A DNA stretch of 64,000 nucleotides from Nitrososphaerales archaeon (GTDB lineage: Archaea; Thermoproteota; Nitrososphaeria; Nitrososphaerales; Gagatemarchaeaceae): positions 1-64,000 of the forward strand of contig JAJTZB010000004.1 of the NCBI GenBank assembly GCA_032906765.1, in the 5' to 3' direction. Position 1 is the stretch's first letter. Each line of letters opens with the position of its first letter. Both the position numbers and the translations under genes were made by a program. Below the pieces are notes generated by a model. The model did no database searches. It was not told where the DNA came from and was given only the letters and a program-made list of their open reading frames with translations. This document shows positions 1 through 64,000 of the stretch, piece after piece.

Positions 1-78
1 GCGGCGAGGATAACGAGTCTGGCCTATTCTCTGGTCAGAGGGTTTCTACTGAGCCTCTGGACGTGGCGGGTTAAATAG
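1..78 (+). CDS. C-terminal fragment of an unidentified protein
   Basis: The + frame is open from base 1 to a TAG at 76-78, giving about 25 residues with a hydrophobic stretch (SLAYSLVRGFLLSLW) and a basic end. It could be the last membrane segment of a gene that starts before the window and runs in the same direction as the next small gene. The piece is too short to identify and may be spurious. Confidence 0.3.
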   Translation, partial: AARITSLAYSLVRGFLLSLWTWRVK

Positions 79-98
79 AGACGCTGAATGCTGGAGAG

Positions 99-413
99 AT
101 GATAGAACTCTTAGCGAGGGCACTCGACGCTCTGGGCATCGCGGCAGGGCTGGATATCCCCACGCCTCCGGACATCGGCGCAGTGATCCAGCAGTTCGCA
201 CAGCAGTTCACTTCAATGGCGACGCTGGCCCTGACGACCGTCGACTCGGCCGTCATGGTGGTGGCGAGGCTGGCGTATGCCTCGATTCTCATGATTGGGC
301 TCGTGCTCTATTACACGCACGTCGAGAGACGGCTGGGGAAGGACCTGATCAAGGGTGGGATACTCCTGGCGGTGCTCGCCGAGTTCGTCTTTCCCCTGAT
401 CAGTAGGCTCTGA
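99..413 (+). CDS. small predicted membrane protein
   Basis: This 104-residue protein has two hydrophobic segments, at about residues 38-72 and 83-103, separated by a charged loop (HVERRLGKDL). The first 30 residues look amphipathic. I do not recognise a family. Its 3' end overlaps the pelota stop region by 14 bases in convergent orientation. Membrane location is inferred from hydrophobicity only. The opposite strand over the same stretch is also open but has low-complexity composition, so the + frame is preferred. Confidence 0.5.
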   Translation: MIELLARALDALGIAAGLDIPTPPDIGAVIQQFAQQFTSMATLALTTVDSAVMVVARLAYASILMIGLVLYYTHVERRLGKDLIKGGILLAVLAEFVFPLISRL

Positions 414-1461
414 GCCCGTACCTCAACAGTGCGACCGCGCCTCCGAATGCGGAAACCTGCTTCCCAAGCTCGAGAGACGAGTCGGCGAGGTAGACAGACC
501 CCCTCCTGGCCTCGATCTCGTTGAGCACTTGGACAAGCTCCTCTTCTTCAATCCCGGCAGAGAAGACGTCGTCGGAGACGACGCATGCTTCCACCGCCCC
601 TGAAGCTGCGGCCTCCTTCACGCGAGCCAGCGTGTATGCCACCTTCTTGTCGCCTGACGATATTCTCTTCACAGCCTCGTTGATGACCCGCTGCATCTCA
701 ACGAGGACCGAACCCTTCGCCACTTCTTGGAAACCTGGGAACCTCACGAGAGCCCTGACCCCGTCGGACCCGGTCAGGTCGAAGCCCTCCAGCAGATGCG
801 GCCTGAGGGGCTTCCCTGCTTCCTGGACGAGCTGGTTCATCACTGCGTTCTTGGTGTGACCCGGCCCTGCAATCACAACTTCGTCCTCCTCCCTCGAGAC
901 CTGAGAAACGAATGCTGCGACCTTCGCGATGAACGGCCTCGGACTCTGCTCATCCGACATCTTCCCCCCGACCCCAGACTCGATCACCGTGAGGACAGAG
1001 AGGTGGGAGCCGCTGAGCAAGCCTACTCCTGCCTCGCGCCTGTCAACAGCCACGACAAGGAACCTCCCCGGCGTCGTCTTCGCCGAACTCACCAGCCTTG
1101 TATCCAAGGCGCTCCACCTCTGCTTGCGAATCGTGATGCCATGGCCTGGAGAAATCGTCACCGAGTGCGAACCGGCGCGGCTTACAGTTTCGTCTGAGGA
1201 CTCGACGATTGTACCTCTGAGCCTTATCCTTTCCACACTGCTGTCGAGGTTGACATCTTCGACCGAGAGAGCGATTGTCACCTTAACCCGTTCGCCCTTG
1301 TCCGGCCTGGAGAACTCGTCCTCCCTCTTCATCACGCGCGAGCTGCGGGTGACGACGACGTCTCCCTTCCTGATCAGTCTGCGCAGGGTCCAGAGGTCGT
1401 CCGCCGACTCGACTGCGATAGAACACAGGCCGTGCTTGGGATTGAAATCAATGACTATCAT
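400..1461 (-). CDS. pelA: mRNA surveillance protein pelota (Dom34 homologue)
   Basis: This 353-residue protein matches archaeal pelota along its whole length, the usual size for the family. It has an N-terminal Sm-like domain (to about residue 130) and central and C-terminal eRF1-like domains. The C-terminal part shows VVSDDVFSAGIEEEEL followed by a conserved end. The eRF1 GGQ motif is absent, as expected for pelota. With aABCE1 and aEF1A it rescues stalled ribosomes in no-go and non-stop decay. It is transcribed away from the IS remnant on its 5' side. A TATA-like CTTTTAAGC lies at about 1529-1539. Confidence 0.93.
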   Translation of the reverse strand: MIVIDFNPKHGLCSIAVESADDLWTLRRLIRKGDVVVTRSSRVMKREDEFSRPDKGERVKVTIALSVEDVNLDSSVERIRLRGTIVESSDETVSRAGSHSVTISPGHGITIRKQRWSALDTRLVSSAKTTPGRFLVVAVDRREAGVGLLSGSHLSVLTVIESGVGGKMSDEQSPRPFIAKVAAFVSQVSREEDEVVIAGPGHTKNAVMNQLVQEAGKPLRPHLLEGFDLTGSDGVRALVRFPGFQEVAKGSVLVEMQRVINEAVKRISSGDKKVAYTLARVKEAAASGAVEACVVSDDVFSAGIEEEELVQVLNEIEARRGSVYLADSSLELGKQVSAFGGAVALLRYGLRAY

Positions 1462-1486
1462 CGGGCGCTTTACCTAACCTAGGCGA

Positions 1487-1521
1487 GAAAGCCCGCTGGC
1501 TTCAACAGTGGGATGAATCGC
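1487..1521 (+). mobile_element. IS200/IS605-type end hairpin (relic)
   Basis: A hairpin is formed by 1492-1498 (CCCGCTG) and 1506-1512 (CAGTGGG), with one G-T pair and a 7-nt loop, followed by ATGAATCGC. This layout resembles the imperfect palindrome plus flank found at the ends of IS605/IS1341 elements. It lies 22 bases upstream of a second similar remnant. It is called from resemblance, with no alignment. Confidence 0.45.
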
Positions 1522-1542
1522 ATTGGGGCTTAAAAGGAATGG

Positions 1543-1725
1543 GTGGCATGGATACTTGGCATGGATAGTGCCGTAGGGCAGGACATGCCCGAGCTCAAGC
1601 CTGTGGAGACTGGGCCTCTACCCGTCCCGACGACGGGACGCGCAAACCCGGCCGGTGAAGCAGGAACTACACGCCATGAAACAGGGGCTGGAAGCCCGCG
1701 GCCTCGGTCGTGGGAGGATGTCACT
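1543..1725 (+). pseudogene. TnpB (IS605 OrfB) C-terminal relic with right-end hairpin
   Basis: Translation gives PELKPVETGPLPVPTTGR followed by PAGEAGTTRHETGAGSPRP, which resembles the variable C-terminal tail and right-end DNA of IS605/IS1341 TnpB genes. The DNA contains GAAGCAGGAA and then a hairpin, CCCGCG at 1695-1700 with CGTGGG at 1709-1714, typical of the right end and of the guide (omega) RNA scaffold. The nuclease domains are missing, so this is a dead end fragment. It ends within a few bases of the dnaG stop codon, which suggests insertion at or just past the 3' end of dnaG. Confidence 0.6.
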
Positions 1726-2887
1726 CTAGCCCGAGATCCCTGAACGTGCCGATTCGCACGTCGTCAGGGACGGCGTTGAGCTCTCCTGTCCTGTGGCCTA
1801 TGATGCCCTTCACGCCTACCTTGGTCGCGGAGTCAACTAGGCGCTGCGTCACTATGCCGTCGAAGACCAGGAAGTGTGCGCCGCCGGCCGATTCCATCTT
1901 CTGGACCAGCTCGCTTATCGGATACCTTCCGACCTCCTGGAGTTTCTCGTCTAGCAATACGGCTTCGAGTGTTCCGTTCAGAGTCGGGAACATCTCGCGA
2001 GTCTTGGCGACGATCGGCTCTTCTGGGCCTTCTGCAGCCCTCTCTGCGGGCCGCTCGCGCTCCCTCCTGCCACCGGTTGCCGGCATCTCCCCCCGTTCGG
2101 CGCGGAGCATGTTGATGACGTCTATTGGGGTGAGTTCTTCGACCTCCTTACCCGGCGGCGCCCTGATCACCTTCTCGACGCGTACGACTTGAGCAAGCTC
2201 TTTCTCTATCAGGTCCCCGCCCCTGTCGCCGTCAAGCACTGCAATGAGCCTCTTCTTCTTCCCGAGTTCCTTGATTGAGTCTGGCACGCTTGTGCCTTCG
2301 AGGGCCACCACGTTCTCTATTCCAGCCCTCAGGAAGAGCACGACGTCGGCCCTTCCCTCCACGAGGAAGACCAACTCTGACGTGTAGACGCCCGGTCCTG
2401 CCGGCAGATTCTCGAGGCCGTAGTTGATCACCCTCGCCCTCTTTATTGACTCGGTCACGTCCTTGAGGACGTTGTCCCCTTCACTGGAAGTCTTGGAACT
2501 CCATTCCCTGACTATGAGCTTCGCCCTGTCGACTATCTGCTTTCTCTTGTTCGCCCTCACGTCCTCTATCCCGCCAAGCGTAAACCTGGCGCTGCAGGGA
2601 CCCACCTTGTCGACACTCTCCACCGCTGCCGCGATGAGGGCGGCCGTCCCTATGTCAGTCGACATCGGGATGATTACCTCGCCGTGGGTCTTGTCGTTCT
2701 TCGACTCTAGGTTGATCTCTATCCTGCCAACTTTCCAGCTCTTCTGAAGCTCGTTCAGGTTCATCTCTGGGCCGAAGAGCCCCTCGGTCTGACCGAAGAT
2801 GGCACCAATAACGTCCGCTCGTTCCACTACGCCATCTACGTCAATCCTCAGCCTTACCATGTACTTTACTATGCCTGAATCTGGCAA
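1721..2887 (-). CDS. dnaG: archaeal DnaG-type primase / exosome component
   Basis: This 388-residue protein has the archaeal DnaG layout. A basic N-terminal region (KYMVRLRIDVDG) with no bacterial zinc finger is followed by a TOPRIM domain near residues 165-250, with the metal acid in FLVEGRADV and the DGDRGG motif, then a C-terminal domain. Archaeal DnaG makes short primers in vitro and is a structural subunit of the RNA exosome. The TTG start at 2887 fits a TATA-like CGATAAAAAAC at about 2904-2914, giving a leaderless transcript. An internal ATG lies at 2860. The 3' end abuts an IS605-like remnant. Confidence 0.92.
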   Translation of the reverse strand: MPDSGIVKYMVRLRIDVDGVVERADVIGAIFGQTEGLFGPEMNLNELQKSWKVGRIEINLESKNDKTHGEVIIPMSTDIGTAALIAAAVESVDKVGPCSARFTLGGIEDVRANKRKQIVDRAKLIVREWSSKTSSEGDNVLKDVTESIKRARVINYGLENLPAGPGVYTSELVFLVEGRADVVLFLRAGIENVVALEGTSVPDSIKELGKKKRLIAVLDGDRGGDLIEKELAQVVRVEKVIRAPPGKEVEELTPIDVINMLRAERGEMPATGGRRERERPAERAAEGPEEPIVAKTREMFPTLNGTLEAVLLDEKLQEVGRYPISELVQKMESAGGAHFLVFDGIVTQRLVDSATKVGVKGIIGHRTGELNAVPDDVRIGTFRDLGLE

Positions 2888-2982
2888 TTGCGTTCATCTC
2901 GGTTTTTTATCGGATTAAGCGGCTTAAGCTTAACTTGGATTTCTGACGAAAATCGCGGGGATATAAACTCTCGGTTTGCTCG

Positions 2983-3459
2983 CTATGTTTCCATCGCTTC
3001 TGAGAAGCGGATCAGGTTCTCAACGTGCCTGAACACGCCTTTCGAAGCGGCAAGGAGTCTCCTCCGTTGGTCCAGCGAGAACGGGACGTCCCTTCGACGT
3101 AACTCCTTTGCGCACCTCGCGGTGAGCTGCCGGCCTTCCCTGTCAGAGTCGGTCAGAATCACCACGCCCGCAAGTTGTGGGAGCGCTTCGCCGCGCCTGC
3201 TGATGGACCTCATGGTGAGAATCCGGCCCGTGTATCCGATGGAAAGCAGAGCCATCGAGTCTCTCGGCCCCTCGACGAGCACTGCCCAGCCCTCCGAGGA
3301 GAGCTGATTGAGCTCCGCCACAAAGCCCCGCAGAAAGTCAACCATTTCGCCGAAACGCGTCTCGTCGGTTTTCTTCGTCTTTCTTCGCCTACCTTTGATT
3401 GTTGCCCGTCTCTGACGAGCCCGGATCATGTCCCAGCTTTGAGCGGGGAGCGTCACCAA
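2983..3459 (-). CDS. small TOPRIM-domain protein
   Basis: This 158-residue protein has a basic N-terminal tail (GRRRKTKKTDE) and a compact TOPRIM core, with the conserved Glu in AVLVEGPRDS and the acidic motif in VVILTDSDREGR. It is too small to be a primase or topoisomerase. The size is typical of RNase M5-like or OLD-type stand-alone TOPRIM proteins, whose archaeal members mostly lack a known role. It lies between dnaG and pheT on the same strand. The start may be the GTG at 3459 or the ATG at 3429. A nuclease role on structured RNA is only inference. Confidence 0.7.
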   Translation of the reverse strand: MVTLPAQSWDMIRARQRRATIKGRRRKTKKTDETRFGEMVDFLRGFVAELNQLSSEGWAVLVEGPRDSMALLSIGYTGRILTMRSISRRGEALPQLAGVVILTDSDREGRQLTARCAKELRRRDVPFSLDQRRRLLAASKGVFRHVENLIRFSEAMET

Positions 3460-3597
3460 GCCTCTTCAACGGGCAAACGGCCTTCGTCTGTCGCGCGTCT
3501 GGGTAAACCATCTGCTCATCAAAGCGTCTCCGCCTTCGCAGGTGGCCGTTTAACGCGCTGTAGAACGAAAGCCGTCTGGTACCCGGGAAGCGAAGTT

Positions 3598-5232
3598 CTA
3601 TTTTAGCTGTTTGTGGAGCATCGTCAAGTCGAGTTCGAAGCCAGAGACTGGCACTTTCACCCCGAACGCCTCGAGCGCCTCTGGTTTTATCTCGCCTACA
3701 GCCCCCAGCTCGGCCTTCCCGAGGCGGACGACCGCCGACCTGCCTGCGGCGAATGCCCAGTGGCTTGCTTCCCTGGTCTCTGCTTCGCCTCCTGCAATCA
3801 AACGCGTGAGCGACTCCAGGTGCGTCTTCGCCTCTGTGTAGGATGCCTGTGAGTGCGCGATGAGGCAGCCCAGATGCCAGGCTTCAGAGGCGCTCCCCTC
3901 TGTCCTGGTGTAGACCCTCCCAATTTCGAAGACACGCTGAGGGTAGTCTTCCTTCGCGTTGCGCCCTAGGACGCCCATCAGCGAAGGCAGCAGGGAATCG
4001 CGCAGGAGAGAGTGCTCGAGGCTCTTCGGGCTCTCGACTGCTATCCTGTCCGCAGAAGGTCTGCCGAATCTCCCGTAGAGCGAGTCCTCGTCGACGAGTT
4101 CGTAGGTCATTAACTCGACCATACCTGAGCCGGCCATGATGTCAGAGACCTTGTCCAGAAACTGGTCGAACACGTTGAACACGCCGGGCTGGTTGCTCGG
4201 AGGGTAGACGGGGGTGATCTTCTCAATGCCGTACCCTAGCGCCACCTCCTCTGAGATGTCCACTTTGTGCAGTATGTCCAGCCTGTACCTTGGCACGAGG
4301 ACCGTGTTGCCTCTGACGCCGAAGCGACTTCTCTCGAGGCACTTGACGGCCTGTTGCCTAGTGAGGTCCAACCCTGTCACGTCGCGGACGAGAGTCAAGT
4401 CAAAGGGAACTTCTGAAACTTTCAGGTCGGGTGTGGCGCGCCTCGCCTTCTGTTGCTTGACAACAACGGAGCCTATCTTGGCTCCGATGTCGGCCATCGT
4501 CGTGGCGAGGATTGCAAGGACATCGTCGACGATGCGCTGGTGTGTGCCAGTGACATCAATGAACACGTTCTTCGTCTTCTTCGTCAGCTTTGTCGCGTTG
4601 CCATTGACGACTGGTGGGAAGGAGAGCACGACACCTCTCGAATCTGTCAGCATCGGGAAGAGGCGGCCTCGCGAGACTATCTTGCCGTACTGTTTGCCCT
4701 GCTCGGTATCGGACAAGACCTCGCTGACATTCATCTGTCTCTTTCCGTCGAGGGGAGTGAACCTGAACGAATGGGGAACTGCCTTGTACTCGATCTGGTT
4801 GGTGAGAGCCTTCATGTCGTGCAACCCAATCGCAGCTTTCGCCCTCCTCCTCCCGAGTCCGTTATGCAAATCCTCCTGGAGCGAGATTAGCTGCCTGACG
4901 TCCTCTTCATCGAGGGTGAGCCCTGTGGCTGTTGCGCAGGCGATGTAAGGCCTGATGGAAGAGAGACTCCTGTCGACAGACACAGTGACCCCCGACGGGC
5001 GGACGGCGTAGTGTGCGAGTCCGACCTCTCTTCCCAGCAATCCTCTGAGTGCCTTCGCAATCCCAAAGTCCGTCCCGAAATCTGGTCTGTTTGGGCTGTA
5101 CTCCACCCGCACGGAATTCCTGTCGAAGCCCTCGATGTCGAGCCCGAGGTACGGAAGTCCTTCGACTGCCCTCCTCTGGTCTGCTCCGACCATCCTGCTG
5201 AACCTCTTCAGCTCAATCCTAACTACGGGCAA
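3598..5232 (-). CDS. pheT: phenylalanyl-tRNA synthetase beta subunit
   Basis: This 544-residue protein matches the shorter archaeal/eukaryal PheT, lacking the bacterial EMAP and C-terminal RNA-binding domains. It contains a B3/B4 editing-type domain, with EYSPNRPDFGTDFGIAKALR near the N terminus, and a B5 domain with a degenerate synthetase core towards the C terminus. It forms the alpha2-beta2 enzyme that charges tRNA-Phe. Its start overlaps the last codons of pheS by 14 bases, so the two are translationally coupled. Confidence 0.95.
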   Translation of the reverse strand: MPVVRIELKRFSRMVGADQRRAVEGLPYLGLDIEGFDRNSVRVEYSPNRPDFGTDFGIAKALRGLLGREVGLAHYAVRPSGVTVSVDRSLSSIRPYIACATATGLTLDEEDVRQLISLQEDLHNGLGRRRAKAAIGLHDMKALTNQIEYKAVPHSFRFTPLDGKRQMNVSEVLSDTEQGKQYGKIVSRGRLFPMLTDSRGVVLSFPPVVNGNATKLTKKTKNVFIDVTGTHQRIVDDVLAILATTMADIGAKIGSVVVKQQKARRATPDLKVSEVPFDLTLVRDVTGLDLTRQQAVKCLERSRFGVRGNTVLVPRYRLDILHKVDISEEVALGYGIEKITPVYPPSNQPGVFNVFDQFLDKVSDIMAGSGMVELMTYELVDEDSLYGRFGRPSADRIAVESPKSLEHSLLRDSLLPSLMGVLGRNAKEDYPQRVFEIGRVYTRTEGSASEAWHLGCLIAHSQASYTEAKTHLESLTRLIAGGEAETREASHWAFAAGRSAVVRLGKAELGAVGEIKPEALEAFGVKVPVSGFELDLTMLHKQLK

Positions 5233-6709
5233 CTTCCACCCTGTTCCTGAGCCACGAAAGGTCGCTGCTGTAGAGGTCCCTGAGGTCGTCGAGGCCGTAT
5301 CTCAGCAGCATCAATCGCTCTATCCCCGGTCCCCATGCGAGCACCGGCACCTTGACGCCGAGGGGTCGAGTCACCTCGGGCCTGAACACGCCCGAGCCAC
5401 CAAGTTCAATCCAATCCTTGGCCACGTCGGAGTAACCCATCACCTGAAGCGATGGCTCCGTGTACGGGAAGTACGACGGCCAGAGCTTTACGTCCCTGAG
5501 ACCCAGTTTCTTGTAGAACGCCGTCAGGAAACCCATCAGGTGTCTCATGTTGAGACCTTCTCCCACGATGATGCCGTCCATCTGATGGAACTCGGCCAGG
5601 TGCTTGTAATCGAGGTTTTCATTCCTGTAAACCTTGCTGACTGCGAACACGCGCGTTTCCCGGTTGCCAGACTCGGAGAGGGCCTTGATCGTCAGGACAG
5701 TGTTGTGGGTCCTCAGGAGAAGGCGCCTAGCCTCTTCAACGCGCCATGAGTACCCCCACCCGCGGCTGCCTGTCGTCCAGCCATCCTCGTGCGTCGAGGC
5801 AACGTTGCCCACCAATCCAGAGCGCCTGATTTTCCTGTCCTCCAGACCGGCGAGGTAGAAGGTGTCCTGCATCTCGCGGCCGGGGTGGTCCTGAGGGGTG
5901 AACAGAGCGTCGAAGTTCCAGAATGCGGGCTGAATGCTACTCCCCTGGAGTTCGGTGAAACCCATCGAGATGTACGTCTCCCGCACCTCTCTGATGAAGT
6001 CCCTGACCGGGTGCCGTCTGCCTGGGTAGAAGCGAGGAGCCTTGGCCTCCACGTCGATTGGCCTCAGGCTCTTCCCTCGCCAGCTGCCAGCTCCAAGGAC
6101 CTCGGGGGTGAGCCTGTCGACGTAGTCGGTCTCCGCGGTGCCCGGCCTGGCCTTGAGTCCCGCCTTTGTTATCTCGACGGATACCGTTCTCTGCTCGCTC
6201 CTCCTCAGTAAGCCTCTTCTGAGGAGATCTCCGGCCATCTTTGCTTCCTCTTCGGAAAGTGAGCTCTCGTCAACCTGTCTCGAAATCCGTTCCATCAGAG
6301 ACTGCAGAAGCTTCGGTCCCTCAGAGTCGACCACCCTTACGACGGGCGGGGAGGTCGTCTGGTCGATTGTTATCCACCCTGCGGCCCTAGCCCTGCCGAA
6401 GGCCGCCGAGTACTCCTCTGGCGAAAAGTCAGCCCTTAGCTGGTCGGGGGTCTTGGGAGTGGGACCCTGGCTCGCCCTCGTCACCAAGGTCAGTTCAGGG
6501 GGCGTCGTGCCCACGACCTCGAGCCTGCGCGTGACCGACTCGGATACAGCGAGGAGTTTCTTCGTTGAGAGCCATTCAATCGCCCGCCTCACCTGGTCGG
6601 GCTTGAGTTCGGATTCCTTGACTAGCGAGTCGAAGCCGAGCCTGCCGTGGCTAGCAAGCGCGGAAAGGACTCGCTGTTCGATGGGATGGAGCGTGGATGA
6701 CATGCCCAC
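5219..6709 (-). CDS. pheS: phenylalanyl-tRNA synthetase alpha subunit
   Basis: This 496-residue catalytic subunit has N-terminal winged-helix repeats (residues 1-180) that bind tRNA, then a class II synthetase core. Motif 2 is seen as RTHNTVLTIKAL and KVYRNEN, and motif 3 as GWGPGIERLMLLRYG in modified form (VLAWGPGIERLMLLRYGLDD). Length and architecture match archaeal PheS. It lies four bases downstream of trpS and overlaps pheT, so trpS-pheS-pheT form one synthetase operon. Confidence 0.95.
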   Translation of the reverse strand: MGMSSTLHPIEQRVLSALASHGRLGFDSLVKESELKPDQVRRAIEWLSTKKLLAVSESVTRRLEVVGTTPPELTLVTRASQGPTPKTPDQLRADFSPEEYSAAFGRARAAGWITIDQTTSPPVVRVVDSEGPKLLQSLMERISRQVDESSLSEEEAKMAGDLLRRGLLRRSEQRTVSVEITKAGLKARPGTAETDYVDRLTPEVLGAGSWRGKSLRPIDVEAKAPRFYPGRRHPVRDFIREVRETYISMGFTELQGSSIQPAFWNFDALFTPQDHPGREMQDTFYLAGLEDRKIRRSGLVGNVASTHEDGWTTGSRGWGYSWRVEEARRLLLRTHNTVLTIKALSESGNRETRVFAVSKVYRNENLDYKHLAEFHQMDGIIVGEGLNMRHLMGFLTAFYKKLGLRDVKLWPSYFPYTEPSLQVMGYSDVAKDWIELGGSGVFRPEVTRPLGVKVPVLAWGPGIERLMLLRYGLDDLRDLYSSDLSWLRNRVEVARS

Positions 6710-6713
6710 AATA

Positions 6714-7841
6714 TCACTTGCCCGACGAGAGGTAGCGCCTGCTCTTCTCCAGAAGATCCTTTGCGTCCTTCAGCATCGACGCGCGCTTCTTCCGGTGGCG
6801 CTCCAAGAAGCCCTTCACGAGGCCTGCCGCCTCCTGTTTGCACTCGCCGCACATCCTTATGCCTCCGGCGCATTCGTCGTATACTCGCTGCGAGTGCTCG
6901 TCGTTCAGGGCGAAGTGGAATCTGTACAGGTCGAAGACAGGACAGATGTCCGGCCTCCCACCCAACCGCCTCTGCTCCTCGATTGTATCTCTTCCGCCGG
7001 TGAACGCGCTGAGCACCTTCTTCGAGGCCGAGCTCGGTCCCTCGTCCAGGGTGAAACCGGAGTCTGGGACGCGCTTCGACATCTTCCCCCCGCCTGTGAG
7101 CCCCATCTCGAGCCTGTGGTAAATGGCGGAGGGCGGTATGAACTCGAAATCGTCCTTGTACTTCGAGGCGAGATCCCTTGTGAGTCTTATGTGAGGGTCC
7201 TGGTCCGCTCCGACGGGAACGAGGACCGGCTTTGGTCCGCCGAATTCCGGAAGCTGAGGCATCAGGATGTCCCCTGCCTGTATCAACGCAGAGAAGTAGA
7301 GGCCAATCTGCCTCTCGCCGTAAATCGCCTTCAACATATTGTTGGTCACCCCGCGTGAAAAGATCGTGGCAAACCGCATGACCCTCATCTCCTCGCTCTG
7401 TCGGTACACCACTGTCCTCTCCGGGTCGAGCCCGAGGGCGAGGATGTCTGCGACGTTCTGGACAGCGATCTTTGCGCTCTCCGCCAGCGACAGCCCATTG
7501 TCGCAATATGCTTCCACGTCGGCTATCGCGTAGTACACGGTCGCCTTCTTGGAGAGTGATTGGAAGAACACCATGTCGTCCGCGGTCATCTTGTTCCCGA
7601 GATGGAAGGTTCCGTCCGGCTTGATGCCACTCATGATCGCGAAGGGTTTACCTTTGTCGATTGCGTCAAGCGCGCGGGCCAGGTCGCGCTGCCCAAAGTC
7701 AATCCCACGGCTGAGGTGGGCGCTGAGTCTCTTGAACCTGGGAAGGAGCGGAGAGACCGGGTCTATGCCGAACTCGGCTTCCAGCCGCGTGTAGTCCTTG
7801 ATTGTGCTGGTTCCCCAAGGATCCAGCCTGTCCTTCTCCAC
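6714..7841 (-). CDS. trpS: tryptophanyl-tRNA synthetase
   Basis: This class I synthetase shows the HIGH-like signature HLGNK (TFHLGNKMTADD) and the KMSKS-like loop KMSKRVP. The archaeal/eukaryal PWG motif lies near the N terminus (VEKDRLDPWG). The frame is open much further upstream but that part is low-complexity and lies under coaD, so the GTG at 7841 is preferred, giving 375 residues, a normal archaeal TrpS size. An intron-containing tRNA-Trp, its substrate, lies about 4 kb away at 11749. Confidence 0.92.
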   Translation of the reverse strand: MEKDRLDPWGTSTIKDYTRLEAEFGIDPVSPLLPRFKRLSAHLSRGIDFGQRDLARALDAIDKGKPFAIMSGIKPDGTFHLGNKMTADDMVFFQSLSKKATVYYAIADVEAYCDNGLSLAESAKIAVQNVADILALGLDPERTVVYRQSEEMRVMRFATIFSRGVTNNMLKAIYGERQIGLYFSALIQAGDILMPQLPEFGGPKPVLVPVGADQDPHIRLTRDLASKYKDDFEFIPPSAIYHRLEMGLTGGGKMSKRVPDSGFTLDEGPSSASKKVLSAFTGGRDTIEEQRRLGGRPDICPVFDLYRFHFALNDEHSQRVYDECAGGIRMCGECKQEAAGLVKGFLERHRKKRASMLKDAKDLLEKSRRYLSSGK

Positions 7842-7905
7842 AATACTCTTGCCTGAAAGACCTCGGATTAAAGCCCTTTCGAGCGCGGGCGGCCCTCGGC
7901 GACCT

Positions 7906-8373
7906 TCAGCGGTGCTGTCGCCTCCCCTCCCTGTCGATTTCTCCCTGCCTGATTCTGGTTGAGGAGATCGGCTTGCCGTCTTCGTCGAGCACGAAATCGA
8001 CGACGACAACCTGGAGAGGAAGGAACCCCTCCGAAGCCCTCACCTCGTTGGCGATAGACACCTTGGACGCCGTCTCCCTGCTCACGACTATGGCGTCGAC
8101 TTCGGCCGAAGCGATGCCCGGGCCGAAGTGGTCCTCGAGCTTTGTTATCGCGTACTCGCGGCCCGGATAACGACCGTCGAGGTACTCCCTGAGGCGCGCT
8201 ACCCGCTCCGCGAACGTCTGGTCGGGACTCTTTCCCTCCCTTTGCGCGAATGCGTCGGAGGTGACTCCGATCACGACCTTCTCCCCCGCCTCGAAGCTCT
8301 TCGAGAGCAGGGCCTCGTGCCCCCGATGTAGATGGTCGAAGGTACCCCCAGTCGCGACAGTCCTGAACTTCAA
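7906..8373 (-). CDS. coaD: phosphopantetheine adenylyltransferase (archaeal type)
   Basis: A nucleotidyltransferase fold with TVATGGTFDHLHRGHEALL (the T/HxGH signature) and the C-terminal substrate motif ISSTRIRQGEID identifies this as the archaeal CoaD family, which adenylates 4'-phosphopantetheine in coenzyme A synthesis. The open frame reaches 8472, but the TTG at 8373 has a clean GGAGG Shine-Dalgarno about 10 nt before it and starts directly before the conserved core, giving 155 residues. It is divergent from map and upstream of trpS. Confidence 0.9.
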   Translation of the reverse strand: MKFRTVATGGTFDHLHRGHEALLSKSFEAGEKVVIGVTSDAFAQREGKSPDQTFAERVARLREYLDGRYPGREYAITKLEDHFGPGIASAEVDAIVVSRETASKVSIANEVRASEGFLPLQVVVVDFVLDEDGKPISSTRIRQGEIDREGRRQHR

Positions 8374-8462
8374 GAATCGGACGCCTCCGTGAGAATCACT
8401 TGAAATAGCACGAGATTCGGTGCTGACTCCGCCACTCAATAAAGGATTTGTGAGGTGGGACC

Positions 8463-9353
8463 ATGACAACACCAGAGCAGTATCGGACCTCGGGCAGAAT
8501 CACTAGAGGGGTCAGGGACGTAGTGATGGAGTCTGCGAAGCCGGGACTCGGCTACGTCGATATCTGCGAGCTCGTCGAGAGGGAGATAGTCAGCCGCGGT
8601 GGAGCACCGGCTTTCCCCACGGGAATAGGGGTGAACCATGTGACTGCCCACTACGCCCCGCAGGAGGACGACGAGTCGGTGTTCGGAGAAGGAGACCTGC
8701 TCAAGGTCGACTTCGGGGTTCACGTCGAAGGCTACGTCACAGACACCTCGGTGACGCTGACCTTCAACCCGGAGTACGAACTCCTCGCAGAAGCGACCCG
8801 GAGCGCTCTCAGCGCGGCTGTTGAGACTGTGAAGAAGGATCAAAGGGTCGGCGAGATTGGGCGCGCAATCCTTCGCGAAGCAAACCGTTTTGGTTTCAAG
8901 ACGATTCAGAACCTGACGGGACACACTGTCGAGAGGTACGTCGTGCACGCTGGGAAGAGCATACCGAATCTCTATGTGCCGAACATGCCGTCCTTGAAGA
9001 AGGGCGAGGTCTTCGCTATCGAGCCTTTTCTCACGCTTTCGTCGGCAGCGGGCTACGTCGTCGACACAGCGTCGGTGACAATCTACTCCTTGGCCGTCAG
9101 GAAGATAACGGGTGTGAAGGGCCTCGACGAGTTCGTTTCCAGGATTTGGGAGGAGAGGAAGACGCTCCCGTTCACGCCCAGGTGGTACGTGGCAGAATAC
9201 GGCAGGGGGAAGCTCGACGGGATTCTAAAGGAGCTGGTGCGCAGGAAGGTCGTCAGGTCCTACCCGATTCTGGTCGAGGCCTCGAGGAAGCCTGTGGCAC
9301 AGTTCGAGCACACGATGGCGCTGGAAGACGACGGGTTGGTGGTCCTAACTTGA
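8463..9353 (+). CDS. map: methionine aminopeptidase, type II
   Basis: This 296-residue protein removes the initiator Met from new proteins. The five metal ligands can be placed: the two Asp in LKVDFGVHVEGYVTDTS, the His in LTGHTVERYVVHAG, and the Glu residues in FAIEPF and AQFEHTMAL. The long insert before the last motif is the type II signature (archaea, eukaryote MetAP2). A GAGGTGGGA site sits just before the ATG. The 3' end overlaps the convergent zinc-ribbon gene by nine bases. Confidence 0.95.
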   Translation: MTTPEQYRTSGRITRGVRDVVMESAKPGLGYVDICELVEREIVSRGGAPAFPTGIGVNHVTAHYAPQEDDESVFGEGDLLKVDFGVHVEGYVTDTSVTLTFNPEYELLAEATRSALSAAVETVKKDQRVGEIGRAILREANRFGFKTIQNLTGHTVERYVVHAGKSIPNLYVPNMPSLKKGEVFAIEPFLTLSSAAGYVVDTASVTIYSLAVRKITGVKGLDEFVSRIWEERKTLPFTPRWYVAEYGRGKLDGILKELVRRKVVRSYPILVEASRKPVAQFEHTMALEDDGLVVLT

Positions 9354-9551
9354 CTGCTTCGGCGCCGCTTCCGCGTAGACCAGGCTGATTCTTGCAGTGT
9401 TGCTGCACTTGCTGCACTTCGCACCATCCTTGGTTATGTAGTCGCCGACTTGGAACGCCCGCTTCGTCTTCTGGCTGCAGACGGGGCACTCTTCTATGGT
9501 GTAGACCAGGAGCTTCGACTTCTTGTCCAGCGACGGGACAGAGCTCATCAT
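9345..9551 (-). CDS. small zinc-ribbon protein
   Basis: This 68-residue protein has two Cys pairs, CPVC near residue 22 and CSKC near residue 46, that can form one treble-clef or zinc-ribbon site. Its start ATG overlaps the stop of the DUF1512 gene (ATGA), so the two are probably co-translated. The family is not recognised by name. A small RNA-binding or adaptor role would fit but is not shown by the sequence. Confidence 0.7.
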   Translation of the reverse strand: MMSSVPSLDKKSKLLVYTIEECPVCSQKTKRAFQVGDYITKDGAKCSKCSNTARISLVYAEAAPKQSS

Positions 9552-10684
9552 TGCGCTACACCCAGGGTGTTGCCTATGCCGGCCACGAGAACTTCGTCAC
9601 CCTCCTTCGTCTTCTCCTCGATTACCCGGTTGAGTATCTGTATCACCTTGTCGGAGGCCTCAGCTATCTCCTTCCTCATCACCGTGATGGCCTCTAGTAT
9701 GGACTGCTTCACGAGTATCGCGTAGAGTGGTATCTTGTTCTTGGTTGCTGCCTCCTCTATCTGGAACTTCTCGACGCCGATTCCTCCTATCGCTGCGCCC
9801 ACACCCTCCGCTATCTCGCCCGTCTTCTCTCCCTCGAGCTTCAGGGCGGCGTCTATCATGATTATCGCGCTCGGCTTCACGCCCATCTCCTCCACGACCT
9901 TCTTTATCGCAACCCCAGGCTGGCCGACGTAGGCCATCGGGCCCTCCGCCTTCACGACGTAGAGCTTCCTTCCCTTGTACTCCGAGATTGCCATCACTGT
10001 GTCCTTTGCGACCACCCTCTTCTCCTTCCCCACCATGTAGCGAGACACTATGACCGCTCCTATCCCGTCGCCCACGGGCTGGCCCACCTTGAAGGAGTCG
10101 ACCGCGTTGAGGAGAGCGTCCGCCTCCTGGATTATCATCGGCATGAGCATCTGTAACTGCACCAGTGTGAAGTACGAGTTCGTCTTCTTCCCGAGTAGGT
10201 AGAAGTGCCTCACAATTTTGTGTATCTGGTTAAGCGCCGTGGCCACCTCAAGCAGGTTCTCGGAGATGGAAACCGTCACGGCGTTGCTCTGGCCTATCAG
10301 TGAAGTGACCTCCGCCCTCACCCTGTCGTTGTTCGTCGAGACGACGTGGTCCACCTTGCCGACAATGCCCTGGGGGTCCATGTCGACCGGCATGATCGTG
10401 ACGTAGTCGAGGAACGAGTCTACCCTCTGGGTCGGGTCGGACGGAGCCTTCCCGACGCTCGTGAGGTATTCGATCGCCTCCTTCCTGGACTTGTCCTTCA
10501 TGACCTTGAGCTTGTTGAGACCCCGGCCGATGTCGTTCAGCGCGAAGTAGACCTGTATCCTCGTCGCGTACAGCCCGTAGACGACGAAGAAACCGAGGCT
10601 CGCCATGTAGAGAAGCGTGTTTACATCAGAGCCGATCTGGAGGGGCAGCGAACTGACTACGGACAAATGTGTTCGAAGAGCCAT
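9548..10684 (-). CDS. DUF1512 family membrane-anchored protein
   Basis: This 378-residue protein has one N-terminal membrane segment (residues 22-42, LLYMASLGFFVVYGLYA) followed by a large soluble part. It matches the archaeal DUF1512 family of unknown function. The soluble part has a glycine-rich region around residue 290 (EGVGAAIGGIGVEKFQIEEA) and a regular beta/alpha pattern. A TATA-like GTTTAAGTC at about 10699-10707 fits a leaderless start. It is followed, with an ATGA overlap, by the small zinc-ribbon gene. Confidence 0.85.
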   Translation of the reverse strand: MALRTHLSVVSSLPLQIGSDVNTLLYMASLGFFVVYGLYATRIQVYFALNDIGRGLNKLKVMKDKSRKEAIEYLTSVGKAPSDPTQRVDSFLDYVTIMPVDMDPQGIVGKVDHVVSTNNDRVRAEVTSLIGQSNAVTVSISENLLEVATALNQIHKIVRHFYLLGKKTNSYFTLVQLQMLMPMIIQEADALLNAVDSFKVGQPVGDGIGAVIVSRYMVGKEKRVVAKDTVMAISEYKGRKLYVVKAEGPMAYVGQPGVAIKKVVEEMGVKPSAIIMIDAALKLEGEKTGEIAEGVGAAIGGIGVEKFQIEEAATKNKIPLYAILVKQSILEAITVMRKEIAEASDKVIQILNRVIEEKTKEGDEVLVAGIGNTLGVAQ

Positions 10685-10787
10685 CCAATCGTGCTCGGAC
10701 TTAAACGTTGTGTGCTCTGGATACTGTTTTGGGATGTAGGAGTTGAGTTGGGCGCCGGCATCACCACTTCCCGAGCCCTTTCGGAAC

Positions 10788-11333
10788 TCAGTAGCATGGC
10801 GACGACGCGCGGTTTGACTTTTCCCCCTCTTTCGAGTCTGGGTTCGGAACGAGTCCAGGTCGGACCCACGCGCTATGGCCGGCTAGTTCGCCCCCGCCCT
10901 CGACATCGGATTTAACCGTTTTGTTCAGTCTCCTGAACGTGAGCAGAATCCGTCTCAACTTGTCAGCCTTGCTAGGAACGGTGAAGCCCACCAGCCTCTC
11001 GAAGGCCGCCAGGCTTGCGTATCTCATCACTATGAGAACATGACTATCTCGTGTTGCTTTCCCTTCCCCGGCCCTTTGGTCCAAGTACACCCGAGACTCG
11101 ATGCCGACACCATCGAGAATGCGCTGAATCGTCAGGAGGAGGAACCTGTCGGTGTTGGAAATTACCACGGAACGGATGTTGGCGTACCGCTTGACTCCGT
11201 TCTTGTCTTTATGGTAATACAACCTAGGACCTCCTTCGCCGTCGCTGAATCCTCGGACATGCCTCAGTTGTTCCGAAACGGGCCAGGTGAGCATTTCCCT
11301 GTAGGGCTTGGGTGGTGGATTGGGCATTCCCAT
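10788..11333 (-). CDS. LAGLIDADG-type homing endonuclease, free-standing
   Basis: This 181-residue protein carries one LAGLIDADG-like motif at about residue 27 (VRGFSDGEGGPRLYY) followed by the usual beta strands (VVISNTDRFLLLTIQRIL, SRVYLD). A single-motif protein would act as a homodimer. The C-terminal 30 residues look non-conserved. It stands between the DUF1512 gene and the Trm112-like gene, not inside an intron or intein that I can detect. The TATA-like sequence at 11403-11411 could serve both this gene and the divergent one. Whether it still cuts DNA is unknown. Confidence 0.7.
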   Translation of the reverse strand: MGMPNPPPKPYREMLTWPVSEQLRHVRGFSDGEGGPRLYYHKDKNGVKRYANIRSVVISNTDRFLLLTIQRILDGVGIESRVYLDQRAGEGKATRDSHVLIVMRYASLAAFERLVGFTVPSKADKLRRILLTFRRLNKTVKSDVEGGGELAGHSAWVRPGLVPNPDSKEGEKSNRASSPCY

Positions 11334-11401
11334 CCGGGAATGAGTTGTCGTCGGCTGATAAGCCCCAATTCCCGTCTCAGCGAGAATGCGTGAATCACTT
11401 G

Positions 11402-11411
11402 CTTTATATTG
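11402..11411 (+). promoter_or_regulatory. TATA box of the Trm112-like gene
   Basis: CTTTATATT lies 23-31 nt before the GTG at 11433. That is the archaeal distance for a leaderless start and argues against the TTG at 11409, which would overlap the box. Confidence 0.55.
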
Positions 11412-11432
11412 TCAGAATCACCCTTCGGCATC

Positions 11433-11702
11433 GTGCAGAGGAAGCTCCTGGACATACTCGCATGCCCCATCGACAAACACTATCCCCTCGAGCTGCTCGA
11501 GTTCAACTCGAAGGACCAGCTCGTGGTGGACGGCGTCTTGGTCTGCTCGGAGTGCAACAGGTACTACCCAATAGTCGACGAGATACCAGTCATGCTCCCC
11601 GACAATCTCCGCGACAGGAAGGAGGACATCGCGTTCCTGGAGAGATGGAAAGGGAAGATCCCGGAGCGGGTGGCCCACGGCGGCAAGCCTTGGAGCCTCT
11701 GA
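11433..11702 (+). CDS. Trm112-like zinc-ribbon methyltransferase activator
   Basis: The protein (about 89 residues from GTG 11433) begins KLLDILACPIDKHYPLELL and carries CSECNRYYPIVDEIPVML, the paired-Cys zinc ribbon and proline-rich strand of the Trm112/UPF0434 family. In archaea and eukaryotes Trm112 is a small partner that stabilises several SAM-dependent methyltransferases acting on tRNA, rRNA and release factor. The GTG fits the TATA box upstream; a TTG at 11409 is the alternative. tRNA-Trp follows 46 bases downstream on the same strand. Confidence 0.85.
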   Translation: MQRKLLDILACPIDKHYPLELLEFNSKDQLVVDGVLVCSECNRYYPIVDEIPVMLPDNLRDRKEDIAFLERWKGKIPERVAHGGKPWSL

Positions 11703-11748
11703 CCGAGGAAACGCTAAAGCCATGGTCTTTCGGCCTCGCTAGCCGTGT

Positions 11749-11886
11749 GGGGACGTAGCCCAGCTAGGCAGGGCGACAGGCTCCAGTGGTCAAACCAGAA
11801 GTTTGATGACACAGCAGCGTGGATGATTAGGCATTGGAGCTGCAAAAGAAACCTGTAGACCGCCGGTTCAAATCCGGCCGTCCCCA
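11749..11886 (+). tRNA. tRNA-Trp(CCA) with a 64-nt intron
   Basis: The acceptor arms (GGGGACG with CGTCCCC), D-arm (GCCC/GGGC), anticodon stem (ACAGG/CCTGT) and T-arm (GCCGG TTCAAAT CCGGC) all pair. The loop CTCCAG places anticodon CCA. An intron of about 64 nt (11787-11850) sits after base 37, the canonical position. Near its 3' end the intron contains TGGAGC, able to pair with the anticodon loop as in a bulge-helix-bulge substrate. A TGATGA at 11804-11809 resembles a C box, but I found no clear D box. CCA is not encoded. Confidence 0.93.
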
Positions 11887-11982
11887 TACATCAATCCGTC
11901 AGGCAGACGGCCGCCGCGTCTGCCCCTGACTCAATTGATTCCATTGGGAAGCTAAATATAGCGACACTCCCGAGTCGTTACG

Positions 11983-12626
11983 ATGATGAGCGCCATCAGA
12001 ACAGTCTTCTGCGCGTCACTGCTCCTCGCATTGCTCTTCATCACGCCGCTTGCTGCAACTGCAGCTTCTGACGTCGTGACAGTCGCTGTCTCCCCGACCA
12101 CGGTGACTGGCGCTGGCATGTTCACCGTCTCAGGTAGCGTGACAGCGGCGTCCGGCAGCGTCGCCAGCACTGCGGTGTTCATCAAAGTCGCCAACCCGAG
12201 CGGCAACACCGCAACCGTGGGCAATGCCCCGGTCAACGGTAGCGGGCCCTCGGGCACCTTCACTAAGACGTTTACAGCTGGGGGGGCATCGCGTGGACGA
12301 GCGGGACCTTCACGGTGACAGCCTCATACGGGACTTCGAGCCAGGTGCCTGCGACAGCTTCCGGGACTTTCACGTACAACGCGCAATCGACCTCCACGAC
12401 GACGTCCACGACGGTAACGTCGTCCACCGCCACTGGTAGCACTGCGACCGTGACTAGCACAGTGACCTCGACGACGACCTTGATCTCGACCTCCACCTTG
12501 ACGACTACCACGGGCCAGTCATTCACGGTGAACGTGGGGAACCCCACACTGCTGGCTGCGGCTGTCCTCGTTGTGATGGTCGTTGTCGCCGTCGGTGTTG
12601 CTCTGGCCAGAAGAAGACGCTACTAG
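11983..12626 (+). pseudogene. secreted Ser/Thr-rich surface protein, frameshifted at a G7 tract
   Basis: The first frame (11983-12318) encodes a signal peptide (SLLLALLFITPLAATAA) and a beta-rich domain. The second (12315-12626) continues with a Thr/Ser-rich stalk (about 50 residues) and a C-terminal membrane helix ending in RRRRY. The two join exactly if the run of seven G at 12280-12286 is changed by +1 or -2, giving a classic exported, C-terminally anchored surface protein of about 215 residues. The shift may be an assembly error, a real disruption, or slippage-based switching. The TATA-like CTAAATATA lies at about 11953-11961. Confidence 0.75.
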
Positions 12627-12628
12627 AA

Positions 12629-13198
12629 CTACTTCACTTCTGCCGATATCATGTCTATCTTGGTGATGATTCCCTCTATCTTCTCTCCTGATGTCACCAA
12701 GACTGCGGGTACGAAGTTGAAGAGTGAGTAAAGGGCGTCAAGGGGGGTTCCTGCGTCGACGGTCGGGTAGCTTGGCTCCATGAACTTAGAGACGGGCTTC
12801 GCGAGGGAAGCGTGCGGGTCGGCCCCGTTGCTCAAGAGTGAGACTATGTGGCCCTCGGAGATGGAGCCCACGGCCTGGCCGCCGGAGAAGACAGGCAGCT
12901 GGGAGACGTCGTGCTTGCGCATGAGGCCTATGCACTCGGAGAGAGACGCGCTGGTCTGGACAGAAACCAGCGGCCTGGACATTACATCTGAGGCCTTCTT
13001 GCCTCCTTCCCTGATTTTGAAACGCAACGCCTCCGCTATGGCCTTCACTGTGCTAAAGGAGGGGTCGACCTGACCAGACTCTATCTTCGCTATGAGGGAC
13101 TGGCTCAGGCCCGATACCTTGCCCAAGGCCGCTTGGGTCATTCCCAGCTGGACCCTTATCCTCTTCAGCTGCCTCGGCTCTATCACTGAAACGGACAT
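12629..13198 (-). CDS. XRE-type HTH regulator with CBS domain pair
   Basis: This 189-residue protein has an N-terminal helix-turn-helix of the XRE/Cro type (RIRVQLGMTQAALGKVSGLS, residues 13-60) and two CBS domains (DVMSRPLVSVQ and a second starting near MEPSYPTVDAGTPL). HTH-CBS fusions are common archaeal transcription regulators in which the CBS pair senses adenine nucleotides. The targets are unknown. The upstream region at about 13212-13232 contains an ATTC/GAAT inverted repeat around GTATAT that could be its own operator. It is convergent with the frameshifted surface protein. Confidence 0.88.
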   Translation of the reverse strand: MSVSVIEPRQLKRIRVQLGMTQAALGKVSGLSQSLIAKIESGQVDPSFSTVKAIAEALRFKIREGGKKASDVMSRPLVSVQTSASLSECIGLMRKHDVSQLPVFSGGQAVGSISEGHIVSLLSNGADPHASLAKPVSKFMEPSYPTVDAGTPLDALYSLFNFVPAVLVTSGEKIEGIITKIDMISAEVK

Positions 13199-13246
13199 CG
13201 AGGCGGGGTTTACTCGTATTCGTATATGAATTTTGATGCTGGGAGA

Positions 13247-15559
13247 CTAATTAGTCGACGACTTGAATCTCGGCACGCCGTACACGCCATCGTACCCCGG
13301 GTCGAACTCTACCTCCCCCATCCTCATGGCAACAATGGCCTTCGCCACTTCAGCCTTGGTGACCTTTGACAGCGCCTCCTCGCCTGCGTCGATGAGCACT
13401 GCTAGCTCGTTCCCGAAGGCCTTGATCAGCTTGTCCTGCTCGTCGATGACGGCTTTGGCGTAGAGCCTGTTGACTCCTGTTGCGAATGAGATTACCTCGT
13501 ACAGCGGGAGCATGCGCTTGAACGGGATTGCGGCCGCGGGCTCGTAGCCCTCCGGGCGGTCTGCGAGCTGTTCGACCCTCTCAAGGACGCCGACAGTCAG
13601 CTTCTTGCCGCACTTGGGGCACCTGTCCTTCAGGCGGATCGAATCGGTCGGGGAGAGGGAGACTCCGCACTTCCTGTGGCCGGAGAAGTGATACTTGCCG
13701 TAGGCTGGGTCAACCTCAATCGTGAAGAGGAAGCGCTCCCTGTCCTTGGTCCGCACGGCGTCGAAGACCTCCCTGAATTCGAGCCGGTCGAGCTCGAAGA
13801 CGTTCGCCTCCCTTCCCAGTCGCCACGGGTTGGGGGAATGCGCGTCGGAGTTGGAGACCAGCGCGAGCCCGTCCAGGGACGAGAGGCGCCAGTTCATCGG
13901 AGGGTCGGAATTTCCACACCAGACTGGAATGCCATTTCTCCGAACGTAGACAACGTGGTTCGGGACAGATACACAGTAAACCATTCCGTCGAAGTCCACC
14001 CACGCTTCTGTATAGCCCTGCTTGCGTACGACTGACGGTGTAACACCGTGTTTGTTGTGTCTTAGGAAGTAGACCACCCACGCATCGTAGCGAGATTTGT
14101 ATTTCCCATCGTTGAGGGCTTTCAGGGGCATTCCCTTCTTCTTCCCCAACTTGTAGTAGGCTGACATGCCAACCTTCAGTGCGATTTCTTGAAGGTCGTC
14201 ACGCAGACGAATTGAGGTTGTCGTTGCCGAGAGGCCTTTGCCCGTCCTACCGTAGATGTGGCCGTCTCCTTTCAGGTAACTATCAAGTAGGACAGAAATC
14301 AGATGCTTGGACAGAGCTTTGATGTCAAGTGGAACGAATCTCTCATGGGAGTGGCCAAATTGTCTGAGAAACGAAAATAGCTGATAGTTCTTGACTCGGA
14401 CTTGAAAGCGGCCCCTGTTGTCATTGACCGCGGAGCGGTATCCGAGCTCTTTGAACAAACGAACAATTTCGGACACCAGACGTTTGTTTGTGTTGGAAAG
14501 AACAACGGCATAGTCGCCGTTGTTGCCTTGGGTTGTGTGACCTTCTGCAAGCCAGAGACCGAAAAACCTCAACCATGGCTTGATTGGTAACCTCTTCTCA
14601 GGGATTTTTCTGAATCCGGAGTAGAAACGACTTCCGTGCCTTATTTGAACAGCAGGCAGCCTGAAGTACTTGCTTGTCTTCCCTTCCCAGCTTCCTCCTT
14701 TGCGGAATGTCTTTGATTTCCCAAAGAGAAATCTGGCCTCTTCAAGTCTGAAAGGTTTCGGCCCTCGCGAACCAAATTGAGTAACAAAGAGTCTGTGGTT
14801 CGGAGTAACACATAGGTCCACTCTCTTCGTGCGCAATCTGTACATCTTGCCGCGGTAACTGTTCTTGATGACGCGGAGGGGCTTTTGGTACTCTATCTTA
14901 CCAAGAGATGGATTCAATGTACAAATTTCGTCGGCGTGGGTCAAGTCAGCGAACTTCTTCCAACCCAATCTGGTCAGGACTTCTGTCAGTTTATCGTAAC
15001 ATGAGAGCCCCGTCTCGATGGCGAATATCTTCCGGGATTGATCTTTGTAGCAGTCCTCCAAGGAGTCGAACCCCGACTTGCTCCCGAACACCGAGAACCA
15101 GGGAGTCCAGGCGTGAGCCGGAATCACGACGGTCGAACCTGATATTCCTGTAAGAATCTCGACGAGCTCTGCCGAATCGAGGCCTGTGAGCACTGGCCTT
15201 CCGTCCGACGCGAGGTTGCCGTACTTGGCGAGAGCGTCGTTCACCTGGGCCACCGTCTCGAGGTCGGGCGAGTAAATCAGGTGGTGCACCTTCCTCGGCT
15301 TGCCGTCCTGCTCGTAGACAGTGCTCACCTCCCCGGTCAACATCCAAGTCATTCCCCGGTACGTGAACAGGCCCGCGCCTGCAATCGGTTCCAGCTTCGT
15401 CCTCAGTTCCTCGAACCACTTCGGATGAGTGAAGTCGCCGGTTCCCAAAAGGTTGAGCCCCTTCGCGCCGGCTCCTGTTGCCAGATGTTCCAAGTCCATG
15501 TCCGCGCTCGTAGCCATCGAGTACTTCGAATGGAGTTGGAGGTCAGCGATGATTCGCAT
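13247..15559 (-). CDS. endoQ: endonuclease Q (PHP domain) interrupted by an intein
   Basis: The extein halves (residues 1-186 and 551-770, 406 residues joined) match archaeal EndoQ/TIGR00375. The PHP metal site begins IADLQLHSKYS, with LLGTGDFTHP and VSNSDAHSPNPWRLG, then a zinc-binding loop with DRCPKCGKKLTVGV, and the conserved RVEQLADR segment. EndoQ nicks DNA 5' of uracil, hypoxanthine and abasic sites. Residues 187-550 are an intein inserted just before the SDPPMNWR segment that leads into the second PHP motif. Function depends on protein splicing. Confidence 0.9.
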   Translation of the reverse strand: MRIIADLQLHSKYSMATSADMDLEHLATGAGAKGLNLLGTGDFTHPKWFEELRTKLEPIAGAGLFTYRGMTWMLTGEVSTVYEQDGKPRKVHHLIYSPDLETVAQVNDALAKYGNLASDGRPVLTGLDSAELVEILTGISGSTVVIPAHAWTPWFSVFGSKSGFDSLEDCYKDQSRKIFAIETGLSCYDKLTEVLTRLGWKKFADLTHADEICTLNPSLGKIEYQKPLRVIKNSYRGKMYRLRTKRVDLCVTPNHRLFVTQFGSRGPKPFRLEEARFLFGKSKTFRKGGSWEGKTSKYFRLPAVQIRHGSRFYSGFRKIPEKRLPIKPWLRFFGLWLAEGHTTQGNNGDYAVVLSNTNKRLVSEIVRLFKELGYRSAVNDNRGRFQVRVKNYQLFSFLRQFGHSHERFVPLDIKALSKHLISVLLDSYLKGDGHIYGRTGKGLSATTTSIRLRDDLQEIALKVGMSAYYKLGKKKGMPLKALNDGKYKSRYDAWVVYFLRHNKHGVTPSVVRKQGYTEAWVDFDGMVYCVSVPNHVVYVRRNGIPVWCGNSDPPMNWRLSSLDGLALVSNSDAHSPNPWRLGREANVFELDRLEFREVFDAVRTKDRERFLFTIEVDPAYGKYHFSGHRKCGVSLSPTDSIRLKDRCPKCGKKLTVGVLERVEQLADRPEGYEPAAAIPFKRMLPLYEVISFATGVNRLYAKAVIDEQDKLIKAFGNELAVLIDAGEEALSKVTKAEVAKAIVAMRMGEVEFDPGYDGVYGVPRFKSSTN
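13910..15001 (-). mobile_element. intein with LAGLIDADG endonuclease, inside endoQ
   Basis: The insert spans 364 residues. It starts with Cys (CYDKLTEVLTRLGWKKFADL, block A), has block B CVTPNHRLFV, two LAGLIDADG-like motifs (FFGLWLAEGHT and LLDSYLKGDGHIYG) and a C-terminal block G ending HVVYVRRNGIPVWCGN before Ser. All residues needed for class 1 splicing are present: Cys1, block B His, terminal Asn and +1 Ser. The penultimate residue is Gly instead of His, which is seen in some active inteins but may slow Asn cyclisation. Confidence 0.9.
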
Positions 15560-15660
15560 TGTCCTCGGACGAATTGAGTCGCCTAATTAACGGCGCGCAT
15601 CTTGCTCGGTGGACACTGCTGGAGGAGACGGGGTTAACGTCGGAGCAGTCCCTTTTGTCG

Positions 15661-15969
15661 TCAGAAGTTGGGGGGCAGATAGTTGTTCTGTCCGAGCCAC
15701 TGCTCGTGCGCCTTAATGTAGCGCCAGAGGACGTCGGCGCGGTCGTCGTCGAAGTCCCACGGAGCGACCAGGACGATGTCGTGCTCCCTTATCCAGACGC
15801 GCCTCTTCATCTTTCCCCTTATCCTGCACAACCTGATCTTCCCGTCTGTGCACTTTACCATCACGTGGTCGCCGCTGTGTATCTTCGTGACCCTTCCGAG
15901 CAACTCCCCCTGCTCGGGGAGGACTAGCTCCTTCAGGTTGGACTCGCTCAGCACCTTGCGCTTTCCCAC
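15661..15969 (-). CDS. eif1A: translation initiation factor aIF-1A
   Basis: This 102-residue protein has an S1-like OB fold. GELLGRVTKIHSGDHVMVKC and the basic strand RIRGKMKRRVWIREHDIVLV are the hallmark of eIF1A/aIF1A, and the acidic end of the domain (DFDDDRADVLWRY) is also conserved. It binds the ribosomal A site with aIF1 and aIF2 during initiation. It is a single gene with its own promoter region upstream. Confidence 0.95.
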   Translation of the reverse strand: MGKRKVLSESNLKELVLPEQGELLGRVTKIHSGDHVMVKCTDGKIRLCRIRGKMKRRVWIREHDIVLVAPWDFDDDRADVLWRYIKAHEQWLGQNNYLPPNF

Positions 15970-16071
15970 GCTACTCCGCCTCCGATGTCATTCTAGCCAT
16001 AATCCAATCCGCCTGCAAACACTCCGGTGCGTTGTGAATGAGTTTCACGCTACGCTATTTAACTTCTCTTT

Positions 16072-16470
16072 TCAGAAGAAGGGGGTCTGCTCTCTCGCCT
16101 CGGCAACAAATCGTGTCATGTGCTTCCTCCTTCTCCCAACAAAGCGCTTGAACCGTCCGACCTGCCTCTTCATTTTCTCGCTCCTTCTATAAGGAGCAGT
16201 CAACACTAGCTCCCTCGCTATGTTCCCAAGACCTTGTATTCTTGTCTCGTAGAAGATGAGGGATCTCCGAGTCTTCCTAGTCTCCTCGATCCTTCTCCTA
16301 TCAACGACGCAGTTCACACCGTCTCTCCTTGCACCTTCGCAGTAGTCAAGCAGGATTCCTCTCTCCAGTTGTGAGGTTCGGAGCTGCGGGCTGCGCCCTT
16401 TGGCCAATGATGTCGGGACGGAGAGATTCCCCTCCGCATCTTCCCAGACGGCTCTCTCTCTTGCGTCCAT
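16072..16470 (-). CDS. hypothetical basic protein
   Basis: This open frame encodes about 132 residues from ATG 16470, rich in Arg/Lys, with a regular C-terminal helix (RRSEKMKRQVGRFKRFVGRRRKHMTRFV). A TATA-like GGTTTAAGG at about 16520-16528 and GGGAGGGTG before the ATG support expression. I do not recognise a family, and the N-terminal extension beyond 16470 looks random. It could be a basic nucleic-acid-binding protein, or it may be spurious. Confidence 0.4.
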   Translation of the reverse strand: MDARERAVWEDAEGNLSVPTSLAKGRSPQLRTSQLERGILLDYCEGARRDGVNCVVDRRRIEETRKTRRSLIFYETRIQGLGNIARELVLTAPYRRSEKMKRQVGRFKRFVGRRRKHMTRFVAEAREQTPFF

Positions 16471-16749
16471 CGGCTTCGTCAGTCCCGGGGCACCCTCCCA
16501 CCATCTCCACCAACCCCTTAAACCCCCCCAGTCTCCTCGATCGGAGCAAAACAGAATCGGAGGGCGTCCTTGGGTATGTTCTCTACCTCCCCTTTTCGCG
16601 ATTCTTACGCCGATGCTCTCTTGACCTATCTTCGGCTGCCAGTAGCGGCCACCGATGCTGCTGAGCCCTGGTTCGCGAGTGGAATGCAAGGCAACAAGAA
16701 TGACAGAATGGACTTGGTTTTTCAATGAGACAATCTCTCGATTGCGGCC

Positions 16750-17352
16750 TTGGACAGGCTGAAGCGCTCCTTCTTCCTAGGAGAGACACCGGATCTGGCG
16801 AAGAGACTCTTGGGGTGCCGCCTCGTGAGAGTTCTCCGTGGAAGGAGGCTGGCCGGAGTCGTGGTCGAGGTAGAGGCCTACCGCGGAGAGGACGACCCAG
16901 CAAGCCACGCTTACGGTGGGATTACAGAACGAAACAAAGTCATGTTTGGAGAGGAAGGCCACGCGTATGTCTACTTCACGATGGGCATGCACTGGTGCCT
17001 GAACGTTACGACGGAGGAGCCGGGCAGGGCTGGAGCGGTGCTGATCAGGGCCCTCGAACCCACGGAGGGCTTGGACGTGATGGCCAAGAGGAGGGGTAGG
17101 ACTCGAATCGAAGAGCTTGCGAACGGCCCTGCCAAGCTCACGCAGGCCCTGGGAATCGATGGCAGGATGAATGGGGAGGACCTTGTCAGGTCGCTGAGGC
17201 TGTTCATCGAGAGAGAGGTTGACCCTAGAGCGATAGCCACGAGTTCGAGGGTGGGCATCAGCAGGGGCAGAGAGCTCGAATGGAGGTTCTTCGTAAAGGA
17301 TAGCAAATTCGTTTCGAAGGCCAAACCTGCCGTTCGAGCGCAGAACCCATAA
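16750..17352 (+). CDS. mpg: 3-methyladenine DNA glycosylase (AAG/Mpg family)
   Basis: This 200-residue protein matches the alkyladenine glycosylase family. It has LAKRLLGCRLVR, the catalytic Glu in VVVEVEAYRGEDDPASHAYGG, NKVMFGEEGHAYVYFTMGMH and NGPAKLTQALGID. It flips out and excises alkylated purines in base excision repair. The start is a TTG at 16750. EndoQ, another base-damage enzyme, lies 1.2 kb upstream on the other strand, so two repair genes are near each other without being an operon. Confidence 0.92.
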   Translation: MDRLKRSFFLGETPDLAKRLLGCRLVRVLRGRRLAGVVVEVEAYRGEDDPASHAYGGITERNKVMFGEEGHAYVYFTMGMHWCLNVTTEEPGRAGAVLIRALEPTEGLDVMAKRRGRTRIEELANGPAKLTQALGIDGRMNGEDLVRSLRLFIEREVDPRAIATSSRVGISRGRELEWRFFVKDSKFVSKAKPAVRAQNP

Positions 17353-17379
17353 CTAAGGCTCGGGCGGAAGGAGATTTGT

Positions 17380-17474
17380 GGGGTCGTCGGCTAGTCTGGT
17401 CTAGGCTTCAATTGTCGTTGACAAGGAGAGGCCTTGGGCGCTTGAGACCCCCGGTTCAAATCCGGGCGACCCCA
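17380..17474 (+). tRNA. tRNA-Pro(TGG) with intron in the anticodon stem
   Basis: Acceptor GGGGTCG/CGACCCC and T-arm CCCGG TTCAAAT CCGGG pair perfectly. The anticodon loop CTTGGGC gives anticodon TGG. The D-stem pairs GGCT with GGCT (two G-T pairs). The 5' side of the anticodon stem is split: CAA at 17409-17411 and GC at 17431-17432 together pair with GCTTG. This places a 19-nt intron (17412-17430, with its own TTGTC/GACAA hairpin) at position 29/30, a known but non-canonical archaeal site. CCA is not encoded. Confidence 0.9.
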
Positions 17475-17545
17475 CTTCCAGTAGAGCCAAATGAATTTCC
17501 GTTGTTGTACTGTTAAATACATTTGACAACGATGTCCCGCGCGCA

Positions 17546-19633
17546 TTGCAGGCAGCTCCTAGAAGGGTCAAGACGATTTACAGCGTCATTGCGTCTCCGC
17601 AGAGGCTTGAGATCCTGAGGATACTGAACATCAAGGGCCCGCTCACTTACAGCGCGCTGAAGATTCTGGCAGGGTTCAAGTCGAAGAAGGAGTCTGGGAA
17701 GTTTGCGTACCACCTTAGGAAGCTCGTGAAGCAGCTCCTGATACAGCTGAACCGCCAAGAGAGGAAGTACACGGTCACGAACCTCGGAAGGCTCGTGCTC
17801 AACCTCACCAGGCAGATTGAGGAGCAATCGCTCGTCGAGAGCGGGAAGCTGTACGTCAGGACTTCCCACCAGACCATGGAGGAGTTCAACGCCAACAAGA
17901 TTCTGCAGTCACTCGTCAAGGAGGCGGGCATGCCTGTCGAGTTGGCCCAGAAGATCACGAGCGAAACGGAGTCGAGGCTCTACAAGTTCCAGACGCAGTA
18001 CCTCACGGCTCCGCTGATCAGGGAAATAGTGAACGCGCTACTTGTCGAACACAGTCTCGAAGAGTACAGGCACAAGCTCACGAGGCTTGGGATGCCAATC
18101 TATGACGTGACGCAGCTGCTCAACAAGGCGGGGGACGACGGGCAGAACGTCGAAAACCTGATTCATCAGACGGGCAAGCAGGTCTTCTCCGAGTATCTTC
18201 TGCTAGAGCAGCTCCCGAGGGACGTCGCAGACGCTCACCTCTCGGGCGACATCCACATCACTGACGCCGGGTCGTGGGGGCTGACGCCGGACACTGTCTT
18301 CGTAGACCTGCTCTCGGTGAGGAGCGCGGGAATCAACCCGAGAGGAAGAATACTCAACGCGTCGATGATACCCAGTCCCGAGAACGCCGAGAGGGCGCTC
18401 AACATCGTACTCAACATGGCGTCGATACTCTGCAGAGAAGTGACGGAGGAGATGGCATTCAGAAATTTCCTGCAGTACCTCGGGCCTTTCTGCAAGTCAA
18501 AGAGCAAGAGGGAACTCGAGTCGCTCCTCCTGAGATTCTACGAAACGATTGGGTCGCCGATCGCTGGCGCGGAGAAGCCGTCGATCAGCATCGAACTGAA
18601 CCCATACAGACACGACGACGTCGGAAGGGACGTGATGGACAAGACGCTGGAAGCAGCGCTCTCCGCCTACAGGAGCTTCGCCGAGGAGACGCCGAGGCCA
18701 GACCTCAGACTGTTGATCGCTAAGCCGAATAGGGTCGACGAGACGCAGACGCTCAAGGAGGCGGCGGCCATAATCTTCAACGGAGGCAGGATAGCGTTCT
18801 TCTCTTCGGACCAGCGCAGGAGTTTTCTCGGCCTAAACGCTGGCATCCTCCCCCAAGAACTCCAAGCGGATAACGTAAGCGTCTTGCACAACTTGAGTCT
18901 AAACCTGCCGAGACTCGCCTACGACTCCAACCAGGACGAGACCTACTTCAGGGCCAAGCTCGCCCTGCTGATCGGGGTGGCTGCAGACGCGCTCACAACC
19001 AGGCGGAGGCTCATAGAGAGGACGCTGAAGAGGGGGCTGCTCCCGGCCCTGGGGTCAGGGTCGGACGCAGTCACGACCGGGACAATGCCCCTGGTGATGA
19101 ACCTGGTGGGGCTCGACGAGACGCTTGCGAGCCTGATACGCGACCCCACCTCGGCGTCCAGGTTCGCTTTAGCTGAGAAGATAGTAGAGACAGCCACCCA
19201 GGTGGCCACTGAGAAGTCCAGCAAGAACGAGAAGCTGGGGGCCGCGATGCTCGACCTGGACGGCGGTGTAAGGATGGCCAGCCTTGACGCTGAGAAGTAC
19301 GGCAAGGCGAACCTTCAGCCCCTTCAGAAGAACGCTTACACGCAGTCTCCCAAGTTGGCCCTAGCCGACTTGGAGAACCAGGAGAAGATGCAGTACCTCT
19401 CGAGGCTCTCGGTTGGGTTGCAGGGAGGGCTGTCCGTGACGCTGGACGGTTCGGCCGAGGATGTCAGGGGGATCTACAACACAATCCTGAACGCGACGCC
19501 CAAGATACCTTACTTCAAGGTAGACAGGACGATATCCGTCTGCAGGAATTGCGGTGCGAAGCTGCCGCAGAATGCTACGAGGTGCAAGCGTTGCAAATCC
19601 GTGGCCACTGTGCAGTACTCGACAGCCGTCTAG
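17546..19633 (+). CDS. winged-helix, ATP-cone, NrdD-like protein (possible reductase regulator)
   Basis: This 695-residue protein has an ArsR-like winged helix (residues 5-90, SPQRLEILRILNIKGPLTYS), an ATP-cone (about 100-185, EFNANKILQSLVKEAG) and a long region resembling the class III ribonucleotide reductase NrdD. The C-terminal zinc ribbon is CRNCGAKLPQNATRCKRC. It ends ATVQYSTAV, so the NrdD glycyl-radical motif (RxxGY) after the zinc site is not seen. The DNA-binding head plus nucleotide-sensing cone, just upstream of nrdJ, suggests a regulatory pseudoenzyme. TTG 17546 fits TTAAATAC at 17512-17519. Confidence 0.75.
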   Translation: MQAAPRRVKTIYSVIASPQRLEILRILNIKGPLTYSALKILAGFKSKKESGKFAYHLRKLVKQLLIQLNRQERKYTVTNLGRLVLNLTRQIEEQSLVESGKLYVRTSHQTMEEFNANKILQSLVKEAGMPVELAQKITSETESRLYKFQTQYLTAPLIREIVNALLVEHSLEEYRHKLTRLGMPIYDVTQLLNKAGDDGQNVENLIHQTGKQVFSEYLLLEQLPRDVADAHLSGDIHITDAGSWGLTPDTVFVDLLSVRSAGINPRGRILNASMIPSPENAERALNIVLNMASILCREVTEEMAFRNFLQYLGPFCKSKSKRELESLLLRFYETIGSPIAGAEKPSISIELNPYRHDDVGRDVMDKTLEAALSAYRSFAEETPRPDLRLLIAKPNRVDETQTLKEAAAIIFNGGRIAFFSSDQRRSFLGLNAGILPQELQADNVSVLHNLSLNLPRLAYDSNQDETYFRAKLALLIGVAADALTTRRRLIERTLKRGLLPALGSGSDAVTTGTMPLVMNLVGLDETLASLIRDPTSASRFALAEKIVETATQVATEKSSKNEKLGAAMLDLDGGVRMASLDAEKYGKANLQPLQKNAYTQSPKLALADLENQEKMQYLSRLSVGLQGGLSVTLDGSAEDVRGIYNTILNATPKIPYFKVDRTISVCRNCGAKLPQNATRCKRCKSVATVQYSTAV

Positions 19634-19757
19634 GATGTTCGACATGAGGCCGCAATCGTTCTCAGCGTGTCAAAAAGAGTTAACTGCAAAGCGTCTCATG
19701 CGATGCATTACTGCCTAATCGAGGTGGTTTTTGTGAACGGTTGGTTAGCCAAGACTG

Positions 19758-19766
19758 AAATATATA
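19758..19766 (+). promoter_or_regulatory. TATA box of nrdJ
   Basis: AATATATAC lies about 29-37 nt before the ATG at 19795, giving a nearly leaderless mRNA. The 146-base gap before nrdJ therefore holds a separate promoter. Confidence 0.6.
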
Positions 19767-19794
19767 CAGGATGAAATAGGTGAACGGCAGGATT

Positions 19795-22104
19795 ATGACG
19801 TCTATCGTTGAAGAACCACGAGACTCTGCGAATGTTGCAGTAAGCAGGGAAGTAAAGCTTCCTTCTGAAACCCTCGCAGCGTTCGGAGGAGATGAGCTGC
19901 GGGCGAGGGTGTTCTACGAAAAATATGCGCTCAGGGACTCGAAAGGTCTCCCGACCGAGAAGGCGCCGGACGAGATGTGGCGCAGGGTGGCAGCGGAGCT
20001 CGCCTCTGTGGAGAAGGACGAGGAGAAGAGGAAGGAGTGGACGACCAAGTTCTACTGGCTCCTACAAGACTGGCGCTTCGTGCCGGGTGGCAGGATTCTC
20101 TTCGGCGCAGGGCAGCCGAGGAAGTCGACCCTTCTCAACTGCTACTTCTTCGGCATCAAGGAGGACTCGATAGAGGCGATATTCGAGTGGTGCAAGGAGG
20201 CCGCCAGGACCTACAGCTACGGAGGGGGGGTCGGGACTGACATCTCGGTGCTGAGGCCGAAGGGGGCCCCCGTCAACAACGCCGCGATTTACAGCTCCGG
20301 TTCTGTCTCTTTCATGGAGCTGCTCTCCACAACCACCGGCACGATTGGCCAAGCTGGAAGGAGAGGCGCACTCATGATAACAATCGGCGTAGACCACCCA
20401 GACGTAATCGATTTCATCAAGGTGAAAAGCGACCTGAAGAAAGTAAATTATGCAAATATCTCTGTGAAAATCACTGATGATTTCATGAAGGCGGTGGAGA
20501 GCGACGGCGAGTTCATGCTCCACTTCAAGAACGAGAAAGTGGACACGAACACGAAGGTCAGGGCCAAGGAGGTCTGGAAGCAACTGGTCAGGGGCGCCTG
20601 GCAGTCGGACGAGCCTGGAGTTCTCTTCTGGGACACAATCAAGCGGGAGTCGACGACGGAGTACAACGGAATGGAGGTGCAGGGAGTCAACCCGTGCAGC
20701 GAGCAGACTCTCGAGAGCTACGGCTGCTGCTGTCTCGGTTCGGTGAACCTGAGCGCATTCGTGAAGGAGCCGTTCACCGACAAGGCGAGCATCGACTGGG
20801 ACGCGCTGACGAGGGCAGTCCAGTTCGGCGTCCGGTTCCTTGACGACGTGCTGGACTACAACGCGGACAGGCATCCGCTGCCCCAGCAGAGGAAGGCTTC
20901 CCTCTGGAGCAGGAGGATAGGCGTCGGAATAACTGGCCTCGGGGACATGCTGATCAAGCTCGGACTCAAGTACGACGATGACTCGACGATAGGGTTCGTC
21001 GACCATCTCTTCGAGAGAATCAAGAACGTCATCTACGAATACTCGACCGAGCTTGCGAAGGAGAAGGGGAGCTTCCCTGCCTTCGACGCCGACAAGCACC
21101 TCTCGCAGCCGTTCATCCAGAGGCTTGACGGGAAGGTCAAGGAGAAGATCAGGTCGCAGGGCATAAGGAACGCAGCCATCACGACGATCCCGCCGGTCGG
21201 TTCAGGTTCAATACTTGCCGGAAGTTCGAGCGGAGTCGAACCTGTCTTCGCCTTGGCATACACCAGGAGGAGCAAGTCGCTCAGCGAGGGCGAGTTCAAG
21301 GTCTTCCACCCGCTCGTCAGACAATTCATGGACGCGACGCACGTGTCGGACGAGCAGCAGCTTCCCAGCTACTTCGTGACTGCCCACCAGATCAGGCCGG
21401 AGATGAGGGTGAAGATGCAGGCAACCATCCAGAAGCACATCGACACAGCGATCTCGAGCACAGTGAACCTCGCGCAGGAGATTACTCCCGAAGAAGTGGA
21501 GAAGATCTACATGCTCGCGTGGAGGATGGGCTGCAAGGGAATGACCATCTACAGGGAGGGCAGCAGAGAGGGGATTCTGGAGACAGAGAAGGTAACCAAG
21601 AAGGACGAGCACGCTGAGCCGGCGGCATCGTTCGACAGACCGAGGTTGATGGAGGGCAGGACCCTCAAACTGAAGCTGCCGCAGGGAGGAATCTACCTGA
21701 CGGCTAACCTCGTCAATGGAGAGCCGAAGGAGGTCTTCGTGACCCTAGGCAAGTCGGGGGGCGATGAGAAGGCGGACGCTGAGGCGCTCGGCCGGCTGAT
21801 CAGCCTCTACCTGCAGCACGGGGGCGACGTCAGGAACGTCATATCCACCCTCAAGGGGATCAAGGGCAAGTACGTGTCGTGGGACGACGGGGTGCAGCTG
21901 CAGTCGATACCAGACGCAGTCGCGAAGGCGCTGGAGCTGCTCGTCACTAACCGGGTAGCGAGTGACTCGAGCATCCGACTAATGGAGGGGGAGCAGCAAG
22001 CGACCGCCCGCGGAGCGAGTTGCCCCGACTGCCACGAGAACACCCTGATCTTCGAGAACGGATGCTATCGCTGCAGTAACTGTGGATATTCAAAATGTGA
22101 GTGA
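19795..22104 (+). CDS. nrdJ: adenosylcobalamin-dependent ribonucleotide reductase
   Basis: This class II reductase of about 770 residues makes deoxyribonucleotides with coenzyme B12, with no oxygen requirement. Visible features are the first redox Cys in STLLNCYFFGIKED, the catalytic NPCSE motif followed by CCCLGSVNLS, and the PPVGSGSILAGSSSGVEP loop. The C-terminal Cys-rich tail is CPDCHENTLIFENGCYRC followed by CGYSKCE. The ATG at 19795 fits the TATA box; GTG 19780 is an alternative. No class I or III catalytic gene is seen in the window. Confidence 0.95.
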   Translation: MTSIVEEPRDSANVAVSREVKLPSETLAAFGGDELRARVFYEKYALRDSKGLPTEKAPDEMWRRVAAELASVEKDEEKRKEWTTKFYWLLQDWRFVPGGRILFGAGQPRKSTLLNCYFFGIKEDSIEAIFEWCKEAARTYSYGGGVGTDISVLRPKGAPVNNAAIYSSGSVSFMELLSTTTGTIGQAGRRGALMITIGVDHPDVIDFIKVKSDLKKVNYANISVKITDDFMKAVESDGEFMLHFKNEKVDTNTKVRAKEVWKQLVRGAWQSDEPGVLFWDTIKRESTTEYNGMEVQGVNPCSEQTLESYGCCCLGSVNLSAFVKEPFTDKASIDWDALTRAVQFGVRFLDDVLDYNADRHPLPQQRKASLWSRRIGVGITGLGDMLIKLGLKYDDDSTIGFVDHLFERIKNVIYEYSTELAKEKGSFPAFDADKHLSQPFIQRLDGKVKEKIRSQGIRNAAITTIPPVGSGSILAGSSSGVEPVFALAYTRRSKSLSEGEFKVFHPLVRQFMDATHVSDEQQLPSYFVTAHQIRPEMRVKMQATIQKHIDTAISSTVNLAQEITPEEVEKIYMLAWRMGCKGMTIYREGSREGILETEKVTKKDEHAEPAASFDRPRLMEGRTLKLKLPQGGIYLTANLVNGEPKEVFVTLGKSGGDEKADAEALGRLISLYLQHGGDVRNVISTLKGIKGKYVSWDDGVQLQSIPDAVAKALELLVTNRVASDSSIRLMEGEQQATARGASCPDCHENTLIFENGCYRCSNCGYSKCE

Positions 22105-22156
22105 CACCGCGCCCTCGCAAATGATTTAACAGCACCACTAGCCGCTGGAAGCTCTC

Positions 22157-22390
22157 TTGAGCCGGAAGGGAGGCAGTCCTGTGGTCATGGCGATGGTGGT
22201 CACAGCACTGGTTGTCACGCCACTGGTCCTCTTCGGAGTCTACCTCGGCTACTACGTGGGTGACGCGGTCGGCTATTCCAAGCCGATTCTGGCGATAATC
22301 TTCTCGACGATCGGTTTCCTGGTGGCTATGGCCATAGTCACGAAAGCGATAGTGAAGATTGTGGCGAGGACCAGCGCGCCTAAGGCTTGA
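22157..22390 (+). CDS. small two-helix membrane protein
   Basis: This 77-residue protein has two strong membrane segments (about residues 9-31 and 42-66), a GYYVGDAVGY turn and a basic tail. The layout recalls AtpI/AtpZ-type proteins, and it faces the ATP synthase operon convergently, but the similarity is too weak for a firm name. TTG 22157 fits a TATA-like GATTTAACA about 30 nt upstream. Its last 11 bases overlap the end of the small coiled-coil gene on the other strand. Confidence 0.6.
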   Translation: MSRKGGSPVVMAMVVTALVVTPLVLFGVYLGYYVGDAVGYSKPILAIIFSTIGFLVAMAIVTKAIVKIVARTSAPKA

Positions 22391-22517
22391 GTTTGCTCAG
22401 GGCCTCTGACTTCGCCTTTTCGACCTTCGCCCTGACCTCGGCGACAGCCTCGTGATTGGCCGCTTCGACCTTCTCGACAGCGGACTTGAACTGCTCTTCC
22501 ACGATTTCCTCGCTCAT
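22380..22517 (-). CDS. 45-residue coiled-coil ORF at the end of the ATP synthase operon
   Basis: This short frame starts MSEEIVEEQFKSAVEKVEAA and continues as an alternating Glu/Lys/Ala helix to a Pro-ended C terminus (ALSKLKP). Its ATG overlaps the atpD stop codon as ATGA, the coupling used between other genes here. The heptad-like pattern suggests one amphipathic helix or coiled coil. It could be a small stalk or assembly factor of the ATP synthase, which is inference from position. It is easily missed because of its size. Confidence 0.6.
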   Translation of the reverse strand: MSEEIVEEQFKSAVEKVEAANHEAVAEVRAKVEKAKSEALSKLKP

Positions 22518-23155
22518 GCTGCCGCCTTCCTCTCGAGTATCTTCTTTACATGTTTTAGCCTGACGAACTCCTCTCTCTCCCTTTCTTCAAGGGTGGCTTG
22601 GATGAACCTGATCGATGTCTCATAGCGGGGTATGATCATGTACTCCAGGGCGTTCAGCAGCCTCTGGGTCTTCTCCAGCTCCTTTGCCAGTCTGAAGATT
22701 GCGTTCTCGAACTCGGCGGCCCTGAAGATGGAAGGCAGGACCTTCCTCATCTGTCTAGAAGCCCTGTCGACGGCCACGTTCGTATCTGCGAATCCGTATG
22801 TCATCCCCGTCTCCTTCTCCGAGAGCTTGAGGGACGGCACGTCCACGTCAACGACCCTCCTGACGCTCACCTCCGCCTCGACCATCGGCGGTGTGTTTGC
22901 TGCTATCCCCTCCAGCCTAAGCGGGCCGAGCTTGAGGTAGGCGTCGTAGAGTGCGAGGTATGCGTCGGAGAGAGGCTCCGATATCTCGTCGCGCGCCTTG
23001 CTCGCCTGCTGGATCATCTCGTCGAGCCTCTTGAGGAGCACGTCCCTCTTGTCGTCGAGGACCTTCTTCACCCTCCTCGCAGTCTGGAGCCGCCTCCTCG
23101 TGCCGATGAGTTCTATCTTTGTCGGGAGTACGTTGGAGCCTGAGGCGACTGACAT
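22514..23155 (-). CDS. atpD: A/V-type ATP synthase subunit D
   Basis: The protein (213 residues from ATG 23155) begins SNVLPTKIELIGTRRRLQTA, the conserved start of subunit D, and has the long antiparallel helical hairpin of the central rotor shaft. The ATG follows the atpB stop by two bases. The frame is open another 33 codons upstream, but that part lies inside atpB and lacks family features. It couples rotor turning to the A3B3 head. Confidence 0.93.
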   Translation of the reverse strand: MSVASGSNVLPTKIELIGTRRRLQTARRVKKVLDDKRDVLLKRLDEMIQQASKARDEISEPLSDAYLALYDAYLKLGPLRLEGIAANTPPMVEAEVSVRRVVDVDVPSLKLSEKETGMTYGFADTNVAVDRASRQMRKVLPSIFRAAEFENAIFRLAKELEKTQRLLNALEYMIIPRYETSIRFIQATLEEREREEFVRLKHVKKILERKAAA

Positions 23156-23157
23156 TC

Positions 23158-24570
23158 CTACTCGGCCGACTTTTCCGCGACGTAGTACTTCTTGATGAAC
23201 TCTTCCTTGATGTTCGTCAGCTCGCTCTGAGGGAGGATAGAGAGCGCCTCCCACGCGATGCGCAGTGTGTCCTCGAACGTCCTGTTCTCGTCGTAGCCCT
23301 GGTTCAGGTACCTCTGCTCGAAGTAGTCTCCGAACTTCAGATACTGCAGGTCCGAACCTGTCAGGCCGGACTTGCCGACTATCTCTGCCAGCGCCCTCAG
23401 CTCGACCGCCCTCGCGTACGCGTTGTAGAGCTGGTTGCCCACCTGGTGGTGGTCAGCCCTCGCCCTGCCTTCCTTGATTACGTGGCCGAGCGCCGGGCCC
23501 ATCAGCCTGCTCAGGCTGGAGAGGACATAGACCGGAGGGTAGATGCCCTTCCTGAACAGCTCCCTCCCGAGGAAGATCTGGCCCTCCGTGATGTAACCCG
23601 TCAGGTCAGGGATCGGGTGGGTCACGTCGTCGCTCGGCATGGAGAGAATCGGCATCTGAGTTATGCTTCCCTTCCTTTCCTTGATTCTGCCTGCTCGCTC
23701 GTAGAGAGTCGCGAGGTCCGTGTAGAGATAGCCTGGGAAGCCCTTCCTTCCCGGGACCTCCTCCCTTGCAGCGGAGATCTCCCTGAGCGCCTCTGCGTAG
23801 TTGGTGATGTCGGTGATTATGACTAGCACGTGCATGCCCAGCTCGTAGGCGAGGTACTCAGCGGCAGTCAGGGCGACGCGCGGGGTGATGACTCGCTCGA
23901 TCGCCGGGTCGTCGGCGAGGTTCAGGTACAGGACGCTCCTCCTGATCGCGCCAGACTCTGCGAGGGTCCGCTGGAAGAATATCGCATCGCTGCTTGACAC
24001 ACCGACTGCGGCGAAGACCACGGCGAACTCCTCGCCTTCGCCCACCACAGTCGCCTGCCTTGCGATTTGCGCTGCAAGGTTGTTGTGCGGCATTCCAGCG
24101 CCGGAGAAGATTGGGAGCTTCTGTCCTCTCACGAGAGTCAGCATCCCGTCGATGACAGAGACGCCGGTCTGAATCAGGTCGGTAGGATACTCCCTCCTCT
24201 CGGGATTGATCGGAGCACCGTTGACGTCGCGGAAGCTCTTTGCGACTGGTTCTGGGAGGCCGTCCAGCGGCTTGCCCAGCCCGTCGAAGACCCTGCCGAG
24301 CAGTTGGTCAGACACAGGAAGCTCCATCGTCCTGCCCAGGAACCTGGCCTTCGTTCCGCTTATCGAAAGTCCTGACGTTCCCTCGAACACCTGCACCACA
24401 GCCTTGCCGAACCCAGTCTCCAGGACCCTTGCGAGCCTCCTCCTTCCCTCGCTGTCCTCGATCTCGACTAGCTCGTCGAATGCGGCCTTCTCGACGCCAT
24501 CGACGACGAGCAGCGGGCCCCTGATCTCCGCGACCTTGTTGTATTCGAGCCCGGACGAAGACCTGCTCAC
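23158..24570 (-). CDS. atpB: A/V-type ATP synthase subunit B
   Basis: This 470-residue non-catalytic head subunit starts [19 protein letters not shown] and has the conserved [22 protein letters not shown] (modified P-loop region), the [14 protein letters not shown] strand and [23 protein letters not shown]. It overlaps the atpA stop by four bases. Length and motifs match archaeal subunit B. Confidence 0.96.
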
Positions 24571-26354
24571 TTGACCTTGACCTCCTGGACGCCGGAGAGC
24601 GAGGCAAACTCGTCGTACATCTGTTTGACCAGTGCGTCGAGCTTGTCCAGCTCGTCGTTTGTGAGCGCGAACTTGGACCTGAGCATCGGGGCCGTAACCT
24701 GCATCGCCCTGATCTTCGCCAGCGGGACACCGTTCCTGAGAGCCTTCAGGGCCTCCTGGTAGAACTGGACGTACATCTTCATCATCTTGAGCTGCTTCTG
24801 CGGACTGCAGTAGGCGTCGGTGTTGTCGTAGGCGTTCTGCTGCAAGAAGCCTATCTGGATCATCCTTGCCACGTCGAGGATGAGCTTCTCCTCGTCAGGC
24901 AGGGCCTCGGGGCCGAGCAGCCTTACGATCTCCTTCAGTGCGTCCTCCCTCTGCAGGATGCCGTAGGCGTCGGACCTGATAGAAAGCCACTCCTTGTCAA
25001 TCCTCTCGTTCCACCACTTGCTGACCGACTCGATGTAGCCGGAGTATGAGGTCATCCAGTTGATAGAGGGGTAGTGCCTGGAATAGGCGAGCCTCGCGTC
25101 GAGCGACCAGAACGTCCTGACAAACCTGATCGTCTGCGACGTGACCGGCTCTGTGAAGTCTCCACCTGCTGGGGAGACCGCGCCAATCAGGGTGATCGAT
25201 CCAGTCCTTTCTGGCGTCCCGAGTACGTTGACCCTCCCGGCCCTCTCGTAGAACTCTGCCAGCCTGGAAGCGAGGTACGACGGGTATCCCTCCTCCGCGG
25301 GCATCTCCTCCAGCCTTCCGCTTATCTCGCGGAGAGCCTCTGCCCATCTGCTCGTGGAGTCTGCGACGAGTACTGTGTCGTAGCCCATGTCCCTGTAGTA
25401 CTCTGCCATCGTCACGCCCGTGTAGATGCTCGCCTCTCTCGCGGCAACGGGCATGTTGCTGACGTTTGCGATGAGTATCGTCCTCTCCATCAGCGGCCTG
25501 CCGCTCTGCGGGTCGATCAGCTCGGGGAACTCGACGAGCACCTCGGTCATTTCGTTCCCGCGCTCACCGCAGCCAATATGGAAGACTACTTTCGCGTCTG
25601 CATATTTTGCCACACTGTGTAGGGTCACGGTTTTTCCGGTCCCGAACGCGCCGGGAATCGCGCCCGTCCCTCCTTTCGACATCGGGAAGAAACAGTCAAG
25701 CACCCTCTGGCCTGTCAGCAGAGGAATCTCTGGGTCGAGTCTTTCGCGAACCGGTCGAGGGGTCCTCACAGGCCACCTGTGGTAGAGCGTCAGTTCGAGC
25801 TTCTTACCATTCTTGTCTTCTGTTGTAACGACGGTCTCGTCGATTTTGAACTTTCCAACCTTCACCACGTCCTTGACCTTGGCCTTGGACGCTGTCGGCG
25901 GAACGAGTATTCTGTGCTCAATGAGCGGCGTCTCCTGGACCTTCCCGATCACGCTCCCTCCCCCTATCTCGTCGCCTGTCTTCACGATGGGCACGAACTC
26001 CCACAGCTTGTCAAACGGAATCGAGTTCGCTGTTACGCCCCTCGTGATGAACGCGCCTGCCTTCTTTGCGATGACGTCGAGGGGCCTCTGCAAACCGTCG
26101 TAGATGGTGCCCATCATGCCAGGCCCGAGAGTCGTCGACAGTGGTTGGCCGGTTCCCTCTACTGGTTCCCCGGGTCTGAGGCCGGAGGTCGATTCGTAAA
26201 CCTGCACGAAGGCGATGTCTCCTGTCAGCTTGATTATTTCGCCTATGAGCTTCTCCTCGCCCACCGCCACGACCTCGTACATCTTCGCGGTGGACATCCC
26301 TGAAGCCTTGACCGCAGGACCGGAGATCCACTCGATTTTGCCTTTGACTGCCAC
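24567..26354 (-). CDS. atpA: A/V-type ATP synthase catalytic subunit A
   Basis: This 595-residue catalytic subunit has the P-loop GAFGTGKT at residues 235-242, the A-type insertion region (about 120-200) and the [18 protein letters not shown] motif. No intein is present, although this gene is a common intein site. It begins at a GTG with a TATA-like GAAATATAAGG about 40 nt upstream and leads the operon atpA-atpB-atpD plus a small ORF. The E, F and H subunits are in a separate cluster at 33.8-35 kb. Confidence 0.96.
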
Positions 26355-26390
26355 GACGATTCCCTATTTCGTTGCCCGCTCCGAACGAGC

Positions 26391-26401
26391 CTTATATTTC
26401 T
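26391..26401 (-). promoter_or_regulatory. TATA box of the atpABD operon
   Basis: On the minus strand GAAATATAAGG lies 37-47 nt before the atpA GTG start, leaving a short leader of about 10-15 nt. Confidence 0.55.
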
Positions 26402-26453
26402 TAGTCGCTTTCGTCTACTGGGGGGAGCAACTGCCCGTCTGGTCTGTTTACCA

Positions 26454-28019
26454 TCAGGTGAGGAACCAGAAAGTCTCAGCCAAGTTCATCACGAAACGCT
26501 CCCAGAGGGAGAGCTTCACGCCGGCCTCCCCCCAGGGAAAGGGGACCGAATACCTGTCTACGACTACCTTCATCACTTCATCGAGGTAGTCCCTTATCTG
26601 GTTGCTTGCTGGAGCGGCCGGACCCTCGTCGCTCATTTCCCAAGAGCCGTTGTAGGCAGTAGCGTTCAGCTCCCACATGTGCTGGCCCTTTCCGGCCGGG
26701 TTGTAGCTGCCGCCGAACTTGACGTACTTGGTCCAGTTGCGGCTCCGGTCCATCAGGACCACCACCATCTGCTTTGCATGCAACATGTTGAAGGTCCCTG
26801 AGTCGGTCTGCACGAAGAGCTGCCGTGTGTCGACCACCGGGTTGTTCCTCAGCCTGTAGGCGTAGTACTTCGAGATGTCCGCAATCATGCGGTTCTCCTG
26901 CTTCGTCGGGAAGACTATGTGGATTCTCTTGTCACCCTGGAGTTCCGTGCCCGATCGGGGCTTTTTCGAGAGCCGTTTTGCGGCGCGCATCAGAGCCCTA
27001 GCTATCTTTTCGTCCGAGAAGTAGGGCGCGATGATGTAGACTTCTTCGAGGTCGTCCCGTGAGAGGAGGTCTGCGTACTCCTTCCGGGCGTCCTGCACGT
27101 AACCAGGAACGTTGATGGAGAGCTTCAGCGTGACACTTCCCGCGATGGGCAGATCCTTGGCAAAAAGCGAGAGTATCTTCTCCTTCGGAAGCTCGTTGAT
27201 CTCCTGCGTCCTTGTAGGGTCGATCAACGCACTCTTCTGGTTCGCGAGCAATAGGAGCGCGATCATGTTCAGCGTCCTGACGAATGGTCCCTGGACGAGG
27301 TCCATTTCGTCGTAGAGAATCTTGCGGAACTGGGTCTCTATCCCCACGCCTCCGAAGAACGCAGCTTCCCCGTCGAAGATCCAGAGCTTTATGTGGTTAG
27401 CAGCGAAGAAGTCGCTGGACAGAGGATTGGGGCTGTCGTTTATCCTCACGTCAATCCCCACCTTCCTCATATCCAGAATCATGTCCACGGTGTTCTTTTC
27501 GAAGTCAGTCGACGGCTTCTGCATGATGATTGAAACGAAACCGTCAATCAACAGGGTGATGCTCACGTCCGGGTCTGCCTTCTTCTTGTTGATGAGCCGG
27601 GTGCTCACCTCCAGACCGTAGTCGTCTGCCTTGAAGCCGAGTTCAATCCCTATGATGCTCTCATTGCTCCTGTCAATCCATTCGTAGAAACCATTACGGG
27701 CGGTATCCCAGTACTCGCCTGCCGGCCCACCGTTCATGAAGGGGACAAGGTTGTTGTTCGTCACTGCGGAGATTCTCGTCAGCCTGGCTACATCCTCCCT
27801 CGCGATGAGTTTGTTCGTGGTGACCGTTTCGACGGTCAGGTTCACGAGTGTCTCGGCGTCTAGCTCCTTCCGCCTCCTGAGCAGTCCGCCCAGTGCCCTG
27901 ATTATGTCGCCTACCAGCGGGAAGACCGAGATTCGATCGGAGAAACCCCCAGATATTTCATGGAGAAGCTCGTCGTCATAGACTTCGGCGTCCTCACCCA
28001 GCGGGCTCCCTGCAGGCAT
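26454..28019 (-). CDS. phospholipase D-like (HKD superfamily) protein
   Basis: This 521-residue protein has two PLD-type halves. The first HKD motif is intact (HIKLWIFDGEAAFFGG near residue 214). The second (LHAKQMVVVLMD near 432) keeps His and Lys, but the Asp at the usual spacing is replaced by Val. The layout resembles cardiolipin synthase-like PLD proteins, yet no N-terminal membrane segment is seen. Upstream of ATG 28019 the frame stays open and charged for about 50 codons without a standard start, so the N terminus may be longer. Confidence 0.75.
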   Translation of the reverse strand: MPAGSPLGEDAEVYDDELLHEISGGFSDRISVFPLVGDIIRALGGLLRRRKELDAETLVNLTVETVTTNKLIAREDVARLTRISAVTNNNLVPFMNGGPAGEYWDTARNGFYEWIDRSNESIIGIELGFKADDYGLEVSTRLINKKKADPDVSITLLIDGFVSIIMQKPSTDFEKNTVDMILDMRKVGIDVRINDSPNPLSSDFFAANHIKLWIFDGEAAFFGGVGIETQFRKILYDEMDLVQGPFVRTLNMIALLLLANQKSALIDPTRTQEINELPKEKILSLFAKDLPIAGSVTLKLSINVPGYVQDARKEYADLLSRDDLEEVYIIAPYFSDEKIARALMRAAKRLSKKPRSGTELQGDKRIHIVFPTKQENRMIADISKYYAYRLRNNPVVDTRQLFVQTDSGTFNMLHAKQMVVVLMDRSRNWTKYVKFGGSYNPAGKGQHMWELNATAYNGSWEMSDEGPAAPASNQIRDYLDEVMKVVVDRYSVPFPWGEAGVKLSLWERFVMNLAETFWFLT

Positions 28020-28213
28020 CGTCGCGAGAGTTGATTCTCGAGACCGCTCGATTACGCCCAGCTTCAGCTTGGCGAAGTCAGAGACGTTTCTCTTCTTCCT
28101 TCTCTGAGACCGCTCTTGATTGTTTGGGACAGGGAAAGGCGCAACGTCAGCTTGCGCGAATGCTCACCCGCCGAGTAGGACAGAAATTGAACGAGTGGTG
28201 AACCTTTGTTTGG

Positions 28214-28939
28214 TTAGGGGCCGAGAGCGACACCTGCCGCGATGAACAGGATTCCGGCGACGACGAGTCCAATGAGCAGTTGGTTGTTCACCACCTGGAG
28301 GATCTGTCCGAGGTTGTTCCTCGTCTGGGCCAGCTGGTTCACCACCTGCTGGAGGCCGTTCCTCAGGCCGACATTCACCAGTGGAACTATCGCCTTGACG
28401 TCGTCGGAGATGGTCTTGACTTCGCTCGAGACGGTGTCCATGGAGTTGGCGATGCTCGTGGCTTTGGTGGCCGCGTCATCTATCTTGCTTCCTATGTCGA
28501 TGCACTCGTCCCCGATGTTTGTGAGGTCGTTACCAGCGTCCTTGAAGGGCTGAGCCACGGCACTGAGAGGGTGAGCGCCGAGGATATCGATGTCGATCTT
28601 GTTGCCGACGTTAAGCAGGAAGCCGCCCACGCTCTTCACCGGCTGCCCGACGTCGTTCCCGATGACCTGGGCGGAATCCTGCATTATCGGGACCACGTCG
28701 TTCACGACGACGCCCTTTGCTGTCGTTATGTCGTTTCGAATCTGATCTAGCGTGCCGCCGGTCTGGTTCAGGAAGTTGGTAGCTCTGTCGAGCCCGGTGT
28801 TGGGATTCAGGAGGTTCGTGGTGATGCCATCCTCTATTGTCTTGAATCCAATATCGATTGCGTTCTTGATGCCAGCAAGCTTACCCTTGAGCATCCAAAG
28901 ACCGAGGGCCAGAGCTAGGAGTGCTGCCCCGATAATCAT
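28214..28939 (-). CDS. membrane-anchored coiled-coil protein, unknown function
   Basis: From ATG 28939 the protein has an N-terminal membrane helix (MIIGAALLALALGLWML) and a C-terminal one (LLIGLVVAGILFIAAGVAL). Between them are about 170 polar residues rich in Asn, Asp, Val and Thr, with heptad-like spacing (DTVSSEVKTISDDVKAIVPL). The layout recalls chemoreceptor-like or DUF948-type helical proteins, with no signalling tip recognised. The TATA-like CTTATATAA at 28984-28992 also allows a TTG start at 28960. The family is not named. Confidence 0.7.
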   Translation of the reverse strand: MIIGAALLALALGLWMLKGKLAGIKNAIDIGFKTIEDGITTNLLNPNTGLDRATNFLNQTGGTLDQIRNDITTAKGVVVNDVVPIMQDSAQVIGNDVGQPVKSVGGFLLNVGNKIDIDILGAHPLSAVAQPFKDAGNDLTNIGDECIDIGSKIDDAATKATSIANSMDTVSSEVKTISDDVKAIVPLVNVGLRNGLQQVVNQLAQTRNNLGQILQVVNNQLLIGLVVAGILFIAAGVALGP

Positions 28940-29418
28940 GAGAGGGAGACCCCCACTCAAACAAGATGAAATCGTCGTGTGGTTATATAAGCATGAGGAA
29001 AACGTCTCAGATTTATGAGAATTCCGTAGTCTTGGCGTCTCTGCCTTCCTCTCGAGGTCTTGAGAATCTCTCTGCCGAAGTCGTAAGCCTTGTGATGCCA
29101 GCAGCAGAAATCTCAGGGTCGACCGCGTGGCGACGTCGCTGGCGAGGGCCAAGTGGGTTCAGGCACCAACAGGTGTCAAGTCCTCCTCTGCTAAGAGGAG
29201 GCGCTAGGGCGGCATGGAACAGCTCGCATGTGGCAAGCATGGGCGTCTGCTCGAAGACGAGCCAGTCAGGCAGCGGTGAGACAACCTCTGCGGGGGCCTG
29301 AAGGTCACGGCGAACGTCTACACGAGGAGGCTCGGTTCGTTATGCACGCTGAGGGGGAAGCACACGCCGGCGGCGAATCGCACAGGCGCATCGCAGCAAG
29401 TGGGCCACCGTCTCCACA
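28940..29418. other. intergenic stretch with no convincing gene
   Basis: This 480-base gap holds the promoter of the preceding gene and then a GC-rich part. A perfect hairpin CCTCCTCT-gcta-AGAGGAGG-like repeat lies near 29184-29204 (TCCTCCTCTGCTAAGAGGAG). Short frames are present on both strands but none has a promoter, coding bias or recognisable family. It may contain a decayed gene or a small RNA. Confidence 0.4.
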
Positions 29419-30093
29419 CTATCCCCCGTTAAGCTTTCTCACGATATTGCGAGGGTTGGTCGCCCCTGTTATCGACCGCCCCACTATGAGGAAGTCGGCC
29501 CCTGCGGGAATAGGTCCCTTCGCGCTCCCACCCTGGGCACCGACCCCGGGCGAGAAGATGAGGCAAGCAGCCCCGACCAGATTCCTGACCTCCATGACTT
29601 TGCGCGGTGATTTGGCTGAGACGATTACCCCGTCCGCGCCCCAGTCTCTGGCCCTCTTTGCGAACACCCTGTAGATTGGCGTCCCATCCGAAAGACGCAA
29701 TGAATATCCTTCTCTTGCGCCGGCGTGGCTCATGTACACGAGGAGGAGCACCCCTCCCCTCAAAGAATGAACTTCGGCGATTGCCCTACCGAGCCCTTCC
29801 CTGTATCCCACGAATGGATTCGCTATGACCGCGTCGAATCCATATGAGAAGAGCGCGTTCACGATGCTGAGGTTGGTCGACTCGACGTCGTTCATCTTCA
29901 GGTCTGCAATCAAAGGAAGCTCCTCTTGCTTGCAGGCGGCGATTACGTCCCTCAGACCCTCCAGCCCGAACGGGAGGAGCAGGTGATGGTTCACCTTGAC
30001 GGCGGCGACCGATCCCTTCACCTCGTCCAGCACTGAGCGTGCCCTCGCCAGGCGCGTCGAGAACGGGTCCGTGAAATCGAGGGCTAAGACCAC
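29419..30093 (-). CDS. pyrF: orotidine 5'-phosphate decarboxylase
   Basis: This 224-residue TIM barrel has the catalytic DxKxxD motif in IADLKMNDVESTN, the conserved LALDFTDP start and the phosphate-gripper ends FSPGVGAQGG and DFLIVGRSI. It makes UMP in the last step of de novo pyrimidine synthesis. The start is the GTG at 30093. It is the last gene of the asnRS-like, pyrE, pyrD, pyrF run on the minus strand. Confidence 0.95.
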   Translation of the reverse strand: MVLALDFTDPFSTRLARARSVLDEVKGSVAAVKVNHHLLLPFGLEGLRDVIAACKQEELPLIADLKMNDVESTNLSIVNALFSYGFDAVIANPFVGYREGLGRAIAEVHSLRGGVLLLVYMSHAGAREGYSLRLSDGTPIYRVFAKRARDWGADGVIVSAKSPRKVMEVRNLVGAACLIFSPGVGAQGGSAKGPIPAGADFLIVGRSITGATNPRNIVRKLNGG

Positions 30094-30147
30094 CCTGCTC
30101 CCATTCTTCCTCGAGGACGCCAGTATCCTCTCCCTGAAGGACAGATT

Positions 30148-31065
30148 TCAGGACCTCTCGTGGGCTCGGCCCACCAGCTCGTCCAAGCCCGAAACGCCCT
30201 TCCTTTCCATGTATGATGTTATGCCCAAATTGACCTCGTTGAATATGTCGTACCTCTGCAGCGTCGCAGTTCCTATCTGCACCGCGCTCGCTCCCGCCAG
30301 GATGAACTGCACCGCATGCTCCCAGGTCGAGACCCCACCGCAGCCCATTATCGGGACGTCCAAACTTCTGTGTAACTCGTACACGCAGCGGAGGGCGATG
30401 GGCCTGATCGCGCCTCCAGACAGCCCTCCGAACACGTTCGAGAGGCCGGGCCTTTCAGACTCGATGTCGATGGTCATCGCCCTTACGGTGTTTGTCGCCG
30501 TGAGGCCATCCGCCCCTGCGTCCACCGCTGCCCTTGCTACTTCGAGCAGCTTCTCCGTGTTCGGAGATAGTTTCACGAAGACATTCTTCGAAGTCCTTCT
30601 CTTCACCAATTTGACGACATCCGCCACAAGCTCCGGGTCGTGGCCCACCTCCGTGCCGACGCCCTCGACGTGCGGGCAGCTGAGGTTCAGCTCGTACGCC
30701 AAGAAGTTGTTCCCGTCCAGAGCCGAGACGACGCCTCCGAACTCTCCGCCGGACGCGCCGAAGACAGAGACGATCAGCGGGGGCGACCTTGCCTTGACGC
30801 TTGCGAGCTCCCGCGCGAATGCCTCCGCCCCAGGGTTGGGCAGGCCAACTGCGTTCACGAGCCCAGAATCTGTCGTCGCTGTGACAGGGTCGGCGTATCC
30901 CTCCCTCCGCCTAGGCCCGACAGATTTGGTCACCGCCGCTCCCGCGCCCAGCCTCAGCGCTTCTAACGTCCGGAGGAGAGAGGGGCCCTGGACCCCGGAC
31001 GCAAGCACAGTGGGGTTCTCGAGCTTCAGATTTCCCACGGTAGCCTCGAGGGCGGTTATGCTCAA
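30148..31065 (-). CDS. pyrD: dihydroorotate dehydrogenase (class 1)
   Basis: This FMN-dependent enzyme (305 residues from TTG 31065) shows VGNLKLENPTVLASGVQG, the catalytic-loop Cys in ELNLSCPHVEGVG, and the FMN phosphate motifs IMGCGGVSTWEHAVQFILAG and AVQIGTA. It oxidises dihydroorotate to orotate. The TTG overlaps the pyrE stop (TTGA). The frame is open 39 codons further upstream, but that part lies inside pyrE. No PyrK electron-transfer partner is visible nearby. Confidence 0.93.
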   Translation of the reverse strand: MSITALEATVGNLKLENPTVLASGVQGPSLLRTLEALRLGAGAAVTKSVGPRRREGYADPVTATTDSGLVNAVGLPNPGAEAFARELASVKARSPPLIVSVFGASGGEFGGVVSALDGNNFLAYELNLSCPHVEGVGTEVGHDPELVADVVKLVKRRTSKNVFVKLSPNTEKLLEVARAAVDAGADGLTATNTVRAMTIDIESERPGLSNVFGGLSGGAIRPIALRCVYELHRSLDVPIMGCGGVSTWEHAVQFILAGASAVQIGTATLQRYDIFNEVNLGITSYMERKGVSGLDELVGRAHERS

Positions 31066-31691
31066 TCCGCAGTCAGCTCCCCGCTGCGCATCTGGCGCAG
31101 CGCAGCTTCGTAGTCCTTCTTTGTGACTTCGCCTTCTTCCAGTAGTGATTCGAGCATCTCCTCGACCGTGACACATGCCCACAGTTTGACGCCGGCAGCC
31201 TCGAGTTTCGCGGCTCCCCCTTCCAGCCTGTCGACAAGGACCGCCGCGTCACCCACCTCGCATCCTTGGCTCCTCAGCGCCCGAACAGCGGACAGGATGC
31301 TCCCGCCGGTGGTGGCCAGGTCGTCCACCACGAGCGCCCTCCAGGACGGCCTGAGCGCACCCTCGACCCTCCTCCCGAGACCATGGCTCTTTTCATCGCT
31401 CCTGACGTACACCATCGGCTTGCCCAGCTGCATGGCCAGCGGAGAAGCGAAGGCCAGCCCTGCAGTGGCCACCCCGGCGACGGCATCGAATCCTCCCGGT
31501 CCCAACGTGTCGGCCAGGGCGCGATAGGAGTCAATCACCGAGGCGTAGACCTCGGGGTAGCTGGGGACGATGCGCAGGTCCAGATAGTAGGAACTGCTCT
31601 TCCCGCTGGTGAGTGTGAACCTCCCGAAGCGCAGCGCCCCTATTCTGAACAGGGCAGCGGCAAGAGACCTCTTGTCCATGCTCCTATGCAT
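31062..31691 (-). CDS. pyrE: orotate phosphoribosyltransferase
   Basis: This 209-residue enzyme has the PRPP-binding motif in ALVVDDLATTGGSILSAVRAL and the substrate lysine region YVRSDEKSHGLGRRVEG. It converts orotate and PRPP to OMP. The first ATG (31691) overlaps the upstream AsnRS-like gene's stop; a second ATG lies at 31679. It is co-transcribed with pyrD and pyrF. Confidence 0.95.
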   Translation of the reverse strand: MHRSMDKRSLAAALFRIGALRFGRFTLTSGKSSSYYLDLRIVPSYPEVYASVIDSYRALADTLGPGGFDAVAGVATAGLAFASPLAMQLGKPMVYVRSDEKSHGLGRRVEGALRPSWRALVVDDLATTGGSILSAVRALRSQGCEVGDAAVLVDRLEGGAAKLEAAGVKLWACVTVEEMLESLLEEGEVTKKDYEAALRQMRSGELTAD

Positions 31692-32739
31692 TCGACTCCC
31701 TGTTCATCGGCCAGGTCGTCGTTCCCCTTATGTCCGCAGCCCCGAGCACGAACTGCGTCACGCGGTTCATGCCGATTCCGCAGCCCGAATGCCTGACGCC
31801 TCCCTTCTCCTTGTAGAAGTCGAGGTACCAGCCGAAGTCGGCAAGCGTCCCTCCCTTCTCCCGCAGAAGCCGGAACATCGACGACTCAGATAGTCTGCTG
31901 GTGAGCTTCTCGTAGTCGTACTCCCTCTCCGCAGCGCCCACGGCCTCCCCGCTGAACGGCAGGATGAGGTCCGCGCTGTCCACCAAGTCGGGGTTTCCCG
32001 AGTTCTCCTTCATGTTGAAGAACTTGATGCTCTTTGGGTAGTGCGTCACGAACAGGGGTGTGTTCCCGAAGTACTTGGCGAGCAGCTTCTCGTGCGCGCT
32101 CTTCAGGTCATCCCCCCACTTGACGCCTGTCTCCGCCAGCAGTTCGACGGCGTCAGTGTAGGTGATCTTCTTGAAGGGCGGCCTGATTTCGCGAAGCCTC
32201 TCGATGTCTGCCCCGAGTAGCTTAAGGTCCTCCTCCCTTGCCCGGAGCGCTTCCGCCACCATCGAGGTGATCGTGCCTTCCACGTGCCTGAGGAGCTCGT
32301 TGAAACCCCCCATGAACTCGATCTCGACAAGGGTGAACTCGACGAGGTGCCTGTCGTCCACGTCGGACTCTGCCCGGAAGCTCGGGCCCGCAGCCCACAC
32401 TTTGTCCAGATATGGAGTAAGCACCTCAAGATAGAGCTGGCCAGTCTGGGCGAGGTACCTTCTCTCGCCGAAGAAGTCTACCTCGAACATCGTGTTGATG
32501 TTCTCGCAGGCACCCGTGGCCTTGGTTATGTGAGGGACGACGACTTCGGTGAAGCCTTTGCTCTCGAAATACTTCCTGCCGCCCGAGAGAAGAGCCGCCT
32601 CAATTCTTGCGATGGCCTGAAGACGCGGGTCTTCAAAGACCTTGAAACGGTCAAAAGTTTTCGTCAGCTGGTCCGGAGACGCCTCGTTCCGGGCCTGGGT
32701 TTCAGTTGGCTTGTCGCTGGCTTGGATGAGAACCCGCAC
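31684..32739 (-). CDS. AsnRS-like class II synthetase core (probable archaeal asparagine synthetase A)
   Basis: This 351-residue protein contains only the catalytic domain of asparaginyl/aspartyl-tRNA synthetase: motif 2 as FRAESDVDDRHLVEFTLVEIEF and motif 3 as GIGMNRVTQFVLG. The N-terminal OB-fold anticodon-binding domain is absent. Such paralogues in archaea (for example Pyrococcus AS-AR) make free asparagine from aspartate and ammonia. A true AsnRS would be about 430 residues. GTG 32739 fits GCTTATATC at 32758-32766. It heads the pyrimidine operon. Confidence 0.82.
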   Translation of the reverse strand: MRVLIQASDKPTETQARNEASPDQLTKTFDRFKVFEDPRLQAIARIEAALLSGGRKYFESKGFTEVVVPHITKATGACENINTMFEVDFFGERRYLAQTGQLYLEVLTPYLDKVWAAGPSFRAESDVDDRHLVEFTLVEIEFMGGFNELLRHVEGTITSMVAEALRAREEDLKLLGADIERLREIRPPFKKITYTDAVELLAETGVKWGDDLKSAHEKLLAKYFGNTPLFVTHYPKSIKFFNMKENSGNPDLVDSADLILPFSGEAVGAAEREYDYEKLTSRLSESSMFRLLREKGGTLADFGWYLDFYKEKGGVRHSGCGIGMNRVTQFVLGAADIRGTTTWPMNRESNA

Positions 32740-32757
32740 CTAATTGAGCGGAAGTTC

Positions 32758-32766
32758 AGATATAAG
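32758..32766 (-). promoter_or_regulatory. TATA box of the pyrimidine operon
   Basis: GCTTATATC on the minus strand, centred about 23 nt before the GTG start of the AsnRS-like gene, is consistent with a leaderless operon transcript. Confidence 0.55.
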
Positions 32767-32972
32767 CTTTAGAGCACTTTTTTCGTAGTCTGTGCGAATT
32801 GTCCGTCGTGGCGTTAATTTTAGCGTCGGCCTCCCTTCGGTTCCCCTGTTGGGAGTCGAATCGGCCCTGTAACTCGCACACCTCGATTCAAGTCGGGTTG
32901 TTCAGAGACCAGAACACCTCGTTCTGAACCCAAGGATTATCCCATGTTGATCTCATAGTATGCCCGAAGAAG

Positions 32973-33743
32973 ATGTCCAACGCAACAGGCAAGGGAACAC
33001 AGACGCTGATAGCTGTGGGCGTAATCGTCTTAATTGCGCTCCTGGCCACCCAGACCTATGCACTAGTCGTAGCTGGGCCATGGACAGGCGGTAGCACGAG
33101 CAGCAGGACAGTATCCGTCTCGGGAACAGGCCAGGTCGAGATTCAACCAGACAGGGCGACCCTCACGATAGGGGTGCTGACCCAAGCAACCACAGCGCAG
33201 ACAGCCGTCCAAGAGAATGCGAACACGATGAGCAACGTGATATCTGCGCTCGAGGGCATGGGCATAAGCAACAGCAGCGTCCAGACGACGTCCTACAACA
33301 TCTATCCGCTGACGAGCTATGGCAACGGGACTCAGAAGGTCACTGGATACCAAGTGACTAACGAGGTGACTGTGACCGTGGTGGCTTCTGGCCAGAGCCT
33401 GGGCCAGCTTGGGGCGAGAGCGGGACAGGTGATTGACACGGCTGCCTCTCAGGGAGCAAACGAAATCTACGGAATTCAGTTTACTGCCTCGGAGAGCGCA
33501 CTCCAGCAGGCCCAGCAGACTGCACTCAAGCAGGCTGGGCAGAACGCGTCGCAGCAGGCTCACATACTCGCGTCAGCCATGGGCGTCAGCATCACCGGCG
33601 TCGCCTCTGCGACGTCTAGCCCCACATATACCTCGCCGGTCTACTTCGCCGCGGTATCGGCGCTGGCAGCGGCAACACCGATAGTTTCGCCTCAGTCACT
33701 GACAGTCACCGCAATGGTTCAGGCTGTCTACTCAATCGGCTGA
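32973..33743 (+). CDS. secreted SIMPL (DUF541) domain protein
   Basis: This 256-residue protein has an N-terminal membrane/signal segment (LIAVGVIVLIALLATQTYAL) and a SIMPL domain (RTVSVSGTGQVEIQPDRATL through the end). The conserved GYQVTNEVTVTV strand is present. The family is exported or periplasmic in bacteria and its role is poorly known. The gene stands alone. A hairpin followed by six T lies directly after the stop. Confidence 0.9.
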   Translation: MSNATGKGTQTLIAVGVIVLIALLATQTYALVVAGPWTGGSTSSRTVSVSGTGQVEIQPDRATLTIGVLTQATTAQTAVQENANTMSNVISALEGMGISNSSVQTTSYNIYPLTSYGNGTQKVTGYQVTNEVTVTVVASGQSLGQLGARAGQVIDTAASQGANEIYGIQFTASESALQQAQQTALKQAGQNASQQAHILASAMGVSITGVASATSSPTYTSPVYFAAVSALAAATPIVSPQSLTVTAMVQAVYSIG

Positions 33744-33744
33744 A

Positions 33745-33776
33745 CCCCCGGTTCGGGGCGTCGGCCGGTCTTTTTT
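33745..33776 (+). terminator. hairpin plus T6 terminator of the SIMPL gene
   Basis: A 5-bp hairpin (CCCCG at 33746-33750 with CGGGG at 33754-33758) is followed by TTTTTT at 33771-33776, in the gap between two convergent genes. Confidence 0.5.
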
Positions 33777-34337
33777 CTATCCGCTCAGCAGGCCTGCTAC
33801 TTCTTTCCTCAGGGTCGGTCTGAGCCGCTCGAGCCTTGCCTCGAATGTGTTGTCGAACCGAATCGAGCCATCTGAAGTCGCGAGTGCGACGCCGCCGGCC
33901 GTCTTCAAGTCCTCCTCGCTAGCGGTCAGCTTGACGTGTTCTCGGCTCAGCTGTCTGAGCAACTCAGACACTGCATTCCTGTCTTTAGAACTGCATGAGA
34001 CAACGGCGTTGGGACCGATGGCCTGCACCCCTTCGTCAATGAGCCTAGCCAACGCGTCCTCATAGCGCTTCTCGTCGAGCCTGGAAACCTTCGAGACTGC
34101 GTCAGCTACTGCCTCGTTGACTGCCTTCTCGAGGACTTTCAGCCTGGCGTTCCTCGCCTCCAGCTCGGCAGCGCCCGTGATCCGCCTCTTCAGCGCTTCC
34201 GCCTGCTTCACGCTTGTCTCGAGAATCTTGGAGACCTCCTCCTTTGCCTCCCTCTTCGCTGCGCTAATCAGGGCGAGGGACTGTTCCCTTCCTTCCTGCA
34301 GGTCTGCCAGAACCTCCCCCTCGAACTCGTTTGACAC
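33777..34337 (-). CDS. atpE: A/V-type ATP synthase subunit E
   Basis: This 186-residue protein has a long N-terminal helix (EGREQSLALISAAKREAKEEV) and a C-terminal globular part with GGVALATSDGSIRFDNTFEARLERL, the conserved end of subunit E. It is a peripheral stalk subunit pairing with H. The GTG at 34337 is the first standard start, but the frame continues with helical residues back to the atpF stop (IGLSKASGDTLQK), so a non-standard start is possible. Confidence 0.9.
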   Translation of the reverse strand: MSNEFEGEVLADLQEGREQSLALISAAKREAKEEVSKILETSVKQAEALKRRITGAAELEARNARLKVLEKAVNEAVADAVSKVSRLDEKRYEDALARLIDEGVQAIGPNAVVSCSSKDRNAVSELLRQLSREHVKLTASEEDLKTAGGVALATSDGSIRFDNTFEARLERLRPTLRKEVAGLLSG

Positions 34338-34375
34338 CTTCTGTAGTGTGTCGCCTGAAGCTTTGCTCAGTCCAA

Positions 34376-34672
34376 TCAGACTCCCAGAATCGACCTCAGC
34401 ATCGCCCTGTACTCGACCTTCTCCGCCTTGCTGCCGGGTCCCGGCACCTCGTAGATGAGCGGCACCGCCTTTTTCGTCCTCACGGTCGTCAGCTGGTCTC
34501 TGATTGGCTTCGCCACGTCGTCACTCACCATGATCAGGCCAACGTCCGGGTCTTTGACGAGCCTCTCGATCTTCTGAAGCGCCTCGCTTGATGACGTGGC
34601 GTACTCGCCGTTGACCCCAGAGAGCACGAAGCCGGTTACGAACGCCTTGCCGCCGACAGCGACCACTTTCAT
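34376..34672 (-). CDS. atpF: A/V-type ATP synthase subunit F
   Basis: This 98-residue protein begins MKVVAVGGKAFVTGFVLSGV and has VGLIMVSDDVAKPI, the Rossmann-like fold of subunit F that sits on the rotor. The ATG overlaps the atpH stop (TGATG). The order H-F-E is transcribed together. Subunits C, I and K are not in this window. Confidence 0.93.
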   Translation of the reverse strand: MKVVAVGGKAFVTGFVLSGVNGEYATSSSEALQKIERLVKDPDVGLIMVSDDVAKPIRDQLTTVRTKKAVPLIYEVPGPGSKAEKVEYRAMLRSILGV

Positions 34673-34998
34673 CACTTCTCACCCAGCAGTCTCCGCACGA
34701 CCAGCTCGCCCGCCTCCTTCTTGCGCTTGGTTATCGACTCCTCGAACTTCCTCATCTCCGTCTCTCCCGCCTTCCTTATCGAAGCTGCCTCGGCTTCCGC
34801 TTCCTTCCTAGCTGTGGCGAGCCTTTGCGCTGCTATCCTCTGCGCCTCGGCGACCGCGCCGCTCTTTGCTGCCGCGGCCCACTCGACCGCGTCCTTGATC
34901 ATGCTCCTCTTTGCGTCGGTGGACTCGGCTTCGACCCTGTCGAGGGCAGCCTCGAATTCCGTGAGCGCCTTCACCGTGTCCTCAACTACCCGGCTCAT
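34672..34998 (-). CDS. atpH: A/V-type ATP synthase subunit H (peripheral stalk)
   Basis: From ATG 34998 this is a 108-residue, almost fully helical Ala/Glu/Lys protein with a right-handed coiled-coil pattern (LTEFEAALDRVEAESTDAKR and AEAEAASIRKAGETEMRKFE), the profile of AhaH/subunit H that pairs with E in the stator. The longer open frame to 35076 adds an unrelated tail. TATA-like TTTAATTAC lies about 30 nt upstream. Confidence 0.85.
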   Translation of the reverse strand: MSRVVEDTVKALTEFEAALDRVEAESTDAKRSMIKDAVEWAAAAKSGAVAEAQRIAAQRLATARKEAEAEAASIRKAGETEMRKFEESITKRKKEAGELVVRRLLGEK

Positions 34999-35447
34999 AG
35001 CAGGATTGTCGCGTCTGGCACTGCGTTGCGTAATTAAAGGTTGGGCGGGGGAGATGTTGTCTCCGTCTTTGCTCACTCCTCCTCAGTGAAGCCCGCGGCA
35101 AGGAGAAGTTGCTTGCACATCTCATTACCCGCGAGTCCTTCCCATCAGACATCAGTCCCTTGCCCTCCAGATACTTCCACGCTCTGGGCCCGGAACCTAA
35201 CGACGGATACCAGCGGGCCCGGTGGGGTCCGCGCCTGAATAGGTTCGAAAAGTGGATTCCAGTGTGAGCTGAAAGCTCATGATGATATTTGAAAGCCCCC
35301 CTCAAGCAGTTGAGCTTCTTCACTCGTCGTTCGATTCAAACTCAATGATTCCAGATCATTGATTTGCACGATGATGTGGGATCTGAAGGATTGAACCCCG
35401 CGGAAATCATGGCGCTCGATTCGACTGCCAAACCAATCTTCCAAGAA
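34999..35447. other. intergenic stretch, possible decayed sequence
   Basis: About 450 bases hold the atpH promoter, then no supported gene. A minus-strand frame contains RARWYPSLGSGPRAWKYLEG, which looks protein-like but has no good start or family. At 35376-35396 the minus strand reads GGTTCAATCC flanked by GATCCCAC, like the T-arm and 3' acceptor of a tRNA. No matching 5' half is found, so it is at most a fragment beside the AT-rich phosphoesterase region. Confidence 0.35.
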
Positions 35448-37208
35448 CTAACCTCTTGTTGCTTTGGAGAGTTTCCCAGCCTTCATCCCGAGGAGAAAGG
35501 ATAGTAGACCGGCCCCAGCCACAATCAGCACGGTGAAGATAGTTACTACTGCAGGAATATTGTACACAACTGTAGTCGTCGCGTCCGAACTTGTGGCTGC
35601 CGATGCGGTGGTAGAATTTCCCGACCCGTGGGGAAACGGAACGAAGAGAGTCTTCAGCATAGCGTTGTCTTGAGAATCACTTTCGGAAAAACTAGCAAGA
35701 TCATCTGCTACGACAGTCAATGTGTGCGGCCCAGCTCTTACCCTATATGGATGTGAAAAAGACGATGTTATGGTTTCGCCCGCCTTCAGCGAAAGGTTCG
35801 CAGATGCGTCAACCCGTCGATAGTTACTCGACGTAGAGTTATGGTACAATGCTACAGCGAAACCTACAGCGTCACCGCTGCCGAGATTCTTCATAGTATA
35901 GGTGACGCTCACGTTGTCACCAGACTCCGGGTTTAGAGGAGTTATGGACAAGGCTATAATAGCCAAGTCCGGTAACTTGGTAGCTGACCCGCTGGTCAAA
36001 TTAGTCGGACCTATCACTACCATCTTTGTATTGTTCGGTCGGGACGTAAGGGGATAGACATCAGGAAGGTATACCCCGGGGAGTACGAGCGGAGTATTTG
36101 CCCCATCAGCGAAGTCGAATGCTTCAAGCAGATTGTTTGCCGATGCGTCTCTATCTGTCAGAGCTGGGAGAGAGTACACAGTTTCTATGAATTTGAGAAT
36201 AGATGTGAAGTCGCTTTGGGTGTGGTCTACGTAACCCTGTTTGGCGAAGGGAGATATTATGAGGCAGGGGACTCTGAAACCGTAACCATACTGATCTACC
36301 TGGGGCGGGGGCACATGGTCATACCAGCCTCCAGACTCATCCCATGTCAGAAAGATGGCTGTTGAGTCCCAATACCTGCTGTTCATCACCGCGTTTATCA
36401 GCGACACGACGTTTCGCTCTCCCAACGAGATATCGTAAGGCGGGTGCTCGCTCGCTTGATCCGACGATGGCATTATCCAAGTGACATCAGCAAGCGCATT
36501 GTTCGCCAGATCGGCATAGAACTGACTGGGTTCGGCCAGATTCTTAATCATCGATGGGTTCCTCTTGAACGAGTCAAAACCCGGGAGAGGATTCCATCCG
36601 TTGAGCTGAGAATGACTTCCAGCGTAATACTTCCAAGAGACGTGATTCTGATCAAGCTCATCAACTATTGTCTTGAAAGTGAAATTGGCATTAAGCACCC
36701 GCCTAACGAGACCACCGGATTGCCCAGCTATGAGGTACAGGTGATTTGGCATGCTGGGGGCCATAACTGATGTGTAGAAGTTATCAAGGAGAACGAATCG
36801 AGTGGCGTAATCCCAGTAGTATGGAATTTGGTGGTAGTCAAAGTATCCCATCGTAAGGTTTGACCCAGAGGCGTAGACGAAACCGTCCATCTTTCCATCG
36901 TGGTACGCTACGTGTTCGCACTCCCACCCATGACAGAGATCGTGAGAAACGGTGGTTCCATTGATGTGGAAGGGCTTGACGAGATTGCTTGACCCGCTTG
37001 ACTCTGGCAGGGCGATGTTGGCACCGAGCCCGTTCGCTCCTGGGTAAGTTCCGAAGTAATTGTCGAACGAATGATTCTCCTCCATTATGACGATTGTGTG
37101 CTTTATTGGAAGAGCGTTTGTGCCGGCCGTAGTCGAAGTCAGGAACGAGAAATTTGAGATGAGCAGTAGGCCAGCAACCAAGATTGACTTGGTGGTTTTT
37201 TGAGTGTC
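35448..37208 (-). CDS. secreted phosphoesterase (phospholipase C / AcpA family) with CARDB-like domain
   Basis: The protein has a signal peptide (SILVAGLLLISNFSFLTS) and a PF04185-type phosphoesterase core: MEENHSFDNYFGTYPGANG, the MPNHLYLIAGQ motif, WDESGGWYDHVPPP. It continues with a CARDB-like beta domain (PDLAIIALSITPLNPESGDN) and a C-terminal membrane anchor. It probably cleaves phosphate esters outside the cell. GTG 37208 puts the signal peptide at the N terminus; the frame is open to 37364. Lower GC than its neighbours suggests separate origin. Confidence 0.88.
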   Translation of the reverse strand, partial: DTQKTTKSILVAGLLLISNFSFLTSTTAGTNALPIKHTIVIMEENHSFDNYFGTYPGANGLGANIALPESSGSSNLVKPFHINGTTVSHDLCHGWECEHVAYHDGKMDGFVYASGSNLTMGYFDYHQIPYYWDYATRFVLLDNFYTSVMAPSMPNHLYLIAGQSGGLVRRVLNANFTFKTIVDELDQNHVSWKYYAGSHSQLNGWNPLPGFDSFKRNPSMIKNLAEPSQFYADLANNALADVTWIMPSSDQASEHPPYDISLGERNVVSLINAVMNSRYWDSTAIFLTWDESGGWYDHVPPPQVDQYGYGFRVPCLIISPFAKQGYVDHTQSDFTSILKFIETVYSLPALTDRDASANNLLEAFDFADGANTPLVLPGVYLPDVYPLTSRPNNTKMVVIGPTNLTSGSATKLPDLAIIALSITPLNPESGDNVSVTYTMKNLGSGDAVGFAVALYHNSTSSNYRRVDASANLSLKAGETITSSFSHPYRVRAGPHTLTVVADDLASFSESDSQDNAMLKTLFVPFPHGSGNSTTASAATSSDATTTVVYNIPAVVTIFTVLIVAGAGLLSFLLGMKAGKLSKATRG

Positions 37209-37852
37209 CACCCTCAAGTACCATTGGCCGTTCGTGAAGGTGAATTTATTGATTCCTAAGACTCGAGTCTTCCAATAGAAATTGTGAATCCCACATCCAT
37301 TCACAGGAAATTTGCTACAAACGAGTCTAATTAGAAAATATCTCATGAGTAACCCGACCCCCATGCGTAGTCAGAGCGTAGAACCGTGCGGGGGGCCCTC
37401 GCCTGGATGTCAGGATTATTCGGTTCACTTGGTTACTTCTGATGCTCCTGGCTGCTTTGCTTGATGACCTTCTCATGACCTCCATGAGCCAAGGCCTGAT
37501 CTGCTCACTTTTCCTCTGGTAACGTTGGTTTCAGAAGCCCCAGCATATTCGTGAATCGATTTGGAGGGCGTGCCGCTTGTTGGGGAGGAATCCCGAATTC
37601 AGTGTGAACCTGGTAATCGTCCTACGCGATTGGATGGCCTTCAATGACTAGGTCGGGAAGTGGGGCTACCTTCCTGAGGTAGTCTGCGTCTTCGAGAATC
37701 ACGAGATGGTGGGCGACTCGGAGGAGACCTATTTCATTTGACCCCATGGGTATGGGCGTCATCGAGTTGACCGGCACCCCCTCACAGCCTTTGACGCTCC
37801 GCTCTCTTCCCCTTTTTGACCCAGATTGTGGAACGACCACTAAACGCTCGGC
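37209..37852. other. intergenic stretch with a possible gene remnant
   Basis: About 640 bases lack a confident gene. A minus-strand frame at 37622-37840 (72 residues) includes GLLRVAHHLVILEDADYLRK, which reads like real protein but has low support, no family match and no promoter seen. The rest, 37365-37620, shows no coding signal. The stretch may be decayed sequence linked to the AT-rich phosphoesterase gene. Confidence 0.35.
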
Positions 37853-38185
37853 CTATGAAGTCAATTTCAGGATTGCCCTGGCGACCTCTCCGTCGGACTC
37901 CTCGAGCGCGGCCACAGCCTTCTCCCTCGGGACGTTTGCCTGCTGCTGGACGAGAAGGATGTCCTCCTCGTTGAAGGACTCCTTCTCCACCTCTACCTCC
38001 TCCACCTCGCCCATCACCTGGAAGACCCTGTTTCCCTGGGCGTTCACTTCGGAGACTGACGCGTTCTTGATGTGCATCTCTTTGTCGGACGTGCGGATCA
38101 CTACCTCCTCGACGTTTGGTATCTCCTTCATGTTGATGCCCATCTTCTCCATCATCCTTCGGGCCTGCCTGTTGTCCATCTTCAT
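37853..38185 (-). CDS. nac: nascent polypeptide-associated complex protein (archaeal NAC)
   Basis: This 110-residue protein has a basic N terminus (RQARRMMEKMGINMKEI), a NAC domain core (EVVIRTSDKEMHIKNASVS) and a C-terminal UBA domain (NVPREKAVAALEESDGEVARA). The archaeal homodimer binds ribosomes and emerging chains. Its start overlaps the stop of the PUA gene by four bases, so both translation-related genes are coupled. Confidence 0.95.
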   Translation of the reverse strand: MKMDNRQARRMMEKMGINMKEIPNVEEVVIRTSDKEMHIKNASVSEVNAQGNRVFQVMGEVEEVEVEKESFNEEDILLVQQQANVPREKAVAALEESDGEVARAILKLTS

Positions 38186-38649
38186 CGCGTCAAACCCTCT
38201 CTGACCTTCACCGCGACCCCTGACTTAAACTGTGGTATGTATGCCCCGTTCATGGTGGCCCTTCCCACGCCGATGACCTTGCCTGCCCTGTCAAGGATTG
38301 CCACCTCACCCTTCGGGACGACCCTCTTGCCCGCCTTTGTGACGAACTTGCAGAAGACGGACTTGCCGCCCTGCACGAACGGAACGGCATCTTCGTTCAC
38401 AGTCACGCAGTTCTCCGAGAAGGACCGCTTCCTGGCAAGTGTCGAAGCACCGTATATCGAGAGTGCTATCGAACCGTTAGGCCTCACGGTGGCGTAGAGC
38501 TTCGACCCGTGGAAGACGAGCTTGACCCTGCCGGACCTTCTTGAGTAGACCAGCTTCACGTCTTCCTTCGGCAGCGCCCCGCTGACGCCTCTACCGAATA
38601 AGTAGTCCACCATTATCGAGAGCCGCCGCTTTTCGTCCACGAGCTGCAA
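38182..38649 (-). CDS. PUA-domain RNA-binding protein
   Basis: This 155-residue protein has a C-terminal PUA domain (VPFVQGGKSVFCKFVTKAG, VVPKGEVAILDRAGKVIGVGRA) and an N-terminal part (DYLFGRGVSGALPKEDVKLVYSR) found in archaeal stand-alone PUA proteins. PUA domains bind tRNA or rRNA. It is co-transcribed with NAC, suggesting a translation or RNA-modification role, which is inference. Confidence 0.85.
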   Translation of the reverse strand: MQLVDEKRRLSIMVDYLFGRGVSGALPKEDVKLVYSRRSGRVKLVFHGSKLYATVRPNGSIALSIYGASTLARKRSFSENCVTVNEDAVPFVQGGKSVFCKFVTKAGKRVVPKGEVAILDRAGKVIGVGRATMNGAYIPQFKSGVAVKVREGLTR

Positions 38650-38706
38650 GCATCCGACGTGACCCGAGTGCGAGTATTAAGCTCTGGGCCGCGCGACGTT
38701 GCACCG

Positions 38707-38715
38707 CTTAAATAA
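38707..38715 (+). promoter_or_regulatory. TATA box of the four-helix membrane protein gene
   Basis: CTTAAATAA lies 24-32 nt before the TTG at 38739. This decides that start over the GTG at 38721. Confidence 0.5.
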
Positions 38716-38738
38716 CAAGAGTGGAGGAGCGCCGCTGC

Positions 38739-39251
38739 TTGGCAGACCCGATAGTGCTCACAGTCTTGGCCTACGCGCACGTCCTGTCCGCGGTGGGCTG
38801 GCTCGGCAGTGCTTTGCTCAGCATGTTCGTGCTGCTCCCAGGACTGGGGACGCTCTCCCAGCCAGCCAAGGGCGAGTTCACGGTGAAGGTCATGCCGGGA
38901 ATCCTCAGGTTCATCATGATTACAGGGGGCTCGACGATTGTCTTCGGGCTGGCCCTACTCTACGTCACGGTGGACGGCGATTTCTCACAACTTGCGCCTG
39001 CAAGCACCTTCGGCGCGTCCATCAGCGCTGGGATGACCATCGCGCTGATAGCTTTCGTCTTGGGGCTGGCGGTGACCACCCCGAACTTCAGGAAGATTAT
39101 TCGCATCGTAAAGGAGATGGGCGAGAAGGGAGCGCAGGAGTCTCCCCCCGAGCTCGGAAAGTACCTCGCTAGGTCGAGGGCTCTCGGAACCGTGAACGTC
39201 CTCCTCCTGCTGGTTGCCTTGGGGCTCATGGTCGCAGCAGGATTCTACTGA
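38739..39251 (+). CDS. four-helix membrane protein (CopD/DUF2269-like)
   Basis: The protein (170 residues from the leaderless TTG) has four membrane helices: LTVLAYAHVLSAVGWLGSAL, MPGILRFIMITGGSTIVFGL, MTIALIAFVLGLA and NVLLLLVALGLMVAAGF. His and Trp near the start of helix 1 (AHVLSAVGWLG) resemble CopD-type and DUF2269 proteins, which may bind heme or copper. This is a family-level guess; the substrate is unknown. Confidence 0.7.
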   Translation: MADPIVLTVLAYAHVLSAVGWLGSALLSMFVLLPGLGTLSQPAKGEFTVKVMPGILRFIMITGGSTIVFGLALLYVTVDGDFSQLAPASTFGASISAGMTIALIAFVLGLAVTTPNFRKIIRIVKEMGEKGAQESPPELGKYLARSRALGTVNVLLLLVALGLMVAAGFY

Positions 39252-39337
39252 CCGTCGGCCAGCCAAGCAGTAGTGCTTATCCCGAAGCTTCAGGACGGTC
39301 GGAAAGGCACATTGGTCTCGTCTGGGGGAAACTACTC

Positions 39338-40429
39338 ATGACCCGCGCGCTGCTGATTCACTACCCAGACAAGTACGTGGCAGAGGAGGCGCGTGCGCTT
39401 GCCGAGGCGGCCGGATACGAGCCGGTGGCTGCGCTTACCCAGAAGTATCTGGAACGCGCGAAGTATGGTGTAGGGGAAGGAAAGGCGGAGGAGGCGGCCC
39501 GACTTGTCAGAGAATCGGGTGTCGAGATGGTCCTGTTCGACGGCAGGCTCAACGCATCGCAGACCTACAACCTCGCCAAGCTCTGCAAGGTCGAGGTGAA
39601 GGACAGGGAGAAGTTGATACTCGAGATCTTCGCAAAGAGGGCATCGACCGCTGAGGCGAAACTCCAGGTGGAGCTGGCGGAGTTGAAGTACGAGCTGCCC
39701 AGGGCGCGGGACAAAGTTCGCATGGCGAAAGCGGAGGAGCAGCCGGGCTTCTTCGGCCTCGGCAAGTACGAGGTAGACGTCTACGTCAGGATGATGAAGA
39801 GGAGGATGGCGACCCTCAAGAAGAAGGTCGACGAAGTGAGCGGCCGACGGGACCTGCTGAAGTACCGCAGGGAGAGGACTGGCTACCGCACCGTGGCGAT
39901 AGCAGGATACACCGGTGCGGGCAAGACAACGCTGTTCAACAGGATCACCGGCGAGGCCAAGCAAGTGGACGCGGGCGTCTTCACGACCCTGAGCCCGACG
40001 ACGAGGGGCATCTACATTGGGAAGGAGAGGGTTCTCTTCTCAGACACTGTTGGTTTCATCAATAGGCTGCCCACATTTCTGATCGAGGCTTTCAAGTCGA
40101 CACTCGAGGAGGTGTCGTACGCGACCCTAGTCTTGCTCCTCGTCGATGCCAGCCAGCCGCTTGAGAAGATGACAACTGCATACAACAGTTGCGTGGAGAC
40201 GCTGGCAGAGCTGGGCGTTCCAGAGACGAGGATCCTCACGGCGATGAACAAGGCCGACCTGGTGGGCGACGAAGAACTGGGGGAGAAGATGTGGAGCACA
40301 GGGGTGAAGGACGCGTGCATCGTCTCCGCAGCGACTGGGAGGGGATTCCAAGAGCTTCTCGGCGGGATAGCCTCAAGGCTGTACAGCCGACTGGAAGGGG
40401 AGGTATGGGGCGTAGTTGAGCAGAGCTGA
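39338..40429 (+). CDS. hflX: ribosome-associated GTPase HflX
   Basis: This 363-residue GTPase has the HflX N-terminal domain and coiled coil (to about residue 180), then the G domain with the P-loop GYTGAGKTTLF (190-200), switch region FTTLSPTTRGIYI, SDTVGFINRLP, and NKAD. It splits or rescues stalled ribosomes. Its stop lies 14 bases inside the start of the trm56 gene, forming an operon hflX-trm56-tfe-HD of translation and transcription genes. Confidence 0.95.
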   Translation: MTRALLIHYPDKYVAEEARALAEAAGYEPVAALTQKYLERAKYGVGEGKAEEAARLVRESGVEMVLFDGRLNASQTYNLAKLCKVEVKDREKLILEIFAKRASTAEAKLQVELAELKYELPRARDKVRMAKAEEQPGFFGLGKYEVDVYVRMMKRRMATLKKKVDEVSGRRDLLKYRRERTGYRTVAIAGYTGAGKTTLFNRITGEAKQVDAGVFTTLSPTTRGIYIGKERVLFSDTVGFINRLPTFLIEAFKSTLEEVSYATLVLLLVDASQPLEKMTTAYNSCVETLAELGVPETRILTAMNKADLVGDEELGEKMWSTGVKDACIVSAATGRGFQELLGGIASRLYSRLEGEVWGVVEQS

Positions 40430-40952
40430 GAAAAGCATTAAGGTCCTGAGGGTGGGGCAGAGGTATGTGAGGGACGACAGGACGTTGACTCACCTCTGCC
40501 TTGTCTCGAGGGCGCTCGGCGCTGAGGCCATCTTCCTCGACGATGTCGAGAAGGACATCCTGGGCACCGTTGAAGAAGTGAACAAGACGTGGGGCGGCAA
40601 GTTCGAGGTGGTCGTCGGAAGGCCATGGAAGAGTGTGCTTGGGGAGGCCAAGCGAGAGGGTAGAAAGGTGGTGCATCTTACGATGTACGGGCTCCCGCTC
40701 CAGGAGAAGATTGCGGAGCTGAGGGGCCTCGACAGGTTGCTCATCGTGGTAGGAGGGCCGAAGGTGCCAGGTCAGGTCTACCACTCGGCGGACTACAACA
40801 TCGCGGTGACGTCGCAGCCCCACTCGGAGATAGCTGCCCTCGCAATTACTCTGCATGAGGTTCAGAGTGGAGAAGAGCTTAAGAGGAACTTTGGCAAAAG
40901 CAAACTACGAATAGTCCCCTCGGCTGGGGGCAAGAGAGTTATCGAGAATTGA
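40416..40952 (+). CDS. trm56: tRNA (cytidine-56-2'-O)-methyltransferase
   Basis: This 178-residue SPOUT enzyme shows KVLRVGQRYVRDDRTLTHLC at the start and the knot motif LLIVVGGPKVPGQVYHSADYNI, diagnostic of aTrm56. It methylates C56 in the T-loop of tRNAs, a nearly universal archaeal modification. TTG start at 40416. The stop overlaps the TTG of the TFE gene (TTGA). Confidence 0.95.
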   Translation: MSRAEKSIKVLRVGQRYVRDDRTLTHLCLVSRALGAEAIFLDDVEKDILGTVEEVNKTWGGKFEVVVGRPWKSVLGEAKREGRKVVHLTMYGLPLQEKIAELRGLDRLLIVVGGPKVPGQVYHSADYNIAVTSQPHSEIAALAITLHEVQSGEELKRNFGKSKLRIVPSAGGKRVIEN

Positions 40953-41458
40953 AGATAGAGTACGAGGACACTTTCGTCAAGGTCGCTGGCCTCATTGGGG
41001 GACAGGATTACGTGAGGGTGGCGAGGGCGCTCCTCAACAACGAGAACGCTACGGACGAGGAGATAGCGTCAGCGACTGGGCTGAAGATCAAGACAGTCAG
41101 GAAGGCGCTCTACTACCTGTTCGGGAGGAGCCTGATCACCGGAGTGAGGGTGAGAGACCCCAAGAGGGGCTGGTTCGTCTACAGGTGGAAGGCCCAGAGG
41201 GACCAGACCGACGGCTTCATCCAGACCCAGAGAAAGAAGGTCCTGAACAGGCTGAAGCAGAGGCTCGACTACGAGGAGACGCACGAGTTCTACCACTGCG
41301 GAACGCCCACGTGCCAGACGAGGACCTTCGAGGATGCGATGGAGAGTTTCTTCAAGTGCCCCACCTGCTCGAAGCCGCTCAACAGACTGAACAACGCAGA
41401 GCTGAAGTCGGCCCTGAAGTGGAAGGTAGGGCAGCTCGAAGAGGAGCTCGCCAAGTGA
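40949..41458 (+). CDS. tfe: transcription initiation factor E alpha (TFE)
   Basis: This 169-residue protein has a winged helix (ALLNNENATDEEIASATGLK, residues 26-60) and a zinc ribbon (YHCGTPTCQTRTFEDAM and FKCPTCSKPL). It stabilises open promoter complexes with archaeal RNA polymerase. Start TTG 40949 overlaps the trm56 stop; the stop overlaps the GTG of the HD gene. Confidence 0.95.
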   Translation: MKIEYEDTFVKVAGLIGGQDYVRVARALLNNENATDEEIASATGLKIKTVRKALYYLFGRSLITGVRVRDPKRGWFVYRWKAQRDQTDGFIQTQRKKVLNRLKQRLDYEETHEFYHCGTPTCQTRTFEDAMESFFKCPTCSKPLNRLNNAELKSALKWKVGQLEEELAK

Positions 41459-42006
41459 TTCCCTCCGAGGGGGATGCGCTGGCGCTACACAAGAAGCACG
41501 GAAGCAGCGAGAGGGTAGTCAGGCACTGCCAGGCAGTAGCCAGGGTCGCGAAGATGCTGGCTGACGGGTTCGAGAGAAAAGGCGTCGGGGTAGACACCAA
41601 GGCAGTAGTCGTCGCTGCTCTCCTGCACGACTTGGGGCGGTCACGGATTCAGACGGTGAGGCATGGCGTAGAGGGGGCCGGGATAATCGAGCGCGAAGGC
41701 GTGGACAGGAAGGTAGTGGAGATTGTCAGGAAACACGTGGGTGCCGGCCTCTCCCCGGATGAGGCCAAGGCGCTGGGCCTGCCCGACCTAGACTACATCC
41801 CCAGGACGCTGGAGGAGCGGATAGTGTGCTTCGCCGACAAGATGGTCGACTCCGAAACTGTCAGGCCGTTCGAGGGAGAGGTGCGGAGGTTCACTGTCAA
41901 GAAGCACGACGTGCGGAGGCTCCTCGCGTTGGAGAAAGGATTGAGAGACGAGCTGGGCCAGGATCCGGGCAAGCTCGTTCTGGATAAGGTTAAAGAATCT
42001 CATTAG
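41455..42006 (+). CDS. HD-domain hydrolase
   Basis: This 183-residue protein has the HD metal motif: VVRHCQAVARVAKML, then ALLHDLGRS (the HD pair) and later Asp in FADKMVD. The size and sequence fit the archaeal TIGR00295 family of small HD phosphohydrolases, with unknown nucleotide substrate. The GTG at 41455 overlaps the tfe stop (GTGA). The frame is open far upstream inside tfe, but only the part from 41455 matches the family. Confidence 0.88.
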   Translation: MIPSEGDALALHKKHGSSERVVRHCQAVARVAKMLADGFERKGVGVDTKAVVVAALLHDLGRSRIQTVRHGVEGAGIIEREGVDRKVVEIVRKHVGAGLSPDEAKALGLPDLDYIPRTLEERIVCFADKMVDSETVRPFEGEVRRFTVKKHDVRRLLALEKGLRDELGQDPGKLVLDKVKESH

Positions 42007-42019
42007 GGGCGGCGGGCCT

Positions 42020-42124
42020 ATGCCCGCGTGCATCTGCAAGGTCTGCAGGCATAAGGCGTACGAGAGCTGCAGCAAGTGCACGTGTTGCACGTACCAGAGG
42101 GCGGCGTGCATGGAGAAACTCTAA
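42020..42124 (+). CDS. 34-residue Cys-rich microprotein
   Basis: This short frame begins MPACICKVCRHKAYESCSKC and continues CTCCTYQRAACMEKL. It has eight cysteines and one histidine in 34 residues, in CxCxxC and CxxCxCC groups that could hold one or two metal ions or clusters. It begins 13 bases after the HD gene, with a G-rich GGGCGGCGGGCC before the ATG, so it may be the last gene of the hflX operon. No family is recognised. It is too small for standard gene finders. Confidence 0.55.
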   Translation: MPACICKVCRHKAYESCSKCTCCTYQRAACMEKL

Positions 42125-42198
42125 TCCGAGTAAGTGCGTCCAAAGGACGGTCGGGCCAGAGGTAAGCTTAAGGATAGATGATAGGAGCCACTCTGGAC

Positions 42199-42308
42199 AG
42201 CGAGGTGGGGAAGCCAGGTACATCCCGGCGGGCTCATAAGACTCGCTGAGAAACCCGCAGAACGGTGGTTCAAAGGGGGATTATCCCCTGAAACTCCACC
42301 CCTCGCTA
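42199..42308 (+). tRNA. initiator tRNA-Met(CAT) with two introns
   Basis: Acceptor AGCGAGG/CCTCGCT gives the A1:U72 pair, and the anticodon stem GCGGG/CCCGC has three G:C pairs, both archaeal initiator features. D-stem GGGA pairs with TCCC. The loop CTCATA is followed by a 14-nt insert (about 42239-42252) before A38 and CCCGC: the canonical 37/38 intron. The T-stem GGTGG/CCACC is separated by TTCAA, a 20-nt insert with hairpin GGGG-attat-CCCC (about 42274-42293), then CT. This is a second intron, in the T-loop near 58/59. Exact ends are uncertain by A residues. Confidence 0.85.
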
Positions 42309-42309
42309 C
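42296..42309 (+). repeat. 14-bp direct repeat, copy 1 (tRNA 3' end)
   Basis: CCACCCCTCGCTAC forms the 3' T-stem, acceptor strand and discriminator of the initiator tRNA. It recurs exactly at 42804-42817, bracketing the homing endonuclease gene. Confidence 0.9.
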
Positions 42310-42773
42310 CTAATGCCGTAGAAGTCGCCGATAGTCTTGCTATTCCATTTGTGTTTCCGGTTCTTCCCACTATTGAATTCCCGTACAAAATCGACAGTCT
42401 CGCAGATTCTTCTTACGTATGATTCGTCAATCGCCACAAACCTGTTTCTCGCAGGTGCCGTGGGAAAATGGAGGAGCTTGCTTGCCAGTGGGCGCTTGAC
42501 CACAAGATACGGCAACACAATTGCAATCAGTCTCTTGACTGTCGAATGGCCTTGAACGCGAACCTCCACTTGGTTCTTCCGTCGCCTTGTGCTAAAGGGT
42601 ATCCTGTGTTTCCTCAAGACGGCTGTCACAAAAGGGAACCAAGCTCCTTCTTTCATCGAAATAGAAAAGACAAGGTCAAACCTCAATGCGCGTTCGTGTT
42701 GACGGTATATCGAGAGAGTGAAGCAACCTTCCCCGTCAATCAGCCCCGCAAGCCACGCCTCTTGTTCCGCCAA
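42306..42773 (-). CDS. LAGLIDADG homing endonuclease inserted at the initiator tRNA 3' end
   Basis: This 155-residue single-motif LAGLIDADG protein begins AEQEAWLAGLIDGEGCFTLS and has the family's later strand VEVRVQGHSTVKRLI. It should act as a dimer. The last codon overlaps the tRNA end. TTG 42773 fits a leaderless transcript from GGTTAATTAC at 42794-42803, directly next to the second 14-bp repeat. The gene and its promoter thus lie exactly between two copies of the tRNA 3' end. It may cut the tRNA gene of a strain lacking the insert (inference). Confidence 0.85.
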   Translation of the reverse strand: MAEQEAWLAGLIDGEGCFTLSIYRQHERALRFDLVFSISMKEGAWFPFVTAVLRKHRIPFSTRRRKNQVEVRVQGHSTVKRLIAIVLPYLVVKRPLASKLLHFPTAPARNRFVAIDESYVRRICETVDFVREFNSGKNRKHKWNSKTIGDFYGIR

Positions 42774-42803
42774 TCAATGGAATCGTCGCTGATTTGTAAT
42801 TAA

Positions 42804-42817
42804 CCACCCCTCGCTAC
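42804..42817 (+). repeat. 14-bp direct repeat, copy 2
   Basis: A second exact copy of CCACCCCTCGCTAC lies 508 bases from the first. It carries no tRNA 5' part upstream and so looks like the far junction of an insertion at the tRNA gene. Confidence 0.9.
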
Positions 42818-42828
42818 TCTTCCTGATG

Positions 42829-43701
42829 TCACGCGAATGTTTCTTTCAGCATTTTGACGATGGTCTTCGCAGACGAGCCGTCGCGGTCGAAGTCTGCGTT
42901 GTAAGCTGCGATGTCCAGGACCTTCAACTTTCCAGTGTTGCGCATGGCCTTGACGACGGCCACCGCCTGATTGACTGTCATCCCCCCTGGGGTCGGGTAG
43001 TTCACAGCAGGCATGACTGCAGGGTCGAGAACGTCCACGTCGAGGTGACAGACGAGCCAGTCCGCAGCATCTGATAGACGTTTTGCCGCCTGCCTAGCGG
43101 CTTCTGTCGCTCCCATCAGGTTCACCTTCTTCATTGTGTACAGTCCCATCGGCGACGCCCTCATCATCTCCAGCTCGGGCGGGTCAAGAGCCCTAGATCC
43201 AAGGTGGACCAGTCGGTCCTCCTGCAGCAAGGGTCTTCGGCTCTCGACCTTCTCACCGAGGGTGGGACCCCTTCCGCACGCGATGGCTAGGCACATCCCG
43301 CCGATGTATCCTGAAGGCGATGTCTTCGGAGTGTTGAAGTCGCCATGAGTGTCAATCCAGAGCATGCCAGGCTTCCCTGCGTGAGTCTCGGCCAGACCAG
43401 CTAGGGCCCCGACCGTGAGTGAGCACTCGCCACCCAAGCAGACCAGCATGTCCGGCTCTCCTAGCTCTCCAACCTTGGCGGTGATTGTCTCTGATGCGCG
43501 CATGAAATGCCCGAAGTTCTTCATCCCACCTTCCAGCGAGTCACCTTCCAGCTTCGGGATTCCCGCGTCCCCTTCGTCCCTTACAGCCCCACCCAGCGCA
43601 GGCGACAGCCCAGCCCGTCTGAGAGCCGTTGCGGAGCGCCCCATGCCGCCGTACCTCGCGAGGGTGTAGAGCGGCAGCCCGACAATTGAGACGTCCCTCA
43701 T
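42829..43701 (-). CDS. arginase/agmatinase family protein
   Basis: This 290-residue ureohydrolase has the metal motifs CLGGECSLTVG, WIDTHGDFN and CHLDVDVLDPAVMPAVNYP. The usual GGDHS is GGECS, so the first metal His is replaced by Cys, as in some arginase-like proteins. The C-terminal Glu motif is less clear. Substrate (arginine, agmatine or another guanidino compound) cannot be decided. TiaS, which uses agmatine, lies 1.2 kb away. Confidence 0.82.
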   Translation of the reverse strand: MRDVSIVGLPLYTLARYGGMGRSATALRRAGLSPALGGAVRDEGDAGIPKLEGDSLEGGMKNFGHFMRASETITAKVGELGEPDMLVCLGGECSLTVGALAGLAETHAGKPGMLWIDTHGDFNTPKTSPSGYIGGMCLAIACGRGPTLGEKVESRRPLLQEDRLVHLGSRALDPPELEMMRASPMGLYTMKKVNLMGATEAARQAAKRLSDAADWLVCHLDVDVLDPAVMPAVNYPTPGGMTVNQAVAVVKAMRNTGKLKVLDIAAYNADFDRDGSSAKTIVKMLKETFA

Positions 43702-43757
43702 GTGGGAGGCTTTGCCTCGCTATCTATTTACGTGGCTTCCAGCCGACTGCGGGCAAG

Positions 43758-44927
43758 TTGACCAGAGACTCGACCAAGTCTGTCCATGAAGCTGAGCCGA
43801 TTGACGAGGCTTCTGGGTCAATTGTCACCCCCATCTACCAAGTGGCCACGTTCGGGTTCTCCAAGGCAGAGGACGTCTCGAAAGCGGTGCACGGTAAGAG
43901 CGGCAGGTACGTCTATACGCGCTGGGACAACCCGACCACCTCAAGGCTGGAGCGGAAGCTCGCATCCTTCGAGCACGCCGAGGACTCGGCTTTCTTCTCC
44001 TCGGGGATGGCTGCAATCTCGACCTCGGTTCTGGCGTTCGTCAAGAAGGGAGACCACGTTGTGGCAATCCGAGACCTCTACGGAGAGACGTTCAAGCTGA
44101 TGAACGGGACACTGCCCAGGTACGGGGTCGACACAACGCTCGTAGACACGACCGACTTTCAGAAGATGGAACGCGCGGTGAAGAGGAACACGAAGCTCGT
44201 CTACATCGAGAGCCCAACCAATCCGACGCTGAAGCTCGTCGACATCTCGAGGGCGGCGAAGCTGGCCCACGCCGCAGGCGCGCTGCTTCTGATCGACAAC
44301 ACGTTCGCGTCGCCAATCAACCAGAAGCCGCTGGAGCTCGGCGCCGACATCTCCCTCCACAGCGCGACGAAGTACCTGAACGGCCATGCAGACGTCGTTG
44401 CAGGCGCTGCGGCCGGGGGCAAGGAGAAAATCGGGGCAGTGAAGATGATGCGGAGGACGCTCGGCGGGACGCTCGACCCCCATGCCGCGTGGCTGATTCT
44501 GAGGGGAATGAAGACGATGGCTCTGAGAGTGAAGGCCTCGAACGAGAACGCCCAGGCGCTGGCCGAGTTCCTCTCGAGGCACAGGAAGGTGAAGACCGTG
44601 CACTACCCTGGGTTGAAGACGCACCCTCAGTATGGACTTGCGAAGAGGCAAATGCGCGGCTTCGGCGGGATGATGAGCTTCGAGCTGAAAGGCAACCTCC
44701 GGGACGCGATGAGATTCACGGAGAGGCTGAGGATACCCTACCTCGCTGCGAGCCTGGGTGGAGTGGAGACGCTCGTCTCCCAGCCAGCTGTGCTCAGCCA
44801 CCACCAACTGACCCCCGCCCAGAGGGCCAAGACGGGCATCCCGCCGACTCTGATTCGCCTTTCGGTCGGGATAGAGGACAAGGAGGACTTGATCAAGGAC
44901 TTCGAGCGAGCGCTGGCGTCGGTATGA
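43758..44927 (+). CDS. PLP-dependent transsulfuration enzyme (cystathionine gamma-synthase/lyase family)
   Basis: The protein (389 residues from TTG 43758) has the family pattern: TPIYQVATFGF, the YTRWDNPTTSRLE loop, FSSGMAAI, LLIDNTF, the PLP lysine in SATKYLNGHADVV, and the conserved SLGGVETLVSQPA near the end. It may make or break cystathionine or use O-acyl-homoserine; sequence alone does not separate these. TATA-like CTATCTATTTAC lies about 30 nt upstream. The 3' end overlaps the tiaS 3' end by 35 bases. Confidence 0.9.
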   Translation: MTRDSTKSVHEAEPIDEASGSIVTPIYQVATFGFSKAEDVSKAVHGKSGRYVYTRWDNPTTSRLERKLASFEHAEDSAFFSSGMAAISTSVLAFVKKGDHVVAIRDLYGETFKLMNGTLPRYGVDTTLVDTTDFQKMERAVKRNTKLVYIESPTNPTLKLVDISRAAKLAHAAGALLLIDNTFASPINQKPLELGADISLHSATKYLNGHADVVAGAAAGGKEKIGAVKMMRRTLGGTLDPHAAWLILRGMKTMALRVKASNENAQALAEFLSRHRKVKTVHYPGLKTHPQYGLAKRQMRGFGGMMSFELKGNLRDAMRFTERLRIPYLAASLGGVETLVSQPAVLSHHQLTPAQRAKTGIPPTLIRLSVGIEDKEDLIKDFERALASV

Positions 44928-46113
44928 CGGAGTTGAAACGAAGCCAGTCGGCTACCGCTTTCGAGGGCTTTCCCGCGACCTCGTTCCCGTAGCGAATCAG
45001 CGGCTTCGACAGGTGCCTGTTCGCCCTCGGAGAGGCGACGTACGAACCTGTGACGAGTGTCCTTTCCCCTCTGTCGGACGCCAGTGAAAGCACGTCGATT
45101 CTCTCGACGTTGAGCACCTTGGGGTGGAGCGAGGTGGCGCGCCTCACGCCCCCGTAGGCCTTGACCTCGTCCCCCTGGCGCAGAAGCTTCGCCGCTCTGC
45201 GCAGGTCCCCAGTCGGCTCGTAAACGGCGCAGTGGCGTCTCTTATCCCCAGTGCGGAGGGTGAAGTAGAGGTGCCCCCCTTGCCCCACCTCGAGGTCCTC
45301 GACGTTCCCGACGACCCAGCCGGATGAGAAGACCTTCCAGTCGAGCTCACGCGCAAGGTGGGCTTCGGTGTGCTGGTTTGACAGGTAGACCATGTGGCCG
45401 TCCAGTTCCTCCCCTTTCCGAATCATCTCGAAGGCGCTCACGACAGTCTCAGGCGAGTCGCCGCGGATTCCTACGAAGACGGGGTCAGGACCGTGCGGGG
45501 CAATCAGCACCTTCCGCTTCTGATAGTCATAGTTGTTGAAAGTTCGCGGATAGGTCAGTCGGTCCATCTCCTTCACAGACTGCGCGTCGACAGCCCTCGG
45601 CTTTCCCCAGAATTCCTTCAGCCTGTAAGAAATCAGCTCGTAGGTGTGGTCGAAGCGCTCGTCAAAGCCAAGCGATGACGCCGCACCTACCAAACCCATG
45701 CCGTTCCCGAGCGTCATCGTTCGCACGCCGAATTCGCGCAGGAGCTTCTCGACTCTGTGGACGTTCACCAAGCCGCAGAGCGCGTCGAGGTAGAGCCCTT
45801 CGAACGGTTTGATGGACCCTAGGTCATCGAGGAAGACGACACCAGAGTTGGCCCCGCCGTCCACGTCGGAGAGTTCGGAAACCTTGGAACAGATGCGCCG
45901 AAATGCACGTTCGGAGTCGGCTGTCTCAATCGACAGGCAGACGGCCGCGTTGCCCCTGGTCTTGAAAGGGATGTTGGGGTTCAGCCGCACGAGTCTCGGG
46001 TACGGCAGGACCCTGAGGTCGTCCCGGAGGTCGGCGGCGATTCTGTACGCGAGGTAGGTGGTGCAATAGCCAGCGGAAGAGTCTGTGTCGTCGAGGCCGA
46101 CGAAGCATTTCAA
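44893..46113 (-). CDS. tiaS: tRNA(Ile2) 2-agmatinylcytidine synthetase
   Basis: This 406-residue protein starts MKCFVGLDDTDSSAGYCTTY, the TiaS signature, with the kinase-like part TFNNYDYQKRKVLIAPHGPDP, an OB-fold domain (VYEPTGDLRRAAKLLRQGDE) and a C-terminal region. It loads agmatine on C34 of the AUA-reading tRNA-Ile, so that the anticodon CAU reads AUA and not AUG. It is essential in archaea. It is convergent with the transsulfuration gene. Confidence 0.95.
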   Translation of the reverse strand: MKCFVGLDDTDSSAGYCTTYLAYRIAADLRDDLRVLPYPRLVRLNPNIPFKTRGNAAVCLSIETADSERAFRRICSKVSELSDVDGGANSGVVFLDDLGSIKPFEGLYLDALCGLVNVHRVEKLLREFGVRTMTLGNGMGLVGAASSLGFDERFDHTYELISYRLKEFWGKPRAVDAQSVKEMDRLTYPRTFNNYDYQKRKVLIAPHGPDPVFVGIRGDSPETVVSAFEMIRKGEELDGHMVYLSNQHTEAHLARELDWKVFSSGWVVGNVEDLEVGQGGHLYFTLRTGDKRRHCAVYEPTGDLRRAAKLLRQGDEVKAYGGVRRATSLHPKVLNVERIDVLSLASDRGERTLVTGSYVASPRANRHLSKPLIRYGNEVAGKPSKAVADWLRFNSVIPTPALARSP

Positions 46114-46164
46114 CGGGAATCGGAGACGGGTTGAGCTATTTTAGTTTGGGGAGGCCTAATGCTG

Positions 46165-46395
46165 CTAGGCTTCCACGACGATCATAGTGAGCGTGCTTCG
46201 AACCTTGTCGAGGCGTCGGATGTTCCAAGTGATGGTCTCCTTGACCTTGTCCATCGTGTCTGCTTCGACCCTGGCCACGATGTCGTAGACTCCATAGACC
46301 ACATAGACGTCCTTGACGTTCTGAATCGCCTTTAGCTTCTTCAGCAGGTCTTCCTCAGCGCCAAGGTCAGCATTGATCAAAACAAAGGCCATCGG
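46165..46395 (-). CDS. stand-alone AsnC/Lrp-type ligand-binding (RAM) domain
   Basis: The protein has about 76 residues from ATG 46395 (MPMAFVLINADLGAEEDLLK). It consists of only the alpha/beta ligand domain of Lrp/AsnC regulators (VKDVYVVYGVYDIVARVEAD, TLTMIVVEA), without a DNA-binding part. Such RAM-only proteins bind amino acids or partner with full-length Lrp proteins. The frame is open to 46473. TATA-like TTATTACT at about 46437 fits the shorter start. Confidence 0.85.
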   Translation of the reverse strand, partial: PMAFVLINADLGAEEDLLKKLKAIQNVKDVYVVYGVYDIVARVEADTMDKVKETITWNIRRLDKVRSTLTMIVVEA

Positions 46396-46482
46396 CATCT
46401 CTAATTCGCTGCCTCTCGCGCTTCTATCGTAGCGTGTAGTAATAACCGTTGCTGCTTTTATCTTCCGAAGCACTCCATTGAT

Positions 46483-47172
46483 GTGCCGAAGTATCGTTCG
46501 TGGGGACAGGTTGGTGGATACTTCGATGGTGATGGAACAATTAGTTTCTCAGACACGACCAACCAGCCATACAAGCTGAGTCTGTCACTCATCTTTGTTG
46601 ACCAATCAGTCGACCAGATTAGGAACGTCAGGGAGTTTCTGATTCGAAATGGTGTGAAGCCTGGTAACGTGCTGAAGATGTCAATGGGAAATGCGTACAT
46701 GGTGGCGGTAAGCCAGTTAGATTCGGTCGAGCAGACCTTGAGGTACATGCTGCCTTATCTGTGCAAGAAGGCCAACGAAGCGCGGGCCGCTTTGGACTAT
46801 TACGAAGGTAGGATTACGGGTAACCAGCTGGCCCTGGTCTTCCGAAACGAAGTCGAAGCTGGCAGGCGAGAACGACGTAACAGAAAAGTCCCCATTGACG
46901 TACCATACAAGCGCCCCGAGGGTGACCGATTGATGAAGCAACTTCGCAATGATAGGCTCAGAGACGCATTCGGAAGATTCAGGGCCAAGGTGACGCCGAG
47001 AGATTACGAGAAAATCAGAAGAGAACACTTTGACAGAGGCAAACGGCTGTGTGACCTAACGAAAGAGTACCCTCAGTATGCGAGAGAGACGATCCGCAGG
47101 GTCCTCGGCGGAGGTCGGGGCTACGTCCTGGTCAAAGGAAGAGGGCGGGTCAACGCGAGCGACAACAGATAA
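46483..47172 (+). CDS. LAGLIDADG endonuclease-like protein with C-terminal HTH
   Basis: This 229-residue protein has a LAGLIDADG-type motif close to the N terminus (WGQVGGYFDGDGTISFS) and following strands (KLSLSLIFVDQSVDQI). The basic C-terminal half contains an HTH-like segment (LCDLTKEYPQYARETIRRVL) probably for DNA contact. GTG 46483 fits CTTTTATC about 25 nt upstream, so it is leaderless. It stands free between the RAM gene and tsr3; no intron or repeat at its ends was found. Confidence 0.75.
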   Translation: MPKYRSWGQVGGYFDGDGTISFSDTTNQPYKLSLSLIFVDQSVDQIRNVREFLIRNGVKPGNVLKMSMGNAYMVAVSQLDSVEQTLRYMLPYLCKKANEARAALDYYEGRITGNQLALVFRNEVEAGRRERRNRKVPIDVPYKRPEGDRLMKQLRNDRLRDAFGRFRAKVTPRDYEKIRREHFDRGKRLCDLTKEYPQYARETIRRVLGGGRGYVLVKGRGRVNASDNR

Positions 47173-47210
47173 AGGGGGCAGAAAGGACTCGGCGATTTGG
47201 CCCGGGCAGA

Positions 47211-47723
47211 GTGATGAACCTCTTCGCAATCGAGATGGGCCAGGACGACCCAACGAAGTGCACGGCGCGGAAGATGATTCACATGGAGATGGTCAAGGGC
47301 GTCAGTCGAAAGTTCCACGCCTCCGACAGCACAATAGTGCTCAACCCGTACGCGCACAGGGTCCTCTCGCCTCCCGACAGCAGCGCAAAGGGAATCTTGG
47401 TCGTGGACTGCTCCTGGAACTTGGCACAGGAGGTCTTCTTCAAGAGGCTGGGCGGTAAGCACAGGAGGCTGCCCATCCTGCTGGCCGGAAACCCGATAAA
47501 CTACGCGAGGCCAGGAGTGCTCAGCTCCCTCGAGGCGTTGGCCGCGGCGTTGTACATCCTAGGCGAGGTGGAGGAGGCGGAGCGCTACCTGTCAATCTAT
47601 AAGTGGGGCCCGACCTTCGAGACACTGAACAAGGAGCCGCTCGAGGACTACAGGAAGTCGAGGACTGAGGGCAAGGTCCTTCAGCGCGAGCGGGAGTACT
47701 TTCCGCAGCTCTTCGAGCGCTGA
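47211..47723 (+). CDS. tsr3: rRNA aminocarboxypropyltransferase Tsr3 (DUF367)
   Basis: This 170-residue protein contains DDPTKCTARKMIHMEM, SPPDSSAKGILVVDCSWN, and RRLPILLAGNPINYARPGVLSS followed by LEALAAALYILG, all signatures of Tsr3. It moves the aminocarboxypropyl group of SAM to the hypermodified pseudouridine of small-subunit rRNA. Normal archaeal length. Convergent, two bases from the VOC gene. Confidence 0.95.
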   Translation: MMNLFAIEMGQDDPTKCTARKMIHMEMVKGVSRKFHASDSTIVLNPYAHRVLSPPDSSAKGILVVDCSWNLAQEVFFKRLGGKHRRLPILLAGNPINYARPGVLSSLEALAAALYILGEVEEAERYLSIYKWGPTFETLNKEPLEDYRKSRTEGKVLQREREYFPQLFER

Positions 47724-47725
47724 AC

Positions 47726-48076
47726 CTACATCCAGAACTCGTTCCCGTCTAGGTCTTTCAGTATCGCGTACTTCCCGGGGGCCCACGGCGCGTCCGTCAG
47801 CTCCACCTTGAACTGGACGCCCTTGGCCTTCAGCTCCTTGTAGGTCCTGTTCTTGTCGTCTGATGCGAGGTAGATGCCTGTATTTCCGCCCGGTCGGTCG
47901 TCCTCCCAATCAGCGCACTTTTCGCAGAGATGGATCGTAATCTTGGAACCCTTGGGCTTGGCCGTGACCCAGTGACCCTGCACGCTGACCTCGAAACCGA
48001 GCTTCTCCTCGTACCACTTCGCCGCCTTCTTCGCGTCGTTGACGAGGACCGGAACAGAGCCGATATCAGTGAACAT
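47726..48076 (-). CDS. glyoxalase/VOC-family protein
   Basis: This 116-residue protein has one VOC domain: VPVLVNDAKKAAKWYEEKLG, ITIHLCEKCADW, and the C-terminal strand KYAILKDLDGNEFWM with a metal Glu. Family members include lyases, dioxygenases and resistance proteins; the substrate cannot be told. It is divergent from the RNase P RNA gene, whose 5' end lies 74 bases away. Confidence 0.88.
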   Translation of the reverse strand: MFTDIGSVPVLVNDAKKAAKWYEEKLGFEVSVQGHWVTAKPKGSKITIHLCEKCADWEDDRPGGNTGIYLASDDKNRTYKELKAKGVQFKVELTDAPWAPGKYAILKDLDGNEFWM

Positions 48077-48149
48077 GAAGGAGCAGCTCTCCGGTACGCA
48101 CTTAACGGTTTGGAGAAAGGATTAATCACCCCTGCACGGGCTCGTGGGG

Positions 48150-48443
48150 GACGCGAGTTGGCGGACGGGCCACGGGGATCTCCTGGGGAAGTTCCTCCCT
48201 CGCAGCAGGACGCACGGCGCCGAGAGGCGCAGCCGGAGACGGCTGGCTCCAGAACAGAAACGAGACCCGACCCACCAAGTGCGGTGATGGGGCGACCCTG
48301 AGGTCGGTGGGGATCGGGATGAAACGGCTGACCCGTGCGGAGCAAGGCCGAACGTGGTCGATGAAACGCCTGCAGAAGACCAGGGTGGGCCGCTGAGCTG
48401 AATCTCGTCTAGAACAGAAGGAGGACTACGGCCGACACGTGTC
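48150..48443 (+). ncRNA. rnpB: RNase P RNA
   Basis: Several archaeal RNase P RNA landmarks appear in order: GGGGAAGTTCCTCC (P4 5' strand, with the bulged U), CAGAACAGAAACGAG, GGATGAAACGG, GGAGCAAGGCCGAAC, GATGAAACG, CGCTGAGCTGAATC and AGAACAGAAGGAGGACTAC. The last pairs with the first to form P4. P2 pairs GTTGGC (48157-48162) with GCCGAC (48431-48436), and P1 pairs GACGCG (48150-48155) with CGTGTC (48438-48443). About 294 nt, a normal size. A weak TATA-like GGATTAATC lies about 25-30 nt upstream. It cleaves tRNA 5' leaders with Rpp proteins. Confidence 0.9.
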
Positions 48444-48620
48444 GCACGTAACCTCGGGCGGAAGACCTCCGCCCCTGGCTACGGAGCATAACCCCCGACG
48501 CGACGGTGGCGGCGGAAGGTTTTGTTCGAGAGCCGATTCGGGGATTCATACCGGTCATGCCGTAAGTAATCGCTGATGGTATTTATTCTCCACGAAGCGT
48601 CTGTGCCGGAAGGGGTTCGT
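48419..48620 (+). repeat. rnpB 3' end plus structured flank, copy A
   Basis: From AGGAGGACTA inside the rnpB P4 strand onward, about 200 bases recur in diverged form at 59404-59600. Just after rnpB a two-part hairpin forms: CGTAAC (48447-48452) with GCTACG (48478-48483), and GGGCGGA (48456-48462) with TCCGCCC (48468-48474). The pairing is kept in copy B by compensating changes. A short frame beginning MVFILHEAS at 48576 has a counterpart in copy B. Confidence 0.75.
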
Positions 48621-48707
48621 CAACTGTTCATGACACGTGCGATGACGGAAGACTCACGAGGACTGCGCCGACAAATAGAAGCTCAGAAACGTTATTCCGA
48701 TGACAAG

Positions 48708-48738
48708 AAAAAAGCCCGTAGGCGCGGTCGCCTACGGG
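48708..48738 (-). terminator. hairpin plus T-run terminator of the DUF4382 gene
   Basis: A perfect 10-bp stem (48715-48724 with 48729-48738, loop of 4) is followed on the minus strand by CTTTTTTC. The hairpin overlaps the last codons of the gene. Confidence 0.7.
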
Positions 48739-49604
48739 GTGGTGGACTTGGTCGTTGTAGTTGTTGAAGTTGTCGCGCTTGCGGTGCCAGTCGTCGTTTC
48801 GGTCACATCAGTGGTGTGAGTAGTGCTGTTGTTGCCTGAACCCCTCTCCACGGCTGTCGTGTGGATTACCGGGGTCAGGACGCCGCCCTGGCTTATGTGG
48901 ACGAGGCTGGGCGTAATGTCGAAGGTAAGGTCTGTGGAGCCATTGGTCTGAACCCCGAAATGAATCGGGATCATCAGCTTTCCATCGGCCACGACCTTGA
49001 GCTGTTCGGATGTACCGTCTGTGTAGAATGCCTTTGCGCCCGTAATACTGAGGATGACTGAAGTTATGTTACCCGCAGGCATCTTTGTGGCCCCGAGAAG
49101 AATCGATTGCCCCTGTAGCTTCGTCAGGTTGACGTTGGTCCCGACGTTGGAGGGGACCTTGAAGATGAAGGTGTTCTGCGGCTGAGTTGAACTCTGCGAC
49201 GTTGTCGTCGTGGTTGAAGTAGTGGTCGACGATGACGAAGAAGTGTTACTCGTAGACGTGCTCGAAGAACTGGTCGAACTCGATGAGGAAGTTGAGGTTG
49301 TGGAAGACGTTGTGGTCGCTAGGCTACCTTGGTACCTCAGTTCTACGCTCGAAACGTTCACCAGGAGGTATCTCAGCGTATTACTACCAGGCGGCGCGTC
49401 TGTCAGGTAGATGTTGAGGGTCCCAGTCCCGCCTTGGGCTGAAGTTGAGGAGACCTGGCCAGAGGGCAGTGCCTGGGTCGAGGCGTTTCCTGCGCCCGAA
49501 GTGTTCATCCCGAATGGGTTGTATGCGAGCGCCGCCCCGACTATGACGGCTGCGACTACTACAGCGACGGCTACGTAACTCAGTGTTCTGTTTCTTGAGG
49601 GCAT
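48732..49604 (-). CDS. secreted DUF4382-type protein with Ser/Thr-rich insert
   Basis: This 290-residue protein has an N-terminal membrane/signal segment (LSYVAVAVVVAAVIVGAALA) and a DUF4382-type domain (GTLNIYLTDAPPGSNTLRYL) split by about 50 Ser/Thr residues. The domain resumes at VGTNVNLTKLQGQSILLGA, with a low-complexity Thr-rich tail. It is probably an exported, perhaps glycosylated surface protein of unknown function. It is the first gene after rnpB and lies inside the stretch bracketed by the rnpB repeats. Confidence 0.82.
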   Translation of the reverse strand: MPSRNRTLSYVAVAVVVAAVIVGAALAYNPFGMNTSGAGNASTQALPSGQVSSTSAQGGTGTLNIYLTDAPPGSNTLRYLLVNVSSVELRYQGSLATTTSSTTSTSSSSSTSSSSTSTSNTSSSSSTTTSTTTTTSQSSTQPQNTFIFKVPSNVGTNVNLTKLQGQSILLGATKMPAGNITSVILSITGAKAFYTDGTSEQLKVVADGKLMIPIHFGVQTNGSTDLTFDITPSLVHISQGGVLTPVIHTTAVERGSGNNSTTHTTDVTETTTGTASATTSTTTTTKSTTP

Positions 49605-49797
49605 TTTCTGGTCCCTGTCCTTCCTTGCGCAATATAGATTATGCCATGCTATTGAAAGTGCCCGGGCCGGTCGGGAGCTGAAAGATTTTCAAATTCCGAT
49701 AGCCGAAGTGTTGATTCGTCGATTCCCTTGCTGGCCGAGGGTCTGCCCATGGCGGCATTACTGAGTCCTTTGAGCGCCTCCAGCTTCTAGACGTCGA

Positions 49798-49935
49798 CTA
49801 TTTCGTCGATGTAATTCCAGCGACGAGAGCCGCAATCACAATCAATGCTGCCACCCTCACGATGACGTATCCCGGCACGATGTCGAAGAGGTTGACTGAA
49901 TGAATGCCAATCCTTTCTGCACCGCCCGCGCTCAT
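49798..49935 (-). CDS. small single-helix membrane peptide (putative)
   Basis: This 45-residue frame (MSAGGAERIGIHSVNLFDIV) ends in one membrane helix (VIVRVAALIVIAALVAGI). It lies just downstream of the radical SAM gene on the same strand. The open frame extends to 50160, but the upstream part looks random. Support is a plausible membrane helix only. Confidence 0.35.
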   Translation of the reverse strand: MSAGGAERIGIHSVNLFDIVPGYVIVRVAALIVIAALVAGITSTK

Positions 49936-50181
49936 GAGTAAAAGCCGATTGCCACCACTACAGCTCCCAACAAGATGGGAGTCATGCCTACGATCTACGT
50001 TCGCACTCAAATGACCTGGCGTTCCAAGGCCTGCCCAGTCGTCCACCTTCTGCGAAGCCTCTGTATCCCTAAAACATTGGGGATTACCCCTAACGTTTGA
50101 TAGGTCGCCCGTCGCCGCCCTTGCTTCGGTTGCTGTTTTAGTTCCGGCAAGCCTCAACACGACTGGAATCGATTACGCGAT

Positions 50182-51324
50182 TTAGGCCAGCGGTGACACC
50201 GCATAGCTGGCTGCTGGAACGTACGGGCAGGCGGGGTCCTCTCCGAAAGCATCCCCGAGCTCGGCGAACGCCCTGGACCTCGAACCTCCGCAGATTGTAC
50301 GGTACTCACACCTACCGCAACGGCCCTTTAGCTTTGAGGGATTTCTCAAATCTGCGAAAAGCTCATTCGACCTGTAAACTGAAACGAGGTTGTCTTCTGG
50401 AACCTTGCCTGTGCGTATCGGCAGGAACCCGCTCGGATAGACTTCGCCGTCATGGCTGACGAACATGATGCCCCTTCCGTCCCCGGTCTGTGTTGCCTTG
50501 ACGGAGGGCTGGGCTGTCGGGTTTCCTTCGAGGGCTCGCAGCCGCGCCGATAGTCTTTGATACGCTTCGCCGGTTGGCGGGCCAACCTGCTTCTGACGCT
50601 CGATGCGCACCCTCCTGAAGTTCGGCCCCTCCGCCGTTCTGACGGGCATGCCGTACTGCGAAGCGTCGTAAAGGAAGTGCATCACCTCTTCGCACTCGGA
50701 AGGTTGCAGGCTTTCGAGTGAAGCGCCGCGACCCGTGCGAATCAAGAAGAAGACTTCCCACGCGACCGAGCCTGCTTCTTTCACGATGTGGAAGATGTCG
50801 GCCAGCTCGTCAATATTGCTCCTCATCACCGTGGTGTTGACCTGTGCTCTCAATCCTGCGTCTTTGGCTGTCTGAAGGGCGCGAATCGTTCCGCGCCAAG
50901 TGCCTGGAACGCCGCGGAGCCTGTCGTGTGTGTAGGGGGAAGCCCCGTCGAGGCTGACCGACATTATGTCGACATCCAGCTCCTTCATTCGAGTTATTGT
51001 CTCCTGATTGAGCTTCGGCGTCACACTTGCGGCGACGGCGACATAGATTCCATTCTTCTTCGCGTGCTCGACCAAATCAAAGAAGTCTTGTCGCATGAGC
51101 GGATCGCCCCCAGTCAGAAGTAGTGCGGGGTAAGGCTCTCCAAAATCCAGCAACTGGTCGATAACCGCCAGACCCTGCGAATGGTCCAGCTCGCCCGGGA
51201 GGGACCTCCGAATCGCCCTAGCTCTGCAATGACGGCAGGCAAGAAGGCAGGCCTTCGTAGTCTCCCAGCACACGAAAAACGGAGCCTGGGAGACGTCCGT
51301 CCTCAGTGTCCACGGTGGTCGCAT
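50182..51324 (-). CDS. radical SAM/SPASM protein (AhbC/AhbD/NirJ-like)
   Basis: From ATG 51324 (380 residues) the [4Fe-4S] motif is CLLACRHCRA (Cys 26, 30, 33), followed by LLLTGGDPLMRQDF and a C-terminal SPASM region, GRCGRCEYRTICGGSRSRAF and DPACPY. The family resembles the heme-pathway enzymes AhbC, AhbD and NirJ and related TIGR04053 proteins. Its position, divergent from hemA and sharing an operator-like palindrome, points to tetrapyrrole work such as decarboxylation of coproheme. The reaction is inference. The frame is open upstream to 51516 inside hemA. Confidence 0.85.
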   Translation of the reverse strand: MRPPWTLRTDVSQAPFFVCWETTKACLLACRHCRARAIRRSLPGELDHSQGLAVIDQLLDFGEPYPALLLTGGDPLMRQDFFDLVEHAKKNGIYVAVAASVTPKLNQETITRMKELDVDIMSVSLDGASPYTHDRLRGVPGTWRGTIRALQTAKDAGLRAQVNTTVMRSNIDELADIFHIVKEAGSVAWEVFFLIRTGRGASLESLQPSECEEVMHFLYDASQYGMPVRTAEGPNFRRVRIERQKQVGPPTGEAYQRLSARLRALEGNPTAQPSVKATQTGDGRGIMFVSHDGEVYPSGFLPIRTGKVPEDNLVSVYRSNELFADLRNPSKLKGRCGRCEYRTICGGSRSRAFAELGDAFGEDPACPYVPAASYAVSPLA

Positions 51325-51334
51325 TGCGAGGGGA

Positions 51335-51358
51335 ATATAACTAACACTAGTTAAATAT
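51335..51358. promoter_or_regulatory. shared heme-cluster promoter with palindromic operator
   Basis: The inverted repeat ATATAACTA-acac-TAGTTAAATAT overlaps the TATA-like elements of both divergent units (hemA to the right, ATG 51389; radical SAM to the left, ATG 51324). One bound regulator could control both. Confidence 0.55.
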
Positions 51359-51388
51359 AATACCGCCCAGCCGAAGTCGAAACGCCAA

Positions 51389-52657
51389 ATGGATTCGCCA
51401 ACCGGCGAAGGTGTCCATCCCGCAGCCGTTGATGCGAACGGAAGGCCAGCCGCGCCGTCGGTGGTTTTGGTGGGCACGTCCTTCAGAACGGCAGAGATAG
51501 GCACGAGGGAGCGCATAGCCAGACGGTTGTCCGAGGTCCCCGAGCCAGGACTTCAGGTCGGGAGAGGGAAGATATTCGAATGTTCCATCCTGGAGACCTG
51601 CAACAGGCTCGAGGTCTACCTCGCGTGCAGCAGCCCCAACGAGGTGGCGAAGTCGGTGATGACGAGACTCGACGGAGACGGAACCTCGTCCGAGAGCTTC
51701 TACGTGAAGACGGGCGCGGATGCCATAAGGCACATCTTCAGAGTAGCCTCCGGCTTGGACTCGCCCGTCTTAGGCGAGGAGCAGATACTTCAGCAGGTAA
51801 GGGAAGCAGGAAAGACTGCGAGGACGTCAGGACAGGCAAAGTCGATTCTGTCTTCCTTGTTCGACGCGGCGTACAGCTCGGGCAAACGGATACGCGAGTC
51901 GTACAAAGTATCTCCCGCGAACAGGTCTGTGAGCGCCTTCGCGCTGAGACGCGCTCTAAAGGAACTTGGACGCCGGCCCGCCAAGGTACTCCTGATAGGC
52001 TCTGGCGAGACCGCAAAGCTTGCCGCCCTCAGACTAAAGGGCTCGGCCGTCTACCTCCTTTCGGGCAGGCGGGACGTCGAGGCTCGATTCCCAAACGCCG
52101 AGAGAATCTCTCGAAGAAGGCTGCGGGAAGTCTCTGAGAAGTGCGATTTGATCATCGCCGCTACAAGGCATCATGGTTACGTCCTAACCAAGCGAGACCT
52201 TCCCGAAAAGAGAAGGATGGTGGTCCTTGACCTCGGCTTTCCCCGGAATGTCGACCCTTCCCTCAGGGATTCCAAGTTCATAAGGCTGTACGACCTCGAC
52301 GCCGTTGCCGCGTGGGCCCTTTCACTCGGGCGCCGCGAGAATGCCTCGGCGGAGAGGCTGGTCGAGGAAGAGACGCGGAGGTTCGATGTGTGGCTCACCG
52401 CGAGCAGGCTCACGCCGACTCTCGGCAACATCTACAAGTGGGCCGAGAGGATCAGAGAGGAGGAGACTCTGGCCGCGCTCAGGAGGCTTCCGGGCCTTTC
52501 ATCGCACGACAAGACGATCATCGAGGCGATGAGCAAGCGACTCACCGGGAAACTGTTGTCCCCCCACGCGACATTCGTGAAGGAGGTTGGTAACGGGGAA
52601 GACCAGTCAGAACGGCTCCTCCTCCTCGAGTCGATCTTCAGGGATGGGGGAAAATGA
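51389..52657 (+). CDS. hemA: glutamyl-tRNA reductase
   Basis: This 422-residue enzyme has the catalytic Cys in SILETCNRLEVYLA, the substrate loop SGLDSPVLGEEQILQQVREA, an NADPH-binding core (LLIGSGETAKLAALRLKG) and a C-terminal dimerisation domain. It reduces Glu-tRNA to glutamate-1-semialdehyde, the first step to heme. Its stop overlaps the hemC start by four bases. It leads the operon hemA-C-D-B-Q-L-E-H. Confidence 0.95.
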   Translation: MDSPTGEGVHPAAVDANGRPAAPSVVLVGTSFRTAEIGTRERIARRLSEVPEPGLQVGRGKIFECSILETCNRLEVYLACSSPNEVAKSVMTRLDGDGTSSESFYVKTGADAIRHIFRVASGLDSPVLGEEQILQQVREAGKTARTSGQAKSILSSLFDAAYSSGKRIRESYKVSPANRSVSAFALRRALKELGRRPAKVLLIGSGETAKLAALRLKGSAVYLLSGRRDVEARFPNAERISRRRLREVSEKCDLIIAATRHHGYVLTKRDLPEKRRMVVLDLGFPRNVDPSLRDSKFIRLYDLDAVAAWALSLGRRENASAERLVEEETRRFDVWLTASRLTPTLGNIYKWAERIREEETLAALRRLPGLSSHDKTIIEAMSKRLTGKLLSPHATFVKEVGNGEDQSERLLLLESIFRDGGK

Positions 52658-53580
52658 CGGCGCGCAAGCTCCGGGTGGGCACTAGGGGGAGCAAGCTCGC
52701 GCTGGCGCAGACGAGAGCCGTCCTGAAGATGCTCTCGGAGAAAGCGCCAGGGCTCGAGCTTCAGGTCGTCACGATTAGGACAGCTGGGGACAGGCTCCCC
52801 CCGGAGAAGCGGGGCGAGACGGATGGCAAGGGGGCCTTCACCGGCGACATAGAAGCGCTCCTGACGAAGGGGGAGTTGGACCTAGCCGTCCACAGCCTGA
52901 AGGACCTCTCGGTGGAACTCGCCGACGGACTGAAGATTGGTGCTACGCCTCCTCGGGGCGATCCCCGCGACGCGCTCGTCTCGTCCAAAGGAGAGAGGCT
53001 CTCTGACCTTCCCAAGGGGGCTTCGGTTGGAACGAGCAGCATCAGAAGAAGGGCGCAACTCCTGAGCCTGAGGCGGGACCTGAAGATAGTGGATATGCAC
53101 GGCAACGTGGAGACGAGGGTGAGGAGAATGGATGAGCTTCATCTTGCAGGATTGGTCCTGGCCGCCGCTGGACTGGACAGGCTCTCCATGGGGGAACGCA
53201 TCACCCAGAGATTCCCAGTGGACGAGATCGTGCCGTCCGCGGGACAAGGCACCATGGCGGTGCAAGTGAGGAAGGGCGATACCGAGATAGAGAGGATCGT
53301 CTCGAAGATCAACGACGAGGAGACGATGCGGTCCTCGGAGTGTGAGAGGGCCTTCGCGAGGGCGATAGGCGGGGACTGTTACGTGCCTGCTGGGGCGCAC
53401 GCGGCTCGCAACGGCCGCTCGCTCACGCTCGTGGGAATGATCGCGTCCGCCGACGGCAGAATTGTCCTGAAGAGGAGCGCGACCTCCACGGACCCAGTCG
53501 AGCTGGGCGAGGCGCTCGGCGAGGAACTGCTTCAGCTCGGGGGCGCGGAGATCATCAAGGGAGGCGCCATCAGGGCTTGA
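52654..53580 (+). CDS. hemC: porphobilinogen deaminase (hydroxymethylbilane synthase)
   Basis: This 308-residue enzyme starts KLRVGTRGSKLALAQTRAVL and has the DLAVHSLKDLSVEL loop, GTSSIRRRAQLL, and the cofactor-binding Cys in AIGGDCYVPAGAHA, where the dipyrromethane attaches. It joins four porphobilinogens. Its stop overlaps the TTG of hemD. Confidence 0.95.
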   Translation: MTARKLRVGTRGSKLALAQTRAVLKMLSEKAPGLELQVVTIRTAGDRLPPEKRGETDGKGAFTGDIEALLTKGELDLAVHSLKDLSVELADGLKIGATPPRGDPRDALVSSKGERLSDLPKGASVGTSSIRRRAQLLSLRRDLKIVDMHGNVETRVRRMDELHLAGLVLAAAGLDRLSMGERITQRFPVDEIVPSAGQGTMAVQVRKGDTEIERIVSKINDEETMRSSECERAFARAIGGDCYVPAGAHAARNGRSLTLVGMIASADGRIVLKRSATSTDPVELGEALGEELLQLGGAEIIKGGAIRA

Positions 53581-54338
53581 CCGCACTGAGACCCAGGTCG
53601 CTCAGCGTGGTGATCACTCGCTCGCAGGAGGGGAACGAGGAGTTGGCCAGGAGATTGAAACTCGTGGGACTGGACCCGATAACTGTGGACACGATCTCCC
53701 TCGCTCCGCCCAGCGACTGGAAAGACGTTGACCGACTTCTCGGAAACCTCGGCGACTTCGACTGGGTGGTCTTCACCTCGTCCTCGGGCGCGGAGCACTT
53801 CGGGACTCGGATGAAGGCGCTGTCGTTGAAGCTGCCGTGGGAGGGCAACCCCAGAGTTGCTGCCGTCGGCCGGCAGACCGCCAGTGCGCTCTCGAGCCTT
53901 GGCGTCGAACCGAACTTCGTACCGTCCAGCTACACCACCGCGACCCTCGGGGAGGAGCTCCCCGCGGAGAAGGGGGACAGAGTCATGCTTCTGCGGTCCG
54001 ACATAGCCGACCCCAGGCTTGCGAACAGGCTCGTCGAGCGGGGGTTCAGCGTGGAAGAGGCTGCGATCTATCGAACTCTGCCTACCAGGGGACCGAGCCC
54101 CAAGATCAAGGACGCAGATTTGATAGTGTTCGCGAGCCCCTCCGCAGTCAAGAGCTTCTGCTCCCTTGTGGCCGAGGACGAGCTTCGGAAGCTGATGGGG
54201 CTGAGGGCCGTCTGCATAGGGCCGGTCACTGAATCGGCGGCGAGGGAGAGCGGGTTCTCGAACACGACCAGGCCAGAATCGTTCACTCTTGATGCTGTGG
54301 TGCGGGAGATCACGAGGTTGAGCCAAGCAGATGCCTGA
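53577..54338 (+). CDS. hemD: uroporphyrinogen-III synthase
   Basis: This 253-residue protein is a two-domain HemD: VVITRSQEGNEELARRLKLV, DWVVFTSSSGAEHFGTRM, VAAVGRQTASALSSLGVEP, and in the second half DLIVFASPSAVKSFCSLV and AVCIGPVTESAARESGF. The family is weakly conserved but the order and context make it clear. It inverts ring D and closes the macrocycle. TTG start; overlaps hemB by eight bases. Confidence 0.92.
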   Translation: MTALRPRSLSVVITRSQEGNEELARRLKLVGLDPITVDTISLAPPSDWKDVDRLLGNLGDFDWVVFTSSSGAEHFGTRMKALSLKLPWEGNPRVAAVGRQTASALSSLGVEPNFVPSSYTTATLGEELPAEKGDRVMLLRSDIADPRLANRLVERGFSVEEAAIYRTLPTRGPSPKIKDADLIVFASPSAVKSFCSLVAEDELRKLMGLRAVCIGPVTESAARESGFSNTTRPESFTLDAVVREITRLSQADA

Positions 54339-55320
54339 GCGGCGCGAGGCTGAGGTGAGGCTGAGGAGGCTCAGGAAGACTGAGCCAATCAGGAGGCTCG
54401 TGAGCGAGACCGCCCTGACCGCGTCGAACTTCATAGCGCCCGTGTTCGTCAGGTATGGCAGGGGCGTGACAGAGCCGGTGGAGGCGATGCCGGGGGTCAA
54501 CCGTTACTCGGTCGACAGGGTCGGCGGATGCGTGACGCGGCTCGACGAGGCCAAGATACCTGCGGTCCTGCTCCTCGGCATCCCGGAGTCCAAGGACGAA
54601 GTTGGAAGCGGAGCCTACGCGAGCGAAGGGGTGGTGCCCAGGGCGATAGCGGAGATCAAGAAGGCCACGCCCTCCATGGTGGTGGCCGCAGACGTCTGCC
54701 TCTGCGAGTACACCTCCCACGGACACTGCGGCGTGCTGAAGGAAGGACAGGTGGACAACGACGCAACTTTACCGCTGCTCGCGAAGGCCGCGGTCGAGTA
54801 CGCGAGGGCTGGCGCCGACATCGTCGCCCCTAGCGCGATGATGGACTTCCAAGTCGCAGCGATCAGGTCGGCGTTGGAGGACGCCCAACTAGGCGAGACC
54901 CTGGTGATGGGGTACTCTGCGAAGTTCGCCTCCTCCTTCTACGGCCCATTCAGAGAGGCCGCGGGATCAGCCCCGTCGTTTGGCGACAGGAAGGCGTACC
55001 AGATGGGCCCGGCGAATTCGAGGCAGGCGATGCGCGAGATTGAAAGGGACGTCCAGGAGGGGGCGGACATCGTGATGGTAAAGCCCGCGCTCTCGTACCT
55101 CGACATAATAGCGAAGGCCCGCTCGAGGTTCGACCTGCCCATCGCTGCCTACAGCGTCAGCGGCGAGTACTCTGCGATCAAGGCCGCGGCCATGAACGGT
55201 TGGATCGACGAGAGGACGATGGCGATGGAGGTCCTCACATCGATCAAGAGGGCCGGAGCTGACGTGATAATCACCTACTTCGCCGAGGCGGCGGCAGGGT
55301 GGCTCAGGGAGGGACTGTGA
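54331..55320 (+). CDS. hemB: delta-aminolevulinic acid dehydratase (porphobilinogen synthase)
   Basis: This 329-residue enzyme has the zinc triad in DVCLCEYTSHGHCG, the substrate lysines in MGYSAKFASSFYGPFREAAG and DIVMVKPALSYLDI, and YSVSGEYSAIKAA. The three Cys mark the zinc-dependent form. The stop overlaps the ATG of hemQ (TGATG). Confidence 0.95.
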   Translation: MPERREAEVRLRRLRKTEPIRRLVSETALTASNFIAPVFVRYGRGVTEPVEAMPGVNRYSVDRVGGCVTRLDEAKIPAVLLLGIPESKDEVGSGAYASEGVVPRAIAEIKKATPSMVVAADVCLCEYTSHGHCGVLKEGQVDNDATLPLLAKAAVEYARAGADIVAPSAMMDFQVAAIRSALEDAQLGETLVMGYSAKFASSFYGPFREAAGSAPSFGDRKAYQMGPANSRQAMREIERDVQEGADIVMVKPALSYLDIIAKARSRFDLPIAAYSVSGEYSAIKAAAMNGWIDERTMAMEVLTSIKRAGADVIITYFAEAAAGWLREGL

Positions 55321-56033
55321 TGGAGGAACAGCGAGAGAGCACCCCAGAGGCTGCCGAGGTTGAGAAGAGTTTCCTGAAGTACACCTTCTTCAAGGTGGCG
55401 CGCGAGTGGAGGTCACTAGATGACTCGACCAAGGAGGAATCCAGGAGGGAATTCCTGCGGGCTCTGGGAGACTCCTCGTCCTCGAGCCTCTCGTTCTTCT
55501 CGCTCGTAGGGATCCGGGGCGACACCGATTTCATGATTCTAGCAGACTCTCCCAGCCTCGACTCGTTCCAGACCTTTGTCGCGAGGCTCCTTTCGACGAA
55601 GCTCGGGAGGTACTTGGAGATCCCGTACTCCTACCTCGCGATGACCAGGAGGTCCAAGTATCTCGGCTCCCACAGGCGCCCAGGCCAGGAAGGGACCCTG
55701 CAGCAGTACCGCTCGAGCAAGTTCCTCTTCGTCTACCCGTTCGTGAAGAAACGGGAGTGGTACAGGCTGCCCTTCGCTGAGAGGCAGAGGATCATGGCGG
55801 AGCACTTCAAGATAGGCCACAAGTATCCCTCGATTAAGATCAACACGGGATACTCCTTCGGTCTTGACGACCAGGAGTTCGTGCTGGCCTTCGATGGAGA
55901 CGACCCAGCGGAGTTCCTCTCGTTGGTGGAGGAATTGAGGAGCTCGGAGGCGAGCATGTACACCCAGCTCGAGACTCCCATCTTCACCTGCCGGCGCGTG
56001 GACCCAACCACCATGCTTTCTCTCCTAGGATAG
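55320..56033 (+). CDS. hemQ: HemQ-type coproheme decarboxylase (chlorite dismutase family)
   Basis: This 237-residue protein belongs to the Cld/HemQ family. It shows SFFSLVGIRGDTDFMILADS, LEIPYSYLAMTRRSKYL, the Tyr-Lys pair in FVYPFVKKREWYRL (Tyr followed by Lys four residues on, as in Firmicute HemQ) and the proximal His in MAEHFKIGHKYPSI. The Cld-specific distal Arg is not evident, so decarboxylation of coproheme to heme b is preferred over chlorite dismutation. Context supports it. Confidence 0.9.
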   Translation: MEEQRESTPEAAEVEKSFLKYTFFKVAREWRSLDDSTKEESRREFLRALGDSSSSSLSFFSLVGIRGDTDFMILADSPSLDSFQTFVARLLSTKLGRYLEIPYSYLAMTRRSKYLGSHRRPGQEGTLQQYRSSKFLFVYPFVKKREWYRLPFAERQRIMAEHFKIGHKYPSIKINTGYSFGLDDQEFVLAFDGDDPAEFLSLVEELRSSEASMYTQLETPIFTCRRVDPTTMLSLLG

Positions 56034-56042
56034 TCGTCCGAG

Positions 56043-57329
56043 ATGAAGATGCTAAAGTCGAAGGAGCTCTACGCCGAGGCGAGGAGGGTCATGGTTGGCG
56101 GGGTCAACAGTCCCGTCCGCGCGTTCAAGGCGGTGGGCGGCACCCCGGTCTTCTTCGTGAAGGGAAAAGGCTCTCGGATATGGGACGCGGATGGAAATTC
56201 ATTCATCGACTACGTCTGCTCGTGGGGGCCACTCATCCTAGGCCACTCGAACCCCAAGACGATTAAGGCCGTGACCAAGGCCGCAACGACTGGGACCAGC
56301 TTCGGGGCTCCTTCGGTTCCGGAGCTGAGACTGGCCCAGAAAGTCTGCGGTATGGTGCCGAGCATTCAGAAGGTTCGCTTCGTGAGCTCCGGTACGGAGG
56401 CGACGATGTCTGCACTGCGCCTGGCTCGGGCGTTCACCGGCAGGACCAAGCTGCTCAAGTTTGAAGGCTGCTATCACGGCCACGCGGACCCCTTCCTCAC
56501 CCGCGCCGGCTCCGGGATGGCAACCTTCGACATGCCAGACTCGGCGGGTATTCCGTCGTCTGCTGGGGCTGAGACACTAACCCTCGAATTCAACAACGAA
56601 GAGCAGCTCGAGGACGCGTTCCGCTCCCACGGTGGCGAGATCGCCGCTGCCATCATCGAGCCGGTGGCGGGCAACATGGGGGTCGTGCCGCCGATACCCG
56701 GCTATCTGCAGAGGCTGAGGAAGCTCTGCAGCGAAAGCGGTTCGGTCCTGATCTTTGACGAGGTGATTACAGGATTCAGGGTTGCTCCGGGAGGCGCCCA
56801 GGCGATCTATGGGGTGAGGCCCGACCTGACCTGCCTGGGCAAGGTAATCGGGGGAGGCTTCCCGGTCGGCGCCTACGGTGGCAGAGATGATATCATGCGG
56901 ATGGTCGCACCCGAGGGGCCGGTCTACCAGGCCGGCACTCTGTCAGGAAACCCGGTGGCCATGGCCGGAGGGTTAGCGACCCTCTCCCAGCTGAACCGGA
57001 AAGCGTACTCCTGGCTCGAGAGGCTGTCAGCAAGCCTCGAAGATGGCCTCCTCGAGGCAGCAGCCGCCTGCGGCGTGCAACTCACAGTAAACAGAGTCGG
57101 CTCGATGCTAGGTCTCTTCTTCGCATCAGGGAAGGTACGGAACTTCAGGGACGCAAAAGGCTCGAACCATCAGCTGTATCCCAGATTCCACCGCGCCCTG
57201 CTCGAGTCCGGAATCTACTTTCCGCCCTCCGCCTTCGAGACCTTCTTCCTCTCGATAGCCCACTCCGATGGTGACGTGAGAACGACCGTTTCGGCATCGC
57301 GGCGAGCATTCCGGGGTCTTGCGTCATGA
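56043..57329 (+). CDS. hemL: glutamate-1-semialdehyde 2,1-aminomutase
   Basis: This 428-residue PLP enzyme has the family motifs GVNSPVRAFKAVGGTPVFF, RFVSSGTEATMSALRLARAF, LIFDEVITGFRVAPGGAQ and the PLP lysine in TCLGKVIGGGFPVGAYGG. It makes aminolevulinate. It overlaps hemE by four bases. A second ATG lies at 56049. Confidence 0.95.
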   Translation: MKMLKSKELYAEARRVMVGGVNSPVRAFKAVGGTPVFFVKGKGSRIWDADGNSFIDYVCSWGPLILGHSNPKTIKAVTKAATTGTSFGAPSVPELRLAQKVCGMVPSIQKVRFVSSGTEATMSALRLARAFTGRTKLLKFEGCYHGHADPFLTRAGSGMATFDMPDSAGIPSSAGAETLTLEFNNEEQLEDAFRSHGGEIAAAIIEPVAGNMGVVPPIPGYLQRLRKLCSESGSVLIFDEVITGFRVAPGGAQAIYGVRPDLTCLGKVIGGGFPVGAYGGRDDIMRMVAPEGPVYQAGTLSGNPVAMAGGLATLSQLNRKAYSWLERLSASLEDGLLEAAAACGVQLTVNRVGSMLGLFFASGKVRNFRDAKGSNHQLYPRFHRALLESGIYFPPSAFETFFLSIAHSDGDVRTTVSASRRAFRGLAS

Positions 57330-58366
57330 GGCGGACGGACTCGCCGTTCATCGACGCCTGCTTCGGGCGAGAGACGGAGTATACTCCCGTCTGGTTCATG
57401 AGGCAGGCTGGCAGATTCCTCCCGAGCTACAGGCGACTCAAGGGAGGGAGAAACGTACTGGAGATTACGAAGGACCCCGAGCTTGCGTCGGAGGTGGTCG
57501 CTGATGCCGTACGCGCCCTGGGCGTCGACGCGGGAATCATCTTCGCAGACATCATGCTGCCGCTGGAGGCGATGGGCGTGAAGTTCAGAATCGAGGAGGA
57601 CGTAGGGCCGATAGTCTCGAATCCAATCCGGGGACCGAGCGACGTGGCGGCGCTCCGGAGGCCGGACCCGGAGATGGACCTCTCTTACGTCTACGGCGGC
57701 ATCGACAGGGCCATCCAGAAGCTGGACGGTCGGACTCCGCTGATCGGCTTCGCCGGAGCGCCGTTTACCCTCGCGGCCTACATGATTGAGGGCGGGCCGA
57801 GCAGGGAACTGGCGAAGACCAGGGCGTTGATGTACTCGAGCCCAGAGACATGGCGACCCCTCATGAAAAGCCTGACCGACATGATCAAGGGCTACTTGTC
57901 GGTCCAGGTGAAGCACGGCGTGTCTGCGATCCAGCTCTTCGACAGCTGGGTAGGTTGTCTTTCACCGCGTGACTACGATCAATTTGTCTTTCCCTTCACT
58001 CGCGAGATATTCGACTCCGTCAACTCGGTGCCGAGGATTCACTTCTGTGCCGACTCTTCCGCCCTGGTAGAGGAGTTCCACCGGACGGGACCGGAGGTCC
58101 TGAGCGTGGACTGGAGGATACCGATAGAAGATGTCTGGCGAAGGTGTGACGGTGCCACCGCCGTCCAGGGGAACCTGGACCCCGCAGCCGCGCTGGCCGG
58201 CGGGGAAGAGATGGAGAAACGTGTTACGGACATCCTGGACCGAGCCAAGGGACGATCGGGGCACATATTCAGCCTGGGCCACGGTGTTCTTCGTGACACC
58301 GACCCCGAGAACCTTCGCCGAATCGTGAACACAGTTCATGCGCGGACTAAGAGGAAGACGGGATGA
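57326..58366 (+). CDS. hemE: uroporphyrinogen decarboxylase
   Basis: This 346-residue enzyme has the N-terminal signature TPVWFMRQAGRFLPSYR, the catalytic Asp region IIFADIMLPLEAMG, and the later GFAGAPFTLAAYMIEGG. It decarboxylates the four acetates of uroporphyrinogen III to give coproporphyrinogen III. It overlaps hemL and hemH by four bases each. Confidence 0.95.
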   Translation: MRRTDSPFIDACFGRETEYTPVWFMRQAGRFLPSYRRLKGGRNVLEITKDPELASEVVADAVRALGVDAGIIFADIMLPLEAMGVKFRIEEDVGPIVSNPIRGPSDVAALRRPDPEMDLSYVYGGIDRAIQKLDGRTPLIGFAGAPFTLAAYMIEGGPSRELAKTRALMYSSPETWRPLMKSLTDMIKGYLSVQVKHGVSAIQLFDSWVGCLSPRDYDQFVFPFTREIFDSVNSVPRIHFCADSSALVEEFHRTGPEVLSVDWRIPIEDVWRRCDGATAVQGNLDPAAALAGGEEMEKRVTDILDRAKGRSGHIFSLGHGVLRDTDPENLRRIVNTVHARTKRKTG

Positions 58367-59265
58367 AGGGAATAATGCTGATGACGTACGGGACGCCCCG
58401 CTCCCTTGAAGGAGTGGAGGAGTTCCACACGAACATTCGCGGCGGCCAGAGGCCGACCGACGCCGAGATCGAGGGCCTCCGCCAGCGATACAAGGCCATA
58501 GGAGGGACATCCCCGTTGATTCGAATCACCGAGAGCCTCAGGGAGAAGCTGCAGCGTCGAGTAGCGGACCAGGGCTCCGACACGCTCGTCTATTCAGCGA
58601 TGAAACACTCGGAACCCTTTATCGCCGACGTCGTCAAGAGGGCCGCCGGTGACGGGGTCGCTGAGCTCCTCTCAATCGCGCTCGCTCCGCACTACTCCAA
58701 GATGAGCGTCGGCACGTACACGCTCGCTGTGGAAATGGCAAACGCTGCTCTGCCCCGAAGAATGAAACTGGACTCGGTCAACTCGTGGCACAGGAATCCG
58801 AAGCTGATAGAGGCCTGGGCATCAAGGATTAGAAGCTCGGAGCGGAAGCTCCCAGAGACCTACTCCCTCGTCTTCTCCGCCCACAGCCTCCCCGAGAAGA
58901 TCCTGGCCAGCGGAGACCCTTACCGGTACCAGCTCATCGAGACTTGCGAGTTGATATCAGCGGCAATTCGTCGAAGCGAATGGACCTTTTCATTCCAGAG
59001 CGCGGGTCATTCGAGGGAGCCGTGGCTAGGGCCGGACATACTTGACCACCTGCAAGGGCAGTTCGATCGAGGGTTCGGGAACTTCTTAATCGCTCCGATA
59101 GGTTTCGTTGCTGACCACCTAGAGATTCTCTACGACATCGATATTGAATGCAAACAATGGGCAGAGAAGAACGGCGCTCAGCTGGCAAGGTGCGATTCCC
59201 TCAACGACTCTGACGATTTTGTTGACTGCCTTCATTCCCTTATTCTTGAGAAACAGTTCCTATGA
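58363..59265 (+). CDS. hemH: ferrochelatase
   Basis: This 300-residue enzyme has MLMTYGTPRSLEGVEEF, the iron-binding His in ALAPHYSKMSVGTY, the FSAHSLPEKI motif, FSFQSAGHSREPWLGP and the Glu in FVADHLEILYDIDIE. It inserts iron into the porphyrin. With HemQ present, coproporphyrin III would be the substrate (the coproporphyrin-dependent route), which is inference. Last gene of the operon; a hairpin and T-run follow. Confidence 0.94.
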   Translation: MKGIMLMTYGTPRSLEGVEEFHTNIRGGQRPTDAEIEGLRQRYKAIGGTSPLIRITESLREKLQRRVADQGSDTLVYSAMKHSEPFIADVVKRAAGDGVAELLSIALAPHYSKMSVGTYTLAVEMANAALPRRMKLDSVNSWHRNPKLIEAWASRIRSSERKLPETYSLVFSAHSLPEKILASGDPYRYQLIETCELISAAIRRSEWTFSFQSAGHSREPWLGPDILDHLQGQFDRGFGNFLIAPIGFVADHLEILYDIDIECKQWAEKNGAQLARCDSLNDSDDFVDCLHSLILEKQFL

Positions 59266-59281
59266 TGAAACAGCCTGCCTG

Positions 59282-59315
59282 GCAGTCGCCTTGGTGACTG
59301 CGCTATGTCATTTTT
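59282..59315 (+). terminator. likely terminator of the hem operon
   Basis: Hairpin 59282-59287 (GCAGTC, read as GGCAGTC region) with GACTGC at 59296-59301 is followed by TTTTT at 59311-59315, 17 bases after the hemH stop. Confidence 0.5.
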
Positions 59316-59403
59316 GAAACAACAAATTGTCAAGCCTTTGTTTACTTTCAGTCAACGTTTCGTGATCTTTCAAAGGAGTTCTGTTCGGATTAGTCCAAGC
59401 GTC

Positions 59404-59600
59404 AGGAGGACTATGGCCGAGACGCGTCGAACATAACGGGGGGTGGAAGAACTCCGCCCTCTGTTATGGAGCAGAACCCCGTAGTCGTGATGCTATCCGC
59501 ATTTTCTGTTCTGCGGCTGGTCGGGGGATTCATTCGAGTCATACCGGCTATAACTGATTATGATATTTATCCTCCACGCAACGTCGGAGCCGAACGGATT
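59404..59600 (+). repeat. diverged second copy of the rnpB 3' end and its flank, copy B
   Basis: It begins AGGAGGACTATGGCCGA, matching the last part of rnpB (P4 3' strand and P2), and continues with the same hairpin: CATAAC (59432-59437) with GTTATG (59463-59468), and GGGTGGA (59441-59447) with TCCGCCC (59453-59459). Downstream blocks such as GGGGATTCAT and ATTTAT-CTCCACG also match copy A. The body of RNase P RNA is not present upstream, so it is not a second functional rnpB. Confidence 0.75.
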
Positions 59601-59661
59601 ACCACCGCTTCTACCGGTTCAGGCTGACGCGCCGAGCCAGAGACAGTATTCCAAGGTGAAG

Positions 59662-60315
59662 CTAGTTAGTTTCAGGTTCCCCGTGTTTTCGATAAATCAT
59701 CTGCGCTTCATCCGGTATTCTTTGAATGATGCCTTCGATCCACTGGACTATCTCCTCGAGATTACAGGTTGCGCCCGCAACGCGCAGGTCCATACTATTC
59801 ACCTGGACGTACCTGAAGGCGTTCTTCGTATCCTCGGGCTCGTCTTCCGGAGGATACGTGCTGATGGCCCAGCCAAGCGGAATATCTTCTGGGACGGTGG
59901 GCAACCAGTCGTCCAGTTGCTCGTCGATGTGCTCAAACGCATTTCTCACTTGTCTTGCAATCAATGGATTGTCATCTTTGATGCGCAGAAATGCCTGTAG
60001 TTCACGCCCTCGCTTGAGCGATTTCTCTGTTGCGACTGAACCCCTCCTTTTGAGGGGGTTAGGCCAGATGATGTGAGACACGTTAGAACTGGTGGAGAGC
60101 AGGGCGTGCACTCTAAGCCACACCTTGCGGTTCCAACTCCGTCTTCCTTCCTGGTCTTGGGGTGGCGGGTACTTGACAATCTCCTCGAGTTCGCCGAAGG
60201 CTGCAACGCACTGGGAACACTGCTCTCTCAGTTCGATGAGGAAGACCATTAATTCGCGCGCTTCTTCCCTAGTTCGCCTTCGATTCTGCATCAGGACTGC
60301 CCAGCGGGTTCTCAC
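59662..60315 (-). CDS. hypothetical protein
   Basis: This 217-residue soluble protein (start at 60315, or ATG 60291) is mostly helical. Visible blocks are ELREQCSQCVAAFGELEEIV, ARQVRNAFEHIDEQLDDWL and LRVAGATCNLEEIVQWIEGI. It reads like conserved hypothetical proteins scattered among bacteria and archaea, with no catalytic motif. It is divergent from the DUF5615 gene and lies just beyond copy B of the rnpB repeat, which suggests acquired DNA. Confidence 0.65.
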   Translation of the reverse strand: MRTRWAVLMQNRRRTREEARELMVFLIELREQCSQCVAAFGELEEIVKYPPPQDQEGRRSWNRKVWLRVHALLSTSSNVSHIIWPNPLKRRGSVATEKSLKRGRELQAFLRIKDDNPLIARQVRNAFEHIDEQLDDWLPTVPEDIPLGWAISTYPPEDEPEDTKNAFRYVQVNSMDLRVAGATCNLEEIVQWIEGIIQRIPDEAQMIYRKHGEPETN

Positions 60316-60346
60316 CTTATATCGATGGCTGGCGGGCTTGGTTCTG

Positions 60347-60640
60347 ATGGTCGAAGTCTTCCTCGACCAACAGGCCCTGGGATTGAGAGCCTACCTTGAC
60401 CGTGCTGGGATCAAGGTGAGAGATGTGACGGAGATTCTGGGAAACAGGGATACAAGAAAGGGCGTGCCCGATGCCAAGGTCCAGGAGTTCGTGGCCGACC
60501 ATCCTGGGGTGATACTGGTCACCAAAGACAAGAAGTTCGGAAGGAAGGCCAAGGATGCGGGACTGAGTGTGATATTCGTCAACGAGTCAGAAGCAGTGGC
60601 GATTGAGGTCTTGCGTCAACTTGCCTTGGCAAAACTATAG
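60347..60640 (+). CDS. DUF5615-type PIN-like protein (possible toxin)
   Basis: The protein has 97 residues from a leaderless ATG (TATA-like CTTATATC about 26 nt upstream). The core KVRDVTEILGNRDTRKGVPD and VILVTKDKKFGRKAKDAG fits the Mut7-C/DUF5615 branch of PIN-like nucleases, with acidic residues at the expected places. Relatives are VapC-like toxins often paired with DUF433 antitoxins. No partner is seen on either side, so it may be solitary. Confidence 0.7.
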   Translation: MVEVFLDQQALGLRAYLDRAGIKVRDVTEILGNRDTRKGVPDAKVQEFVADHPGVILVTKDKKFGRKAKDAGLSVIFVNESEAVAIEVLRQLALAKL

Positions 60641-61235
60641 ACTGCTAGCTTGACAAGCTGAATGCTGACCCGATGGGAGTCGAACCCCGGGGGGGTTCGG
60701 TACCCGGATTTCTCGGCCTCTCCGCGTTCCAATGTGGCAGAATGTAGCTGCACTGTGGGATAAAAAGACCCCGCCCGAAGCAACTGAACAAAGCGAAGGC
60801 GGCACCAGAAGTTGAAGTGCGGGACAGGACATGATTCCCACTTTGTAGCTCAAATCCCCGTCTCAGGAAGACTTCTGTCATGTGAAAGGCCTGCCCCGGC
60901 CGGGATTAGCATGACCTTGTAGATTGCCCCTCGCGTAGTCTTGCGACGAGAACGTTCCTCTACTATCGTAAGAAATGGGCCGCAGAGAAGGGAAAAGGTG
61001 AATGGAAAGACGAGGAGAAAAGGGTGAGCCTTGGTAGGCATCCGATTGCAGGGGTGGTCGAGGTTTGCTAGAACCTCTCACTCAAGTATTCAATTGCTCT
61101 TTGAAAGCGGACATCACCTTGTTCATCACCTGCGGCATGTCATCCTGTTACATCATTCCCGTCATCATTCTTTCTATCGTTTTCTTTACAGGTTGATTCA
61201 TCGCTCCTCTTTTTTCATGATTTGGTTCCGCCTGC
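60641..61235. other. intergenic stretch with no supported gene
   Basis: About 600 bases without a credible coding frame. Near 60662-60690 the minus strand reads GGGGTTCGACTCCC followed by GGTCAGC, like a tRNA T-arm and 3' acceptor, but no complete cloverleaf could be built. Another strong feature is a C/G run (CCCGGGGGGGTTCGG). The rest, 60780-61235, shows nothing I can name. Confidence 0.4.
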
Positions 61236-61913
61236 CTAATCCTCCCTCTTTCTGAGTGTTACCCGGAAAAGTCTTCTGGGCAGTTCGCTCTCCTCAAATT
61301 CGTCAACACCGACAATGTCATAGCCCTTGGCCAGACGTTCCACTTTTTCCCTGCTGAAGAAATGCACGATAAAACTGCCCAACTCATACATGTCCTCACC
61401 ACGATGGGTGCCTCTTCCGTAATGGGGGTCACCGGTGTGCCTGACAGTATAAACGCAGAGTCCGGCTTGCTTTAACACTCGTCTGACCTCCTCAGACAGG
61501 TATCCTAATTCGGCTGTTGTGAGAGCCATGTTGAAAAGCATGTGGGAGTAACAGGCATCAAAAGATTCGTCGGGGAAGGGCAAAGGAGTACGCACATCAT
61601 GGAGCAGTGCAGTAATCGACTGATGCAGTCCCAATGCAAGAGCCTTTTCTCTTATGGCTTTGATTCCTGCATCTGAATAGTCCAAGACCGTTGTTTTGAA
61701 ACCGCTCTTGGCGAAGAAAATAGTGTCTCTTCCCTGTCCACCGCCGAGTTCCAAGGTATTTGTCTTCCCTTCCTTTTTGAAGAGCTCAGCCGCAATCCGA
61801 GCGGGATCACTGGGCTCATCACCAAACATCTCTGGATTGTTTTCAAGCATCTTCTCCCAGTGCTGTCTTTGTCTATCCAGAGGTTCTCTCACACTATCCG
61901 ATATTCTTACCAC
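61236..61913 (-). CDS. SAM-dependent methyltransferase (class I)
   Basis: The protein (225 residues from GTG 61913) shows motif I LELGGGQGRDTIFFAKSGF, motif II-like TVLDYSDAGIKAIREKA, ALLHDVRTPLPFPDESFDACYSHM, and a C-terminal region with the PHYGRGTHRGEDMYELG segment. It resembles TehB/thiopurine-type small-molecule methyltransferases. It overlaps the PadR gene by seven bases, so a PadR-controlled detoxification role is possible. The frame is open 12 codons upstream. Confidence 0.83.
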   Translation of the reverse strand: MVRISDSVREPLDRQRQHWEKMLENNPEMFGDEPSDPARIAAELFKKEGKTNTLELGGGQGRDTIFFAKSGFKTTVLDYSDAGIKAIREKALALGLHQSITALLHDVRTPLPFPDESFDACYSHMLFNMALTTAELGYLSEEVRRVLKQAGLCVYTVRHTGDPHYGRGTHRGEDMYELGSFIVHFFSREKVERLAKGYDIVGVDEFEESELPRRLFRVTLRKRED

Positions 61914-62266
61914 CAAATCTCTCTGAGCTGCGAGACGCCCTCGAGCCACTCGCTCCTAAACTTGCCGTAGCCTTTCAGTGCCTCCTTTCCCTTCCCTGTG
62001 ATTCTGTACGGCCTCCTTGCCTTCTCTCCCTTCGCCTCGCTCTGCATCTCCTCGACGTAGCCCGTCTCCTCGAGCCATGTGAGTGTCGGATAGATTGCAG
62101 AAGGTCCTGGCCGCCACATCCCCTTCGTTCGCTGGAATATCTCCTCCATCATCTCAAAGCCGTGCATAGGCCTCTCGGAGAGTAGCCGAAGGATGTAGGG
62201 CTTGAGCATGCCCTGGGGCACGACGTTTACCCTAAAGGGACCGCACCTGCACCATCCTCCCGGCAT
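61907..62266 (-). CDS. PadR-family transcription regulator
   Basis: This 119-residue protein has the PadR winged helix: LKPYILRLLSERPMHGFEMM, PGPSAIYPTLTWLEETGYV and RRPYRITGKGKEALKGYG. A 20-bp near-perfect palindrome on the promoter upstream of the first gene is its likely operator. It is the middle gene of a three-gene unit (DUF5320-like, PadR, methyltransferase). The start may also be an internal ATG at 62209 (QGMLKPY). Confidence 0.9.
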   Translation of the reverse strand: MPGGWCRCGPFRVNVVPQGMLKPYILRLLSERPMHGFEMMEEIFQRTKGMWRPGPSAIYPTLTWLEETGYVEEMQSEAKGEKARRPYRITGKGKEALKGYGKFRSEWLEGVSQLREIWW

Positions 62267-62272
62267 CCCCTC

Positions 62273-62449
62273 TCACTCCTTCTTCTCTTTGAGGGACTGG
62301 ATCCTCTTCTCGAGGGCTGTTATTTCAGATTCTAGGCTCGCCTTGTAGTCCTCCAGCTCCTCCACGAATTCGTCCCTACTTCTGGGCCAAAAATAACCCG
62401 GCCCAGAGCAGCAACAGCCGCACTGGCTGCCCCATCCGTATCTTTGCAT
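62273..62449 (-). CDS. DUF5320-like small protein
   Basis: This 58-residue frame has a Gly/Cys-rich start (MQRYGWGSQCGCCCSGPGYF) and a C-terminal coiled coil (EELEDYKASLESEITALEKR). The layout matches DUF5320 proteins often found beside PadR or MRP-like genes in archaea and bacteria. The CGCCC cluster could bind metal. It starts the PadR operon, six bases ahead of padR. Confidence 0.7.
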   Translation of the reverse strand: MQRYGWGSQCGCCCSGPGYFWPRSRDEFVEELEDYKASLESEITALEKRIQSLKEKKE

Positions 62450-62475
62450 ATCTCTTCATCTCCTCAGGTCGCGTC

Positions 62476-62495
62476 TTATATCAGGGCTGATATAA
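62476..62495. promoter_or_regulatory. palindromic operator/TATA of the PadR operon
   Basis: TTATATCAG-gg-CTGATATAA is a 9+2+9 inverted repeat, 27-46 nt before the ATG at 62449. Its arms contain TATA-like sequence, so binding would block transcription. PadR autoregulation is the likely use. Confidence 0.65.
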
Positions 62496-62531
62496 ATGCT
62501 GTTATGCAGTCTAGAGGAGGCAGGATTCCAG

Positions 62532-63251
62532 TTAGCTCACCAGCACCTTTCCGTACATCCCGGCTTGAGCGTGTCCGGAGTACGTGCACAGGTACCAAAG
62601 GCTCCCTTGTTCGCCAAGGGTAACTGTGTACGAATATCCATACACCAGCCCTTGACCATTATTTGCTGGAGGTAGGAAGGGCGCCATCGCTATCCACGGC
62701 CTCTGCTGCTGCCCGTACATCATTCCCTGCATGACCATGAACGGGTACGGAGGACTCAGGGAGGCCATCGCGAAGTTGTGGTACATGTCGTTGTCTAGAT
62801 TAACGAAGGTGACTTGCAACGTGGCCCCGCGTGGGACCACAAGCGTGGGGTTGACCAGGCCGTAAATCACAAAGACGTTGTCGGTAGCATAGCTAGGCGG
62901 TGCGTTTGTAGTAAGGTTCGCGGCGCCCTTGAGGTCGGTCGCAAGCACGACGAGCTTGATGTCTTTGGAGCTGAAGACTATGGTGTCGTTGGCCGGGATT
63001 ACATTCGCGTATCCCGGAATGCTCCTCATCAACTGGATGACTTGAGTTTCAGGGATTGTCTGGCCCTGGGTCGCCATCATGCTCATCATCCCTCCGAAGA
63101 ACTGGCCGCCCTCGGCACTGTTCACGCCTGCAGTGCTCCCAGAATATCCGCTCACAAGGATAGGAGCCGACAGAGCCACCGCGAATGCTATTCCGACACT
63201 TATCGCGATTATCACCTTGGACGAATCCTTCATGAATTCTTTCCCTCTCAT
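62532..63251 (-). CDS. membrane-anchored cupredoxin (sulfocyanin/rusticyanin-like)
   Basis: This 239-residue protein has an N-terminal membrane segment (VIIAISVGIAFAVALSAPIL) and a single cupredoxin domain. The type 1 copper ligands are visible: His in DNDMYHNFAM, then Cys, His and Met in WYLCTYSGHAQAGMYGKVLV. It likely carries electrons on the outer face of the membrane or handles copper. It overlaps the next membrane gene by four bases (ATGA). Confidence 0.88.
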   Translation of the reverse strand: MRGKEFMKDSSKVIIAISVGIAFAVALSAPILVSGYSGSTAGVNSAEGGQFFGGMMSMMATQGQTIPETQVIQLMRSIPGYANVIPANDTIVFSSKDIKLVVLATDLKGAANLTTNAPPSYATDNVFVIYGLVNPTLVVPRGATLQVTFVNLDNDMYHNFAMASLSPPYPFMVMQGMMYGQQQRPWIAMAPFLPPANNGQGLVYGYSYTVTLGEQGSLWYLCTYSGHAQAGMYGKVLVS

Positions 63252-63664
63252 CCTGCCTGGGGCCGCCAGCTCAGGCCAAGAACGCTTCCGACAAGCATCA
63301 GTAGAGAGCCTATCATGAAGCCGAACATTGTGGGGAACGCGATTATCGAAGCGACCAAGACCAGCGTAGATCCCGTCCGGACTTTGCTCAGACTCGCGCT
63401 ATTCATCCACAGAACGCCCAGCACTCCAAGGGCTATCTCTGCAGCTGCGACGACTACGAACAGAGGGAACCAATAGGTATAGGACCCGAACATCCATGGT
63501 CCTCCAAACATCATCCAAGGCCCCATCATTCCAGGCCCGAAGAAGCCGTAGGACGGCCAATAGGCCGACGCATACGCAACCATCAGACCCCCCAAGGCCT
63601 GGAAGACCAGGCCCAAAAGAGAGAGGGTAAAGGCAGTCGTTGGTTTGTCTTCCGCAATCGCCAT
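63248..63664 (-). CDS. membrane protein, four helices
   Basis: This 138-residue protein has about four membrane helices and a Gly/Met/Trp/Phe-rich loop between the first two (YGFFGPGMMGPWMMFGGPWM). The Met-rich loop could contact copper, in line with the cupredoxin gene it overlaps. The family is not recognised. It starts four bases after the ArsR gene. Confidence 0.75.
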   Translation of the reverse strand: MAIAEDKPTTAFTLSLLGLVFQALGGLMVAYASAYWPSYGFFGPGMMGPWMMFGGPWMFGSYTYWFPLFVVVAAAEIALGVLGVLWMNSASLSKVRTGSTLVLVASIIAFPTMFGFMIGSLLMLVGSVLGLSWRPQAG

Positions 63665-63668
63665 GATA

Positions 63669-63983
63669 TTATCTCGACCCGCGCCTCTCAGCTAAAACGG
63701 TCAGCCTCTGCGACTCCTTGAGCTGCTCAAGCAGGACTTCTCTCATCAGGCGGCAGGCCTGGATGATCTTGGGATTCGACACCCCGTAGAAGACGCTTGT
63801 GCCCTCCTTCCGAGTCGTCACGACCCGCCTCTGCCTGAGCACCCCAAGGTGCTGAGAGATATTGGCCTGTCTCAGTCCCAGCTCCTGCGAGATTTGGCCG
63901 ACGGTCTTCTCTCCGTCACGCAGCGAGTCGAGAATCTCTATCCTGACCGGGCTTCCCAGCGTCTTGCATATCTCCGCATGCAT
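63669..63983 (-). CDS. ArsR-family transcription regulator
   Basis: This 104-residue winged helix has CKTLGSPVRIEILDSLRDGE, ISQELGLRQANISQHLGVLR and RRVVTTRKEGTSVFYGVSNP. There is no metal-binding CxC in helix 3. The frame remains open to the edge of the window, so the real start may be upstream of 63983. It heads the cupredoxin unit and probably regulates it. Confidence 0.85.
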   Translation of the reverse strand: MHAEICKTLGSPVRIEILDSLRDGEKTVGQISQELGLRQANISQHLGVLRQRRVVTTRKEGTSVFYGVSNPKIIQACRLMREVLLEQLKESQRLTVLAERRGSR

Positions 63984-64000
63984 CTCGAAAATCCTGTCCT

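Follow-up and report, generated by a model that had tools for sequence, protein, structure and literature searches.

A probable single-gene homing element behind the initiator tRNA gene of a soil archaeon, with exchange of tRNA 3′ parts by its sister elements

In fungal mitochondria, endonuclease ORFs replace the 3′ end of atp6, cox2, nad3 or atp9, the native one being displaced (PMC3630166). Such mobile ORF (mORF) elements occur in atp6 of Allomyces and in atp6, atp9, cox2 and nad3 of Glomus (PMC3630166). The archaeal locus described here and its sister elements share with them an ORF behind the host gene, a foreign 3′ end fused to that gene, the native end beyond the ORF, and horizontal transfer, the foreign and native ends being seen in the sister elements. 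An endonuclease ORF followed by a second host-gene 3′ end is found in the window and in three relatives, and different alleles in the working and displaced ends are found at the initiator tRNA genes of genomes G010, G002 and G035, at a tRNA-Lys and at a tRNA-Gln, whereas the 14 bp repeated in the window are identical. Whereas mORF elements reside in mitochondrial protein genes, the hosts here are archaeal chromosomal tRNA genes with the ORF antisense; tRNA introns are exchanged with the 3′ part, and an additional, uncharacterised protein family occurs. Cleavage has been demonstrated for the Allomyces element and is proposed for the element reported here. Because it resides in an archaeal chromosomal tRNA gene, the window's element is classed as a mechanism similar to the mORF type and not as a member of it.

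Among archaeal tRNA genes, the tRNA-Thr(GGU) gene of Caldiarchaeum subterraneum carries a 1.9-kb insert, a displaced 5′ fragment and a gained intron, for which an integrase-type element was proposed (Sugahara et al., 2012, PMC3293823). That locus likewise has one main ORF, a displaced piece of the tRNA and a working gene that has gained an intron; there, however, it is a 5′ fragment that was displaced, and the ORF was assigned by a weak method as a putative recombinase, whereas the loci reported here have displaced 3′ parts and ORFs that are LAGLIDADG genes or members of a new family. Insertions of archaeal plasmids and viruses of the SSV and pNOB8 types also restore the tRNA 3′ end on one side and repeat it on the other, but they are made by an integrase, and here none was seen in a 0.5-kb insert with one nuclease gene. 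The intronless homing of T4 SegB, near a tRNA cluster, also involves a free-standing endonuclease beside the region mobilised, tRNA genes included; SegB-like free-standing endonucleases are phage enzymes of the GIY-YIG family and are not known to leave a displaced tRNA end. The open-access papers searched contained no account of LAGLIDADG elements that swap the ends of archaeal tRNA genes.

The initiator tRNA gene and its insert

The window, the whole 64-kb stretch of DNA analysed, derives from a soil archaeon of the Gagatemarchaeaceae (group I.1c Thaumarchaeota), whose genome is labelled G000; Candidatus Gagatemarchaeum stordalenia and two MAGs labelled Thaumarchaeota archaeon belong to the same family. 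Removal of both introns from the initiator tRNA gene (iMet) gave a canonical tRNA-Met(CAT) in ARAGORN, in agreement with the first-pass annotation, which had placed introns in the anticodon loop and T-loop (Table 1). The unspliced gene received no call from ARAGORN or Rfam and is thus easily overlooked. It was the sole match to itself in the genome at E ≤ 0.001, and its anticodon-arm pattern also occurred once. Locally, the T-loop intron folds into a helix with unpaired bases on its flanks; it is a putative bulge-helix-bulge (BHB) intron with predicted splice sites. Up to four introns (D-loop, anticodon loop, T-stem, T-loop) occur in iMet genes of the family, in combinations that differ strongly even between close relatives.

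The 14-bp repeat CCACCCCTCGCTAC is exact at a spacing of 508 bp, and no exact match of this 14-mer was obtained in 100 dinucleotide shuffles of the 64-kb window. The first copy begins exactly at tRNA position 61. Between the copies lies a sole family-matching ORF, antisense to the tRNA, whose TAG stop codon is the antisense of CTA at the tRNA end; neither an integrase, an integrase remnant nor a further recognisable gene was found in the insert. The annotation's outline of a duplicated 3′ end enclosing one LAGLIDADG gene and no integrase is therefore confirmed.

The encoded 155-aa protein matched Pfam LAGLIDADG_1 and contains a single LAGLIDADG motif, here AGLIDGEG, of which GLIDGEG is invariant among three orthologues. 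A profile of three orthologues matched the LAGLIDADG homing endonucleases I-HjeMI, I-AabMI, I-CvuI and I-MsoI in the PDB. The predicted structure (pLDDT 73, moderate confidence; only one of the five models was confident) matched I-CreI, I-CvuI, archaeal I-Vdi141I and I-MsoI in Foldseek (probability 1.00, E about 1e-5, TM about 0.65). Since it carries a single motif, as in the I-CreI/I-MsoI-type families, the enzyme is expected to form a homodimer that acts on an approximately palindromic site. It resembles the homodimeric homing endonucleases I-CreI, I-MsoI, I-CvuI and I-Vdi141I in fold, single motif and size; those enzymes are encoded inside introns, whereas the window's enzyme is free-standing behind a tRNA gene. 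Comparison of the window and G009 copies gave a dN/dS of about 0.1, which indicates, from these two sequences, that the gene is under constraint. The copy in G005 has a frameshift. No relatives of the window's endonuclease were found in viral contigs.

Table 1. Features of the iMet locus, junctions of displaced copies in type A genomes, and free-standing endonuclease-like ORFs beside other tRNA genes of the window's genome
Feature	Location	Strand	Remarks
Initiator tRNA-Met(CAT), two introns	42199..42308	+	Spliced form canonical; kept in 35 family genomes
Anticodon-loop intron, 14 nt, 37/38, one-base ambiguity	42239..42252	+	Normal anticodon loop after removal; intron there in many relatives
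T-loop intron, 20 nt, between positions 59 and 60	42275..42294	+	TTCAAAT T-loop after removal; probable splice sites
Working copy of 3′ end repeat (tRNA positions 61-73 + one trailer base)	42296..42309	+	Exact 14-bp repeat
Type A endonuclease gene, single LAGLIDADG, 155 aa, TTG start	42306..42773	-	LAGLIDADG_1 E=6e-6; PDB profile matches; I-CreI/I-MsoI fold match
TATA-like box of endonuclease gene, TTAATTACAA on - strand, abutting displaced repeat	42794..42803	-	TAAATAC-like element at same place in G005, G007, G009; putative function
Displaced copy of tRNA 3′ end	42804..42817	+	Exact 14-bp repeat; counterparts in G005, G007, G009 at 507-510 bp
Displaced-copy junction, window			..TGTAATTA then ACCACC
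Displaced-copy junction, G005			..TGTATTTA then GGCACC
Displaced-copy junction, G007			..CGTATTTA then GCCACC
Displaced-copy junction, G009			..TGTATTTA then TCCTCC
Free-standing endonuclease-like ORF	G000:C2:135552-135952		tRNA-Cys, 3′ side
Free-standing endonuclease-like ORF	G000:C12:13103-13652		tRNA-Gly, 5′ side, divergent
Free-standing endonuclease-like ORF	G000:C13:2054-3070		tRNA-Leu, 5′ side, divergent

Recurrence of the insert and empty sites in relatives

Among 400 genomes of the order, the type A endonuclease gene was present in four (the window's, G005, G007 and G009) and at no other place than the iMet locus. In all four it lies antisense directly behind iMet, and a displaced 3′ end follows at 507–510 bp; the case that would have spoken against the proposal, an endonuclease in relatives that lack the repeat, did not occur. 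The displaced copies start at tRNA position 59/60, give or take about one base (junctions in Table 1), the T-stem base is the same in the working and displaced copies of each genome (CCTCC in G009, CCACC in the other three), and all four genomes carry the T-loop intron. The iMet neighbourhood, with genes for TFIIE, an HD-domain protein and a PLP enzyme, is common across the family, which argues that the iMet site is orthologous and that the contigs are not chimeric. This recurrence at one site in four genomes bears out the description of a minimal element at an essential tRNA gene with a homing-type endonuclease as its only gene.

Empty sites, which the annotation had proposed to look for, were also seen: a second iMet 3′ end within 1.4 kb was found in seven of 35 family genomes, with an ORF between the copies in each of the seven, and in none of the other 28, one genome of the survey (G020) being read for 344 bp downstream only. 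Second CCTCGCT-like matches in G003 and G050 were discarded as chance 7-mers, and the solo 13-bp 3′ ends in G004, G012, G014, G015, G032 and G041 appear to have nothing to do with iMet. Two solo iMet 3′ ends, at G020:C5:31926-31938 and G035:C66:176780-176792, lie apart from any iMet gene. That of G020 precedes the PLP gene, which is the place of iMet in its relative G040, and the working iMet of G020 belongs to a different contig. G020, G032, G033 and G035:C66 have in common a trailer motif near CTTTGTCTYRGTGAAATYYGTC; a larger integrase-borne element behind this trailer in G020, G032 and G033 was considered and rejected, as the ORFs contained no integrase-like motif in a simple pattern search.

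The T-loop intron was present in 21 of the 35 family genomes read at iMet, and in 16 of the 28 with no second 3′ end. It is thus not peculiar to the type A invasion and was ruled out as an invasion marker. The suggestion that the intron is a leftover of the invasion is not supported by these counts or by two iMet invasions by other elements (below), which removed it.

Endonuclease identity was 69% between the window and G009, about 57% between G009 and G005, and 52% between G009 and G007, and the closest hosts are G005 and G009 (TFIIE 94.7%, PLP enzyme 73.7%, HD gene 65.1%). The endonuclease phylogeny conflicts with the host genes, from which it follows that the endonuclease gene moves. As read from these sequences, patchy presence, tree conflict and a frameshifted copy fit a homing gene that moves horizontally and decays in cycles.

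Sister elements exchange the 3′ part of the tRNA

Three further element types were found at iMet, with another LAGLIDADG gene, a 135-aa ORF and an uncharacterised protein of ~410 aa, respectively. In G010, an 821-bp insert carries a LAGLIDADG_3 gene unrelated to type A; the working iMet has the T-stem GGAGG/CCTCC, interrupted by an intron, and an intronless T-loop; in the displaced 3′ half the T-stem is GGTGG/CCACC and free of introns, and the T-loop contains one. The G035 insert carries the 135-aa ORF, and its displaced half starts at the anticodon and has no anticodon intron. The T-loop intron of this displaced half is identical to that of the relative G015, and the working half has a different one, which marks the displaced half as the native one and the working half as the foreign one. 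In G002, a 1.37-kb insert contains a member of the ~410-aa family with a broken reading frame; the displaced half has T-stem and T-loop introns, and the working half has neither. Two of these iMet invasions replaced a 3′ half with a T-loop intron by a half without one. The type D ORF had no match in Pfam, PHROG or NCBIfam and contains an LLYWCEG motif that is LAGLIDADG-like by eye only.

The ~410-aa family, which has relatives of ~750 aa, was found only in the Gagatemarchaeaceae among the genomes searched; besides iMet, it occurs antisense at the 3′ ends of tRNA-Lys, tRNA-Gln and a CAT tRNA. A good model (pLDDT 83) gave no PDB match at E ≤ 0.001; conserved E...D...QxR residues suggest a putative PD-(D/E)XK-like nuclease. 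Several copies of the family occur in G002, some in ~750-aa frames with no tRNA detected nearby. The window's own genome has a member behind tRNA-Lys (G000:C3:103498-104622), with a displaced tRNA copy 1.2 kb on that extends from the D-arm through the 3′ end; this copy has an anticodon intron absent from the working gene and lacks the working gene's D-loop intron. Working and displaced T-stems are CTCAG/CTGAG and CCAGG/CCTGG at tRNA-Gln of G009, and GCCGG/CCGGC and GAGCG/CGCTC at the CAT tRNA of G007, where the whole alignment lay within the range of the shuffles and the 3′ part was judged by eye. Because both T-stem partners change together, the displaced and working versions are whole alleles and not decayed copies, which means that one 3′ part has been exchanged for another.

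In G000, the genes for tRNA-Cys, tRNA-Gly and tRNA-Leu each have a LAGLIDADG-type ORF no more than about 120 bp away (Table 1), so that placement of endonuclease-type genes beside tRNA genes seems to be common in this lineage; no displaced 5′ or 3′ pieces above shuffles were found near these three. The search for further tRNA/endonuclease pairs in this genome that the annotation had suggested thus yielded a displaced copy at tRNA-Lys, with the ~410-aa family, and none at the other three tRNA genes. About 29 LAGLIDADG_3 matches were counted in the window's genome. One, in the window at 10986-11258 (-) in a 207-aa frame, lies upstream of a tRNA with a long intron at 11749-11886, from which ~0.5 kb and one small gene separate it; no displaced tRNA piece was found near it. 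Two more fall in one 779-aa frame at 14090-14563 (-) of the window, an intein or a two-motif endonuclease.

Origin of the repeated 3′ end and the part played by introns

We consider it probable that the insert is a minimal homing element, namely one endonuclease gene in antisense orientation directly behind its most likely target, the tRNA gene, and that the donor's 3′ part is copied in together with this gene. The enzyme would cut an endonuclease-free iMet gene in its 3′ part, for type A presumably around the T-loop near 59/60. The break would be repaired from an element-carrying tRNA gene by strand invasion that may begin in the conserved tRNA body, and copying would proceed through the donor T-arm, 3′ end and endonuclease gene to end in the repeated 3′ end, which would serve as the right-hand homology arm. 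The outcome would be a complete tRNA with a donor-type 3′ part, then the endonuclease, with the resident 3′ part left as a displaced stub. Once the element is in place, a site reaching to both sides of the repeat would be interrupted, with further protection perhaps afforded by a tRNA intron at the position of the cut. The length of the right-hand repeat, 13–17 bp, is short for recombination and counts against this explanation, as do the frameshift of the G005 copy and the moderate confidence of the structure model.

An integrase-like regeneration of the 3′ end had been suggested in the first-pass annotation. The 3′ end is indeed repeated; the working half of the sister elements, however, is an allele that differs from the displaced one in introns and in a compensated T-stem, which argues that the invader brings its own 3′ half. 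That the insert is the relic of a larger integrase-borne plasmid or virus, inserted site-specifically at the tRNA 3′ end and since reduced to its endonuclease, is unlikely, even though insertions made by an integrase are recognised by just such a direct repeat of a tRNA 3′ end, a site that archaeal elements do use (PMC3293823). Against such a relic stand the 0.5-kb insert with no integrase or remnant and the recurrence of the same 507–510-bp one-gene insert in four genomes beside three other one-gene inserts at iMet, as parallel loss down to a single nuclease gene is improbable. The displaced halves also differ in introns, and exchange between att sites would fit this only if the att site carried introns.

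In type A, the working and displaced ends agree in each genome and the repeat is short; the 14 shared bases of the window are identical, which is compatible with a swap and with a duplication, so that plain duplication of the resident end is possible there. By this account the gene was inserted behind the resident end, for instance when the cut made by its own enzyme was closed by end joining, with duplication of 14–17 bp and no tRNA part brought in. LAGLIDADG enzymes cut with 4-nt staggers, and fill-in of such a stagger would not yield a repeat of this length; the clear 3′-half swaps of the sister elements also speak against duplication, which we regard as quite improbable. The gene might instead once have resided inside a T-loop (59/60) intron, a later recombination having set an intron-plus-exon copy in front and left the old 3′ exon behind. 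This would account for the start of the displaced copies at the 59/60 site and for the T-loop intron in all four type A genomes; we nevertheless consider it very improbable, given that the gene is antisense to the tRNA, that an endonuclease inside the T-loop intron occurs in none of the family genomes examined, and that T-loop introns are found where there is no second 3′ end.

If the homing reading is followed, the introns may have a further part. In type A, G035, tRNA-Lys and the CAT tRNA of G007, an intron interrupts the working gene at roughly the point where the displaced copy, itself intronless, starts. Protection of the invader's own allele by such an intron is offered as a hypothesis, because G010 and tRNA-Gln are exceptions and introns are common in any case. 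For the window's element, a role of the T-loop intron as a shield, as the annotation had also considered, is possible, since the repeat boundary lies at the site of this intron.

The origin of introns at many positions of archaeal tRNA genes is a long-standing question. These loci preserve the resident and the invading 3′ half of one tRNA gene together, with different introns and separated by an endonuclease-type gene, so that the exchange between donor and recipient can be read directly. Another reading is thereby offered for the tRNA-Thr gene of Caldiarchaeum, and the gene-end-swapping endonuclease strategy of mitochondria is extended to essential chromosomal tRNA genes of Archaea. It is conceivable, though we would put it at somewhat under an even chance, that archaeal tRNA genes host a guild of single-gene homing elements (LAGLIDADG types and the undescribed ~410-aa family) that swap the 3′ part, and that the introns brought with it, by breaking the cut site, would drive the spread and multiplication of tRNA introns.
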